41,483 nt of DNA from assembly GCA_016871255.1 (NCBI GenBank), contig VFZH01000018.1:1-41483 (forward strand), in the 5' to 3' direction. This document shows, piece by piece, positions 1 to 41,483 of the stretch; position 1 is the first letter of the stretch; every line of letters starts with the position of its first letter. Source of the stretch: Acidimicrobiia bacterium (GTDB lineage Bacteria > Acidobacteriota > Vicinamibacteria > Vicinamibacterales > UBA2999). The translations under genes and the position numbers were made by a program. The notes under the pieces were generated by a model, which made no database searches, had not been told where the DNA came from, and saw only the letters and a list, made by a program, of their open reading frames with translations.

Positions 1-378
1 CTGCCCGGTCCCGCCGGTTCGCAGGGCGAAGGCCAGCCGCCCCAGGCGCCGCTGGCGGGCCGCAAGGGCGGCCGTGGCGGCCACGCGGCGCGCGCGTTCA
101 CCACTCCAGTCCGCGCGACGCCCGGCGCCCACCAGCGCGAAGCGTCTGCGCCGGCCTCCGGAGAGGGCCAGTGACGACACGAACACCTCGAAGGGCTTCC
201 CCGTGACCTCCCCTCGCTGCCTGGCCGCAGACACCTCGCCACCGGACGCGCCATCGAGCCCGGGCACGTCGCCGAGGTCGTCGTCCTCGAACAGCGGCAC
301 GACCAGCAGGTCCGTATCGATTGTGAGGGGATCGGACGAGCTGGTGCGAATGTTGACTGGCTGCAGAGATGTCGGCAT
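1..378 (-). CDS. pepA: Leucyl aminopeptidase, N-terminal part (cut by window edge)
   Basis: The first 126 codons of a minus-strand gene are present; the rest lies beyond base 1. The protein begins MPTSLQPVNIRTSS and runs into a stretch reading TDLLVVPLFEDDD, which resembles the N-terminal domain of M17 leucyl aminopeptidases (alpha/beta domain that precedes the two-metal catalytic domain). The later segment RRRFALVGAGRR also fits that domain (the usual strand before the helix with ALVGLG-like sequence). No catalytic residue is visible because the C-terminal domain is outside the window. ATG at 378 is the only plausible start seen; no clear Shine-Dalgarno precedes it. Family role: cytoplasmic removal of N-terminal residues from peptides. 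An unrelated protein with a similar N-terminal domain cannot be excluded from this fragment alone. Confidence 0.7.
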   Translation of the reverse strand, partial: MPTSLQPVNIRTSSSDPLTIDTDLLVVPLFEDDDLGDVPGLDGASGGEVSAARQRGEVTGKPFEVFVSSLALSGGRRRRFALVGAGRRADWSGERARRVAATAALAARQRRLGRLAFALRTGGTGQ

Positions 379-396
379 CAGGTGCGGGGTTACGGG

Positions 397-402
397 TACA
401 AT
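397..402 (+). promoter_or_regulatory. Candidate -10 (TACAAT) close to start codon
   Basis: TACAAT stands 6 nt before the ATG at 409, in the context GGTACAATGCC. There is no Shine-Dalgarno between it and the ATG. If used, transcription would begin at or next to the start codon, giving a leaderless mRNA. No convincing -35 is seen. Confidence 0.5.
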
Positions 403-408
403 GCCTTC

Positions 409-876
409 ATGTCCGGGCGGCGGCGAACGGTGACCCGCGGTTCACACTCGGTGGGCGTGCTCGCGCTGGCCACGCTGCTCGTTTCGATCTCGGAGTACGC
501 CTCTCCTGGTGCCATCGCAGCCCGCGACGACGGGGAGGGAAAACCCAGTCTATCACTCAGCGTCTCCCCGAGCCTGGCGTCCACGCCTGCGCGCATCAGC
601 GCGCGGCTCGTCGTGACCGGCGGAGCGGACGACTACGAGGAGTACTACTGCCCGGAGGTCGAATGGGACTGGGGTGACGACACCAAGTCCCGGGCGAAGA
701 GAGATTGCGACCCGTACGAGCCCGCCAAGAGCCGCATCGGCCGACGCTACACCATCCAGCACACGTACCATCGGGCCGGCCAGTTTCGCGTGACCTTCCG
801 CATGCTGCAGGGTGACCGGGTCGTCGGGCTGGCTGTCGCCAACGTCCAGATCCAGCCCGGCCTCGGACGATTCTGA
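409..876 (+). CDS. Small exported PKD-like domain protein
   Basis: About 155 residues. The ATG at 409 is preferred over the GTG at 382 because it leaves a clean signal-like N-terminus: basic residues (GRRRTVTR), then a hydrophobic run around residues 13-38 ending in small residues, then the mature part. The mature part carries a PKD-like immunoglobulin fold signature: VEWDWGDD in the middle and, near the end, a YTIQHTYHRAGQFRVTF stretch, the typical H-T-Y-x3-G-x-F/Y-x-V pattern of PKD repeats. Two cysteines (in YYCPEV and RDCDPY) could form a disulfide outside the cytoplasm. PKD domains usually mediate protein-protein or carbohydrate contacts; here it is the only domain, so no enzymatic role can be assigned. 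It stands alone, divergent from the aminopeptidase. Confidence 0.72.
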   Translation: MSGRRRTVTRGSHSVGVLALATLLVSISEYASPGAIAARDDGEGKPSLSLSVSPSLASTPARISARLVVTGGADDYEEYYCPEVEWDWGDDTKSRAKRDCDPYEPAKSRIGRRYTIQHTYHRAGQFRVTFRMLQGDRVVGLAVANVQIQPGLGRF

Positions 877-904
877 GCGTCCTCCCGCTCCCCGGTCCCT
901 GCGC

Positions 905-910
905 TAACAT
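905..910 (+). promoter_or_regulatory. Candidate -10 (TAACAT) 9 nt before GTG start
   Basis: TAACAT followed by nine bases and the GTG at 920. No Shine-Dalgarno is visible in the gap. It fits the short-leader pattern seen at several other genes of the window. Confidence 0.4.
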
Positions 911-919
911 GGCGCCACC

Positions 920-1372
920 GTGAGCGCCGACCCCACGCCATCAACGGACGCGGTCATGGCTGACGTCCGGGCCCGAGTTCGCGAGCGATTGCAGGCAGAC
1001 CTCCCGTCCCCGGCGGGAGAAGGGGGCTCCCCCGATGCCGCCGTCCTGACCGACGTCGAAGCCCTCCTGCGCCGCGCCTGCGATCGCGCCGGGTCCGGCC
1101 GCCTGCTCCTCCAGGAGTTCCTCGGTCGCCCCGATGCCTGGCGCCTGCAGCGAGCGCTCGTGGTGCAGACCCATCGGCCGGGCCTGACCGGCCGACTGCT
1201 GGTCGGCATCAAGCGCTCCGTGCTGCTGCCGCTGCTGCGGTGGCTGTTCGAGTACAGCCGCGACAACTTCGAACGCCAGCAGCGGGTAAACGAGGTTCTG
1301 TTTGCCTGCGTGCAGGAGCTGGCCACAGAGAACGCGCGGCTCAGGGCCCGGCTGCCACCCGAAAGCCGGTGA
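920..1372 (+). CDS. Unknown 150-residue protein coupled to a glycosyltransferase
   Basis: Not recognised as a named family. The GTG at 920 gives 150 residues: a polar, Arg/Glu-rich N-terminal half, a hydrophobic-amphipathic stretch in the middle (KRSVLLPLLRWLFEYSRD, about residues 97-114), and a helical, coiled-coil-like end (ERQQRVNEVL... ENARLRARL). Similar tails (DNFxRQQRVNE ... ENARLR) are, from general knowledge, common in small proteins or N-terminal extensions encoded in glycosyltransferase and methyltransferase clusters for surface polysaccharides. Its TGA overlaps the GTG of the next gene by four bases (GTGA), so the two are almost certainly translationally coupled. A role as a membrane-associated partner of the glycosyltransferase is inference only. 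Confidence 0.72.
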   Translation: MSADPTPSTDAVMADVRARVRERLQADLPSPAGEGGSPDAAVLTDVEALLRRACDRAGSGRLLLQEFLGRPDAWRLQRALVVQTHRPGLTGRLLVGIKRSVLLPLLRWLFEYSRDNFERQQRVNEVLFACVQELATENARLRARLPPESR

Positions 1373-2577
1373 CGCTCCTGCTGGTCGTTCAGCGCTACGG
1401 AGCCGACATCGCGGGCGGGTCCGAAGCGGAATGCCGCGAGTACGCCGAACGCCTCGCGGGGCGCGGCCACGACGTGACCGTGCTCACCTCCTGCGCCCGG
1501 GACTACACCACGTGGGAGAACAGCTATCCTGCAGGCACCTCCAGACTGAACGGGGTCTCGGTCGTGCGTGTCCCGGTCACGCGGCAGCGCCGCCGAAGCC
1601 GCTTCGACGATCTCACCGACCGCGCCTGGGAACCCGGGGCCCCCAGCGACCTCCAGGAGGCCTGGTTCGACGAGAACGGCCCGCACGCGCCGGCGCTCCT
1701 CGACTATCTGCGCTCCCGGGGGCCGGACTTCGACCTGGTCCTGTTCTTCACGTTCCGGTACTACCAGTCGTACTTCGGGCTCCCCCTCGTCGCCGATCGT
1801 GCGGTGCTGGTGCCGACAGCCGAAGAGGACCCGGCGATCAGGCTCGGCGTCCTCGAGGAGTTCCTGACCAAGCCCGCCGGGTTCCTCTTCAACACCCTCG
1901 AGGAGGAAGCCGTGCTCACCGAGCGCGCAGGACGTCCGTTGAGTCCGTCGGCGGTCTCCGGGTTCGGGCTCGATCCGGTTGCCGCGCCCGTGGCGCGCGG
2001 CCCGGTTGACGCGCTCGGTGTTCCCGGCGACTTCGTGCTGTGCCTCGGTCGGGTCGACCGCAACAAGGGCACCTACGCCCTGGTCGACGACTTCGAGGCA
2101 CACCTCGCGTCGGGCGGGTCGGCCACGACGCTCGTAATCGCGGGGCCGAATGCCGGCCCGCCGCTGCCCTCGCATCCCGCGGTCCGGACACTCGGATTCG
2201 TCAGCGACGACGTCCGCGCCGCACTGCTGGCGTACGCCCGGGTGCTGATCGTGCCGTCACCCTACGAGAGCCTCAGCATCGCGCTGCTGGAAGGATGGAA
2301 CCACGCCACGCCCGCGCTGGTCTACGGCAGGTGCCGGGTGCTCCGGGGACAGGTGCGACGGGCGAACGGCGGGCTGTACTACGACTCCCCGCAGGGCTTC
2401 TCCGAGGCCCTCACCTGGCTGCTCACCCACCCGCGCGAGGCGCAGGCGTTCGGCCGTCAGGGGCAGGCGTACGTGGACCGCGAGTACCGGTGGCCCCTCG
2501 TCATGGCGCGGGTCGAGGGACTGCTGGAGGAGGTCCGTCGCCGGCGTGGGCGCCCGCAGGCCATGTCTCTCGAATGA
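1369..2577 (+). CDS. Glycosyltransferase family 4 protein
   Basis: About 402 residues from the GTG at 1369, which overlaps the preceding stop (GTGA). The start is supported by the first strand, TLLLVVQRYG, followed by GGSEAECREYAERLAGRGHDVTVLT, the normal GT4 N-terminal Rossmann half for the acceptor. The C-terminal half has the donor-site features: VLCLGRVDRNKG (around residues 223-234) and PSPYESLSIALLEGW (around residues 296-310), the E-x7-E-like nucleotide-sugar signature of retaining GT4/GT-B enzymes. Likely activity is transfer of a sugar from a nucleotide donor to a glycan or lipid acceptor on the cytoplasmic face of the membrane; the exact sugar cannot be read from sequence. Coupled with the small gene at 920. 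Confidence 0.88.
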   Translation: MTLLLVVQRYGADIAGGSEAECREYAERLAGRGHDVTVLTSCARDYTTWENSYPAGTSRLNGVSVVRVPVTRQRRRSRFDDLTDRAWEPGAPSDLQEAWFDENGPHAPALLDYLRSRGPDFDLVLFFTFRYYQSYFGLPLVADRAVLVPTAEEDPAIRLGVLEEFLTKPAGFLFNTLEEEAVLTERAGRPLSPSAVSGFGLDPVAAPVARGPVDALGVPGDFVLCLGRVDRNKGTYALVDDFEAHLASGGSATTLVIAGPNAGPPLPSHPAVRTLGFVSDDVRAALLAYARVLIVPSPYESLSIALLEGWNHATPALVYGRCRVLRGQVRRANGGLYYDSPQGFSEALTWLLTHPREAQAFGRQGQAYVDREYRWPLVMARVEGLLEEVRRRRGRPQAMSLE

Positions 2578-2604
2578 GGGAGGGCGGCCGGCCCCGGAGC
2601 GCCA

Positions 2605-2610
2605 TATAGT
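2605..2610 (+). promoter_or_regulatory. Candidate -10 (TATAGT) for the VOC protein gene
   Basis: TATAGT lies 30 nt before the ATG at 2641. Unlike the leaderless-type genes in this window, this start has a purine-rich GGCGGGAGA just upstream, so a short 5' leader with a ribosome site is expected. Confidence 0.4.
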
Positions 2611-2640
2611 GAGCGATGAATCCACGGCGGGAGACCGACC

Positions 2641-3633
2641 ATGAGGCCACCCACGACCATCGGGCTGGCGGCGGCCCTCGCCGGCCTGCTCTGGGCCGGC
2701 ACACCGCTCCGGAGCCAGGGCGAGGCGGTCATCGGCACGGGGCCCATTTCGCACATTGCCGTCTCGGTCCGTGACGTGGACGTGACCGCGACGCACTTCT
2801 CGGAGGTCTTCGACCTCCCCGTCCCGAAGATCAACAACAACAACCGGCTGGCACAGCCCGACGGCTCGGAGCCGGCCGTGGCCAGGACGGCGACGTTCCA
2901 CCTGCCGAACTTCCTCATCGAAGTCCAGCAACCGGCCACCACGTTCGGTCCGATCCACGACCAGGTCGAGCAGTACGGCCAGTCGGTCCACCACATCTCG
3001 TTTGGTGTCGCCGCCAACTACCCTGCCATGCGGGATCGCCTGATCGCGAAGGGCGGCACCTGGCGCGGCGGTACCGCCGAGACCACCTGGGCGTACGTGG
3101 ACCTCCGACCTTCCCTCGGTGTGACCTTCGAACCGATCGCGAGGGCCATCTTCGATCGCCTGGACGCGAATACGACGCGGGCCGAGCCGGCCGACACGCT
3201 GGGAACGCAGAAAGTCACACGCGTGGGCATCGTCGTTCGAGACATCGTGGCGGCGTCAGCGGCCTACGGCGACATCCTCGGCGTGCGCGTGCCCCCCGCC
3301 AGGTCCGTGACGGGACTCCAGTACCCGGAGGGATCGACGTCCAGCCGGACGGCCTCGATCAGGACCACCAGCTGGACGCACGACAACGGCGTGGCCATCG
3401 AGCTGATCGAGCCGGTCGGGGGGCCGAGCCCCTGGAGCAGGGCGCTCGATCGCAAGAAGGGCAATGCCGTCCACCATCTCACGTTCGATGTCGGATCCCG
3501 GCTCTCCGCGCTGATCTCCCGCCTGCAGGCGAAGGGCGGGACCTGGACGTACGGCGGCCCAGGGGGGGCCACGGCCTACATCGACTTCACCGAGACGCTG
3601 GGGTTCGTGGTTGATCTGACGGGCACGCGCTGA
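2641..3633 (+). CDS. Exported protein with two VOC (glyoxalase-fold) domains
   Basis: 330 residues. A signal peptide covers about residues 1-27 (hydrophobic GLAAALAGLLWAG, then TPLRSQGEA). Two VOC/glyoxalase-like modules follow. The first starts at ISHIAVSVRDVD (about residue 38) and includes VHHISFGV and AYVDLRPSLGVTFE; the second starts at VTRVGIVVRDIVAAS (about residue 193) and includes VHHLTFDV and TAYIDFTETLGFVVDL. The paired H (IAV ... VHH) and E/D end positions are the usual metal-ligand places, but the second module has V-x-I in place of H-x-A at its first ligand strand, so its metal site may be incomplete. Related folds serve as dioxygenases, lyases or binding proteins; the substrate is unknown. 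Export is unusual for VOC proteins but recurs in Acidobacteriota. Confidence 0.82.
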   Translation: MRPPTTIGLAAALAGLLWAGTPLRSQGEAVIGTGPISHIAVSVRDVDVTATHFSEVFDLPVPKINNNNRLAQPDGSEPAVARTATFHLPNFLIEVQQPATTFGPIHDQVEQYGQSVHHISFGVAANYPAMRDRLIAKGGTWRGGTAETTWAYVDLRPSLGVTFEPIARAIFDRLDANTTRAEPADTLGTQKVTRVGIVVRDIVAASAAYGDILGVRVPPARSVTGLQYPEGSTSSRTASIRTTSWTHDNGVAIELIEPVGGPSPWSRALDRKKGNAVHHLTFDVGSRLSALISRLQAKGGTWTYGGPGGATAYIDFTETLGFVVDLTGTR

Positions 3634-3643
3634 CGGCGGGGCG

Positions 3644-4840
3644 CTACGGCTTCGGGACGTCGATCACCATCGCGATCCCCATCCCGCCGCCGATGCAGAG
3701 GGACGCGACGCCGAGCCCGCCGCCCTGCGCCCGCAGCGCGTAGATGAGGGTCGTCAGGACGCGGGCGCCGCTGGCGCCGATCGGATGGCCCAGCGCGATG
3801 GCGCCACCTCGCACGTTGACTCGTGCCGGATCCAGCGTCAGCTCTCGGACGACCGCAAGCGACTGGGACGCGAACGCCTCGTTCAGTTCGAACAGATCCA
3901 CGTCGGAGACTCCGCGGCCGGCGCGCTCGAGCGCGAGCCTCACCGCCGGCACGGGACCGATCCCCATCACGCGGGGCTCCACGCCGGCGACGGCGTAGGA
4001 CAGGATCGACGCGACGGGCGCCCGGCCCGCGCTCCGGGCCCGCTCTGCCGACGTGACGACCAGGGCTGCGGCGCCGTCGTTGATCCCCGACGCGTTCCCC
4101 GCCGTCACGCTGCCCTCGGGCGTGAACGCCGGCCGGAGGGACGCCAGCTTCTCGGAGGTGGTGCCGGCCCGCGGGTGCTCGTCCACCTCGAAGGGCAGCG
4201 GTTCACCCCTGCGCCGGGGCACTGGCACCGCCACGATCTCGTCCCGGAAGTGCCCGGCATCGATGGCCGCCACCGCGCGCCGCTGACTCTCGGCCGCGAA
4301 GGCGTCCTGGTCGTCCCGGCTGATGCCGAAGCGCGTGGCCACCTCCTCCGCCGTGACTCCCATATGGCAGCTCTCGATGGCACAGGTGAGACCTTCCGCG
4401 ATCATCGAGTCGGTGACCTCGGCGTGTCCCATGCGGTAGCCCCAGCGCGCCCCCTTGAGCACGTAGGGAGCGTTGCTCATGGACTCGGTGCCGCCGGCCA
4501 CGACCACGTCCACGTAGCCGGATCGGATCGCTTCCACCGCGTGCACGACGGCCTGCAGACCCGAGCCGCACACGCGATTCACCGTCTCCGCAGGCACGGT
4601 GTGCGGCACACCTGCCGCGATCGCCGCCTGGCGGGCGACGTTCATGCCCGAGCCGGCCTGGAGCACGCAGCCGAGGATGACGTCGCCGGCCTCTGCCGGT
4701 GACGTGCCGGACCGGCTCAGCGCTTCCCGTACGACCACGGCGCCCAGATCGGCGGCGGACAGGTCCTTCAGCGAGCCGCCGAATCCGCCAATGGCCGTAC
4801 GACAGGCGGACAGGATCACGGCGAGCGGGCGGTCGGGCAT
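3644..4840 (-). CDS. Acetyl-CoA C-acyltransferase (thiolase)
   Basis: 398 residues, full length for the family. Condenses two acetyl-CoA to acetoacetyl-CoA or, in reverse, cleaves 3-ketoacyl-CoA. Catalytic residues are in place: nucleophilic Cys91 in [11 protein letters not shown], His352 in GHPIGASG, and Cys382 in SLCIGGGMG. The segment NEAFASQ is also conserved. Start ATG at 4840 is supported by a strong Shine-Dalgarno (GAGGAG) a few bases upstream. It is divergent from the acyl-CoA ligase at 5037 and the two may act together on short acyl-CoAs; that pairing is inference. The sequence alone does not separate a biosynthetic (AtoB/PhaA) from a degradative role. Confidence 0.93.
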
Positions 4841-5036
4841 CAGATCTCCTCGGAAGGCTGTTTCAACTGAATGGGATGTGCCCGGGGGCGCATCGAGCGC
4901 CAGGGGCCATCATTATTCCATACCCTCACCGGAGCCCGCGACCGAGCGACGGCGGCCCCACACCGCAGGTGCGCACCGCGGAGCCGCACCGTTCACAAGC
5001 GTGCACGTGATCCGGATCCGAGCGACAATCGCGGGC

Positions 5037-6998
5037 GTGACTCCGGTTCTTGGCGGCTCAATCGAGTGGCGCCCGTCCCGGGACCAGGCGGAGGGCAGTC
5101 GCCTCTGGTCGTTCATTCAGCGGCACGGACTGCGCGACCTCGACGAGCTGCACCGCAGGTCGGTATCGGACCCGGAGTGGTTCTGGGGAGCGGTGATCGA
5201 GGAGCTCGGGCTCGAGTTCTACGAGCCCATGTCACGCGTCCTGGACACCTCCCGGGGTGTGCCCTGGGCCACCTGGTGCGTGGGCGGCTCGCTCAACATC
5301 GCACACGGCTGTCTGGATCGCTGGGTCGCCACGCCGCTGGCTCGCAAGCCCGCGCTCCGCTGGGAGGGCGAAGAGGGCCGCGTGCGCACCCTCACCTACG
5401 CTGAACTGCTGCGCGACGTGGCTCGCTGCGCCAACGGTCTCCGCGATCTCGGCATTCGCAGGGGCGACCGCGTGGCCGTGTTCATGCCGATGTGCCCGCA
5501 GCTCGCCGTCGCCTTCTTCGCCGTCATCCGCATCGGCGGCGTGGTGCTGCCGCTGTTTTCCGGGTACGGCGCGGACGCCGTGGCCCAGCGTCTGAACGAC
5601 GCGGCCGCGCGGGTGCTGGTCACCGCCGACGGCTTCCTCCGGCGGGGGCGCAGGGTCGACATGAAGCGGGTGGCGGACGAAGCCGTGAGCCTGGCTCCGG
5701 GCGTGGAGCGCGTGGTCGTCGCCCCGCGCCTGGCGGACGAGCCGCCGGCGGCATCCGATCGCGAGGTGGCATGGTCCGCGCTGCTGGCTGGCCGGGCGGA
5801 CACGTGTGAGCCGGAACACACGGACGCCGAAGACCCGCTCATGCTCATCTACACCTCCGGGACGAGCGGCCGCCCGAAGGGTGCGGTACATACGCACTGC
5901 GGCTTTCCCGTCAAGACGGCCCAGGACATGCTTCACGGTTTCGACGTGCGCAGCAGCGATACCGTGTACTGGGTGACCGACATGGGATGGATGATGGGCC
6001 CGTGGCTCCTGCTGGGGTCCACGCTGCTTGGCGCCACCACGGCTCTGTACGACGGCGCACTCGATCACCCGGGCCCGGATCGGCTCTGGGCTTTCTGCGA
6101 GCGGCACGGCGTGAGCGTGCTCGGCGTCTCGCCGACGCTCGTCAGGAGCCTGATGCCGCACGGTGACGGTCCCGTCCGCGCCCACGACCTGACGGCGCTG
6201 CGGATGTTCGGCTCCACCGGCGAGCCCTGGGATCCGGACTCCTGGCACTGGCTCTTTCGCACCGTCGGCGGGAGCCGGCTGCCGATCATCAACTACTCGG
6301 GCGGCACCGAGGTCTCGGGAGGACTGCTCGTCGGCAACTGGCTGTCTCCCATCAAGCCGTGTTCCTTTGCGGGTCCCCCACCCGGCATCGATGCCGCCGT
6401 CGTGGACGAATCGGGCCGGCCCCTAGAGGGCGAGGTCGGCGAACTGGTCGTGCGTGCGCCCTGGATCGGGATGACGCGCGGCTTCTGGCAGGATCCCGAG
6501 CGCTACCTGCAGACCTACTGGTCCCGTTTCCCCGACACGTGGGTACACGGCGACTGGGCGGTGATCGACGAGGACGGGGCCTGGTTCATCCTCGGCCGCT
6601 CCGACGACACGATCAAGGTGGCCGGCAAACGGCTCGGCCCCGCCGAAGTGGAGTCGGTGCTGCTGGAACACCCGGCCGTCGTGCAGGCGCTCGCCTTCGG
6701 CGTGCCCGATCCGCTGAAAGGACAGACCGTCGTCTGCCTGTGCGTGACGCGCGACCCGGACGCCGCTCCCGGTGATCTCTCACGCGAGCTGGCGTCGCTC
6801 GTGGCCGATCGCCTGGGCAAGCCGCTGCGTCCGAAAGTGGTGGCGATCGTGCGGGATCTGCCGCGCACCCGCAACGGCAAGATCATGCGCCGCGTCGCCC
6901 GGGCCGCCTTCCTGGGCGACTCCGTCGGCGACGTCACGGCGCTCGAGAACGCCGACGTCGTGGCCGAGATCAGCGCGGCCGGACAGGCCGGGCGCTGA
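5037..6998 (+). CDS. AMP-forming acyl-CoA ligase, acetyl-CoA synthetase-like
   Basis: 653 residues from the GTG at 5037; an in-frame GTG at 5001 is an alternative. Makes an acyl-adenylate from a carboxylic acid and ATP, then the CoA thioester. Seen in order: an acetyl-CoA-synthetase-type N-terminal region (SRVLDTSRGVPWATWCVGG and SLNIAHGCLDRW), the ATP loop YTSGTSGRPKGAVHTH starting near residue 272, the GGTEVSGG adenine-site motif, GDWAVIDEDGAWFILGRSDD, and the C-terminal NGKIMRR with the catalytic Lys at about residue 615, a typical site of inhibitory acetylation in this family. Size and the N-terminal cap resemble AcsA-like enzymes, but key differences from canonical Acs (for example the SGGTE core) make propionate or another short acid possible. 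Ends 3 bp from the convergent tyrA. Confidence 0.88.
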   Translation: MTPVLGGSIEWRPSRDQAEGSRLWSFIQRHGLRDLDELHRRSVSDPEWFWGAVIEELGLEFYEPMSRVLDTSRGVPWATWCVGGSLNIAHGCLDRWVATPLARKPALRWEGEEGRVRTLTYAELLRDVARCANGLRDLGIRRGDRVAVFMPMCPQLAVAFFAVIRIGGVVLPLFSGYGADAVAQRLNDAAARVLVTADGFLRRGRRVDMKRVADEAVSLAPGVERVVVAPRLADEPPAASDREVAWSALLAGRADTCEPEHTDAEDPLMLIYTSGTSGRPKGAVHTHCGFPVKTAQDMLHGFDVRSSDTVYWVTDMGWMMGPWLLLGSTLLGATTALYDGALDHPGPDRLWAFCERHGVSVLGVSPTLVRSLMPHGDGPVRAHDLTALRMFGSTGEPWDPDSWHWLFRTVGGSRLPIINYSGGTEVSGGLLVGNWLSPIKPCSFAGPPPGIDAAVVDESGRPLEGEVGELVVRAPWIGMTRGFWQDPERYLQTYWSRFPDTWVHGDWAVIDEDGAWFILGRSDDTIKVAGKRLGPAEVESVLLEHPAVVQALAFGVPDPLKGQTVVCLCVTRDPDAAPGDLSRELASLVADRLGKPLRPKVVAIVRDLPRTRNGKIMRRVARAAFLGDSVGDVTALENADVVAEISAAGQAGR

Positions 6999-7001
6999 GC
7001 G

Positions 7002-7898
7002 TCAGGATCGGTCCCGCGTCAGGACGTCGCGCCAGTGCGCGGCCTCGCCGAACGTGTCGGTGAGGCTGTCGCCGCGCGGCAGGTCCGCCCGCAGCGCTCG
7101 AAGCCGCTCGATCAGCTCGTCGAGCGCCCTGCCGATCTCGTCGCCATTGGTGGCCGTGATGTCCCGCCAGACGTCCGGAGGGCTCGAAGCCAGGCGCGTC
7201 GTGTCCACGAGTCCGCGGCCGGCGAGGCCCAGGCCGGATACACCCGCTTCGTTGCCCACGATCGCCATCAGCGCGCTGGCGGTCAACTGGGGCAGGTGGC
7301 TGAGGTACGCGAGCAGGCGGTCGTGCGCCACCGGCTCGAGCGTGCAGGGGCGCGCGCCCAGGCCGCGGGCGAACGCGTACAGACGCTCCACCGCGGCGCC
7401 GGGTGCCTCGCCGCGGGGGGTGAAGATCCAGGGGCGATCCCGGAAGAGATCGGGCCTGGCATGAGCGAGCCCCCCGCGTGCGGCCCCGGCCAGCGGATGG
7501 CCTCCCACGAACGTGAGCCGGGCCGGCAGATCGCCGGCTGCCTCGACGATGTCCCGCTTCGTGCTGCCGACGTCGGTGACGACCGCCGTACCGGTGATGC
7601 AGTCGGCGAGCGACGCGAGGATCGAGATGTTCTCGCGCACCGGGGCGGCCAGCACGACGAGATCCGCCTCGGCCGCGACGATCGGGTCGTCGGCCGCCAC
7701 GTCGATCGCGTGCCGGACCATCGCCTGCTCCAGCACGTCCCTGGTGTCGACGGCGATGACCAGGGCGCGGGGCCAGACCTCCCGCGCCGCCAGCGCGATC
7801 GACCCCCCGATCAGCCCGAGCCCGATGACGGCGACCTTCTCGAAGACCGGAGGCGCCAGGTGGTCGCCCGCCTGGATGACGGGGAGGGATCGGGACAC
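7002..7898 (-). CDS. tyrA: Prephenate dehydrogenase
   Basis: 298 residues. Oxidatively decarboxylates prephenate to 4-hydroxyphenylpyruvate, the Tyr-branch step. The NAD(P)-binding loop GLGLIGGS is at residues 26-33; GGHPLAG and the C-terminal helical region (LSHLPQLTASAL) fit TyrA. There is no ACT domain and no fused chorismate mutase; the mutase is the separate gene at 8954. It is the last gene of the aromatic supraoperon, starting 7 nt after the DAHP synthase stop. An arogenate-specific enzyme is possible, since substrate and cofactor preference depend on residues I cannot judge reliably. Confidence 0.92.
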   Translation of the reverse strand: MSRSLPVIQAGDHLAPPVFEKVAVIGLGLIGGSIALAAREVWPRALVIAVDTRDVLEQAMVRHAIDVAADDPIVAAEADLVVLAAPVRENISILASLADCITGTAVVTDVGSTKRDIVEAAGDLPARLTFVGGHPLAGAARGGLAHARPDLFRDRPWIFTPRGEAPGAAVERLYAFARGLGARPCTLEPVAHDRLLAYLSHLPQLTASALMAIVGNEAGVSGLGLAGRGLVDTTRLASSPPDVWRDITATNGDEIGRALDELIERLRALRADLPRGDSLTDTFGEAAHWRDVLTRDRS

Positions 7899-7905
7899 GG
7901 GTGGA

Positions 7906-8949
7906 TCAGGCCCAGCCCCGTCGCGCCACCGGCTCGAGGCAGATGCTGCGGCCGATGGCCGGCGCGATGATCCGGAGCTCGGCCATCAGCCGCTCGAACT
8001 GCGCCGGGAACATCGACTGCGCGCCATCACTTAGCGCCCGGTCCGGATCGTTGTGGACCTCGATCAGCAGCCCGTCCGCGTCCGCCGCCACCGCCGCGCG
8101 CGCCATCGGCGCCACCATGTCCCGGCGCCCCGCACCGTGGCTCGGATCGGCCACGACCGGAAGGTGACTGAGCTTCTTGACCACCGGAATCGCCGAGATA
8201 TCGAACGTGTTGCGCGTAGCGGTCTCGAACGTCCGGATGCCCCGCTCGCAGAGGATCACGCCGTTGTTGCCGCCCGACAGGATGTACTCGGCGGACATCA
8301 GCCACTCCTCGATGGTGGCCGACAGACCGCGCTTGAGGAGCACCGGCTTCTGCTGGTGTCCCAGTTCGCGGAGGAGGGTGAAGTTCTGCATGTTGCGGGC
8401 GCCGACCTGGAAGATGTCGCAGTAGCGCGCGATCAGGTCGATCTGGCTCACATCCATGACCTCGGAGATGAGCTTCAGCCCGTGCGCGTTCGCCGCATCG
8501 CGGAGCATGCGGAGCCCCACCTCGCCGAGGCCCTGGAAGCTGTAGGGCGAGCTCCGCGGCTTGAAGGCTCCCCCGCGCAGCACCTTCGCCCCCGCGCGCT
8601 TCACGGCAGCCGCGCTGGCGTCAACCTGTTCCTCGGTTTCCGCCGAGCAGGGGCCCGCCATCACGATGACCTCGTCCCCGCCGATCCGGACATCGTCAAT
8701 CGTGACGACCGTGTCGTTCGGCTTGAAGGTGCGCCCCGCAAGCTTGTACGGCTCGCTGATCCGGACGACCTCCTTCACGCCGTCCAGGATCTGGATCAGC
8801 GCCGAGTCGATCTTGTTCGGGCCCACCACACCCAGCACCGTCCGGCTCGCACCGGACGACCGGTGCACGTCCATCCCCAGGTCGACGAGGCGTTCGATCA
8901 CCGCCTCAATCTGCTCTTCCGAAGCCCGTTCCTGCATCACCACAACCAT
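7906..8949 (-). CDS. aroF: 3-deoxy-7-phosphoheptulonate synthase (DAHP synthase, type I-beta)
   Basis: 347 residues. Condenses phosphoenolpyruvate with erythrose 4-phosphate, the first step of the shikimate pathway. An N-terminal ferredoxin-like regulatory domain of about 70 residues ([13 protein letters not shown]... TVLGVVG) precedes the TIM barrel, as in the Thermotoga-type enzymes. Core motifs: [21 protein letters not shown], and [12 protein letters not shown]. The N-terminal domain of this type typically confers Tyr/Phe (or related) feedback control. It follows the chorismate mutase by 4 nt; in several bacteria these two proteins form a complex, and the adjacency here makes the same worth considering. 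Long residue numbering is consistent with a full-length gene. Confidence 0.95.
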
Positions 8950-8953
8950 GCTG

Positions 8954-9247
8954 CTACCCTGTTTCTTCTGCGTCGTCTGCCGCGTACCGCTCGGCCCGCC
9001 GCGCCTCGTCCATCACCCGTTCGAAGATGCGGACGACCGCGTCCGCGTTGAGAGGTCCCGACAGCGCCTCTGCCGCCGCCCGGACCCGCGCCAGCACCTG
9101 CTTCTCGCGTTCCGGCTGGTATATCGGCATCTCGATGTCGCGCTTCAGCCGTCCGATTTCGACAGCGCACGCGACGCGGACGTTCAGGAGCCTGACCAGT
9201 TGCTCGTCGATCACGTCGAGCCGGTCCCGCAGCTCCTCGATGGTCAT
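8954..9247 (-). CDS. Chorismate mutase, AroQ class
   Basis: 97 residues from the ATG at 9247; this ATG overlaps the trpA stop as ATGA, which is why I prefer it over the in-frame ATG at 9259. All-helical AroQ domain: [20 protein letters not shown] (helix 1 with the substrate-binding Arg), EIGRLKRD with the conserved Arg/Lys pair, [11 protein letters not shown], and a final helix ending AERYA. It rearranges chorismate to prephenate, feeding Tyr and Phe. The single-domain size and its placement between trpA and aroF are consistent with a free-standing mutase that may be activated by, or bind, the DAHP synthase. No pheA (prephenate dehydratase) is present in this window. Confidence 0.9.
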
Positions 9248-10029
9248 GACCTCAGCCACCGCACGTACTCCTCGACACGACCGGCCAGGTCAGGAGATCG
9301 CCCCGCCTCTGCGATGACGCTCACGAGCGCGCTCCCCACGACCGCCGCATCTGCCCACCGTCCGACCTCCCGGACGTGTTCCGGCTTCGAGATCCCGAAC
9401 CCGAGGGCGACCGGCAGGGGCCCGGCCTGCCTGACACGACGGACCATCTGCTCGGCGCCGTCCGCGATCGCCTCGCGGGCTCCCGTGACACCGAGCCGGG
9501 AAATGACGTACAGGAAACCGCTGCCCAGGCGCGACGCCTGACGGAGACGCCCGTCGCTCGTCGTCGGGCTCAGCAGGAAAATTGTATCAATCTGCCTGGA
9601 CGACAGCATGCCGCGAAACTCGCCGGCCTCGTCGATCGGCAGATCCAGCACCAGGACACCGTCCACACCGGCCGCCGCTGCCCGCTCCGCGAACGCGTCG
9701 AGGCCGAACCGGAAGATGGGGTTGGCGTAGCTGAAAAGCACCAGTCCGGCCTTCAGCTCCGATCGCAGGCGGGCGATCAGGTCCAGGACCGATGCCAGCG
9801 TGGTTCCCGAGGCCAGTGCCCGCTCCGTGGCTCGCTGGATGACCGGGCCATCGGCCAGCGGTTCCGAGAACGGGACGCCGACCTCGATCACGTCCGCACC
9901 CGCCCGGTCCAGGGCCCTCAGGATGTCCGCCGACCGTTCCAGGTCGGGATCGCCTGCGGTGACGTAGGTCACGAGCCCGGGCCGGCCGTCGGCGCGGATC
10001 CGGTCGAATATGGCGGTCAGCCGGCTCAC
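9244..10029 (-). CDS. trpA: Tryptophan synthase alpha chain
   Basis: 261 residues from the GTG at 10029, which overlaps the trpB stop by four bases (GTGA). This start is chosen over upstream in-frame codons because translation then begins [20 protein letters not shown], the normal TrpA N-terminus; upstream sequence belongs to trpB. Cleaves indole-3-glycerol phosphate to indole and glyceraldehyde 3-phosphate and passes indole to TrpB. Seen: YVTAGDPD, the catalytic Glu in [19 protein letters not shown], the VLDLPIDEA segment with the second acidic residue region, and the phosphate-binding [10 protein letters not shown]. Confidence 0.96.
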
Positions 10030-11267
10030 GTTCGTGACTCCCCGTCCAACGGCCAGGATGGCGGCAGCGTCCCGGCGACGGTCTGGACGTCCTTGTCGCC
10101 GCGCCCGGACAGGTTGACCAGTACCAGTGAACCGTCCGGCAGGGTCTTCCCCTCGCGTCGCACGTACGCCACGGCGTGCGCCGACTCGAGCGCCGGGAGG
10201 ATGCCCTCGAGACACGCAAGCGCGCCGAAGGCGTCCACCGCCTCGGCGTCGGTCGCGTATGCGTATTCGGTCCGTCCCTGGTCCCTGAGCCACGCGTGCT
10301 CCGGACCGACGGCCGCGTAGTCGAGTCCGGCGGAGATCGAGTGCGTGAGGTCGATGTTCCCCGCCTCGTTCTGGAGGATGAACGTCCGGGTGCCCTGGAG
10401 CACGCCCACGCTGCCACCGGCGAACCGGGCGGCGTGATGGCCGGGTTCGATGCGCTCACCGCCGGCCTCGATGCCGATCAGCCGGACACCATGGTCCTCG
10501 ATGAAGCCGTCGAAGATGCCGATCGCATTGCTCCCGCCGCCCACGGAGGCCACGACGACGTCCGGCAGCCGCCCCACCTGGTCGAGGCACTGGGCGCGCG
10601 CTTCTCGGCCGATGACCGCCTGGAACTCGCGAACCATCAACGGATAGGGATGCGGGCCGAGCGCCGATCCGAGCAGGTAGTAGGTCGTCGTGACGTTGGT
10701 GACCCAGTCGCGCATTGCTTCGCTGATGGCGTCCTTGAGCGTCCGGCTGCCGGCATCCACGCTCCGGACCTCGGCGCCCAGCAGCCGCATCCGGACGACG
10801 TTCAGCGCCTGCCGCCGCATGTCCTCGGCGCCCATGTACACGCAACACTCGAGGCCGAGCAGCGCGCACGCCGTGGCAGTGGCCACGCCGTGCTGGCCGG
10901 CACCGGTTTCGGCGACGACACGACGTTTGCCCATCCGGCGCGCCAGGAGGGCCTGGCCCAGCGCGTTGTTGATCTTGTGGGCGCCGGTATGCGCGAGATC
11001 CTCGCGCTTCAGCAGAACCCGGATCGCTCCACACTCGGCAGCCAGCCGGCCCGCCTCGTACAGCGGCGTCGGCCGGCCCACGTAATGCCGCAGCAGGCCG
11101 TCGAGCTCGCGCCTGAAACCCGCGTCCGCTCGGGTCGCGAGATAGGCCTCCGTCAGCTCTTCGATCGGTGCCACGAGCGTTTCGGGGACGAACCGCCCCC
11201 CGTAGGGCCCGAAGTACCCGCGAGCGTCGGGATCCCGTCGGCCGACGATCGCCCGCTCAGCGCCCAT
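10026..11267 (-). CDS. trpB: Tryptophan synthase beta chain
   Basis: 413 residues from the ATG at 11267, overlapping trpF by 11 nt. Condenses indole with serine using pyridoxal phosphate. N-terminal [14 protein letters not shown] is the standard TrpB1 signature; Lys98 in [10 protein letters not shown] forms the PLP Schiff base; GGGSNAIG binds the cofactor phosphate. Downstream ends in a region rich in ESAHAVAYV, also expected. The longer in-frame upstream reading is antisense or out of the gene and is not used. Classic partner of TrpA, immediately next in the operon. Confidence 0.97.
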
Positions 11268-11877
11268 CGGACGCCTCTCTGACCTGTTGTACGAACCTGC
11301 GCATCTTCTCCGCGCTCTTGATGCCGGGGGCATCTTCCACCCCGGATGACACGTCCACCCCGAACGGCCGCACGGCGGCAATCGCCTCGGCCACGTTCTC
11401 GGGAGTCAGGCCTCCGGCCAGTACCACCTGCCGCCGCCGGGCCAGTGGCGCCGCCCGCGTCCAGTCGATCCGCTGCCCCGTGCCACCGCGCCGATCCGGA
11501 TCGTGCGCGTCGAGCAGAACGGGCACCGACTCCGGCCATTCGCCGAACACCCGCTCGGCCGTCGCCAGCGACGCAGCCTTGATCACCGGCCGGCCCACCG
11601 CGCCCATCGAGGACGCCGACTCGTCGCCGTGGAGCTGCACGCCGGTCAGCCCGCACTCGGCGACGACGTCCCTGATCTCCCCGGCGGGCTGGTCCACGAA
11701 CACGCCGATGACGCGGCTCCCGTGCGGCAGGTCCCGTACGATCGCGGCGGCCTCCCTGGGGTTCACGTAGCGCGGGCTGGCCGGCCAGAAGACGAACCCG
11801 AGCGCGTCGGCGCCCGCAGCGAGTGCCGCCATGGCGTCCTCGCGCCGTGTGATTCCGCACATCTTGACGAAGGTCAC
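11257..11877 (-). CDS. trpF: Phosphoribosylanthranilate isomerase
   Basis: 206 residues from the GTG at 11877, which overlaps the trpC stop (GTGA). TIM-barrel enzyme of the third Trp step. The N-terminus [12 protein letters not shown] contains the catalytic Cys (residue 7) in the canonical KICG-like motif; [13 protein letters not shown] and QLHGDES follow; [13 protein letters not shown] and [16 protein letters not shown] carry the catalytic Asp and phosphate-binding residues. The sequence after the normal TrpF end overlaps the start of trpB by 11 nt. Complete and unremarkable apart from the tight packing. Confidence 0.95.
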
Positions 11878-12677
11878 GCTGCCTCCGCTCCGACCAGCTC
11901 CGCGACCGCCGCACCCGGATCGGGTGCCGTCATGCAGCGTTCTCCGACCAGGAAGGCCGAGTACCCGCACTCGCCGAGCGCCCGCAGCTCCGACAACGAC
12001 GTCAGCCCGCTTTCGCTGACGGCGGTCACCGCGCGCGGTATGCGGCTGGCGAGCCGCCTGGAGGCCCCTACGTCCACGGCCAGCGTGCGCAGGCTCCGGT
12101 TGTTGACGCCCACCACGCGAGCGCCGGCATCGAGGGCGCGTGCCAGCTCGTCTTCGTCGTGCACTTCCACGAGCGCTGCGAGGCCCAGTGTCCCGGCCTC
12201 CGCCGCCAGCCGTTCCAGCTCGTCGTCGGTCAGCGCCGCCACGATCAGCAGCACGGCATCGGCGCCAGCCGCCCGGGCCTCGTGCAGCTGGTAGGAATCC
12301 ACCACGAAGTCCTTTCGCAGCAGCGGCAGCCCCACCCGATCCCGGACGGCAGCGAGATGCGCCAGCGACCCGTCGAAGAAGGTCGGCTCGGTCAGGACCG
12401 AGATGGCCGCCGCCCCGCCGCGTTCGTACGCCGTCGCGATGCGGACCGGGTCGTAGTCGGCGAGCAGCACGCCTCTGGACGGAGATCGCCGCTTGCACTC
12501 GGCGATCACGTTGATGCGACCCGCGCGCCGGAGCGCAGACTCGAACTCGTCGCCGCGGGGGCGCCGCTGCGCCGCCCGGGCTTCGACGACGCCGAGCGGT
12601 TCGCGCTCGCGCCGCGCGGCAACCGCGCGGCGTGTGGCAGCGACAATCGCGGCCAGCAGATCGGGTGTCCCGCTCAT
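11874..12677 (-). CDS. trpC: Indole-3-glycerol phosphate synthase
   Basis: 267 residues from the ATG at 12677, overlapping the trpD stop by four bases (ATGA). Converts carboxyphenylaminodeoxyribulose phosphate to indole-3-glycerol phosphate. Core motifs: VIAECKRRSPSRG (catalytic Lys), VLTEPTFFDGSL, LLRKDFVVDSYQ (catalytic Lys), VEVHDEDELARAL, VGVNNRSLRT, and AVSESGLTS. The barrel is complete. It is a stand-alone TrpC, not fused to TrpF as in Escherichia coli. Confidence 0.96.
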   Translation of the reverse strand: MSGTPDLLAAIVAATRRAVAARREREPLGVVEARAAQRRPRGDEFESALRRAGRINVIAECKRRSPSRGVLLADYDPVRIATAYERGGAAAISVLTEPTFFDGSLAHLAAVRDRVGLPLLRKDFVVDSYQLHEARAAGADAVLLIVAALTDDELERLAAEAGTLGLAALVEVHDEDELARALDAGARVVGVNNRSLRTLAVDVGASRRLASRIPRAVTAVSESGLTSLSELRALGECGYSAFLVGERCMTAPDPGAAVAELVGAEAA

Positions 12678-13682
12678 GCTCCGTCCTCGTGGGACGCGGA
12701 GGCCATGCGCGCGAGCGTCTCCCGCGCCGCACCGCTGTCGATGGCGGCCGCCGCGCGGATGATCCCGGCCTGCACCGACGCCGCCCGGCCCGCCACGTAG
12801 AGCCCTGCGCCCGCATTCAGCAGCACGACATCCCGGGCCGGTCCAGGTTCCCCGTCGAGCACGCGCGTGAGAATCGCGGCGCTGGCGGCGGCATCGCCGC
12901 CAGCCAGCGCCTCGCGCTGGCACCGCGCGACGCCCACGTCCGAGGGATGCAGATAAAAGGTGTGCACGCGACCGCGCAGGCATTCCGCGACCTTCGTATG
13001 CCCAAGCGTCGAGATCTCGTCCAGCCCCCCGGCTCCGTGCACGACCCAGGCGTGCACCGTCCCGAGGCGCACGAGCGCCTGGGCGATGAGCTCCGTCAGC
13101 TCCGGCGCGGGAACGCCCACGACCTGCCGGTTCGCGCCCGCCGGGTTCGTCAGCGGCCCGATCAGATTGAAGGCGGTCCTGATGCCCAGCTCGCGGCGCG
13201 TCGGCCCGGCGTGCTTCATGGAGGGGTGGAACGTGGGGGCGAAACAGAACGCGATGCCCGCGGTCTCGAGCGCACGAGCGACCTGGGCTGGCGATGCGGT
13301 CACGTTCACGCCCAGCTGCTCGAACACGTCCGCGCTGCCGCAGCGGCTCGATACCGACCGGTTGCCGTGTTTGGCGACCCGCACGCCGCACGCGGCCACG
13401 ACGACCGCTGCCGCCGACGAGATATTGAAGGTGCCGGAGCGGTCTCCCCCCGTGCCACACGAATCGAAGATGTCTCCCGGAGGCACCTCCAGAGGGACGG
13501 CGTGCGCCCGCATCGTTCGCGCCAGGCCGACGATCTCCTCCGGACGCTCGCCCTTCGCTGCCAGGGCCACGAGGAACCCGGCGAGCCTGGCCGGGGGCAC
13601 CCGTCCCTCCATCACCTCGTGCATCGCGTGCTCGGCTTCGGCCGCGGTGAGGTCCTGACGCCCGAGCAGGCGTTCGATGAGC

Positions 13683-13690
<8 letters not shown>
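12674..13690 (-). CDS. trpD: Anthranilate phosphoribosyltransferase
   Basis: 338 residues from a GTG at 13690 that overlaps the end of trpG by 8 nt. Transfers phosphoribosyl from PRPP to anthranilate. The pyrophosphate-binding motif DSCGTGGDRSGTFNIS and the KHGNRSVSSRCGSAD segment are both intact, as is the FNLIGPLTNPAG motif. The glutamine amidotransferase is a separate gene (trpG) rather than being fused to TrpD. Confidence 0.96.
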
Positions 13691-14267
<577 letters not shown>

Positions 14268-14289
14268 GGGCGTGTCGTCCGTCCGCTGC

Positions 14290-15756
14290 TCACACCCCAC
14301 CCTGCGCCAGCTCGAGCGCCCGCAGGACCGCCCGCGCCTTGTCGCGGGTCTCTTCGTACTCCGCCGTCGGGTTCGAGTCCGCGACGATCCCCGCACCGGC
14401 CTGCACCCGGGCCCGGCCACCCTCGATCACGACCGTCCGGATCGTGATGCAGAAGTCCAGGTTGCCGGCGAAGTCGAGATACCCCACCGCCCCGGCATAC
14501 ACGCCGCGGCGGTCCGGTTCGAGACTGGCGATGATCTCCATGGCTCGAACCTTCGGCGCGCCCGACACCGTGCCCGCCGGAAAGCACGACACGAGCGCGT
14601 CCAGGCAGTCCCGGTCGTCGGCCAGCGTCCCCTCGACCACCGACACCAGGTGCATCACGTGCGAGTAGCGCTCCAGGGCCATGTAGGTCGGCACGCGCAC
14701 GGTGCCGTAGCTGCACACGCGTCCCAGGTCGTTCCGGCCCAGGTCGACGAGCATCACGTGCTCGGACCGCTCCTTCTCGCTGCGCTTGAGCTCGTCGGCG
14801 AGCCGGAGGTCTTCCTCCTCGGTCGCTCCCCTCGGGCGCGTGCCGGCAATCGGGTGCGTCTGGACACGCCGGCCTTCGGCGCGCACGAGCATTTCCGGCG
14901 AGGCGCCGACGATCGATCGCCCGCCCGTACGCAGGTAGAACATGTACGGGGACGGGTTCACGTGCCGCAGCGCCCGGTAGACCGAGAACGGATCGGCGGA
15001 TACCTCGGTCTCGAAGCGCTGCGAGAGAACGACCTGGTAGATATCGCCCGCGGCGATGTGTTCCTTCGCCGTCCGCACCATCGTCTCGAACTGCTCGCGC
15101 GTGAGGTTGGAGCGAACATCCAGCGGTGCCCCCTCCCCGCGCGGCGCCTGTGACAGGCTGCGCTCGAGCTCCCGCTCGACGAATCCGATTCGGGCGCACG
15201 CGAACTGATACAACGCCTCGAGGTCCTCGTCGCCCCCGATCCGCGCGTTCGCGATGATCAGGATGCGATGGCGGACGTGGTCGAACGCGAGAACCGTGTC
15301 GAACAGCATGAAGGCCGCTTCGTCGTCGTCTGCAATCGCAGGCTGGAGCGTCACCGGCTCGAACCAGGCGGCGGTGTCGTAGCCGAAGTACCCGACGGCG
15401 CCGCCGGTGAAACGCGGCAGGCCCGGCACGAGGGGCGACCGGTACGCGGCCATCAGCCCCCGGAGCGTCTCGACGAACGGCTTGTCCGACCTCTCCTCCG
15501 TCGCGCCCCGCTGAACGACGGTCTGCCCGCCGCGCGCGCGCGCCGTCAGGAACGGGTCCTTGCCGAGGAACGAGTACCGCGCGATCTGCTCGCCCCCGGC
15601 CACCGACTCGAACAGGAAGGCGTCGTCCGAAGTCTCCGCGATCTTGAGGAACGCCGAGACCGGTGTCAGCAGGTCGGCGACCATCTCCTTGCACACGGGC
15701 ACGAAGGTGCCGCGCCGCGCCAGGTCGGTGAACTCGTCGAATGTCGTCAGCCGCAT
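14290..15756 (-). CDS. trpE: Anthranilate synthase component I
   Basis: 488 residues. Makes anthranilate from chorismate with ammonia from TrpG. The N-terminal LFESV at residues 48-52 corresponds to the LLES feedback motif that binds tryptophan, suggesting allosteric inhibition by Trp. C-terminal chorismate-binding motifs include PIAGTRPRGATEEED, LVDLGRNDLGRV, FPAGTVSGAPKVRAME and RRGVYAGAVGYLDFAGN. Starts 3 nt after the aroDE stop and ends 22 nt before trpG, the only relatively loose junction in the trp block. PabB-like alternatives are less likely given the LLES-type motif and operon. Confidence 0.97.
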   Translation of the reverse strand: MRLTTFDEFTDLARRGTFVPVCKEMVADLLTPVSAFLKIAETSDDAFLFESVAGGEQIARYSFLGKDPFLTARARGGQTVVQRGATEERSDKPFVETLRGLMAAYRSPLVPGLPRFTGGAVGYFGYDTAAWFEPVTLQPAIADDDEAAFMLFDTVLAFDHVRHRILIIANARIGGDEDLEALYQFACARIGFVERELERSLSQAPRGEGAPLDVRSNLTREQFETMVRTAKEHIAAGDIYQVVLSQRFETEVSADPFSVYRALRHVNPSPYMFYLRTGGRSIVGASPEMLVRAEGRRVQTHPIAGTRPRGATEEEDLRLADELKRSEKERSEHVMLVDLGRNDLGRVCSYGTVRVPTYMALERYSHVMHLVSVVEGTLADDRDCLDALVSCFPAGTVSGAPKVRAMEIIASLEPDRRGVYAGAVGYLDFAGNLDFCITIRTVVIEGGRARVQAGAGIVADSNPTAEYEETRDKARAVLRALELAQGGV

Positions 15757-15759
15757 CGC

Positions 15760-17217
15760 TTACCCCGCTGCCCTCGTGCCGCGCGCCTCGACGGCTGCCG
15801 CCATGACGCCGGCCGGCGCCGGCCGGCCCAGCCACCAGGCGAACTGTCGTTCCGCCTGTGCCACGAGCATCGGCAACCCGCCGAGCGTGGCGCACCCCGC
15901 CTGCCTCGCCTCCTCCAGGAGTCGCGTCTCCGCCGGGGTGTAGACGAGGTCGTAGACGAGTCGGCCGCGGAACGGCCCCCCCGGCAACGGAGAGACGCTC
16001 TCGTGGCCGACTCCTCCGAGCGGAGTGCAGTTGACCAGCAGGTCCCAGGAGCCGGGCTCGGGCGGCCACGGGGCCGCGCTCACCCCGAGATCAGCCGCCA
16101 GCGCTTCGGCCTGCGCCGGCTTCCGCGCGTGAACGCGGACCGCGGCACCCGCGGTCCGGAGACCGTACACCACGGCGCGGGCGGCGCCACCGGCACCGAG
16201 GACCGAGACGCGGCTGTCCTCGATCGCCCAGTCCTCGGCCGCGGCGTGCCGGATGAGGGGCGCGAGGAACCCGTCCACGTCCGTGTTGGTCGCTTCCCAG
16301 CCCGGCACCGTGCGCCGCAGCGTGTTGGCCGCCCCCACCGCCCTGGCCCTGTCGTCGGCCCGCGCCGCCGCCGTCAGGGCGTCGCGCTTGAACGGGATGG
16401 TCACACTGGCGCCTCGCACGTCCAGGGCACGCGCCACGCGTTCGAAGTCGTCGAAGTCCGACGCCTCGAGCGGCAGGTACACCGCGTCCACGCCCGCAGC
16501 CTCGAACGCCGCGTTCTGCATGACGGGCGACAGCGAATGCGCGATCGGCGTGCCGACCACGCCGAACAGTGCCGTTCGCGGCCCGACGTCCCGGAAGCGG
16601 TAGCGGCGCAGCATCTCTTCTGCCGGGATCTGACCAGGTGCCACCTCGCGTCCGGCGTACGACCAGCATGACCCGAACCGCCCGGGCAGCAGGCGCGTGC
16701 AGAGCCCTGCTGCGCCCATGGCCAGCGCCACGACGGGCCCATCCCGGTGCAGGTCGATCAGCGGCAGCACGTCGCTGAGGCGTCGCGCCGTCACCGCGAT
16801 CTTCACCACGTCTGCGCCCACCGCCCGCATGGCGCGATGGCGATCTCCCAGATCGGCCGGAACGCCGGCGAAGTCGTGATGGGAGAGCACGACGCGCGTC
16901 CTGCCCCGGCGGCCGACGAGATCGCCGAAGCCGGCCCGCCATTCCACGTCCACCCACTCGGCGCCGCATTCACACGCCCGCTCGAGCACGCGCCTGCGCT
17001 CGTCTTCCGAGCCCGCGAACCGTCCGCCCTCCCAGGTGGGCCGGCAGGTGACGATGGCCGGGCGCGTCCGCCCTTCGAGCGCCAAGGCGACGTCGAGATC
17101 GCGCACCCCGTCCAGACGCAGCTCCACCATGTCGCCCATCGTGGCCGCATCGCGTGCGGCGCGGAGCTCCGCCAGCGTGTCGCCCGTCACGGTTTCGCAG
17201 AGCGCCGGTCGTGTCAC
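15760..17217 (-). CDS. aroDE: Bifunctional 3-dehydroquinate dehydratase / shikimate dehydrogenase fusion
   Basis: 485 residues from the GTG at 17217, preceded by a GGGACAGG ribosome site and lying downstream of the attenuator. Two shikimate-pathway enzymes in one chain. Residues 1-210: type I dehydratase, with the Schiff-base Lys139 in ADVVKIAVTA and the catalytic His in LSHHDF (113-114). Residues 215-485: shikimate dehydrogenase, with PIAHSLSP (224-231), catalytic Lys277 in IPFKRDA, NTDVDG (311-316) and the NADP loop GAGGAAR (341-347). The order dehydratase-dehydrogenase matches the plant-type fusion and is found in some bacteria. First structural gene of the supraoperon, so expression of all ten coupled genes should depend on the leader. 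Confidence 0.95.
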   Translation of the reverse strand: MTRPALCETVTGDTLAELRAARDAATMGDMVELRLDGVRDLDVALALEGRTRPAIVTCRPTWEGGRFAGSEDERRRVLERACECGAEWVDVEWRAGFGDLVGRRGRTRVVLSHHDFAGVPADLGDRHRAMRAVGADVVKIAVTARRLSDVLPLIDLHRDGPVVALAMGAAGLCTRLLPGRFGSCWSYAGREVAPGQIPAEEMLRRYRFRDVGPRTALFGVVGTPIAHSLSPVMQNAAFEAAGVDAVYLPLEASDFDDFERVARALDVRGASVTIPFKRDALTAAARADDRARAVGAANTLRRTVPGWEATNTDVDGFLAPLIRHAAAEDWAIEDSRVSVLGAGGAARAVVYGLRTAGAAVRVHARKPAQAEALAADLGVSAAPWPPEPGSWDLLVNCTPLGGVGHESVSPLPGGPFRGRLVYDLVYTPAETRLLEEARQAGCATLGGLPMLVAQAERQFAWWLGRPAPAGVMAAAVEARGTRAAG

Positions 17218-17258
17218 CCTGTCCCGTCCGTTCTGAGCGCCCCGGGACGCCCACGCGC

Positions 17259-17296
17259 AAAAAAAAAGCCCCCTCAACCGTCTTGGCTGAAGGGGC
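17259..17296 (-). terminator. Intrinsic terminator of the aromatic-operon attenuator
   Basis: On the minus strand, GCCCCTTCAGCC pairs with GGTTGAGGGGGC across a five-base loop (AAGAC): 12 pairs, two of them G-U, followed directly by nine T residues. It is the strongest intrinsic terminator I see in the window and stands inside the leader, 41 nt before the aroDE start, where a plain terminator would make no sense. That location, together with the Trp-rich leader peptide upstream and the alternative pairing of its 5' arm, identifies it as an attenuator. Confidence 0.92.
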
Positions 17297-17346
17297 GCGG
17301 CGGGGTCGGAGCGGGGTACGGCTCAGACGCCTGCTGTCACCCCTTC
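17289..17346 (-). promoter_or_regulatory. Predicted antiterminator of the attenuator
   Basis: GAAGGGGTG (17346-17338 on the minus strand, inside the leader-peptide codons just after the last Trp codon) can pair with CGCCCCTTC (17297-17289): nine pairs, one G-U. The second segment overlaps most of the 5' arm of the terminator, so the two structures exclude each other. A ribosome waiting at Trp13 or Trp20 would leave GAAGGGGTG free and allow readthrough; a ribosome reaching the leader stop codon would cover it and favour termination. The pairing is read from sequence; the mechanism is by analogy with known trp leaders. Confidence 0.78.
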
Positions 17347-17424
17347 GCACGCGAACCAGTACCGCCACCGGGCATCGGTGTCGGGCCAGGTCGTGCCGCG
17401 AAACGAGATGAGCAGGGTCGACAT
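17323..17424 (-). CDS. trpL: Leader peptide of the aromatic-amino-acid operon (Trp/Tyr/Phe-rich)
   Basis: A 33-codon reading frame (ATG at 17424, TGA at 17323-17325) ahead of the attenuator. It has six aromatic residues: Phe8, Trp13, Trp20, Tyr22, Trp23 and Phe24, with the cluster RWRYWF at 19-24. Three Trp codons in 33 is far above chance, and the frame ends 26 nt before the terminator hairpin, as in known amino-acid leaders. No strong Shine-Dalgarno is obvious (GGAG lies about 20 nt upstream). Its product need not be stable; translation itself is the sensor. The mix of Trp, Tyr and Phe codons matches the operon content, which serves all three branches. Confidence 0.86.
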   Translation of the reverse strand: MSTLLISFRGTTWPDTDARWRYWFACEGVTAGV

Positions 17425-17441
17425 GCCGTATCGAATGGTTG

Positions 17442-17471
17442 ACCGTACTCCAGCGGGCGGGAGGCTGTCAA
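17442..17471 (-). promoter_or_regulatory. Promoter of the aromatic supraoperon
   Basis: A perfect -35 TTGACA (17471-17466), an 18-nt spacer and TACGGT (17447-17442) as -10. The start of transcription would fall about 10-15 nt before the leader ATG at 17424. It is back-to-back with the plus-strand promoter of the S55 protein gene. Confidence 0.65.
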
Positions 17472-17488
17472 CGAACCCCCGGGCCTGC

Positions 17489-17517
17489 TTGCAGTTTCCA
17501 GGGATTCACCCTATAAC
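17489..17517 (+). promoter_or_regulatory. Promoter of the S55 peptidase gene, leaderless type
   Basis: TTGCAG (17489-17494), a 17-nt spacer, and TATAAC (17512-17517). The -10 ends 7 nt before the ATG at 17525, with no Shine-Dalgarno between, so the transcript probably starts at the start codon. Confidence 0.6.
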
Positions 17518-17524
17518 CACTGAC

Positions 17525-19363
17525 ATGCAGATCCGCAGCCGCCGCGCCGTCTTTCTCGCCTCGGCGGCTGTGGCGCTGGCCGTCGCCGGGCTTCCCGCCG
17601 CCACCGAGCGCTTCCCGATCGAAGACGTGCGCCCGGGCATGACCGGCGTCGGGCGGACGGTGTTCGAGGGCGACCGGCTCGACGAGTTCCAGGTGCACAT
17701 CATCGGCGTGCTCCGGAACGTCATCGGTCCCCAGCGCAACCTCGTGCTGGCCCGCCTCGAAGGGGGGCCTCTGGCCGATACCGGCGTCATCGCCGGGATG
17801 AGCGGCAGCCCCGTCTACATCGACGGGCGGCTGCTCGGCGCCGTCTCGTACTCCCTCGGGGCCTTTTCCAAAGCACCGATCGCCGGCATCACCCCGATCG
17901 ACGAGATGACCGAGGTGGCGGCGATGAACACCCCTCGGCGCCAGTTGGCCCGGGTCGATGTCGCCGTGCCACTGACGGTCGACGGGCTGCGCGACTCCGT
18001 GCGCCAGGCGTTCGCGTGGCTGCGCCCCTTCGCCGATCGGCCGGAGGACGCGCGGCTGATTGGCGGCGACGGCGGCATCGGTCCCGGCGTCGGCACGCTG
18101 CTCCGCCCGATCGCCACGCCGCTGACGCTGTCCGGGTTCAGCGCGGGCACCATCGCGCCCCTGGCTGCCGCACTGCAGGATGCCGGACTGCCGGCGACCG
18201 TCGCCAGGGGAGCCGACGATCCCGCCGACCCACCTGCGCCGCTGAGACCGGGCGACCCGGTCGGGGTCACCCTGCTCGACGGCGATCTGGAGATCGGCGC
18301 GACCGGGACGGTCACCCATGTGGACGGCGACGCGGTGTACGCGTTCGGGCACGCGTTCTACAACCTCGGTCCCACGCAGTTTCCGATGACCCGGGCGCGT
18401 GTCCACACGGTCCTGCCGAGCCTCCAGTCGTCGATGAAGATCGCGAGCATGGGCCAGGTGATCGGCACCATCCGCCAGGATCGCTCGACGGCGATCGCCG
18501 GCACGCTGGGCGAGGGGCCGCCGCTGATCCCGATCACCCTCCGACTGACGTCCGAACGCGGCATCAACCGGACCATGCGGTTGCGTGTCGTGAACGATCA
18601 GTTGTTCACCCCGCTGATGACGTACCTCTCGATCGTGGAGACGCTGACGTCGTACGAGCGGCAGACGGGCGCGGCCAGCTACGTGATTCGCGGGAGCGCA
18701 ACGCTGAAGGATCGTGGCGCGCTGGCGTTCGAGAACCTGTTCAGTGGCGAGCAGGCCTCGGCGGGTGCCGCCGGCTACGTCATGACGCCCATCAACGTGC
18801 TGCTGCGCAACGCGTTCGAAGACGTCCGGATCGAGGCGCTCGATCTCGAGATCGTCGCCAGCGAAGAGCCGCGCACGGCCACGCTCGAACGAGCCTGGAT
18901 CGACAGCGCCCGGGTGCGCGCCGGCACCGACGTGCCGCTCCGAGTCCTCCTGCGCACGTACCGCGGAGAGGAGGTGACCCGCACGGTGCCGATCCGGATT
19001 CCACCGAACGCCCGGGGCGCAGTGTCGGTGCTGGTCAGCGACGCCGCACGCCTGGCCCAGGTCGAAGGACGCGAAGCCTCCGCCTCCCGCACCCGCGACC
19101 TGCCGCAGATGCTGCGCGTGCTCAACGACGTGCGGAAGAGCAACCGGCTGTACGTCCGCCTCGTGTCCGCGGACGGCGGAGCCGTCGTCCGCGGCGAAAC
19201 GCTGGAGTCGCTCCCTTCGTCGGTGCTGGCGGTCATGGAAGGCGACCGCAGCGGCGGCAGCTTCCGTTCCCTCGGAGCCTCCCTCTCGGGCGACTGGGAG
19301 ATCCCGATGGACTACGTTGTCGAGGGCTCCCGCACGCTGACCTTGCCGTTGGATCGGCGCTGA
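17525..19363 (+). CDS. Exported SpoIVB-type (S55) peptidase-domain protein
   Basis: 612 residues from the ATG at 17525. A signal peptide covers about residues 1-25 (AVFLASAAVALAVAGLPAA). Then comes an S55/SpoIVB-like serine peptidase region: VRPGMTGVGRTVFEGD near residue 40, and VIAGMSGSPVYIDGRLLGAVSY around residues 88-110, where the Ser of GMSGSPV matches the S55 nucleophile. The following GDPVGVTLLDGDLEIGATGTVTHVDGDAVYAFGHAF region is also typical. The C-terminal 250 residues look like beta-rich extracytoplasmic sequence without a recognised domain. In spore formers SpoIVB cuts a sporulation factor, but here nothing suggests sporulation; a periplasmic processing role is more likely. The next gene is a secreted propeller. 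Confidence 0.86.
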   Translation: MQIRSRRAVFLASAAVALAVAGLPAATERFPIEDVRPGMTGVGRTVFEGDRLDEFQVHIIGVLRNVIGPQRNLVLARLEGGPLADTGVIAGMSGSPVYIDGRLLGAVSYSLGAFSKAPIAGITPIDEMTEVAAMNTPRRQLARVDVAVPLTVDGLRDSVRQAFAWLRPFADRPEDARLIGGDGGIGPGVGTLLRPIATPLTLSGFSAGTIAPLAAALQDAGLPATVARGADDPADPPAPLRPGDPVGVTLLDGDLEIGATGTVTHVDGDAVYAFGHAFYNLGPTQFPMTRARVHTVLPSLQSSMKIASMGQVIGTIRQDRSTAIAGTLGEGPPLIPITLRLTSERGINRTMRLRVVNDQLFTPLMTYLSIVETLTSYERQTGAASYVIRGSATLKDRGALAFENLFSGEQASAGAAGYVMTPINVLLRNAFEDVRIEALDLEIVASEEPRTATLERAWIDSARVRAGTDVPLRVLLRTYRGEEVTRTVPIRIPPNARGAVSVLVSDAARLAQVEGREASASRTRDLPQMLRVLNDVRKSNRLYVRLVSADGGAVVRGETLESLPSSVLAVMEGDRSGGSFRSLGASLSGDWEIPMDYVVEGSRTLTLPLDRR

Positions 19364-19400
19364 TCCGCGGCGGCCGAGACCCTTCCGACCTGCGCCCTCC

Positions 19401-21629
19401 ATGCCCAGACGCTCCCTGCCGACAGTCCTCCTGTGGTTCGCTGCCGCAGGTGCCGCCCTCGCCCTCTCCCAGCCGGAGGTCTGGCAGGTCACGACCCAGG
19501 CCGAGTTCCTCCGGGGCGAGATCGACGATCTGTCCGTGGACCGGCATGGTCGGCTCGCGCTCGGCCAGGTCTCCACGACGCTGCACGAGCCCACGTCGCC
19601 ATTCCTGTGGCGTGCGGTGGCAGCCCCCGACGGCACGCTCTACGTGGGCAGCGGCAACGAGGGGCGCGTGATCCGGATCCAGCCCGATGGGACCGGCTCG
19701 GTCTTCTTCGACACCGACGAGCTCGAAGTCCATGCCCTGACGCTGGCACCGGATGGCGCATTGCTGGTCGGCACCTCACCCGATGGGCGCATCTATCGCG
19801 TTCAGCCCGACGGGCAGAGTCGCGTGTTGTTCGATCCCCCGGACACCTACATCTGGAGCCTCGCGGCCGCCTCCGACGGCGCCGTGTTTGCCGGCACCGG
19901 CAACACCGGCGTCGTGTACCGGATCCTGCCGGACGGCACTGGCAGCCCGTTCTACGCCACGAAGGCGTCGCACGCGATGTCGCTCGCCGTCGAGCCCGAC
20001 GGCCACCTGCTCGTCGGCACCGAGTCACCCGGCCGGGTCTTCCGGATCGATCGCGAGGGCAAGCCCTTCGTGCTGCTCGAATCGGCCTACAGGGAGATTC
20101 ATGCCCTCCGGGTTGCGCCGGACGGCACGATCTACGCCACGGCAATCCGCGGGCGATCGGGCTCCGGAGGAGGCCTCCCACCCGAGCCACCCACGCCCGC
20201 ACCGTCAGGCTCCACCCCGCCTGTGGCGTCGGTGTCGACCGAGGTCACGACCGTGACGGTCGCCGCCGACGTGTCCGCCTCAGGTGGTTCCGCCCCGTCC
20301 GGCACGCCTCCGGGCGGCGGTGCCGGAGGGATCTATCGCATCCAGCCGGGCGGGATCTGGGACCTCATCTGGGAAACCCGTGAGGACACGCCCTACGACG
20401 TCGCCGTGGACGGCGACGGCCTGCTCGTCGCCACCGGCAATTCGGGAAAGATCTTCCGCCTGTCGGGCGATCCTGTCGAGGCGACGCTGCTCGCACGAGC
20501 CGATGCGCAGCAGGTGACGGCACTGGTCAGGGATCCCTCCGGCCGGCTGGTCTACACCACCTCCAACCCGGCCAGGGTCCTGCGCCTCTCTACCGACCAG
20601 GCGCGCGAAGGCTCCTACGTGTCCGATCTCCGCGACGCCAGCACCCTCGCCACGTGGGGAACGATCCGCTGGCACGCAGAAGTCCCACAGGGCACACGGA
20701 TCGAACTGTCCACGCGCTCCGGCAACACGGCAACGCCCGACGAGACCTGGAGCGCCTGGTCCGATCCCTACACCCAGCCCGAGGGGTCCGGGATAAGCAG
20801 TCCGCCCGCCCGGTACCTCCAGTGGCGGGCGCGATTTTCGGGAACCGGGGAGCGAACACCGATCCTCACCTCGGTACGGGTGGCCTTCCTCCAGCGGAAT
20901 CTGCGGCCGAGAGTCACGTCTGTCGTGGCCCACCCGCCCGGCACGGTCTTCCAGCGGCCCTATCCGACCGGGGATCCCGATATCGCCGGCTTCGATGCCG
21001 ATCCACCCGACAGGAAAGCGCTCGAGTTGTTCGGATCCGGCGGCGGCGCACAGGGAACGGCCCTTGGCAAGCGCGACTACCAGAAGGGGCTGATGACGTT
21101 CGTCTGGCGCGCGGAAGACGCGAATGCCGACGAACTGGCCTACGAGATTCAGTACAGGCGGGAGGATGAAACCGCCTGGCGGCAGCTCCGCAGCGGCCTG
21201 AACGAGGAGATGTTCGTCTGGGACACCTCGGCCGTGCCGGATGGCACCTACATCCTCCGGGTGGCAGCCACCGACGCGCCGTCCAATCCAGCCACGGCCG
21301 CGCTCGTCGGCCACCTGGACAGCGCACCCTTCGACATCGACAACACACCGCCGGTCGTCACCTTCACGCGTACCCGCCAGGACGGAAATCGCCGGCTGTT
21401 CACCTTCGACGTGCAGGACGGCCAGTCAGCCGTGTTCCGTGTGGAGTACTCGCTCGATGGTGCCCGCTGGAGACCGGTGTACCCGATGGACGGGATCGCG
21501 GATTCGCGCCGGGAAGCCTACGAGGTGGCGATCGACGCCGCCACGCCGGGGCGGGAACTGGTCGTCCGGGCGACCGACGCCCTCAACAACGTCGGCAGCG
21601 CGAGCACGGCCGCGGGCGGCAGCCGATAG
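19401..21629 (+). CDS. Secreted beta-propeller protein with C-terminal immunoglobulin-like region
   Basis: 742 residues with a signal peptide (about residues 1-22, TVLLWFAAAGAALALS). From about residue 70 there are repeating propeller blades with a consensus like APDGTLYVGSGNEGRVIRI, recurring as APDGALLVGTSPDGRIYRV, ASDGAVFAGTGNTGVVYRI and EPDGHLLVGTESPGRVFRI. A Pro/Ser/Thr/Gly-rich linker (about residues 255-310) interrupts the propeller before the blade resumes at GGIYRIQPGGIWDL. The last 300 residues (RVAFLQRNLRPRV onward, ending with YILRVAATDAPSN and ELVVRATDALNNVGSA) resemble fibronectin-like or Ig-like modules. Likely extracytoplasmic binding or scaffold function; no catalytic motif seen. 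It starts 37 nt after the S55 gene and may share its mRNA. It ends 3 bp from the convergent anti-sigma gene. Confidence 0.85.
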   Translation: MPRRSLPTVLLWFAAAGAALALSQPEVWQVTTQAEFLRGEIDDLSVDRHGRLALGQVSTTLHEPTSPFLWRAVAAPDGTLYVGSGNEGRVIRIQPDGTGSVFFDTDELEVHALTLAPDGALLVGTSPDGRIYRVQPDGQSRVLFDPPDTYIWSLAAASDGAVFAGTGNTGVVYRILPDGTGSPFYATKASHAMSLAVEPDGHLLVGTESPGRVFRIDREGKPFVLLESAYREIHALRVAPDGTIYATAIRGRSGSGGGLPPEPPTPAPSGSTPPVASVSTEVTTVTVAADVSASGGSAPSGTPPGGGAGGIYRIQPGGIWDLIWETREDTPYDVAVDGDGLLVATGNSGKIFRLSGDPVEATLLARADAQQVTALVRDPSGRLVYTTSNPARVLRLSTDQAREGSYVSDLRDASTLATWGTIRWHAEVPQGTRIELSTRSGNTATPDETWSAWSDPYTQPEGSGISSPPARYLQWRARFSGTGERTPILTSVRVAFLQRNLRPRVTSVVAHPPGTVFQRPYPTGDPDIAGFDADPPDRKALELFGSGGGAQGTALGKRDYQKGLMTFVWRAEDANADELAYEIQYRREDETAWRQLRSGLNEEMFVWDTSAVPDGTYILRVAATDAPSNPATAALVGHLDSAPFDIDNTPPVVTFTRTRQDGNRRLFTFDVQDGQSAVFRVEYSLDGARWRPVYPMDGIADSRREAYEVAIDAATPGRELVVRATDALNNVGSASTAAGGSR

Positions 21630-21632
21630 CGC

Positions 21633-22484
21633 TCAACTCGAGCGGCGCCCGGCGAGCCCGGGCTCCGGCGGCTTCACGTCGAAGTCGAACGGTCTGGGGG
21701 ACCCCTTGACCGTCGTTCTGGCCACGAGCCACACGAGGTTCACGGCCACCGGCGATCCTCCCAGCTGCGCCGGCGAGAAACGGACCGTGGAGACAGCGCT
21801 CTCGAGGAACGACAACTCGGTTGGCGGCGGCGGAAGACTGACCATGCGCCCGCCACCGTCTTCAGCCGGGTAGTGGGACCGCAGCAGTTCGTAGCCCGCA
21901 ATCCGTCCTTCCCGCGTGACCGTGGCCGCGAACGCGAACACGGCGTCGTTCTTCGGGATCCGCGTGAGTTCCGGGGCATCGTCGTAGTAGTCCGGAATGG
22001 CCAGCCGCGGGGGGGACACGTGATAGGTCAGCGCTACCGGATTGCGGTCGGAGCCCGGGGCGCCGAGCGCGTCGATGACCGCCGCCAGTGAATCACCACT
22101 GCGTCGATCGGTGGCCGTCACCACCCCCAGCGTGAGCAGCACGCAGGCCAGCATCCCGACGGTGGCACCCGCACCCGCCCACATCACGTGACGGTCCTCG
22201 AGCAGGCGCCGGGCTCTCACCGGCCATGACGCCTCCCGCTCGGCGCACGTCCGGCCCAGCACCGCCATCGCCAGGCCGTCCACGTCCACCGTGCCCCAGG
22301 GCGTCCGCACGGCAACGTTCCGGAGCGAGGCCCCGATCAGCTTGAGGTCCTCGAGATGCGCCGCACACGTGCGACACGACCTCAAGTGCGCCTCCACCAT
22401 CACCTGCTCCTCGACGCCGAGCTCGTCGTCGAGGAGATCGGCGAGGAACGGACGGGCGGATTCGCAGCCGACGACCGGAATCAT
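21633..22484 (-). CDS. Membrane anti-sigma factor with TonB-C-like domain
   Basis: 283 residues from the ATG at 22484, overlapping the sigma gene stop as ATGA. The N-terminal zinc-binding anti-sigma domain shows Cys7 and H33-x3-C37-x2-C40 (AHLRSCRTCAAHL), the HC2-type ligands that hold an ECF sigma factor. A single transmembrane helix lies at about 101-124 (MWAGAGATVGMLACVLLTLGVV). The outside part, about residues 180-270, resembles a TonB C-terminal-like fold: FAATVTREGRIAGYELLRS and VSTVRFSPAQLGGSPVAVNL. That resemblance is by pattern only. Signal sensing outside the membrane followed by release of the sigma factor is the family model. Confidence 0.86.
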   Translation of the reverse strand: MIPVVGCESARPFLADLLDDELGVEEQVMVEAHLRSCRTCAAHLEDLKLIGASLRNVAVRTPWGTVDVDGLAMAVLGRTCAEREASWPVRARRLLEDRHVMWAGAGATVGMLACVLLTLGVVTATDRRSGDSLAAVIDALGAPGSDRNPVALTYHVSPPRLAIPDYYDDAPELTRIPKNDAVFAFAATVTREGRIAGYELLRSHYPAEDGGGRMVSLPPPPTELSFLESAVSTVRFSPAQLGGSPVAVNLVWLVARTTVKGSPRPFDFDVKPPEPGLAGRRSS

Positions 22485-23083
22485 GTTCCCAGCCCCAGCA
22501 GCTCGGCCCGGAGGGCCTGGCGCGCCCGGGTCAGCCGTGACTTCACCGTACCGACCGCGATGTCGAGGGAATAGGCGATCTCGTCGTACCGCAGCCCGTC
22601 GATCTCGCGGAGGATCAGGGCCGTCCGCTGGTCGAACGGCAGACGGTTCAGCGCCGTCCACAGCCGCGTCGCGTTCTCTTTGCTGACGAGCAGCGAGTAC
22701 GGCGAGCGATCAGCCTGCGCCGGCGGTTCGCCGAATTCGCGGAGGTGATCGTCGAGCGACACCTGATCGGCCCGGTGGCGACGCCGCCACCACCGCTGGC
22801 GATTGCGGGCCTGATTGATGACGATGCGGTAGATCCAGGTCCGGAGGCTCGAGTGGCCCCGGAAGCTGCCCAGCGTCCGGAACACCCTGAGGAAGACTTC
22901 CTGCGAGAGGTCGCGCGCCTCGTCCCGGTCGCCGAGCAGGTGGACGGCGAGATTGAAGACCATCCGCTCGTGCATCCGCACCAGCTCCACGCACGCGGTT
23001 TCATCCCCGCCCGTGCAGCGGCCGATCAGCGCAGCTTCCGCGGTGCCTTCAAGGACCCAGCTGAGGGCGTCGGCGTTCTTCAC
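22481..23083 (-). CDS. ECF RNA polymerase sigma factor
   Basis: 200 residues from the GTG at 23083, chosen over the ATG at 23122 because GGGAGGA stands just upstream and a TAGACT -10 lies inside the longer version. Sigma2: MVFNLAVHLLGDRDEARDLSQEVFLRVFRTLGSF and RTWIYRIVINQARNR, which melts and binds the -10. Sigma4: RLPFDQRTALILREIDGLRYDEIAYSLDIAVGTVKSRLTRARQALR, the helix-turn-helix for the -35. No sigma3, as expected for ECF. It is co-translated with its anti-sigma partner (4-base overlap). Group-level assignment beyond RpoE-like is not possible by eye. Confidence 0.94.
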   Translation of the reverse strand: MKNADALSWVLEGTAEAALIGRCTGGDETACVELVRMHERMVFNLAVHLLGDRDEARDLSQEVFLRVFRTLGSFRGHSSLRTWIYRIVINQARNRQRWWRRRHRADQVSLDDHLREFGEPPAQADRSPYSLLVSKENATRLWTALNRLPFDQRTALILREIDGLRYDEIAYSLDIAVGTVKSRLTRARQALRAELLGLGT

Positions 23084-23112
23084 CCGTCCTCCCGACGTGA
23101 TCGTCTGGCTGA

Positions 23113-23118
23113 AGTCTA
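23113..23118 (-). promoter_or_regulatory. Candidate -10 (TAGACT) for the ECF sigma operon
   Basis: TAGACT is 29 nt before the GTG at 23083, with GGGAGGA between. This gene therefore has a normal leader with a Shine-Dalgarno, unlike the leaderless-type genes nearby. No -35 consensus is evident. Confidence 0.4.
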
Positions 23119-23291
23119 GCATCTGGACCTGCGCTGCCGTCTCCCCCCGGCTCCCTGCGGCAATCCGGCACGCTACGCCCGCGCGAAATACGCGGGTTCA
23201 AGAGAGATTAGACCCCGGGGCGCCTGAGGGGTTCCGGCGCCCTTGGATGTACGGAGGCCACCGATCCGGCGCTCGGCCGCAGGCGGGCTGG

Positions 23292-23297
23292 TAGAAT
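23292..23297 (+). promoter_or_regulatory. Candidate -10 (TAGAAT) 9 nt before start
   Basis: GGTAGAATCGG, with nine bases to the ATG at 23307. The gap contains no Shine-Dalgarno. A nearly leaderless transcript is predicted. Confidence 0.5.
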
Positions 23298-23306
23298 CGG
23301 ACCGCC

Positions 23307-24683
23307 ATGCGCCGGGGTGTCGCAATCGCCGTCTTCGCAGCCGCCGTGGTGGGCGGCTTGACCCTCGCCTGGGACACGGTGCGCCGCGACCGCGAGTTCA
23401 GACGTCTGATCGCCGCCGGCGACCTGGCCCTCAGCCGTGGAGAGACCTCCGCGGCGATCGAGGCATTCAGCGGCGCCGTGGCCCTCAGACCCACGTCCAT
23501 GGTCGGCCACCTGAAGCGGGGTGATACCTATCGGCGGCGGGGTCAGATGAACGACGCGCTCCGGGACCTCCAGGACGCCGCGGCGCTCGACCCCAGCGCC
23601 ACCCGTCCACTGGAGCTGCTCGGCGACGTGAATCTGGCCCTGGAAGACTACGAGCGGGCCCTCACCCACTACCAGGCGTATCTCGGCATCGACGAGCGGG
23701 CGCCACGGGTGCTGTACAAAATGGCGCTGGCGCACTTCCGTCTCAACAACATCGCGGGGGCGGTCGATCGCGCCAGGGACGCACTCGCCCTGGATGCGGC
23801 AATGCCGGAGGCGCACTTCCTGCTGGGGCTCAGCCTCAAGCCGAGCGCGCCTGAAGACGCGATGAAGGCCCTGGCGCGGGCCGTCGAACTCGATCCGGCG
23901 CTGCGACCGGCACGCGAGGAGCTGTCGGCGCTGCTGCAACGGGCCGGCCGCTTCCGGGAAGCGCAGCGTCAACTGGACGCGCTGGCCGATCTCGAGCCGG
24001 ATCGCCCGGCCCGGCTTGTCGACACGGCCGTCCGGTACAGCCGGGCAGGCCGCACGGACGCGGCACTACAGGTGCTCACGGCGGCGACCGGCGCGTTTCC
24101 CGACGACCCGGTCATCCACACGGCTCTCGGTGGCCTCTGGCTCGAGTTGGCCGAGACCCGCCACGACCCGTCGCTCATTCCGCGTGCGACGGCGCTCCTG
24201 CAAACGGCAGCCGCTGGCAGCCGTGCGGACGGCCTGGCCCTCTACGGACGGGCGCTGCTGCGGTCGGGTGATGCACCCGGTGCGCTGCGAGTGCTGCGCC
24301 AGGCCACGGGCCGGCTCCCGGTCGAACCCTCCGCCTTCCTCGACCTCGCCGAAGCCGCGGATCGGCTGGAGCGCCCCGGTGAGGCGCGCGACGCGCTGGC
24401 CAGCTACGTCGCGCTTGCCGGCGACACGACGGCGTGGCCGGGCCACGCGCTGCGGATCGCCGAGTTGTCCCTGGCGATCAACGATGCCCCCACCGCCGCG
24501 GTCTGGGCACGCCGCGCTTCGGCGACCGCCCCACAGGGTGGCAGGGCTGACGCCGTGCTGGGAGAAGCCCTGATCCGGCTCGGACGCCGCGAGGACGCGC
24601 GCCAGGTCATCGCGGAAGGGCTGGAGCGGGATCCGCAGAACCAGACGCTGCGGCGCCTCCGGCGACAGGTGAACGACGAGTAG
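23307..24683 (+). CDS. TPR-repeat protein with N-terminal membrane anchor
   Basis: 458 residues. N-terminal hydrophobic helix (VAIAVFAAAVVGGLTLAW, about residues 5-22) anchors or exports it; a lipobox Cys is absent. From about residue 35 on it is built of tetratricopeptide repeats with the usual small/aromatic pattern: GDLALSRGETSAAIEAFSGAVALRP, GDTYRRRGQMNDALRDLQDAAALDP, GDVNLALEDYERALTHYQAYLGID, and more in the second half (GEARDALASYVAL; GEALIRLGRREDARQVIAEGLERDP). A likely role is scaffolding or assembly in the envelope; no partner can be named. It is divergent from the sigma factor gene, and regulation by that sigma is possible but not shown. Confidence 0.85.
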   Translation: MRRGVAIAVFAAAVVGGLTLAWDTVRRDREFRRLIAAGDLALSRGETSAAIEAFSGAVALRPTSMVGHLKRGDTYRRRGQMNDALRDLQDAAALDPSATRPLELLGDVNLALEDYERALTHYQAYLGIDERAPRVLYKMALAHFRLNNIAGAVDRARDALALDAAMPEAHFLLGLSLKPSAPEDAMKALARAVELDPALRPAREELSALLQRAGRFREAQRQLDALADLEPDRPARLVDTAVRYSRAGRTDAALQVLTAATGAFPDDPVIHTALGGLWLELAETRHDPSLIPRATALLQTAAAGSRADGLALYGRALLRSGDAPGALRVLRQATGRLPVEPSAFLDLAEAADRLERPGEARDALASYVALAGDTTAWPGHALRIAELSLAINDAPTAAVWARRASATAPQGGRADAVLGEALIRLGRREDARQVIAEGLERDPQNQTLRRLRRQVNDE

Positions 24684-24686
24684 GGG

Positions 24687-24735
24687 CTGGGCGGACGCGG
24701 GCCGGGCACGGCGCGATCAGCCAGCCCGCGCCCAG
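24687..24735 (+). terminator. Hairpin just after the TPR gene, possibly a terminator
   Basis: CTGGG and CGCGGGC (separated by a four-base bulge, CGGA) pair with GCCCGCGCCCAG: twelve pairs, all but the bulge G-C rich. It starts 3 nt after the stop codon. No T run follows, so termination, if any, would be factor-dependent or the hairpin may only protect the 3' end. Confidence 0.35.
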
Positions 24736-24830
24736 TCAGCCAGGCGGCCGACGGCGTCGCCTCACCGGTGGACGGCGGGCCTATCACGTTTGATGTCAAA
24801 CTATATGCGAAGCGGGACCGTCGGCGGCGG

Positions 24831-25244
24831 TCAGGCGGCCGCCCGCCAGCGGCGGACCAGCCGGGAGCCCGTGATCAGCCGGTCGTGGCTCAGCAGGGGT
24901 GCGTCCAGCGCGCGGCACGTCGCCACGATCAGCCGGTCGGCAGGATCCCGATGGAACCGCTCCGGGAGAGCAGCCACCCCCGCCGCGATGGCAGGCGTCA
25001 CGGCCACCAGCCGCACGGTGCGGGGATGCGCGGCCGCCTGCAGCCAGGGGTCCAGATCGAGATCGAGCCGGAGCCGGCCCCGGTCGACGAGCATCGCCAC
25101 CTCCCAGAGGCAGATATCCGGAACGAGCGGCCGGTCGCCGGCCGGCAACCCGTCGAGCGCCTCGATGGTTCGCGCCCCGAGGCGAGCATCACCCAGCATC
25201 CACCACACCCACGCGTGGGTGTCGAGCACCGGGACGTCCGTCAC
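24831..25244 (-). CDS. PIN-domain toxin (VapC-like)
   Basis: 137 residues from a GTG at 25244 that overlaps the antitoxin stop by four bases (GTGA). PIN-fold ribonuclease signature with the acidic metal site: Asp8 in LDTHAWVWW, Glu48 in LWEVAML, Asp103 in PADRLIVATC, and Asp121 in LLSHDRLI. All four are present, so it looks active. Family members cut specific RNAs such as tRNA. It is the downstream partner of the Phd-like gene. Confidence 0.9.
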   Translation of the reverse strand: MTDVPVLDTHAWVWWMLGDARLGARTIEALDGLPAGDRPLVPDICLWEVAMLVDRGRLRLDLDLDPWLQAAAHPRTVRLVAVTPAIAAGVAALPERFHRDPADRLIVATCRALDAPLLSHDRLITGSRLVRRWRAAA

Positions 25245-25471
25245 CGGGCCGCCTCGATCTCGGTCTCATCCACGACCGGGGCGAACGGATCGCCCGTGAA
25301 CCGGCCGGTCGCCCGCAGGCGCAGCCACGGCCGCTCGTCCGGATCGCCGGCGGGGACCAGTCGCGCGACGACTCGTCCCCGCTTGGTGATGGTGACCGAC
25401 TCACCGTGGTCGTGGACACGGTCGAGCAACGCGAGGCACTTGGCCTTGAACTCAGCTGCAGGCATGATCAC
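25241..25471 (-). CDS. Phd/YefM-like antitoxin
   Basis: 76 residues (GTG at 25471; an ATG at 25465 is a good alternative). The N-terminal AAEFKAKCLALLDRVHDHGESVTITKRGRVVARLVP matches the Phd/YefM DNA-binding fold (helix, then ITKRGRPVA-like strand). The C-terminal tail, about residues 45-76, is where such proteins bind the toxin. Paired with the PIN toxin. A 12-mer direct repeat with one mismatch (ACATGACCAGTT and ACATGACTAGTT, 13 bp apart, 25470-25494) lies across the start and is a candidate autoregulatory operator; TAAACT inside it could be the -10. Confidence 0.88.
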   Translation of the reverse strand: MIMPAAEFKAKCLALLDRVHDHGESVTITKRGRVVARLVPAGDPDERPWLRLRATGRFTGDPFAPVVDETEIEAAR

Positions 25472-25494
25472 ATGACCAGTTTACATGACTAGTT
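25470..25494 (-). promoter_or_regulatory. Direct-repeat operator and -10 of the Phd/PIN module
   Basis: Two 12-mers, ACATGACCAGTT and ACATGACTAGTT on the plus strand, 13 bp apart. The minus strand carries TAAACT (25483-25478), 6 nt before the GTG at 25471. The repeat spans the start of the antitoxin and the last two codons and stop of the sigma-54 regulator gene. Autoregulation by the antitoxin is inferred from the family. Confidence 0.45.
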
Positions 25495-28429
25495 ACCAGC
25501 TTGTCGAGCTGGCTCTGCAAGAGCGAGCGAGCCCCAGCCGCTCGACGAGCCGGGCAAGCCCCTGCCGCGAGATCCCCAGGTCCCGGGCGGTCCTGGTCCT
25601 CGACTGGCCTGCCCGGGCCAGCGCGGCCTCGACGAAACGCCGCTCGAACTCCCGGCGCGCGTCGGCCAGCCGCACACCCGGCGGTGCCGACGCCCCCGCC
25701 ATCGCCGCCGGCAGCAGCGACGCACGTACCACCCCGCGGGAGGGCGCCGCCACCGCCAGCGCGGACAGCACGTTCTGCAGTTCGCGCACGTTGCCCGGCC
25801 ACGCATGCGCCGAGAGCACCTGGTACACGCCGTGCGACAGCGTGGCCCTGCTCCCGGTCCGGCCCGCGGCTTCCCGCCAGAAGTGGTCCGCGAGCACCGC
25901 GATGTCCGCCGGACGATCCCTGAGCGGCGGCATGTTGACGTGCACCACGTCGAGCCGGTACAGCAGGTCCTGCCGGAAGCGCCCGTCCTCGACGAGCTCG
26001 GCCATCGGACGGTTCGTGGCGGTCACGAGCCGGACGTCCACCTTGCGCGGGAAGTCTTCGCCGACCCGCCTGATCTCCTGCTGCTGGATCGCGCGCAGCA
26101 GCTTCGCCTGCGCCCGTTGGGACAGATCGGGGAGTTCGTCGAGAAACAGCGTGCCGGCGTGCGCCTGCTCGAACAGCCCGGCGCGCTCGGCCAGCGCGCC
26201 GGTGAACGCACCGCGGGCGTGCCCGAAGAGCTCCGACTCGACCAGATCGTCCGGAAGCGCCGCGCAGTTCAGGTCGCAGAAACGGGCGCGGGCCCGCGGA
26301 CTCAACCCATGAATCGCCCGTGCCACCAGCTCCTTGCCCGTGCCGCTCTCGCCTTCGATCATCACGGCGAAGGGGGCGCTCGCGGCCCGCACCACGGTCC
26401 GCCGGACCTCCTCGATCGCCCGACTGACACCCAGCAGCCCCGGCACGGACACCGCACGGGTGCCCGATTCGTGTACTGCATCGAGACGGCTCCGCACGCG
26501 CCCTGCGGCCAGAGCCGCCGCCGTTCTCAGGGCGGCTGCCGCGGCCGGTGCTGGAGTGCGTCCGATCGGCCAGCGTGCTGCCAGCGCGGCACACGTTTCG
26601 CCCCGCGATCGGACCGGCACGGCCGCCTCGTACGCACCGTCCACGATCTCCGGCCCAATGACGATCCCGGCGTCGAGGACGCGGGTCGCAGCGGCCGGCG
26701 TCACACCGCCTCCCTCCCCTCCGAGCACCGCGGGCGGGCGTGTCGGACCGGCCACGAACACCACGCGGGAGGCCCGGAGCGCGCGCGCCAGCACGGCCGC
26801 AACCGCGTTCAGGGCCGGGACGTCATCGACTTCCTCGTCGGTGATCTGCAGGAGCCCTTCGACCAGTGGGGTGTCGATCGAAGGCGACGCCACCCTCTCG
26901 CCATCCGGAGCAGCGCCCGCGGTTTCCGGCACCGGCCGCCGCCATCCCGGTGGCAGACGTGCCTGCATCCGCTGCAGGCTGACAGCCCGCCTCCCGGCCC
27001 CCTCCTGTCGCAGGTCCATCAGCAGGCCGTTCCAGATCGCGCGGGTCGCGAGGGCGAGGACCGGTTCCCGCACCCTGCGCGCCAGGCGAACCGCGGTCTC
27101 CTGCGACGCGCGCGCCAGATCGACACACCCCGCCGAGGCCGCAACCCTCAGGAACGACAACCGGGCCCGCAGATGTGCCGCGTCACCCTGCAGTTCCCTC
27201 GTGCGAAGGGCCCACTCCGCGGCGCCCCCGGCCTCGCGGACGCGTCCGGCGGCCAGCAGCACCTCCGTCCGGGCGTCGACAGCCGCGGCAACGACCGCAG
27301 CATCGAAGGAGACGTCATTCAGCAGGCCGGGATCGACGGCGGCATCCAGCCAGCCGTCCAGCACCACCAGGGCGTCGGCGGGACGCCGTTCGTCGAGCAG
27401 GCATCGGGCGAGCATCGCGCGGCTCCAGTTCGACCGCCACGGATCCACCGCCTCGTCGCCCATGTGCAGCGCCCGAAGCAGCGACTCGGCCGCGGTCGGC
27501 CTCCCGGCCTCCATATGCGCAACAGCCAGCCACACCCGCAGGTCGCGCAGGCGATCGCGATCGCCGGATCGCTCACCGGCACCCAGGCTCCCGTCGAGTG
27601 CCCGCGCCGCCGCGCCGGGCCGTCCGCGTGTCAGCAGCAGGCGCCCCAGCACGACGCCCAGATCGACGGTCTCGCACCAGCGCGCGCGCCGCGCCGCCGC
27701 TGCAGCCCGTTCGCGCAGGAGGCGCTCGGCGGCTGCGTGCCGGCCTCGATGCACGAGGACGCGGGCCTCGGTCACCGCCGGGATCGAGGCTGGCCGATCC
27801 CCTCCGGCTGCGCGGCGTGCCGGCTCGAACCCCGGTGTCGTCGATGAGGCATAGGCACCCTGTGCTTCGCGCACCACCCAGGACGTTGACGCGGGAGCCT
27901 CCAGTGTCACGAGCAGGTGGGGCCGCGGACTCCAGGAGGCGAGCCTGGTCAGCAACGCCGCACCGGCCGCCTCCGGGCCCTGGTGCAGCAGGACGATCGC
28001 CCGGGCACGAAGCAGGGCACACAGCCACGGATCGAGAACCGGGAGAAGCGCCGTCGACAACGGCACGTACCCCCGAAGACGCGCCTCTCGCGCCACGCCG
28101 CGCCTGAGTGTCTCCACGCCCGCAGGGCTGTCACTCTCGATCACCAGTGCTCGGGGTTCGCCCTCGGCACCGTGGTCGAGCGCTTCGATCAGTGCGGCGG
28201 GCAACCGTGGCGCGCTCGAGTCCGCGGGGGCGACGTCCCTGACCGACGCCTCGAACCAGCGATCGTCAGGTGTGGGCCCCCAGTCGATCCGCACGTGTCC
28301 CCGCTTCCCCGAAGACATGGCGGCCGGCGCCCCGACCATAAAGCGGACGGTGTCGCCGGTGGCCAGGTCCCATGCACGCGCGCCCTCCAGCGCGACGAAA
28401 CGATCCACCAGGAGCGCGGCCACGTCCAT
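25493..28429 (-). CDS. Sigma-54-dependent activator with large N-terminal TPR/GAF region
   Basis: 978 residues from ATG at 28429 (a TTG at 28468 extends it; the ATG is preferred). AAA+ core near 693: GESGTGKE (Walker A), GAFTGA at about 740-745 (the loop that contacts sigma-54), GTLFLDELPDLSQ (Walker B), and the RRVGEDFPRKVDVRLVTATNRP sensor region; a Fis-type helix-turn-helix (TARDLGISRQGLARLVERLGL) follows near 945-970. Before this is a GAF-like segment (about 540-680). The first 500 residues include TPR-like repeats. An early stretch, SPAGVETLRRGVAREARLRGYVPLS, looks like a decayed P-loop ATPase without the Walker Lys. It is divergent from aroC. Targets need -24/-12 promoters, which I do not recognise here. 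Confidence 0.88.
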   Translation of the reverse strand: MDVAALLVDRFVALEGARAWDLATGDTVRFMVGAPAAMSSGKRGHVRIDWGPTPDDRWFEASVRDVAPADSSAPRLPAALIEALDHGAEGEPRALVIESDSPAGVETLRRGVAREARLRGYVPLSTALLPVLDPWLCALLRARAIVLLHQGPEAAGAALLTRLASWSPRPHLLVTLEAPASTSWVVREAQGAYASSTTPGFEPARRAAGGDRPASIPAVTEARVLVHRGRHAAAERLLRERAAAAARRARWCETVDLGVVLGRLLLTRGRPGAAARALDGSLGAGERSGDRDRLRDLRVWLAVAHMEAGRPTAAESLLRALHMGDEAVDPWRSNWSRAMLARCLLDERRPADALVVLDGWLDAAVDPGLLNDVSFDAAVVAAAVDARTEVLLAAGRVREAGGAAEWALRTRELQGDAAHLRARLSFLRVAASAGCVDLARASQETAVRLARRVREPVLALATRAIWNGLLMDLRQEGAGRRAVSLQRMQARLPPGWRRPVPETAGAAPDGERVASPSIDTPLVEGLLQITDEEVDDVPALNAVAAVLARALRASRVVFVAGPTRPPAVLGGEGGGVTPAAATRVLDAGIVIGPEIVDGAYEAAVPVRSRGETCAALAARWPIGRTPAPAAAAALRTAAALAAGRVRSRLDAVHESGTRAVSVPGLLGVSRAIEEVRRTVVRAASAPFAVMIEGESGTGKELVARAIHGLSPRARARFCDLNCAALPDDLVESELFGHARGAFTGALAERAGLFEQAHAGTLFLDELPDLSQRAQAKLLRAIQQQEIRRVGEDFPRKVDVRLVTATNRPMAELVEDGRFRQDLLYRLDVVHVNMPPLRDRPADIAVLADHFWREAAGRTGSRATLSHGVYQVLSAHAWPGNVRELQNVLSALAVAAPSRGVVRASLLPAAMAGASAPPGVRLADARREFERRFVEAALARAGQSRTRTARDLGISRQGLARLVERLGLARSCRASSTSW

Positions 28430-28509
28430 GTCTGGTGCAAGGACGACGCCTGCACGTATTCCGGCCAATTCCAGGCAGCAAGGCCGCCGGACGTTGCAGT
28501 TTCTTCATA

Positions 28510-28515
28510 TACAAT
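28510..28515 (+). promoter_or_regulatory. Candidate -10 (TACAAT) for aroC
   Basis: ATACAATCGGG, 9 nt before the ATG at 28525. There is no Shine-Dalgarno in the gap and no -35 at 16-18 nt (TTGCAG at 28494 is only 10 nt away). A leaderless or nearly leaderless transcript is likely. Confidence 0.5.
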
Positions 28516-28524
28516 CGGGTGTCG

Positions 28525-29736
28525 ATGTTGCGATTTCTGACTGCCGGCGAGTCGCACGGACAGACGCTCCTGGCGACGCTCGACGGTGTTCCGGCAGGCC
28601 TTCCGCTCAACTTCGACCGGATCAATCTGCAGCTCACAAGGCGCCAGGGTGGCTACGGCCGCGGCCGCCGCATGGCGATCGAAAGCGACCGCGCCGAGTT
28701 CCTCTCCGGCGTTCGACACGGCGTCACGACAGGTGCGCCGATCGGCCTCCTCGTCCGCAACCGCGACTGGGTGAACTGGCAGCAGGCGATGTACGTCGAG
28801 GCGGAGATGCCCGCGAACGCCACCGGGTCGCGGCGCCCGGTCGTGACCCGCCCGCGCCCCGGCCATGCGGATCTGGCGGGTGCGGTGAAGTACGGGCATG
28901 ACGACGTGCGGGACGTCCTCGAGCGGGCCAGCGCCCGGGAGACGACCGCGCGGGTGGCCATCGGCAGCATCGCGAGGCAGCTGCTCGAGCGCTTCGGCGT
29001 CACGATCACCAGCCACGTCACGACGATCGGCGCCGTCAGCCTCGGTGCGGATCGCCGCGTCACGTTCGAGGAGGCGGCGTCGCTTGCGGATGACTCCCCG
29101 CTGCGCTGCGTGGATGGAACCGTCCAGACGGCCATGATGGCGGCAATCGACGCGGCGGGCGCCGCCGGCGACACGCTGGGGGGCGCCTTCGAAGTGATCG
29201 CCACCGGCGTGCCCGTCGGCCTCGGCTCCTACGTCCAGTGGGATCGGAAGCTCGACGGCCGGCTGGCGCAGGCCGTCATGTGCATCCACGCCATCAAGGC
29301 CGTGGGGCTCGGCATCGGGCCGGCCGTGGCGGCGAACCCGGGATCGCTCGTCCACGACGAGATCCTGCCGAACCCGGACGGCGATCCGGTGCCGGTGCGC
29401 CGTCCGACCAATCGCGCCGGAGGCCTGGAAGGCGGCGTGACCAACGGCGAGGATCTGCGGGTCACAGGCTTCATGAAGCCGATTTCCACGCTGATGAACC
29501 CGCTGCACTCGGTCGATCTCGCGACGCTGGAGCCCGAGCTGGCCACCATCGAGCGCAGTGACGTCTGCGCGGTGCCGGCGGCCGCCGTGGTCGCCGAGGC
29601 GATGGTGGCCTTCGTCCTCGCCGACGCCTTCCTCGAGAAGTTCGGGGGTGACTCGATCGTCGAGATCGAGCAGCACGTGGCGGCGACCGACGCAGTGATC
29701 CGGCGCCGATTCGCCCGTACCGGGTCAACCGCCTGA
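28525..29736 (+). CDS. aroC: Chorismate synthase
   Basis: 403 residues from ATG at 28525, the only start giving the canonical MLRFLTAGESHGQTL N-terminus. Makes chorismate from 5-enolpyruvylshikimate 3-phosphate with reduced FMN. The conserved RRQGGYGRGRRM, RPGHADLAGAVKYG, ASARETTARVAIG and GGLEGGVTNGEDL regions are all present, and the C-terminal AFVLADAFLEKFGGDS is standard. It is slightly longer than the usual 360-390 residues. It heads an operon with def, fmt and rsmB and is not part of the aromatic supraoperon. Confidence 0.96.
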   Translation: MLRFLTAGESHGQTLLATLDGVPAGLPLNFDRINLQLTRRQGGYGRGRRMAIESDRAEFLSGVRHGVTTGAPIGLLVRNRDWVNWQQAMYVEAEMPANATGSRRPVVTRPRPGHADLAGAVKYGHDDVRDVLERASARETTARVAIGSIARQLLERFGVTITSHVTTIGAVSLGADRRVTFEEAASLADDSPLRCVDGTVQTAMMAAIDAAGAAGDTLGGAFEVIATGVPVGLGSYVQWDRKLDGRLAQAVMCIHAIKAVGLGIGPAVAANPGSLVHDEILPNPDGDPVPVRRPTNRAGGLEGGVTNGEDLRVTGFMKPISTLMNPLHSVDLATLEPELATIERSDVCAVPAAAVVAEAMVAFVLADAFLEKFGGDSIVEIEQHVAATDAVIRRRFARTGSTA

Positions 29737-29737
29737 C

Positions 29738-30247
29738 GTGATCCGTCCCATCCTGCGCTACGGCGCCGAGGTGCTGCACCAGCCCGCCTCGGAGGTGGCC
29801 GCCGTCACACCGGACGTGCAGACGCTGATCGACGACATGGTGCAGACGATGTACGCGGCGCCAGGCATCGGACTCGCCGCCACGCAGGTCGGTGTGCCGC
29901 TGCGCGTGTTCGTCGTGGACCTGTCAGTTGGCCGCCAGGCGACGGACCTGCTCGTCTTCGTCAATCCCGAGTTCGTCCTGACCGAGGGGCGGCAGTTCGA
30001 AGACGAAGGGTGCCTGAGCGTGCCGGGCTTCAACGCCACCGTGGCTCGACCCGCCCGGGCCGTGGTCCGCGGCCTCGATCGGGACGGGAACCCGCACACG
30101 GTCGAAGGCACGGGCCTGCTCGCCCGGGCCTTTCAGCACGAGATGGACCACCTCGACGGCGCCGTGTTCGTGGATCGGCTGCGCGGGCTGCAGAAGCAGC
30201 TGATCACGCGACGCATCCGGCGGCTCGCGCGCACGGGGAAATGGTAA
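29738..30247 (+). CDS. def: Peptide deformylase
   Basis: 169 residues from a GTG at 29738, one base after the aroC stop. Removes the formyl group from nascent N-terminal Met. Three motifs are intact: GIGLAATQVG (43-52), EGCLSVPG with the metal ligand Cys92, and FQHEMDHLDG with His134, Glu135 and His138. The short C-terminus is rich in Arg/Lys (QKQLITRRIRRLARTGKW), not rare in type 1/2 enzymes of high-GC bacteria. Confidence 0.97.
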   Translation: MIRPILRYGAEVLHQPASEVAAVTPDVQTLIDDMVQTMYAAPGIGLAATQVGVPLRVFVVDLSVGRQATDLLVFVNPEFVLTEGRQFEDEGCLSVPGFNATVARPARAVVRGLDRDGNPHTVEGTGLLARAFQHEMDHLDGAVFVDRLRGLQKQLITRRIRRLARTGKW

Positions 30248-31185
30248 CGCCGCTCCGGATCCTGTTCTTCGGCACGCCGGCCTTCGCCGTTCCCTCGCTC
30301 TGCCGGCTCGTGGCCTCGCCCCATCTCGTCGCTGGGGTCGTCTGCCAGCCGGACCGGCCCAGCGGGCGAGGCCAGCGCATCACCGCGCCTGCCGTGAAGA
30401 CGGAGGCCCTTCGCCACGGACTCGGCGTGTACCAGCCGACCACCCTTCGTCGGGCGGACGTCACCGCCCTCTTCTGCGAGCTCCGGCCCGATCTCGGTGT
30501 GGTGGCCGCCTACGGCCGGCTGATCCCGAACGACCTGCTCGCCGTTCCGCGGCTGGGCATGATCAACGTGCACGCGTCGCTCCTCCCGCGGTACCGAGGC
30601 GCGGCTCCGGTCCACAGGGCGGTCATCGCGGGCGACGCGGTGACCGGCGTGACGATCATGCGGGTGATCCGCGAGCTGGACGCAGGGGGCATGTTCGCGA
30701 GGGCGTCCCGGCCGATCGGCTCCGACGAGACCGCCGACGAGGTCGAACGCGACCTTGCCGTCCTGGGCGCCGGCCTGCTGATGGACGTCATCCGTCGGAT
30801 TGACGAGGGCACGGCTGTCGAGGAGCCGCAGGATTCGGCGCAGGCCACCTACGCGCCGAAGCTGACGAAGGACGAGGGGCGCCTCGACTGGCAGCGGCCC
30901 GCGCAGCGCCTCCACGACCTTGTACGCGGTCTGTACCCCTGGCCTCACGCCTCGACCACGCTGGCCGGAACCCGCGTCACCGTCCTGCGAACGGAGGTGG
31001 ACGGCCCTGTGGCTGCCCCGCCAGGCACGGTCGTGCAGGCGACCCGCCACGGCATCGCGGTCGCGTGCGGCGACGGGCGGGCGCTGGTCATGCGGAGCCT
31101 GCGTCCGGAAGGGCGCCGGGCCATGGACGCGGCGGCCTTTCTCGCCGGCCGACCGGTCGAGCCGGGAACCCGGCTGGAGTCGTGA
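30241..31185 (+). CDS. fmt: Methionyl-tRNA formyltransferase
   Basis: 314 residues from ATG at 30241, overlapping the def end by 7 nt. Formylates initiator Met-tRNA using 10-formyltetrahydrofolate. N-terminal RILFFGTPAFAVPSL, and the catalytic core INVHASLLPRYRGAAPVH with Asn109 and His111 and the later Asp147 (ELDAGG). The C-terminal tRNA-binding domain starts around residue 210 with RLDWQRPAQRLHDLVRGLYPWPHA. def and fmt form one functional pair, and their overlap suggests coupling. Confidence 0.97.
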   Translation: MVTPLRILFFGTPAFAVPSLCRLVASPHLVAGVVCQPDRPSGRGQRITAPAVKTEALRHGLGVYQPTTLRRADVTALFCELRPDLGVVAAYGRLIPNDLLAVPRLGMINVHASLLPRYRGAAPVHRAVIAGDAVTGVTIMRVIRELDAGGMFARASRPIGSDETADEVERDLAVLGAGLLMDVIRRIDEGTAVEEPQDSAQATYAPKLTKDEGRLDWQRPAQRLHDLVRGLYPWPHASTTLAGTRVTVLRTEVDGPVAAPPGTVVQATRHGIAVACGDGRALVMRSLRPEGRRAMDAAAFLAGRPVEPGTRLES

Positions 31186-32537
31186 TCGCGCCGGCCCGGA
31201 CGGCGGCTTTCCACGCACTCCGGAGCCTGGACGCAGGCCGCCAGGATCTGCCCACCGTCCTGGTGGAGACGCGCAGCCGGCTTCACGACGAACGCGACCG
31301 TGCGCTCGCCCACGACATCGTGCTCGGCACGCTCCGCTGGCGCCGGATGCTGCGCCACGTCATCGGCGCCGCGGCGAGTCGGGACCTGACGCGAATCGAG
31401 CCGGACGTGTTGACGGTGCTCGACCTCACCGTCTACCAGATTCTCCGCCTCGAGCGCGTGCCGGCGGCGGCCGCCGTCAAGGACGGCGTCGATCTCGTCC
31501 GCCACGCGCGCAAGTCCGGTGCCGCAGGTTTCGCCAACGCGGTCCTTCGCGCGATCGTCCGCACGCGCCATCGCCTGCCGCTGCCCCCCAGACCGGTCGA
31601 TCCCGTCGACGAACCGGCGGCCCTGGCGTACCTGGGCATTACCTGCTCCCATCCGGACTGGCTCGTCAGGCGCTGGCTTTCCCGTCTGGGCTTCGACGAC
31701 ACCGAGCGCTGGGTGCGGTTCAACAACCAGACGCCTCCGGTGACGCTGCGCGCCAACCTCCTGAAGGGCACGCGCGACGCCATCGCGCAGCGGCTCGCGC
31801 AGGATGGCATCGAGACGACCCCGGCGCGCTTCGCCCCTGCGGGCCTGGCCGTGTCGCGCGGGAACCCCTGGCGGCGGCCGGCCGACGGCCTGGCAATGGT
31901 GCAGGACGAAGCGTCCCAGCTCGTGGTCACCGCCGTCGGTGTGGTGCGCGGAGACCGCGTGCTCGACCTGTGCGCGTCACCAGGCGGCAAGACGCTGGCG
32001 ATGGCCGCTGACATGGCCGACACCGGCCTGATCGCGAGCTGCGACGTGCGCCCACCCCGCCTTGCGCTGCTGGCTGACGCCGTTCGCGAGAGCGGCGTCA
32101 CGGCTGTCCGGATCGTCCGGGTGAGCGAGAGGGGCGACCCGCCCTTCCGCGACTTGTTCGACCGGGTGCTCGTGGATGCCCCCTGTTCGGGGCTCGGCAC
32201 GCTTCGCCGCGATCCGGACGTGAAATGGACCCGTGTCGAAGAGGACCTGCGGCGCCTGAGCGACGTTCAGGGCGCGCTGCTGAGCAAGGCGGCCGCCGTG
32301 GTGCGACCAGGCGGCCGTCTGGTGTATGCGACCTGCTCGACGGAACCCGAGGAGAACGAGCAGGTGGTGGAGCGCTTTCTCGTAGCGCAGCCGGCGTTCG
32401 AGCCGATCGATCTGCGAAGGGACCTCGCCGCCCGCAGTCTCGGCGAGCTGCTCGACGAACGAGGGTGTCTGCGAACGCGTCCCTGGCCGCACGCCCTGGA
32501 GGGCTTCTACGCAGCCGCCCTCAGGCGGGTGGCGTAG
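31182..32537 (+). CDS. rsmB: 16S rRNA m5C967 methyltransferase
   Basis: 451 residues from GTG at 31182, overlapping fmt by GTGA. Methylates C967 of 16S rRNA. N-terminal NusB-like helical domain (APARTAAFHALRSLDAG... up to about 130), then the SAM domain: VLDLCASPGGKTLAMAADM, DVRPPRLALL, the catalytic Cys in DAPCSGLGTLRRDPDVKW, and the second catalytic Cys in YATCSTEPEENEQVV. The complete aroC-def-fmt-rsmB run is found in many bacteria. Confidence 0.95.
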   Translation: MIAPARTAAFHALRSLDAGRQDLPTVLVETRSRLHDERDRALAHDIVLGTLRWRRMLRHVIGAAASRDLTRIEPDVLTVLDLTVYQILRLERVPAAAAVKDGVDLVRHARKSGAAGFANAVLRAIVRTRHRLPLPPRPVDPVDEPAALAYLGITCSHPDWLVRRWLSRLGFDDTERWVRFNNQTPPVTLRANLLKGTRDAIAQRLAQDGIETTPARFAPAGLAVSRGNPWRRPADGLAMVQDEASQLVVTAVGVVRGDRVLDLCASPGGKTLAMAADMADTGLIASCDVRPPRLALLADAVRESGVTAVRIVRVSERGDPPFRDLFDRVLVDAPCSGLGTLRRDPDVKWTRVEEDLRRLSDVQGALLSKAAAVVRPGGRLVYATCSTEPEENEQVVERFLVAQPAFEPIDLRRDLAARSLGELLDERGCLRTRPWPHALEGFYAAALRRVA

Positions 32538-32555
32538 GATGCGATCCCGCACGCG

Positions 32556-33353
32556 CTACTGCCGGCTGGCCGTCCACTCGCCGGCTGTGCCGGTGCCCCG
32601 CATCGTGTTGCCGTCCACCTTCCCGGTGTACCTGCCGGTTCCAGAGGTGAAGCTGATGGCGTCGCCGCGGAGCGACGCGCTGCCGAGCGGCGTGCCGTTC
32701 AGCGTCCCCGTGATCATCTGGAACGTCTGCGTCAGCTTCAGTTCGCCCTGCGCCATTTTCCATGTGCCTTCGACCTTGGCCGGGACGATCCACAGCAGCG
32801 CCGTACACCAGCTCGTGCAGTCCCCGCTGACGGTCTTGCGCTCGTCGGCCTCCCAGTCCTCCATGTCGAACGAGTTGGACACGACGCGCGTGCCCGGCTT
32901 CAGGTTCAGGATCGTCGGGCGCAGCTTCAGGTTGATCGACGGCAGGAGGAACATCGTGATGACCGTGGCCTTCGACAGATCGGTCTCGAACAGGTCGGCC
33001 TTCATGAAGGTCGCCTTCGACGACACCCTTGCCGCGGCGGCGTTCTTCTTCGACAACTCCACCATCTCCGGGTTGTACTCGATGCCCACGGCGGTCGCCC
33101 CGAGCTTCGCCGCGGTGATGACCGTGCGGCCGTCGCCGGACCCGAGGTCCATCACGTAGTCCTGTGCGGTCACCTTCGCCATCTCCATCATGGTGTCCAC
33201 CAGCTCCTGCGGCGTGGGGACCCAGACGACGTCCTTGCCGGCCTGGCCGACTTTGGGTTCGAAGGTTTCCTGAGCGGGTTTCGTCTGGGCGGCCGCGGGG
33301 GCGGCCAGACACACGACGAGGGCGAGAGCGACGGGCGCGTGGTGTCGATACAT
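32556..33353 (-). CDS. SAM-methyltransferase-like protein with a signal peptide
   Basis: 265 residues from ATG at 33353. A clear signal peptide covers about residues 1-22 (VALALVVCLAAPAAAQ). Then a class I methyltransferase fold: VPTPQELVDTMMEMAKV, the SAM loop VMDLGSGDGRTVITAAKLGA, and GIEYNPEMVELSKKNAA. After residue 170 a beta-rich tail (GTWKMAQGELKLTQTF and later GTGRYTGKVDGNTM) looks like a small extracytoplasmic barrel. The SAM motif is intact, yet the protein appears to be exported, where SAM is not normally available. Either the hydrophobic start is only a membrane anchor facing the cytoplasm, or the protein binds something else outside. It lies between rsmB and the divergent PASTA gene. 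Confidence 0.82.
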   Translation of the reverse strand: MYRHHAPVALALVVCLAAPAAAQTKPAQETFEPKVGQAGKDVVWVPTPQELVDTMMEMAKVTAQDYVMDLGSGDGRTVITAAKLGATAVGIEYNPEMVELSKKNAAAARVSSKATFMKADLFETDLSKATVITMFLLPSINLKLRPTILNLKPGTRVVSNSFDMEDWEADERKTVSGDCTSWCTALLWIVPAKVEGTWKMAQGELKLTQTFQMITGTLNGTPLGSASLRGDAISFTSGTGRYTGKVDGNTMRGTGTAGEWTASRQ

Positions 33354-33361
33354 GGGCGAAC

Positions 33362-33367
33362 ATTCTA
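33362..33367 (-). promoter_or_regulatory. Candidate -10 (TAGAAT) 8 nt before start
   Basis: TTTAGAATGTTCG on the minus strand, 8 nt before the ATG at 33353, without Shine-Dalgarno. A leaderless transcript is likely. It is close to the plus-strand TACGAT at 33387. Confidence 0.5.
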
Positions 33368-33386
33368 AACCAAGAGCGCCCCATGG

Positions 33387-33392
33387 TACGAT
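33387..33392 (+). promoter_or_regulatory. Candidate -10 (TACGAT) 10 nt before start
   Basis: GGTACGATGGG, 10 nt before the ATG at 33403. It forms a divergent pair with the TAGAAT at 33362. No -35 is seen. Confidence 0.45.
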
Positions 33393-33402
33393 GGGCCTTC
33401 GC

Positions 33403-34119
33403 ATGACCCTGCGCGCACGTGTCTGGGGCCTCGGGAAGGTCTTCCTGCTCGCCGGTGCGCTCTCGTCCACCTACGTGGTGAGCGCCCTGCTCGGGGCGCG
33501 CATGGCGCTCCGCACGACCGAAGTGGAGGTGCCCGTCCTGCTGGGACTGGCGCCGGGCGAAGCCTCGGAGGCGCTGACCGCCCGGGGCCTGGTCTTGCGT
33601 GTGGACGACAAACGCCTCGCGGACGGCACGGTCGAGGCCGGCGCGGTGGCCCAGCAGGAGCCCGCCCCGGGCTCCGGAGCCAGACAGCACCGAACGGTGC
33701 GCGTCTGGCTGAGTGCCGGCCCCCGCATTCACCGCATCCCCGAACTCACGGGTGAAACGGAGCGGACGGCCCGCATCCGGCTGGCGCAGGAGGGGCTGAC
33801 CTTGACCTCGGTGAGCGAAGTGGTCGCGGACGGCGATGTGGACGCGGTGATGGCGCAGACCCCGTCGGCCGAGTCTGAAGCCGACACGGTGACACTGCTC
33901 GTGAGCCGGGGCCGGCGGGTCACCTTCGTCATGCCCGACTTCTCCGGCACGGACGGCTGGTCGGCAGCCGAAGCGCTGCGCGCCCGTGGCTTGCGCGTGA
34001 CCACGACGAGCCAGCACGGCTACGCGGCGGCCGCCACGGGCGTGGTCGTCCGGCAATCCCCACCCTCGGGCTACCCCGTGGGGCCGGGGGACGCCATCGC
34101 GCTGGAGGTCGCGCAGTGA
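33403..34119 (+). CDS. Membrane-anchored protein with three PASTA domains
   Basis: 238 residues. An N-terminal transmembrane helix (VFLLAGALSSTYVVSALLGA, about residues 13-32) leads to three PASTA repeats in the extracytoplasmic part, about 40-108, 109-170 and 171-238; they share the pattern VPVLLGLAPGEASEALTARGL and IPELTGETERTARIRLAQEG, and PDFSGTDGWSAAEALRARGL. PASTA domains bind muropeptides or lipid II and usually belong to Ser/Thr kinases or penicillin-binding proteins; here no kinase or transpeptidase domain is present. It is the first gene of an operon with rpe, and overlaps it by GTGA. A role in sensing cell-wall state is an inference. Confidence 0.9.
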   Translation: MTLRARVWGLGKVFLLAGALSSTYVVSALLGARMALRTTEVEVPVLLGLAPGEASEALTARGLVLRVDDKRLADGTVEAGAVAQQEPAPGSGARQHRTVRVWLSAGPRIHRIPELTGETERTARIRLAQEGLTLTSVSEVVADGDVDAVMAQTPSAESEADTVTLLVSRGRRVTFVMPDFSGTDGWSAAEALRARGLRVTTTSQHGYAAAATGVVVRQSPPSGYPVGPGDAIALEVAQ

Positions 34120-34820
34120 TCGATCTGGCACGGGTGACCCGCCCGCTGATTGCGCCCTCCATCCTGTCCGCCGATTTCAGCGCCCTGGGCCGGGACGTCG
34201 CCGCCGTGGAGCGCGGCGGCGCGGATCTGATCCATGTGGACGTCATGGACGGGCACTTCGTCCCGAACATCACCATCGGCCCACTGGTCGCCCGGTCCCT
34301 GCACCGGGTCGCGGCACGCCCGCTGGACGTGCACCTGATGATCAGCGAGCCCGATCGTTACATCGACGCGTTCGTGCAGAGCGGGGCCGCCATGGTCTCC
34401 GTCCACGTCGAGGCTGCAGTCCACCTCCAGCGCTGCCTCGAGCGCATTCGCACGCTCGGGGCGAAGGCGGGTGTGGTCCTCAACCCCTCGACCCCGGCCT
34501 CGGCGCTGGCCGACGTGCTGGACGACCTCGACTTCGTCCTGGTGATGTCGGTGAACCCCGGGTTCGCAGGTCAGCGGTTCATCCCGCACAGCCTCCCGAA
34601 GCTGCAGCGCGTGCGCGACGCGCTCGCGGCGGCACCCGTTCCCATCCCGATCGAGATCGACGGCGGCATCGACGCGACCAACGCAGCCGACGTCGTGCGC
34701 GCCGGCGCCGACATCCTGGTTGCCGGACAGGCCATCTTCGGCACGGCGGACCCCGAAGCCGCCACCGCCTCGCTCCGGGCCGCCGCCCTGGCCGGTCGTC
34801 CCGCAGCGTCCCCCGTATGA
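34116..34820 (+). CDS. rpe: Ribulose-phosphate 3-epimerase
   Basis: 234 residues from GTG at 34116, overlapping the PASTA gene by GTGA. Interconverts ribulose 5-phosphate and xylulose 5-phosphate. All metal and catalytic regions are present: IAPSILSADFSALG, IHVDVMDGHFVPNITIGP, VHLMISEPDRYI, VLVMSVNPGFAGQRFI and IEIDGGIDATN. Complete and standard. Followed by the thioesterase gene with an ATGA overlap. Confidence 0.97.
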   Translation: MIDLARVTRPLIAPSILSADFSALGRDVAAVERGGADLIHVDVMDGHFVPNITIGPLVARSLHRVAARPLDVHLMISEPDRYIDAFVQSGAAMVSVHVEAAVHLQRCLERIRTLGAKAGVVLNPSTPASALADVLDDLDFVLVMSVNPGFAGQRFIPHSLPKLQRVRDALAAAPVPIPIEIDGGIDATNAADVVRAGADILVAGQAIFGTADPEAATASLRAAALAGRPAASPV

Positions 34821-35263
34821 GCCTGGTGTCCGAGGGCCTCGAGCGGCGCAGCACGGTACGTGTGCGCTATGCCGACACCGATCAGATGGGCGTGGTCTAC
34901 TACGCCAACTACCTCGTCTGGTTCGAGATCGGGCGCACGGAGTGGCTGCGACAGGCGGGTTGGAGCTACCAGGCGATGGAAGCAGCCGGGGTGCGCCTGC
35001 CGGTCATCGAAGCCTCCTGCCGCTATCTCCACCCCGTCCGGTACGACGACGACGTCGACATCCGCGCCCGGGCGGCCGCGCTGTCGCCGGTCCGCGTCCG
35101 TTTCGACTACCGCATCGTCTTACAGGGAGAGATGGTCGCCGCAACCGGACACACCGTTCACGCCGCGCTCGATTCGCGAGGGCGGCCCTGCCGGCTGCCG
35201 GACCGGGTGCGGGCCATGCTGGCAGGGACGGAGCGTCCTGCCGCCGCAGTGACCAGGAACTGA
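34817..35263 (+). CDS. Acyl-CoA thioesterase, YbgC/4-HBT family
   Basis: 148 residues from ATG at 34817, overlapping rpe by ATGA. Hot-dog fold. The signature VRYADTDQMGVVYYANYLVWFEIGRTEWLRQ contains the catalytic Asp22 (DTDQMG); His is replaced by Tyr in VVYYANY, as in several relatives. SCRYLHPVRYDDDVDIRA is the second strand. YbgC-type thioesterases act with the Tol-Pal or phospholipid systems. The next gene, bamD, also concerns the outer membrane. Substrate not assignable. Confidence 0.92.
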   Translation: MSLVSEGLERRSTVRVRYADTDQMGVVYYANYLVWFEIGRTEWLRQAGWSYQAMEAAGVRLPVIEASCRYLHPVRYDDDVDIRARAAALSPVRVRFDYRIVLQGEMVAATGHTVHAALDSRGRPCRLPDRVRAMLAGTERPAAAVTRN

Positions 35264-36054
35264 TGCGCAGAGCTCTCGCGATCGTGCTGGCGTGCCTGGC
35301 CGTGGCCTGCGGCGGGCAGGGCAACGTGATCCCGCCTGGCACAGCCGAACCGGACAAGTACCTGTTCACGCGCGGCAACGAGGAACTGGAGGCGCGGAAC
35401 TGGCTCAACGCCCGAACCTACTTCCAGCGGATCGTGGATGGCTACCCGCAGAGCCCTCTTCGGGCGGATGCCAAGCTGGGCATCGGCGAGACCTACCTCG
35501 GCGAGAACTCGTCGGAGTCTGCCGTGATGGCCGTCAACGAGTTCCGGGAGTTCCTCAACTTCTACCCCACGAATGCGAAAGCGGACCTGGCCCAGTACAA
35601 GCTGGCGATGTCGCACTTCCAGCGCATGCGGGCCCCCGAACGCGATCAGACGGAGACGCGGGAGGCCATCCGGGAGTTCGACGCGTTCTTCGAGCGTTTT
35701 CCGGACAGCCCGCTCACGAACGAAGTCCGGGAGAAGTGGCGCGAGGCGCGCGATCGCCTGACCCAGGCCTCCGTCAACGTCGGGCTGTTCTACTTTCGCG
35801 CGGCCAGGTGGTACCCTGGCGCGATCGCCCGGTTCCGGGAGGTGCTCGCCGAAGACCCGGACTTCAGCCGCATGGACGAGGTCTACTTCCATCTCGCCGA
35901 GTCGCTTGCCCGGACCAACAAGGAAGCGGAAGCCCTGCCCTACTTCGAGCGGCTGCTGAGCGAATACCCCGAGAGCGAATACGGGGAGGAAACGCGCCAG
36001 CGCCTGGAGGCCCTGAAGAACCCGGCGCCCCCGGCCAGCCCGGGCGCTGAGTAG
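35263..36054 (+). CDS. bamD: Outer membrane assembly lipoprotein, BamD/YfiO-like
   Basis: 263 residues from ATG at 35263 (TGATG overlap with the thioesterase stop). A lipoprotein signal ends at Cys16 (LAVACGG). The rest is TPR-like helices with YfiO features: YLFTRGNEELEARNWLNARTYFQRIVDGYPQSPLRADAKLGIGETYL, then FREFLNFYPTNAKADLAQYKLAMSHFQRM and FERFPDSPLTNEVREKW. BamD is the essential partner of BamA in outer-membrane protein assembly, which supports a diderm envelope. Two basic Arg/Lys-rich helices are consistent with substrate contact. bamA is not in this window. Confidence 0.9.
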   Translation: MRRALAIVLACLAVACGGQGNVIPPGTAEPDKYLFTRGNEELEARNWLNARTYFQRIVDGYPQSPLRADAKLGIGETYLGENSSESAVMAVNEFREFLNFYPTNAKADLAQYKLAMSHFQRMRAPERDQTETREAIREFDAFFERFPDSPLTNEVREKWREARDRLTQASVNVGLFYFRAARWYPGAIARFREVLAEDPDFSRMDEVYFHLAESLARTNKEAEALPYFERLLSEYPESEYGEETRQRLEALKNPAPPASPGAE

Positions 36055-36068
36055 CTAGTGCCCCGACA

Positions 36069-36233
36069 CTAGTGCAGCGCAGGCGAGATCGCATCAATCC
36101 TCGCGGCCGATGCAGGCGCATCCGCGACGTTGGCGCTCCTCGCGATACAGGCGGTATTCCTCGTCGCGCCGCCTGGCGGCTGCACCCGCCTCGACCGCGA
36201 TCCCTTGACGCCATCTCGCCTGCGCTGCACTAG
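36069..36233. repeat. 165-bp inverted-repeat element next to pgsA
   Basis: Perfect 21-bp arms at 36069-36089 and 36213-36233, extended to 29 bp with two mismatches (36069-36097 and 36205-36233) and further with one base shift through about 36120 and 36181. CTAGTG occurs just outside (36055) and at the start of the left arm. The right arm contains the pgsA stop codon (TAG, minus strand, at 36230-36232). Four mismatches in the arms (36093, 36107, 36114, 36117) are transitions that would be G-U pairs only in minus-strand RNA. A MITE- or REPIN-like element, or a structured RNA at the 3' end of pgsA, is inferred. No transposase and no clear target duplication are visible. Confidence 0.78.
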
Positions 36234-36838
36234 CCGGCGCGGCGGTGCCGTCGCTGCTCGCGGGCGACGCCGATGTCGGTGACGCGCGCGTTCGTCAACC
36301 GCTGGAAGCGGCGGTAGTAGTCGAGGCCGGAGACGACCGCCGCCACTGCCACGACCCACAGCGCCAGCTCGCCGAGCGGCATGAGCCACGGCAGCGGCCC
36401 CCACCCCAGCATGAGCAGCAGGATCGCCGCTACCTGCGACGCCATCTTCATCTTGCCGAGGCGCGACGCGGGCATGGCGATGCCGCGCGAGCTGGCCACG
36501 CCACGAAGCACGGTGACGGCAATTTCCCGCCCGATGATGAGCGACACCATCCAGGCCGGGGCGGCCCCGAGCTGCACGAGCGAGATGAAGGCGGTGGACG
36601 TGAGCAGCTTGTCGGCCAGCGGATCCATCATCTGCCCGAGCCACGTGACCTGGTGGCGCCGCCGCGCGAGATAGCCGTCCAGCCAGTCGGTGAACGACGC
36701 CAGCGCGAAGATGGTCGCACCTGCAACCTCCCGCGGCATCCCCAGCACCACCGCGGCTTCCATTTCGGTCAGCAGCACGACTACGAGGAGTGGCGCCAGG
36801 AAGATGCGGACGAGCGTGAGCGTGTTGGGCAGATTCAT
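36230..36838 (-). CDS. pgsA: Phosphatidylglycerophosphate synthase-type CDP-alcohol transferase
   Basis: 202 residues from ATG at 36838. Integral membrane enzyme making phosphatidylglycerophosphate from CDP-diacylglycerol and glycerol 3-phosphate. The CDP-alcohol motif D-x2-D-G-x2-A-R-x8-G-x3-D-x3-D is complete, with Asp51, Asp54, Asp72 and Asp76. Several hydrophobic helices follow (VAAILLLMLGWGPL; LALWVVAVAAVVSGLDYY). N-terminal MNLPNTLTLVRIFLAPLLV is typical for PgsA. The stop codon lies in the right arm of the 165-bp repeat, so the last few residues may have been changed by insertion of that element. Confidence 0.93.
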   Translation of the reverse strand: MNLPNTLTLVRIFLAPLLVVVLLTEMEAAVVLGMPREVAGATIFALASFTDWLDGYLARRRHQVTWLGQMMDPLADKLLTSTAFISLVQLGAAPAWMVSLIIGREIAVTVLRGVASSRGIAMPASRLGKMKMASQVAAILLLMLGWGPLPWLMPLGELALWVVAVAAVVSGLDYYRRFQRLTNARVTDIGVAREQRRHRRAG

Positions 36839-36851
36839 CCGGGGCCGCCTG

Positions 36852-36857
36852 ATTCTA
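36852..36857 (-). promoter_or_regulatory. Candidate -10 (TAGAAT) for pgsA
   Basis: CTAGAATCAGG on the minus strand, 13 nt before the ATG at 36838. It is divergent from the TATGAT at 36861 with only three bases between the two hexamers. Confidence 0.45.
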
Positions 36858-36860
36858 GCG

Positions 36861-36866
36861 TATGAT
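36861..36866 (+). promoter_or_regulatory. Candidate -10 (TATGAT) for the nucleotidyltransferase gene
   Basis: CGTATGATCGCC, 11 nt before the ATG at 36878, no Shine-Dalgarno. Short-leader type. Confidence 0.45.
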
Positions 36867-36877
36867 CGCCGTTTGTC

Positions 36878-37936
36878 ATGAAGGCGATTCTCCTGGCCGG
36901 GGGCAGGGGCACGCGGCTCCGTCCCCTGACGCTGCACACACCCAAGCCGATCGTCCCGATCTTCGACCGCCCCTTCCTGGACTACCAGATCGAACTGCTG
37001 AGACGGGTGCCAGAGATCGACGAGGTGATCCTCAGCCTGAACTACCAGCCGCGCCGCATCGAGGAGATGTTCGGCGACGGGGCCGGGCGGGGGCTCTCCA
37101 TCCGATACGTGGTGGAACCGGTGCCGCTCGGCACGGGCGGCGCCGTGAAGTACGCCGGTGACCGGTTGACCGACTCCGTCGTCGTGTTCAACGGCGACGT
37201 CCTGACGGCGATCGATCTCGACGCCGTGATCCGCCTGCACCGCGAGCGCCGGGCCACAGCCACGATCGTGCTCACCCCGGTTCCCGATCCGACGGCCTAC
37301 GGACTCGTCGAAACGGACGATCTCGCCAACGTCCGGCGCTTCATCGAGAAGCCGGACCCGAGCGAGATCACCACGAACCTGATCAACGCGGGCATCTACG
37401 TGCTGGAGCCGGAGACCTTCGATCGCATTCCGCGGGACGTGTCCTGGTCGATCGAACGAAGCTACTTTCCTTCCCTGGTCGAGGATGGCAGCACGTTCGT
37501 CGCGTACGTCTACGACGGATACTGGATCGACATCGGCACCCCCGAGAAGTATCTCCAGGTCCACCGGGACATCATGGACGGACGGTTCGAGGCGGCGCCC
37601 TTCAAGGGGCTGACCGGCGATCGGATTCTCGCAGCGTCCACGGCGAGAGTGGACCCCGCCGCGCGCCTGGAGGGCCCCTGCTTTCTCGACGAGGGCGTCA
37701 CCGTGAAGGCGGGTGCCCACGTCGGCCCCCACGCGATCGTGGGACGCCAGGGCCGGATCGATGAAGGCGCGCGGGTGTCGGCATCCATCCTGTGGCCCAA
37801 CGCCCGGGTCGGCGCCGAGGCCACCGTCCAGGACGCCATCGTCGGCCGCTCGTGTCATGTCGGGCGCAGCGCGATCGTCACCGGTGGCGCCGTGCTCGGC
37901 GATCGATCGACCCTTACCGATTTCTCGCGTCTCTGA
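36878..37936 (+). CDS. Sugar-phosphate nucleotidyltransferase with left-handed beta-helix domain
   Basis: 352 residues. The N-terminal Rossmann half begins MKAILLAGGRGTRLRPLT with the nucleotide loop, followed by TPKPIVPIFDRPFLDYQI, VFNGDVL and FIEKP. From about residue 245 the sequence changes to hexapeptide-like repeats of a beta helix (ARVDPAARLEGPCFLDEGVTVKAG, AIVGRQGRIDEGARVS, ATVQDAIVGRSCHVG). This arrangement is typical of mannose-1-phosphate guanylyltransferases and related glucose-1-phosphate nucleotidyltransferases. The phosphohexomutase that follows 14 nt after its stop fits a GDP-mannose or similar pathway. The nucleotide base and sugar cannot be decided from motifs alone. Confidence 0.92.
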   Translation: MKAILLAGGRGTRLRPLTLHTPKPIVPIFDRPFLDYQIELLRRVPEIDEVILSLNYQPRRIEEMFGDGAGRGLSIRYVVEPVPLGTGGAVKYAGDRLTDSVVVFNGDVLTAIDLDAVIRLHRERRATATIVLTPVPDPTAYGLVETDDLANVRRFIEKPDPSEITTNLINAGIYVLEPETFDRIPRDVSWSIERSYFPSLVEDGSTFVAYVYDGYWIDIGTPEKYLQVHRDIMDGRFEAAPFKGLTGDRILAASTARVDPAARLEGPCFLDEGVTVKAGAHVGPHAIVGRQGRIDEGARVSASILWPNARVGAEATVQDAIVGRSCHVGRSAIVTGGAVLGDRSTLTDFSRL

Positions 37937-37950
37937 GCCACACGGAAGCC

Positions 37951-39303
37951 ATGCATGTCAATCCGGACATCTTCAAGGCCTACGACATCCGCGGGCTGTA
38001 CCCCGCCGAGATCAACGAGGCCATCACCCACCGGATCGGCCGGGCGTTCGTGGCCTACCTGGGGGCCCGCCGCATCGGGGTCTCGCGCGACATGCGCGTC
38101 TCCTCCCCGTCGCTGGCGGCGGCCTTCATCGAAGGCGCCCGCGAGCAGGGCGCCGATGTCGTCGACTACGGCATGCTCGGCACCGACATGCTGTATTTCG
38201 CCGTGGCGAGCGACGGGCTGGACGGCGGCGCGCAGGTCACCGCGTCGCACAACCCCGGCGCGTACAACGGCATCAAGATGGTCCGGGCCGAAGCGCTGCC
38301 GCTCAGCGGAGACGCGGGCATCGGCGACATCCGGCAGATGGTCAGCACCGACTCGCTGCCTCGCAGCGCCCGCCGCGGGACCGTGACCTCGCGGGACATC
38401 GTGCCGGCCTATCTCGAGAAGGTGCTCTCCTTCATCGATCCGCCGTCGATCCGGCCGTTCAACGTCGTGCTGGATGCCGGCAGCGGCATGGCGGGGCTGG
38501 TCGCTCCCCGGCTGTTCGAGCGTCTGGCCTGCCGGACGGTGCGTCTCTGCTTCGATATCGACGGCACGTTCCCGAACCACGAAGCGAACCCGCTCATCGA
38601 GGAGAACCGGCGCGACATCACGGAACGGGTCATCCGCGAAGGTGCCGACGTCGGGATCGCCTGGGATGGGGATGCCGATCGGTGCTTCTTCATCGACGGC
38701 ACGGGCGAGTTCATCGCCGGAGACTTCGTGACGGCGCTGCTCGCGGAGGCGTTCCTGCTCAAGCATCCGGGCTCCACCGTGGTCTACGACCTCCGAGCGA
38801 GCCATGCCGTCAGAGACACAGTGGAGCGCCACAGGGGGACGGCGGTCATGAACCGCGTCGGTCACGCGTTCATCAAGCAGCGGATGCGCGAGCTGGACGG
38901 CATCTTCGCCGGCGAGGTCACGGGCCACTACTACTTCCGTGACTTCTACTACGCCGACAACGGGTTCATTCCGGCGCTGCTGATGCTGGAGCTGATGTCC
39001 AAGAAGAACCAGGCGCTCCGCGACCTGCTGCAGCCGTACCGGGAGCGGTACTTCATCTCCGGCGAGATCAACACGAAGCTCGGAGGGATGCAGGACGTGC
39101 CGGCGAAGCTGGACGCGATCGAAGCGCGCTACCGGGACGCGGCGCTGACCCGCATGGACGGCCTGTCGGTCGAGTACCCCGACTGGCACTTCAACGTGCG
39201 GCCGTCCAACACGGAGCCGCTGATCCGGCTGAACCTGGAAGCGAGGACGCCGGAGCTGATGGCCGCCCGCCGCGACGACGTGCTCGCCTTGATCCGCGGC
39301 TGA
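37951..39303 (+). CDS. Phosphomannomutase/phosphoglucomutase
   Basis: 450 residues from ATG at 37951 (GGAAG upstream). Interconverts hexose 6-phosphate and hexose 1-phosphate. Phosphoserine loop VTASHNPGAYNGIKM with Ser99; metal loop AWDGDADRCFF with Asp239, 241, 243; sugar loop FAGEVTGHYYFRDFYYADNG; and phosphate loop NVRPSNTEPLIRLNLEA. N-terminal FKAYDIRGLYP is characteristic of PMM/PGM. It likely supplies hexose 1-phosphate to the nucleotidyltransferase before it. Confidence 0.95.
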   Translation: MHVNPDIFKAYDIRGLYPAEINEAITHRIGRAFVAYLGARRIGVSRDMRVSSPSLAAAFIEGAREQGADVVDYGMLGTDMLYFAVASDGLDGGAQVTASHNPGAYNGIKMVRAEALPLSGDAGIGDIRQMVSTDSLPRSARRGTVTSRDIVPAYLEKVLSFIDPPSIRPFNVVLDAGSGMAGLVAPRLFERLACRTVRLCFDIDGTFPNHEANPLIEENRRDITERVIREGADVGIAWDGDADRCFFIDGTGEFIAGDFVTALLAEAFLLKHPGSTVVYDLRASHAVRDTVERHRGTAVMNRVGHAFIKQRMRELDGIFAGEVTGHYYFRDFYYADNGFIPALLMLELMSKKNQALRDLLQPYRERYFISGEINTKLGGMQDVPAKLDAIEARYRDAALTRMDGLSVEYPDWHFNVRPSNTEPLIRLNLEARTPELMAARRDDVLALIRG

Positions 39304-39385
39304 GTCGGCCGGCTGCCTTCGACTTCGCACGGGCCATCAACGCTGCCCGCTGCGAGTGACCCCACGGCCAGTTCCCGTTTCCGCA

Positions 39386-39405
39386 GGGCCGGCTTCAGCC
39401 GGCCC
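39386..39405. terminator. Perfect GC hairpin between convergent genes
   Basis: GGGCCGGC, loop TTCA, GCCGGCCC: eight perfect pairs. It lies between the phosphohexomutase and the convergent esterase, so a bidirectional stop or mRNA end protector is plausible. No T run follows on either strand, and it may instead be a short extragenic palindrome. Confidence 0.4.
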
Positions 39406-39420
39406 GAAGGCCCCGAGCAG

Positions 39421-40182
39421 CTACCTCGACGTCGCCCGGGCCTCCCGCCACACGTCTTCGAGCCAGGGAACCGCCTCGCGCAGTCCAGGCACGTGGGCGC
39501 CCGTGTCGAAGTGCGTCGGCTCGTCCATCAGGATCATGCGGGCGTTGCCTCCCGCTGCCGCGATGGCGTCGATGCGCGCAGCGGTCGGCTCGTGCGGCAC
39601 CAGTCCGTCGCGGCGTGAGTGCACTGCGAAGACCGGCACGCGCCAGGCCGGCTCCACAGCCGCAGTCGGCCGGCCAGCCACCGGCAGGGCAGCCGAGAAG
39701 CGGTCCGGGAACCTCGCGGCCATGTGCCAGGTTCCGCTGCCGCCCATGCTGAAGCCAGTCACGATGACCCGGGCGGAGTCAACGCGGTAGGTGCGCTGGA
39801 CCGCGTCGAGCAGCGTCAGGGCCGCCTCCTCGTTGCGAGGGGCGCCCCAGCCGCCGTCTTCCACCGCATCCGGCGCCACGATGATCGCGCCCAGCTTCAT
39901 CAGCGCGGGCGCGACCAGAATGCCGATCAGGCCGCGACCCGCACCGTGGCTGCTTCCTGCGGGAGTGCCGAAATGGAGCGCCAGCGCGAGCGGTACCGGT
40001 GGACCATCAGGCGAGTAGCCGGCAGGGACGGCGAGCGCGTATCCGATGGCGGTGTCGGACGGCCGATCCAGAGTCAGCGTGTGGAGTCCCGGCGGCAGCC
40101 GCGGCACGGCAGCAGCCGACTGGGCGCCCGACGGCACCGCCGCGATGACGCACCAGAGGGCCGCGAGCATGAACCACCCCAT
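39421..40182 (-). CDS. Secreted alpha/beta-hydrolase (esterase-like)
   Basis: 253 residues from ATG at 40182. A signal peptide covers about residues 1-25 (FMLAALWCVIAAVPSGAQS). The catalytic triad is visible: Ser145 in VTGFSMGGSGTW (G-x-S-x-G), Asp192 in HSRRDGLVPHEP, and His224 or His230 near THFDTGAH. It resembles prolyl-oligopeptidase-like or feruloyl-esterase-type depolymerases that act on ester bonds outside the cell. The upstream reading would run through the tRNA gene on the other strand and is not real. Substrate unknown. Confidence 0.88.
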   Translation of the reverse strand: MGWFMLAALWCVIAAVPSGAQSAAAVPRLPPGLHTLTLDRPSDTAIGYALAVPAGYSPDGPPVPLALALHFGTPAGSSHGAGRGLIGILVAPALMKLGAIIVAPDAVEDGGWGAPRNEEAALTLLDAVQRTYRVDSARVIVTGFSMGGSGTWHMAARFPDRFSAALPVAGRPTAAVEPAWRVPVFAVHSRRDGLVPHEPTAARIDAIAAAGGNARMILMDEPTHFDTGAHVPGLREAVPWLEDVWREARATSR

Positions 40183-40194
40183 ACACAGATGCGA

Positions 40195-40201
40195 TAGACT
40201 A
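40195..40201. promoter_or_regulatory. Overlapping -10s for tRNA-Gly (plus) and esterase (minus)
   Basis: The seven bases TAGACTA read TAGACT on the plus strand (22 nt before the tRNA) and TAGTCT on the minus strand (14 nt before the esterase ATG). Either may serve as a -10; no -35 is seen. Confidence 0.3.
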
Positions 40202-40221
40202 GCTCTCGTATCGCTCGACAC

Positions 40222-40296
40222 GCGGGAGTAGTTCAGCGGTAGAACGCGAGCTTCCCAAGCTCGATGTCGCGGGTTCGATCCCCGTCTCCCGCTCCA
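40222..40296 (+). tRNA. tRNA-Gly (anticodon CCC)
   Basis: A 75-nt cloverleaf with encoded CCA. Acceptor GCGGGAG pairs with CTCCCGC; D-arm GTTCAGCGGTAGAAC; anticodon stem CGAGC/GCTCG with loop TTCCCAA, anticodon CCC (reads GGG); T-arm with TTCGATC loop. All stems close. The terminal CCA is encoded. Confidence 0.97.
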
Positions 40297-40315
40297 GTCC
40301 TCCACCACTGATCCG

Positions 40316-40792
40316 TCACCCCTTCCGGGGGCGCAGGTGTTCCAGGAACTCCGTCGGCGTTTCCACGCGGACGCCGTGCCGGAGCGACGCGACAAAGTGG
40401 CGCCGATTGTCGGTCACGACGACCGGTGCACCGGCGGCGCGCGCGACTTCGGCAATGTGCGTATCGTAGACGCGCCCGCCAGCCGTGCCATCCCGCGCGG
40501 CCGCCTTCAGCATCGGCAGCCGGTCGGCAGCCGGGAGATCGCACACCGTCATGCGTCCCCACACTTCGCTCTCGAGCAGCCGCACGGCGTCGGCCGGCGG
40601 CAGGCGGAACTCCGGTGGAAGCCGCGTCACCACGGAGAAGAACTCGAGGCAACAGTGCCACGCCGTGCCGACGCCACTGAGTTTCTGTTCGGCGACGGCG
40701 TGCAGGATCGACTGGGCCGCTGCGCTCTGGGGCCCGAAGTGAATCAGACCTGCCAGGAGCACGCTCGTGTCGAAGAAGGCCGTCAGGGCCAC
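40316..40792 (-). CDS. PIN-domain toxin (VapC-like)
   Basis: 158 residues from GTG at 40792, overlapping the AbrB-type gene end by 10 nt. The PIN acidic site is complete: Asp8 in FFDTSVLL, Glu50 in CLEFFSVV, Asp110 in VYDTHIAEVA, and Asp128 in VVTDNRRHF. An additional cysteine pair (HCC) precedes Glu50. Downstream partner of the AbrB-like antitoxin. Lies 19 bp from the convergent tRNA end. Confidence 0.9.
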   Translation of the reverse strand: MALTAFFDTSVLLAGLIHFGPQSAAAQSILHAVAEQKLSGVGTAWHCCLEFFSVVTRLPPEFRLPPADAVRLLESEVWGRMTVCDLPAADRLPMLKAAARDGTAGGRVYDTHIAEVARAAGAPVVVTDNRRHFVASLRHGVRVETPTEFLEHLRPRKG

Positions 40793-41031
40793 CGGCTGCG
40801 TTCCTCTTCGACGAGCGCCGCCACGTCGGGCGCGTCGGGCGCGGCGACCGACGGGCGCGCCACCAGGCGGCGCCCCACCTTCACGAGCCGGGGACCCGGG
40901 GCAACGCGCTCCAGGCGAATCCCCGCTTCGTCCAGCGTGATCTCGATCACCCCTCCGGCAGTCAGCCCGGCCCGCTCGCGCAACGCCGCCGGGATGACCA
41001 CCCGGCCTGCCTTGTCAATGGTTGCCCTCAT
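40783..41031 (-). CDS. AbrB/SpoVT-like antitoxin
   Basis: 82 residues from ATG at 41031. N-terminal swapped-hairpin AbrB fold: MRATIDKAGRVVIPAALRERAGL, then VIEITLDEAGIRLERV. The C-terminal DVAALVEEERSRW tail resembles the part that blocks the PIN toxin. A TAGACT hexamer lies at 41044-41039 on the minus strand, 7 nt before the ATG with no Shine-Dalgarno, a leaderless-type arrangement. Confidence 0.9.
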   Translation of the reverse strand: MRATIDKAGRVVIPAALRERAGLTAGGVIEITLDEAGIRLERVAPGPRLVKVGRRLVARPSVAAPDAPDVAALVEEERSRWP

Positions 41032-41038
41032 GGCACGC

Positions 41039-41044
41039 AGTCTA
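41039..41044 (-). promoter_or_regulatory. Candidate -10 (TAGACT) 7 nt before AbrB antitoxin start
   Basis: GGTAGACTGCG on the minus strand, 7 nt before the ATG at 41031. Same short-gap pattern as other genes here. Confidence 0.45.
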
Positions 41045-41098
41045 CCATCGGGACCGGCACTGCCGTCACGGGCGGCGCTCGCCCTCTCGCCTCGGCGA

Positions 41099-41483
41099 TC
41101 AGTCGAAGGCAGGCACGGCAACGAGCACGCCGCCGAAGAGGAGGTACGCGAGGAGCAGCGTCCAGACGACGTTGACCGCCTGGCCACCGAGGAACGCGAG
41201 CGCGGGCCGGCCGCCCTGCATCCCCACAAGCTCGGCAAAGCGTGTCTCCAGGCCGATCGCCACGAACGCCACGGCGAACCACAACGTCCGCAGGGCGCCC
41301 AGCGGGTCCCTGGCGTCGGCGGCCTGTTGTGGTGTCAGCAGGAAGGAGAACAGGCAGGACGCGGCCACGAACCCGAGTACGAACTTCGGAAACCGCTCCC
41401 AGACGACCCCAACCGAGGGTGCGCCGTCGCGCCCGCCCGGCTCCTTCAGGCTCCACCAGACGGTCAACAGGAACGCCACCACG
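41099..41483 (-). CDS. YeiH-type putative sulfate exporter family transporter, C-terminal part
   Basis: The C-terminal about 128 residues of a membrane protein; the 5' part is beyond the right edge. Hydrophobic helices read WERFPKFVLGFVAASCLFSFLL, TLWFAVAFVAIGLETRF and AVNVVWTLLLAYLLFGGVL. The GALRTLWFAVAFVAIGLETRFAEL arrangement matches the end of the YeiH/UPF0324 family, proposed to be exporters. The apparent GTG at 41482 is likely internal. Function is only by family resemblance. Confidence 0.75.
   Translation of the reverse strand, partial: VVAFLLTVWWSLKEPGGRDGAPSVGVVWERFPKFVLGFVAASCLFSFLLTPQQAADARDPLGALRTLWFAVAFVAIGLETRFAELVGMQGGRPALAFLGGQAVNVVWTLLLAYLLFGGVLVAVPAFD

Follow-up and report, generated by a model that had tools for sequence, protein, structure and literature searches.

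The window, i.e. the entire 41,483-nucleotide stretch of DNA that was analyzed, carries on its minus strand an eleven-gene aromatic supraoperon that includes tyrA and lacks pheA; the genes were assigned using Pfam and NCBIfam. A short leader region precedes the first gene. The features are given below in the order of transcription.

17442..17471, minus strand: promoter of the sigma-70 type, recognized from the sequence as TTGACA (17471-17466), 18 nt and TACGGT (17447-17442)
17323..17424, minus strand: leader-peptide ORF of 33 codons, MSTLLISFRGTTWPDTDARWRYWFACEGVTAGV, with the stop codon TGA at 17325-17323
17367-17365, 17361-17359 and 17358-17356, minus strand: the conserved control codons Trp20, Tyr22 and Trp23, respectively
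17338..17346, minus strand: region 2, the antiterminator 5' arm GAAGGGGTG, located within the leader ORF (codons Glu-Gly-Val) and showing covarying pairing with region 3
17285..17297, minus strand: region 3, the common arm CGCCCCTTCAGCC, comprising the antiterminator 3' arm (17297-17289) and the terminator 5' arm (17296-17285)
17268..17279, minus strand: region 4, the terminator 3' arm GGTTGAGGGGGC
17259..17267, minus strand: T9 tract of the intrinsic terminator
15760..17217, minus strand: aroDE (type I 3-dehydroquinase and shikimate dehydrogenase), the first gene; PF01487, PF08501, PF18317
14290..15756, minus strand: trpE; TIGR00564 above cut-off
13683..14267, minus strand: trpG (anthranilate synthase component II); TIGR00566, PF00117
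12674..13690, minus strand: trpD; TIGR01245 above cut-off
11874..12665, minus strand: trpC (IGPS); PF00218
11257..11880, minus strand: trpF (PRAI); PF00697, and NF002298 above cut-off
10026..11231, minus strand: trpB; PF00291
9244..10011, minus strand: trpA; TIGR00262 above cut-off
8954..9259, minus strand: chorismate mutase type II; PF01817
7906..8949, minus strand: DAHP synthase; TIGR01361 above cut-off
7002..7898, minus strand: tyrA (prephenate dehydrogenase); PF02153, PF20463

Transcription is predicted to start near position 17435, which would leave a 5' UTR of ca. 10 nt, and inspection of the sequence before the leader ATG revealed no Shine-Dalgarno-like motif. The leader peptide carries W13, W20, Y22, W23 and F24. 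The antiterminator has nine pairs, formed by GAAGGGGTG (17346-17338) with CGCCCCTTC (17297-17289); the terminator has twelve, GCCCCTTCAGCC-AAGAC-GGTTGAGGGGGC (17296-17268), and is followed by nine T. A scan with the terminator consensus returned one match in 1.2 kb (0.4 expected). Counted from the first nucleotide of the codon, W20 lies 21 nt and W23 12 nt ahead of the start of region 2; the stop codon is 21 nt downstream of that start. The terminator hairpin ends 50 nt before aroDE, whose start is likely the GTG at 17217. A tRNA gene (Rfam RF00005) at 40222-40293 is unrelated to the attenuator. An earlier note on this DNA had described the promoter, the 33-codon leader, the antiterminator, the terminator and its nine T, had placed an 11-gene aromatic supraoperon behind them and had proposed an acidobacteriotal lineage; all of the named parts were found in their places on the minus strand, the supraoperon was confirmed by the Pfam and NCBIfam assignments, and the lineage is well supported.

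A search for AroDE covered 59 genomes from the family and order to which the window belongs, among them the window's own, and 58 proved to have it. The 500 bases upstream of aroDE were read in all 58 (the window and 57 relatives, representing 15 families of one order), and a Trp-rich leader, a terminator and a candidate antiterminator were located in every one. Typically, the leader motif is YWWWYRTATEGAAGV, the terminator is of the GCCTCTTC type, and the matching GAAGGGGC-type arm lies inside the leader ORF or at its end. The hairpin of L041, the antiterminator positions of L014 and L015, and the leader frames of L022 and L036 were set by hand. The window's own leader is atypical: it reads RWRYWF, a shortened Trp run, as compared to WWWY in most relatives, and the change from TGG to CGG is a single step. 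When the alignment was anchored on region 2, W20, Y22 and W23 of the window fell in register with the relatives. Of the codons that the earlier note had singled out, these three are conserved in the order, as are both stems, whereas W13 and F24 are not conserved across it.

Both stems covary, and the comparison with relatives that the earlier note had proposed was thus passed on both counts, anatomy and covariation. In the 58-row alignment, 95% of the terminator cells and 83% of the antiterminator cells were paired, with changes on both sides in 7 of 12 pairs for each stem; both outperformed every slid control in paired cells and in covariation score. In four relatives (L003, L005, L040 and L043), the stop codon falls inside region 2 and the RNA sequence is kept nonetheless, which argues that this arm is held as RNA and not as peptide.

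A covariance model was built from the 58-row alignment and matched 145 of the 162 genomes of the order. Its single match in the window's own genome was at the leader site (E 2e-19; this site was included in the model). A second search of the 17 genomes without a match, at E<=1e-30, gave no AroDE match in eleven and only partial ones in six; hence, no clear intact aroDE lacking the leader was seen. Two order members that are 97-98% complete (G124 and G135) had no AroDE match at this threshold, possibly as a result of loss or replacement. In 26 genomes outside of the class, the matches were uniformly weak (E 3e-6 or worse). Of these loci, five were inspected, and none was upstream of aro or trp genes, with the exception of a 33% trpB-like match near L109. 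Hence, no claim is made beyond the class. The leader is conserved across the whole order.

The amino acids that might be sensed were assessed from the codon content of the leader tails. Trp accounted for 14.9% (172 of 1151 codons), compared to 0.77% in the operon's own proteins; all 58 leaders contain at least two Trp codons, and these counts point to Trp as the primary conserved signal. Tyr accounted for 7.9% against an operon background of 1.73%, a 4.6-fold enrichment (p 3e-32, although the sites are not independent), and at least one Tyr codon is present in 57 of 58 leaders. Tyr is a probable second signal, the evidence for it being its enrichment and its position. His (1.7% v. 1.93%) was also tabulated. 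Phe was rejected as a sensed amino acid: it occurs in 22 of 58 leaders and stands at background in the tails (3.3% v. 2.97%). Hence, the earlier proposal that Trp, Tyr and Phe are all sensed held for Trp, is probable for Tyr and failed for Phe. Sensing of Trp and probably Tyr, to the exclusion of Phe, fits an operon that has tyrA and no pheA.

It is conceivable, if somewhat doubtful, that the same attenuator senses Trp alone and that the Tyr codons are incidental. Only Trp occurs two or more times in every leader, and the trp genes form the largest block of the operon. The Tyr enrichment itself speaks against this reading, as do the use of both Tyr codons (TAT 57 times, TAC 34 times) and the fact that 56 of the 58 leaders have a Tyr codon placed 11 nt or more ahead of region 2.

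Taken as a whole, the leader is very probably a ribosome-mediated transcription attenuator that senses charged tRNA-Trp and probably tRNA-Tyr. From the observed parts, their conservation, the covariation of the stems and their spacing, we infer ribosome stalling, kinetic competition between the stems and a response to Trp and Tyr. RNA polymerase would start near 17435, and a ribosome would start translating the leader very close to the 5' end of the transcript. With charged tRNA-Trp (and probably tRNA-Tyr) scarce, that ribosome would stall at W20, Y22 or W23, leaving region 2 largely free to pair with region 3 as the latter emerges; the 2:3 pairing would preclude the 3:4 terminator, and the aroDE-trp-tyrA operon would be transcribed. 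A ribosome that reaches the stop codon would instead cover region 2, so that region 3 would pair with region 4 and transcription would end at the T9 tract.

The spacing in the 58 leaders fits this scheme. The median distance from the first Trp codon to region 2 is 22 nt and that from the start of region 2 to the stop codon is 20.5 nt; at this spacing, region 2 would be left open by a ribosome on the control codons and covered by one on the stop codon. For the folding with forced ribosome positions that the earlier note had suggested, the RNA was cut 13 nt beyond the first nucleotide of the A-site codon. Of the 58 leaders, 57 were predicted to form at least five antiterminator pairs before region 4 is made when a ribosome sat on their first Trp codon; when it sat on the stop codon, the antiterminator was predicted in none of the 58, because region 2 is masked. 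In equilibrium folding, the terminator was favoured in almost every leader, including when region 2 was left unmasked. A comparison of equilibrium free energies therefore cannot tell the two states apart, and antitermination would have to be kinetic, which is the generally held view for such attenuators. In RNAalifold, the consensus structure of the RNA ending with region 3 was the antiterminator, and with region 4 added it was the terminator. No consensus helix was returned further upstream, and the 58 leaders revealed no 1:2 protector or pause hairpin at a conserved position; the search for such a hairpin gave a weak overall trend (mean z -0.39), and the window (+0.34) has none there. Upstream of most of the 58 leaders, the promoter pattern TTGAC, 17-18 nt, TAnnnT recurs. 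The end of the -10 element lies a median of 17.5 nt from the leader start and an SD-like motif is present in 3 of 58, which suggests near-leaderless initiation of translation. Attenuation of the eleven-gene operon, the central claim of the earlier note, is well supported by the conserved anatomy and the covariation of both stems.

Four explanations of a different kind were also weighed. It is improbable that the leader and terminator mainly produce a trans-acting small RNA or peptide with cis attenuation as a side product. The rnTrpL and peTrpL of Sinorhizobium act on other targets in trans (PMC7298713), the predicted product here is a terminated transcript of ca. 170 nt in which an ORF lies close to the 5' end, and the leader gave a weak full-length match to Rfam RF02501 (Atu_C7, an sRNA of Rhizobiales; 17263-17415, 20.1 bits v. 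a gathering score of 45, E 0.0066). Against this, the control codons and alternative stems are conserved across the order, while the other residues of the peptide vary widely. A trans role and cis attenuation do not exclude each other. Less probable still is a mainly translational attenuation, in which the hairpin would hide the ribosome-binding site of aroDE. The terminator does end within ca. 15 nt of the aroDE start in about half of the genomes, where its 3' arm (GAAGAGG, GGAGAGG) resembles a Shine-Dalgarno sequence; however, a T-rich tract follows the hairpin throughout, and 50 nt separate the window's hairpin from aroDE. A 3' arm that doubles as a Shine-Dalgarno sequence (e.g. L004, L010, L031 and L054) is possibly a second, translational lock, which is not the case in the window.

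Control by a T-box, TRAP or TrpR, or by an arrest peptide that senses free Trp like TnaC, is very hard to sustain. Such systems do control Trp-related genes elsewhere. However, no Rfam 15 family (Trp_leader, His_leader and T-box included) was found in the leader at gathering score, with only the sub-threshold Atu_C7 match at a lax threshold; no homologue of TRAP (PF02081) or TrpR (PF01371) was found in 21 genomes, in searches that recovered their positive controls; and clustered Trp codons ahead of biosynthetic genes follow a starvation-sensing logic, the opposite of that of TnaC. Finally, a chance resemblance in a GC-rich intergenic stretch can be dismissed, for although short stems and small ORFs are common, it is already refuted by the covariation of the stems and by the conservation of the element in 145 of the order's 162 genomes.

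In the window's order, the his operon is separate, and its leaders were selected by a His-density criterion. All 27 hisG loci scanned (L168-L194) passed, having a His-rich leader (e.g. LHHAHHHHGH), and in nearly all of them an intrinsic terminator follows. In the window's genome, this operon is hisIE-hisG-hisD-hisC-hisB-hisH-hisF-hisA (L186:200-330 and L207, contig C33), with the leader MGRHPHAHRHHHGHPAGRQDCAR and a terminator.

In a sister family that belongs to another order of the same class, the two gene sets are joined: aroDE is followed by a ThiF-family gene, by hisZ, G, D, C, B, H, A, F and IE, and then by trp. Nine such operons were mapped (L156-L163 and L205), several of which are truncated where the contig or the extracted stretch ends; three of the nine had no ThiF match, and one of these also had no hisZ or hisG match. 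A gene of the ThiF/MoeB family of adenylyltransferases directly follows aroDE in several families of the class (L156:3284, L157:13369 and others). Eleven sister leaders were collected (L115, L117-L121, L123, L125, L126, L139 and L141). They read RRWRPxFHxHRYHP, RRWRxxFHHHRYHP or VHHHRHHS and the like, a composite type with His, Trp, Phe and Tyr codons. The terminator before aroDE is closely similar to that of the window's order, and the antiterminator has 8-16 pairs and begins ca. 35-50 nt after the leader stop codon. A third family (G087: L129, L198; G089: L128, L197) has aroDE-thiF and then his genes. Ahead of aroDE in L129 lies a short ORF that encodes SHPVHPVHP, and no GCCTCTTC-type terminator was found there.

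The mean numbers of Trp and His codons per leader were 2.97 and 0.28 before aro-trp operons (n = 58), 0.07 and 6.78 before his operons (n = 27), and 1.36 and 3.18 before aro-his-trp operons (n = 11). These means differ by operon type, which suggests that the control codons follow what the operon makes and serves as an independent test in favor of the attenuator reading. We consider it more likely than not that one attenuator was recoded as operons fused or split, and that the sister leader reads the charging of tRNA-His and tRNA-Trp together (perhaps with Phe and Tyr). Read in this way, it would govern aroDE-thiF-hisZGDCBHAF-hisIE-trpEGDCFBA as a single operon, and, if this is true, a shortage in either the His or the Trp pathway would switch on both.

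The trp attenuators of Proteobacteria (E. coli trpL; RF00513) share with the present element a Trp-rich leader ORF, the starvation logic, an alternative antiterminator and an intrinsic terminator having one arm in common. In E. coli trpL, the antiterminator 5' arm follows the leader stop codon; here, it lies inside the leader ORF, before that codon. Compared to E. coli trpL, the present element, in which no conserved 1:2 hairpin was found, also has a very short predicted 5' UTR without an SD, longer leaders (ca. 22-45 codons) with both Trp and Tyr codons, and aroDE as the first gene of an operon that includes DAHP synthase, chorismate mutase and tyrA. It does not match Rfam Trp_leader RF00513.

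The actinobacterial trp attenuators (Corynebacterium, Streptomyces) are alike in their two or three tandem UGG codons, their GC-rich terminator with poly-U, and a conserved complementary triple common to antiterminator and terminator (PMC1262725). That triple is gGCC-rGCy-GGCC in Actinobacteria (PMC1262725) and GAAGGGGC-GCCTCTTC-GAAGAGGC in the different phylum studied here; the actinobacterial attenuators described precede trp operons or trpS (PMC1262725). In Sinorhizobium meliloti, trpL-trpE(G) (rnTrpL/peTrpL) likewise has a Trp leader and a transcript starting at or near the leader ATG, and hence translation without a Shine-Dalgarno sequence; that attenuator controls trpE(G) only, and trans functions have been shown for it (PMC7298713). 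His attenuators (Gammaproteobacteria, the Bacillus cereus group and others; PMC9413887) pair a His-rich leader with a terminator, as do the his operons of the window's order, whereas in the sister order a single leader ahead of the fused aroDE-his-trp operon holds both His and Trp codons. Aromatic supraoperons listed in a database (Desulfovibrio vulgaris, Enterococcus, Streptococcus; PMC1173090) are also large aro/trp/tyrA clusters with a predicted attenuator, and the part of that source consulted names neither their leader codons nor how they would sense amino acids.

The mechanism is of a known kind. What makes it a variant is the arm inside the ORF, the combination of a Trp and Tyr leader with an operon that joins shikimate, Trp and Tyr genes and, most of all, the His and Trp composite in the sister order. 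A 2010 survey reported leader-peptide systems as shown only in Proteobacteria and Actinobacteria, and almost no attenuator predicted in Acidobacteria had an assigned function (PMC2965389). Neither a leader-peptide attenuator in Acidobacteriota nor a his-trp operon or leader of this type was found in the literature (open-licence papers). A function can now be proposed for an attenuator that occurs almost throughout an order of Acidobacteriota. As neither a TrpR nor a TRAP homologue turned up in 21 genomes, Trp and Tyr synthesis in the order may be controlled mainly by this attenuator. The comparison with the sister order constitutes a natural experiment, in which the control codons of a leader change when gene sets join.
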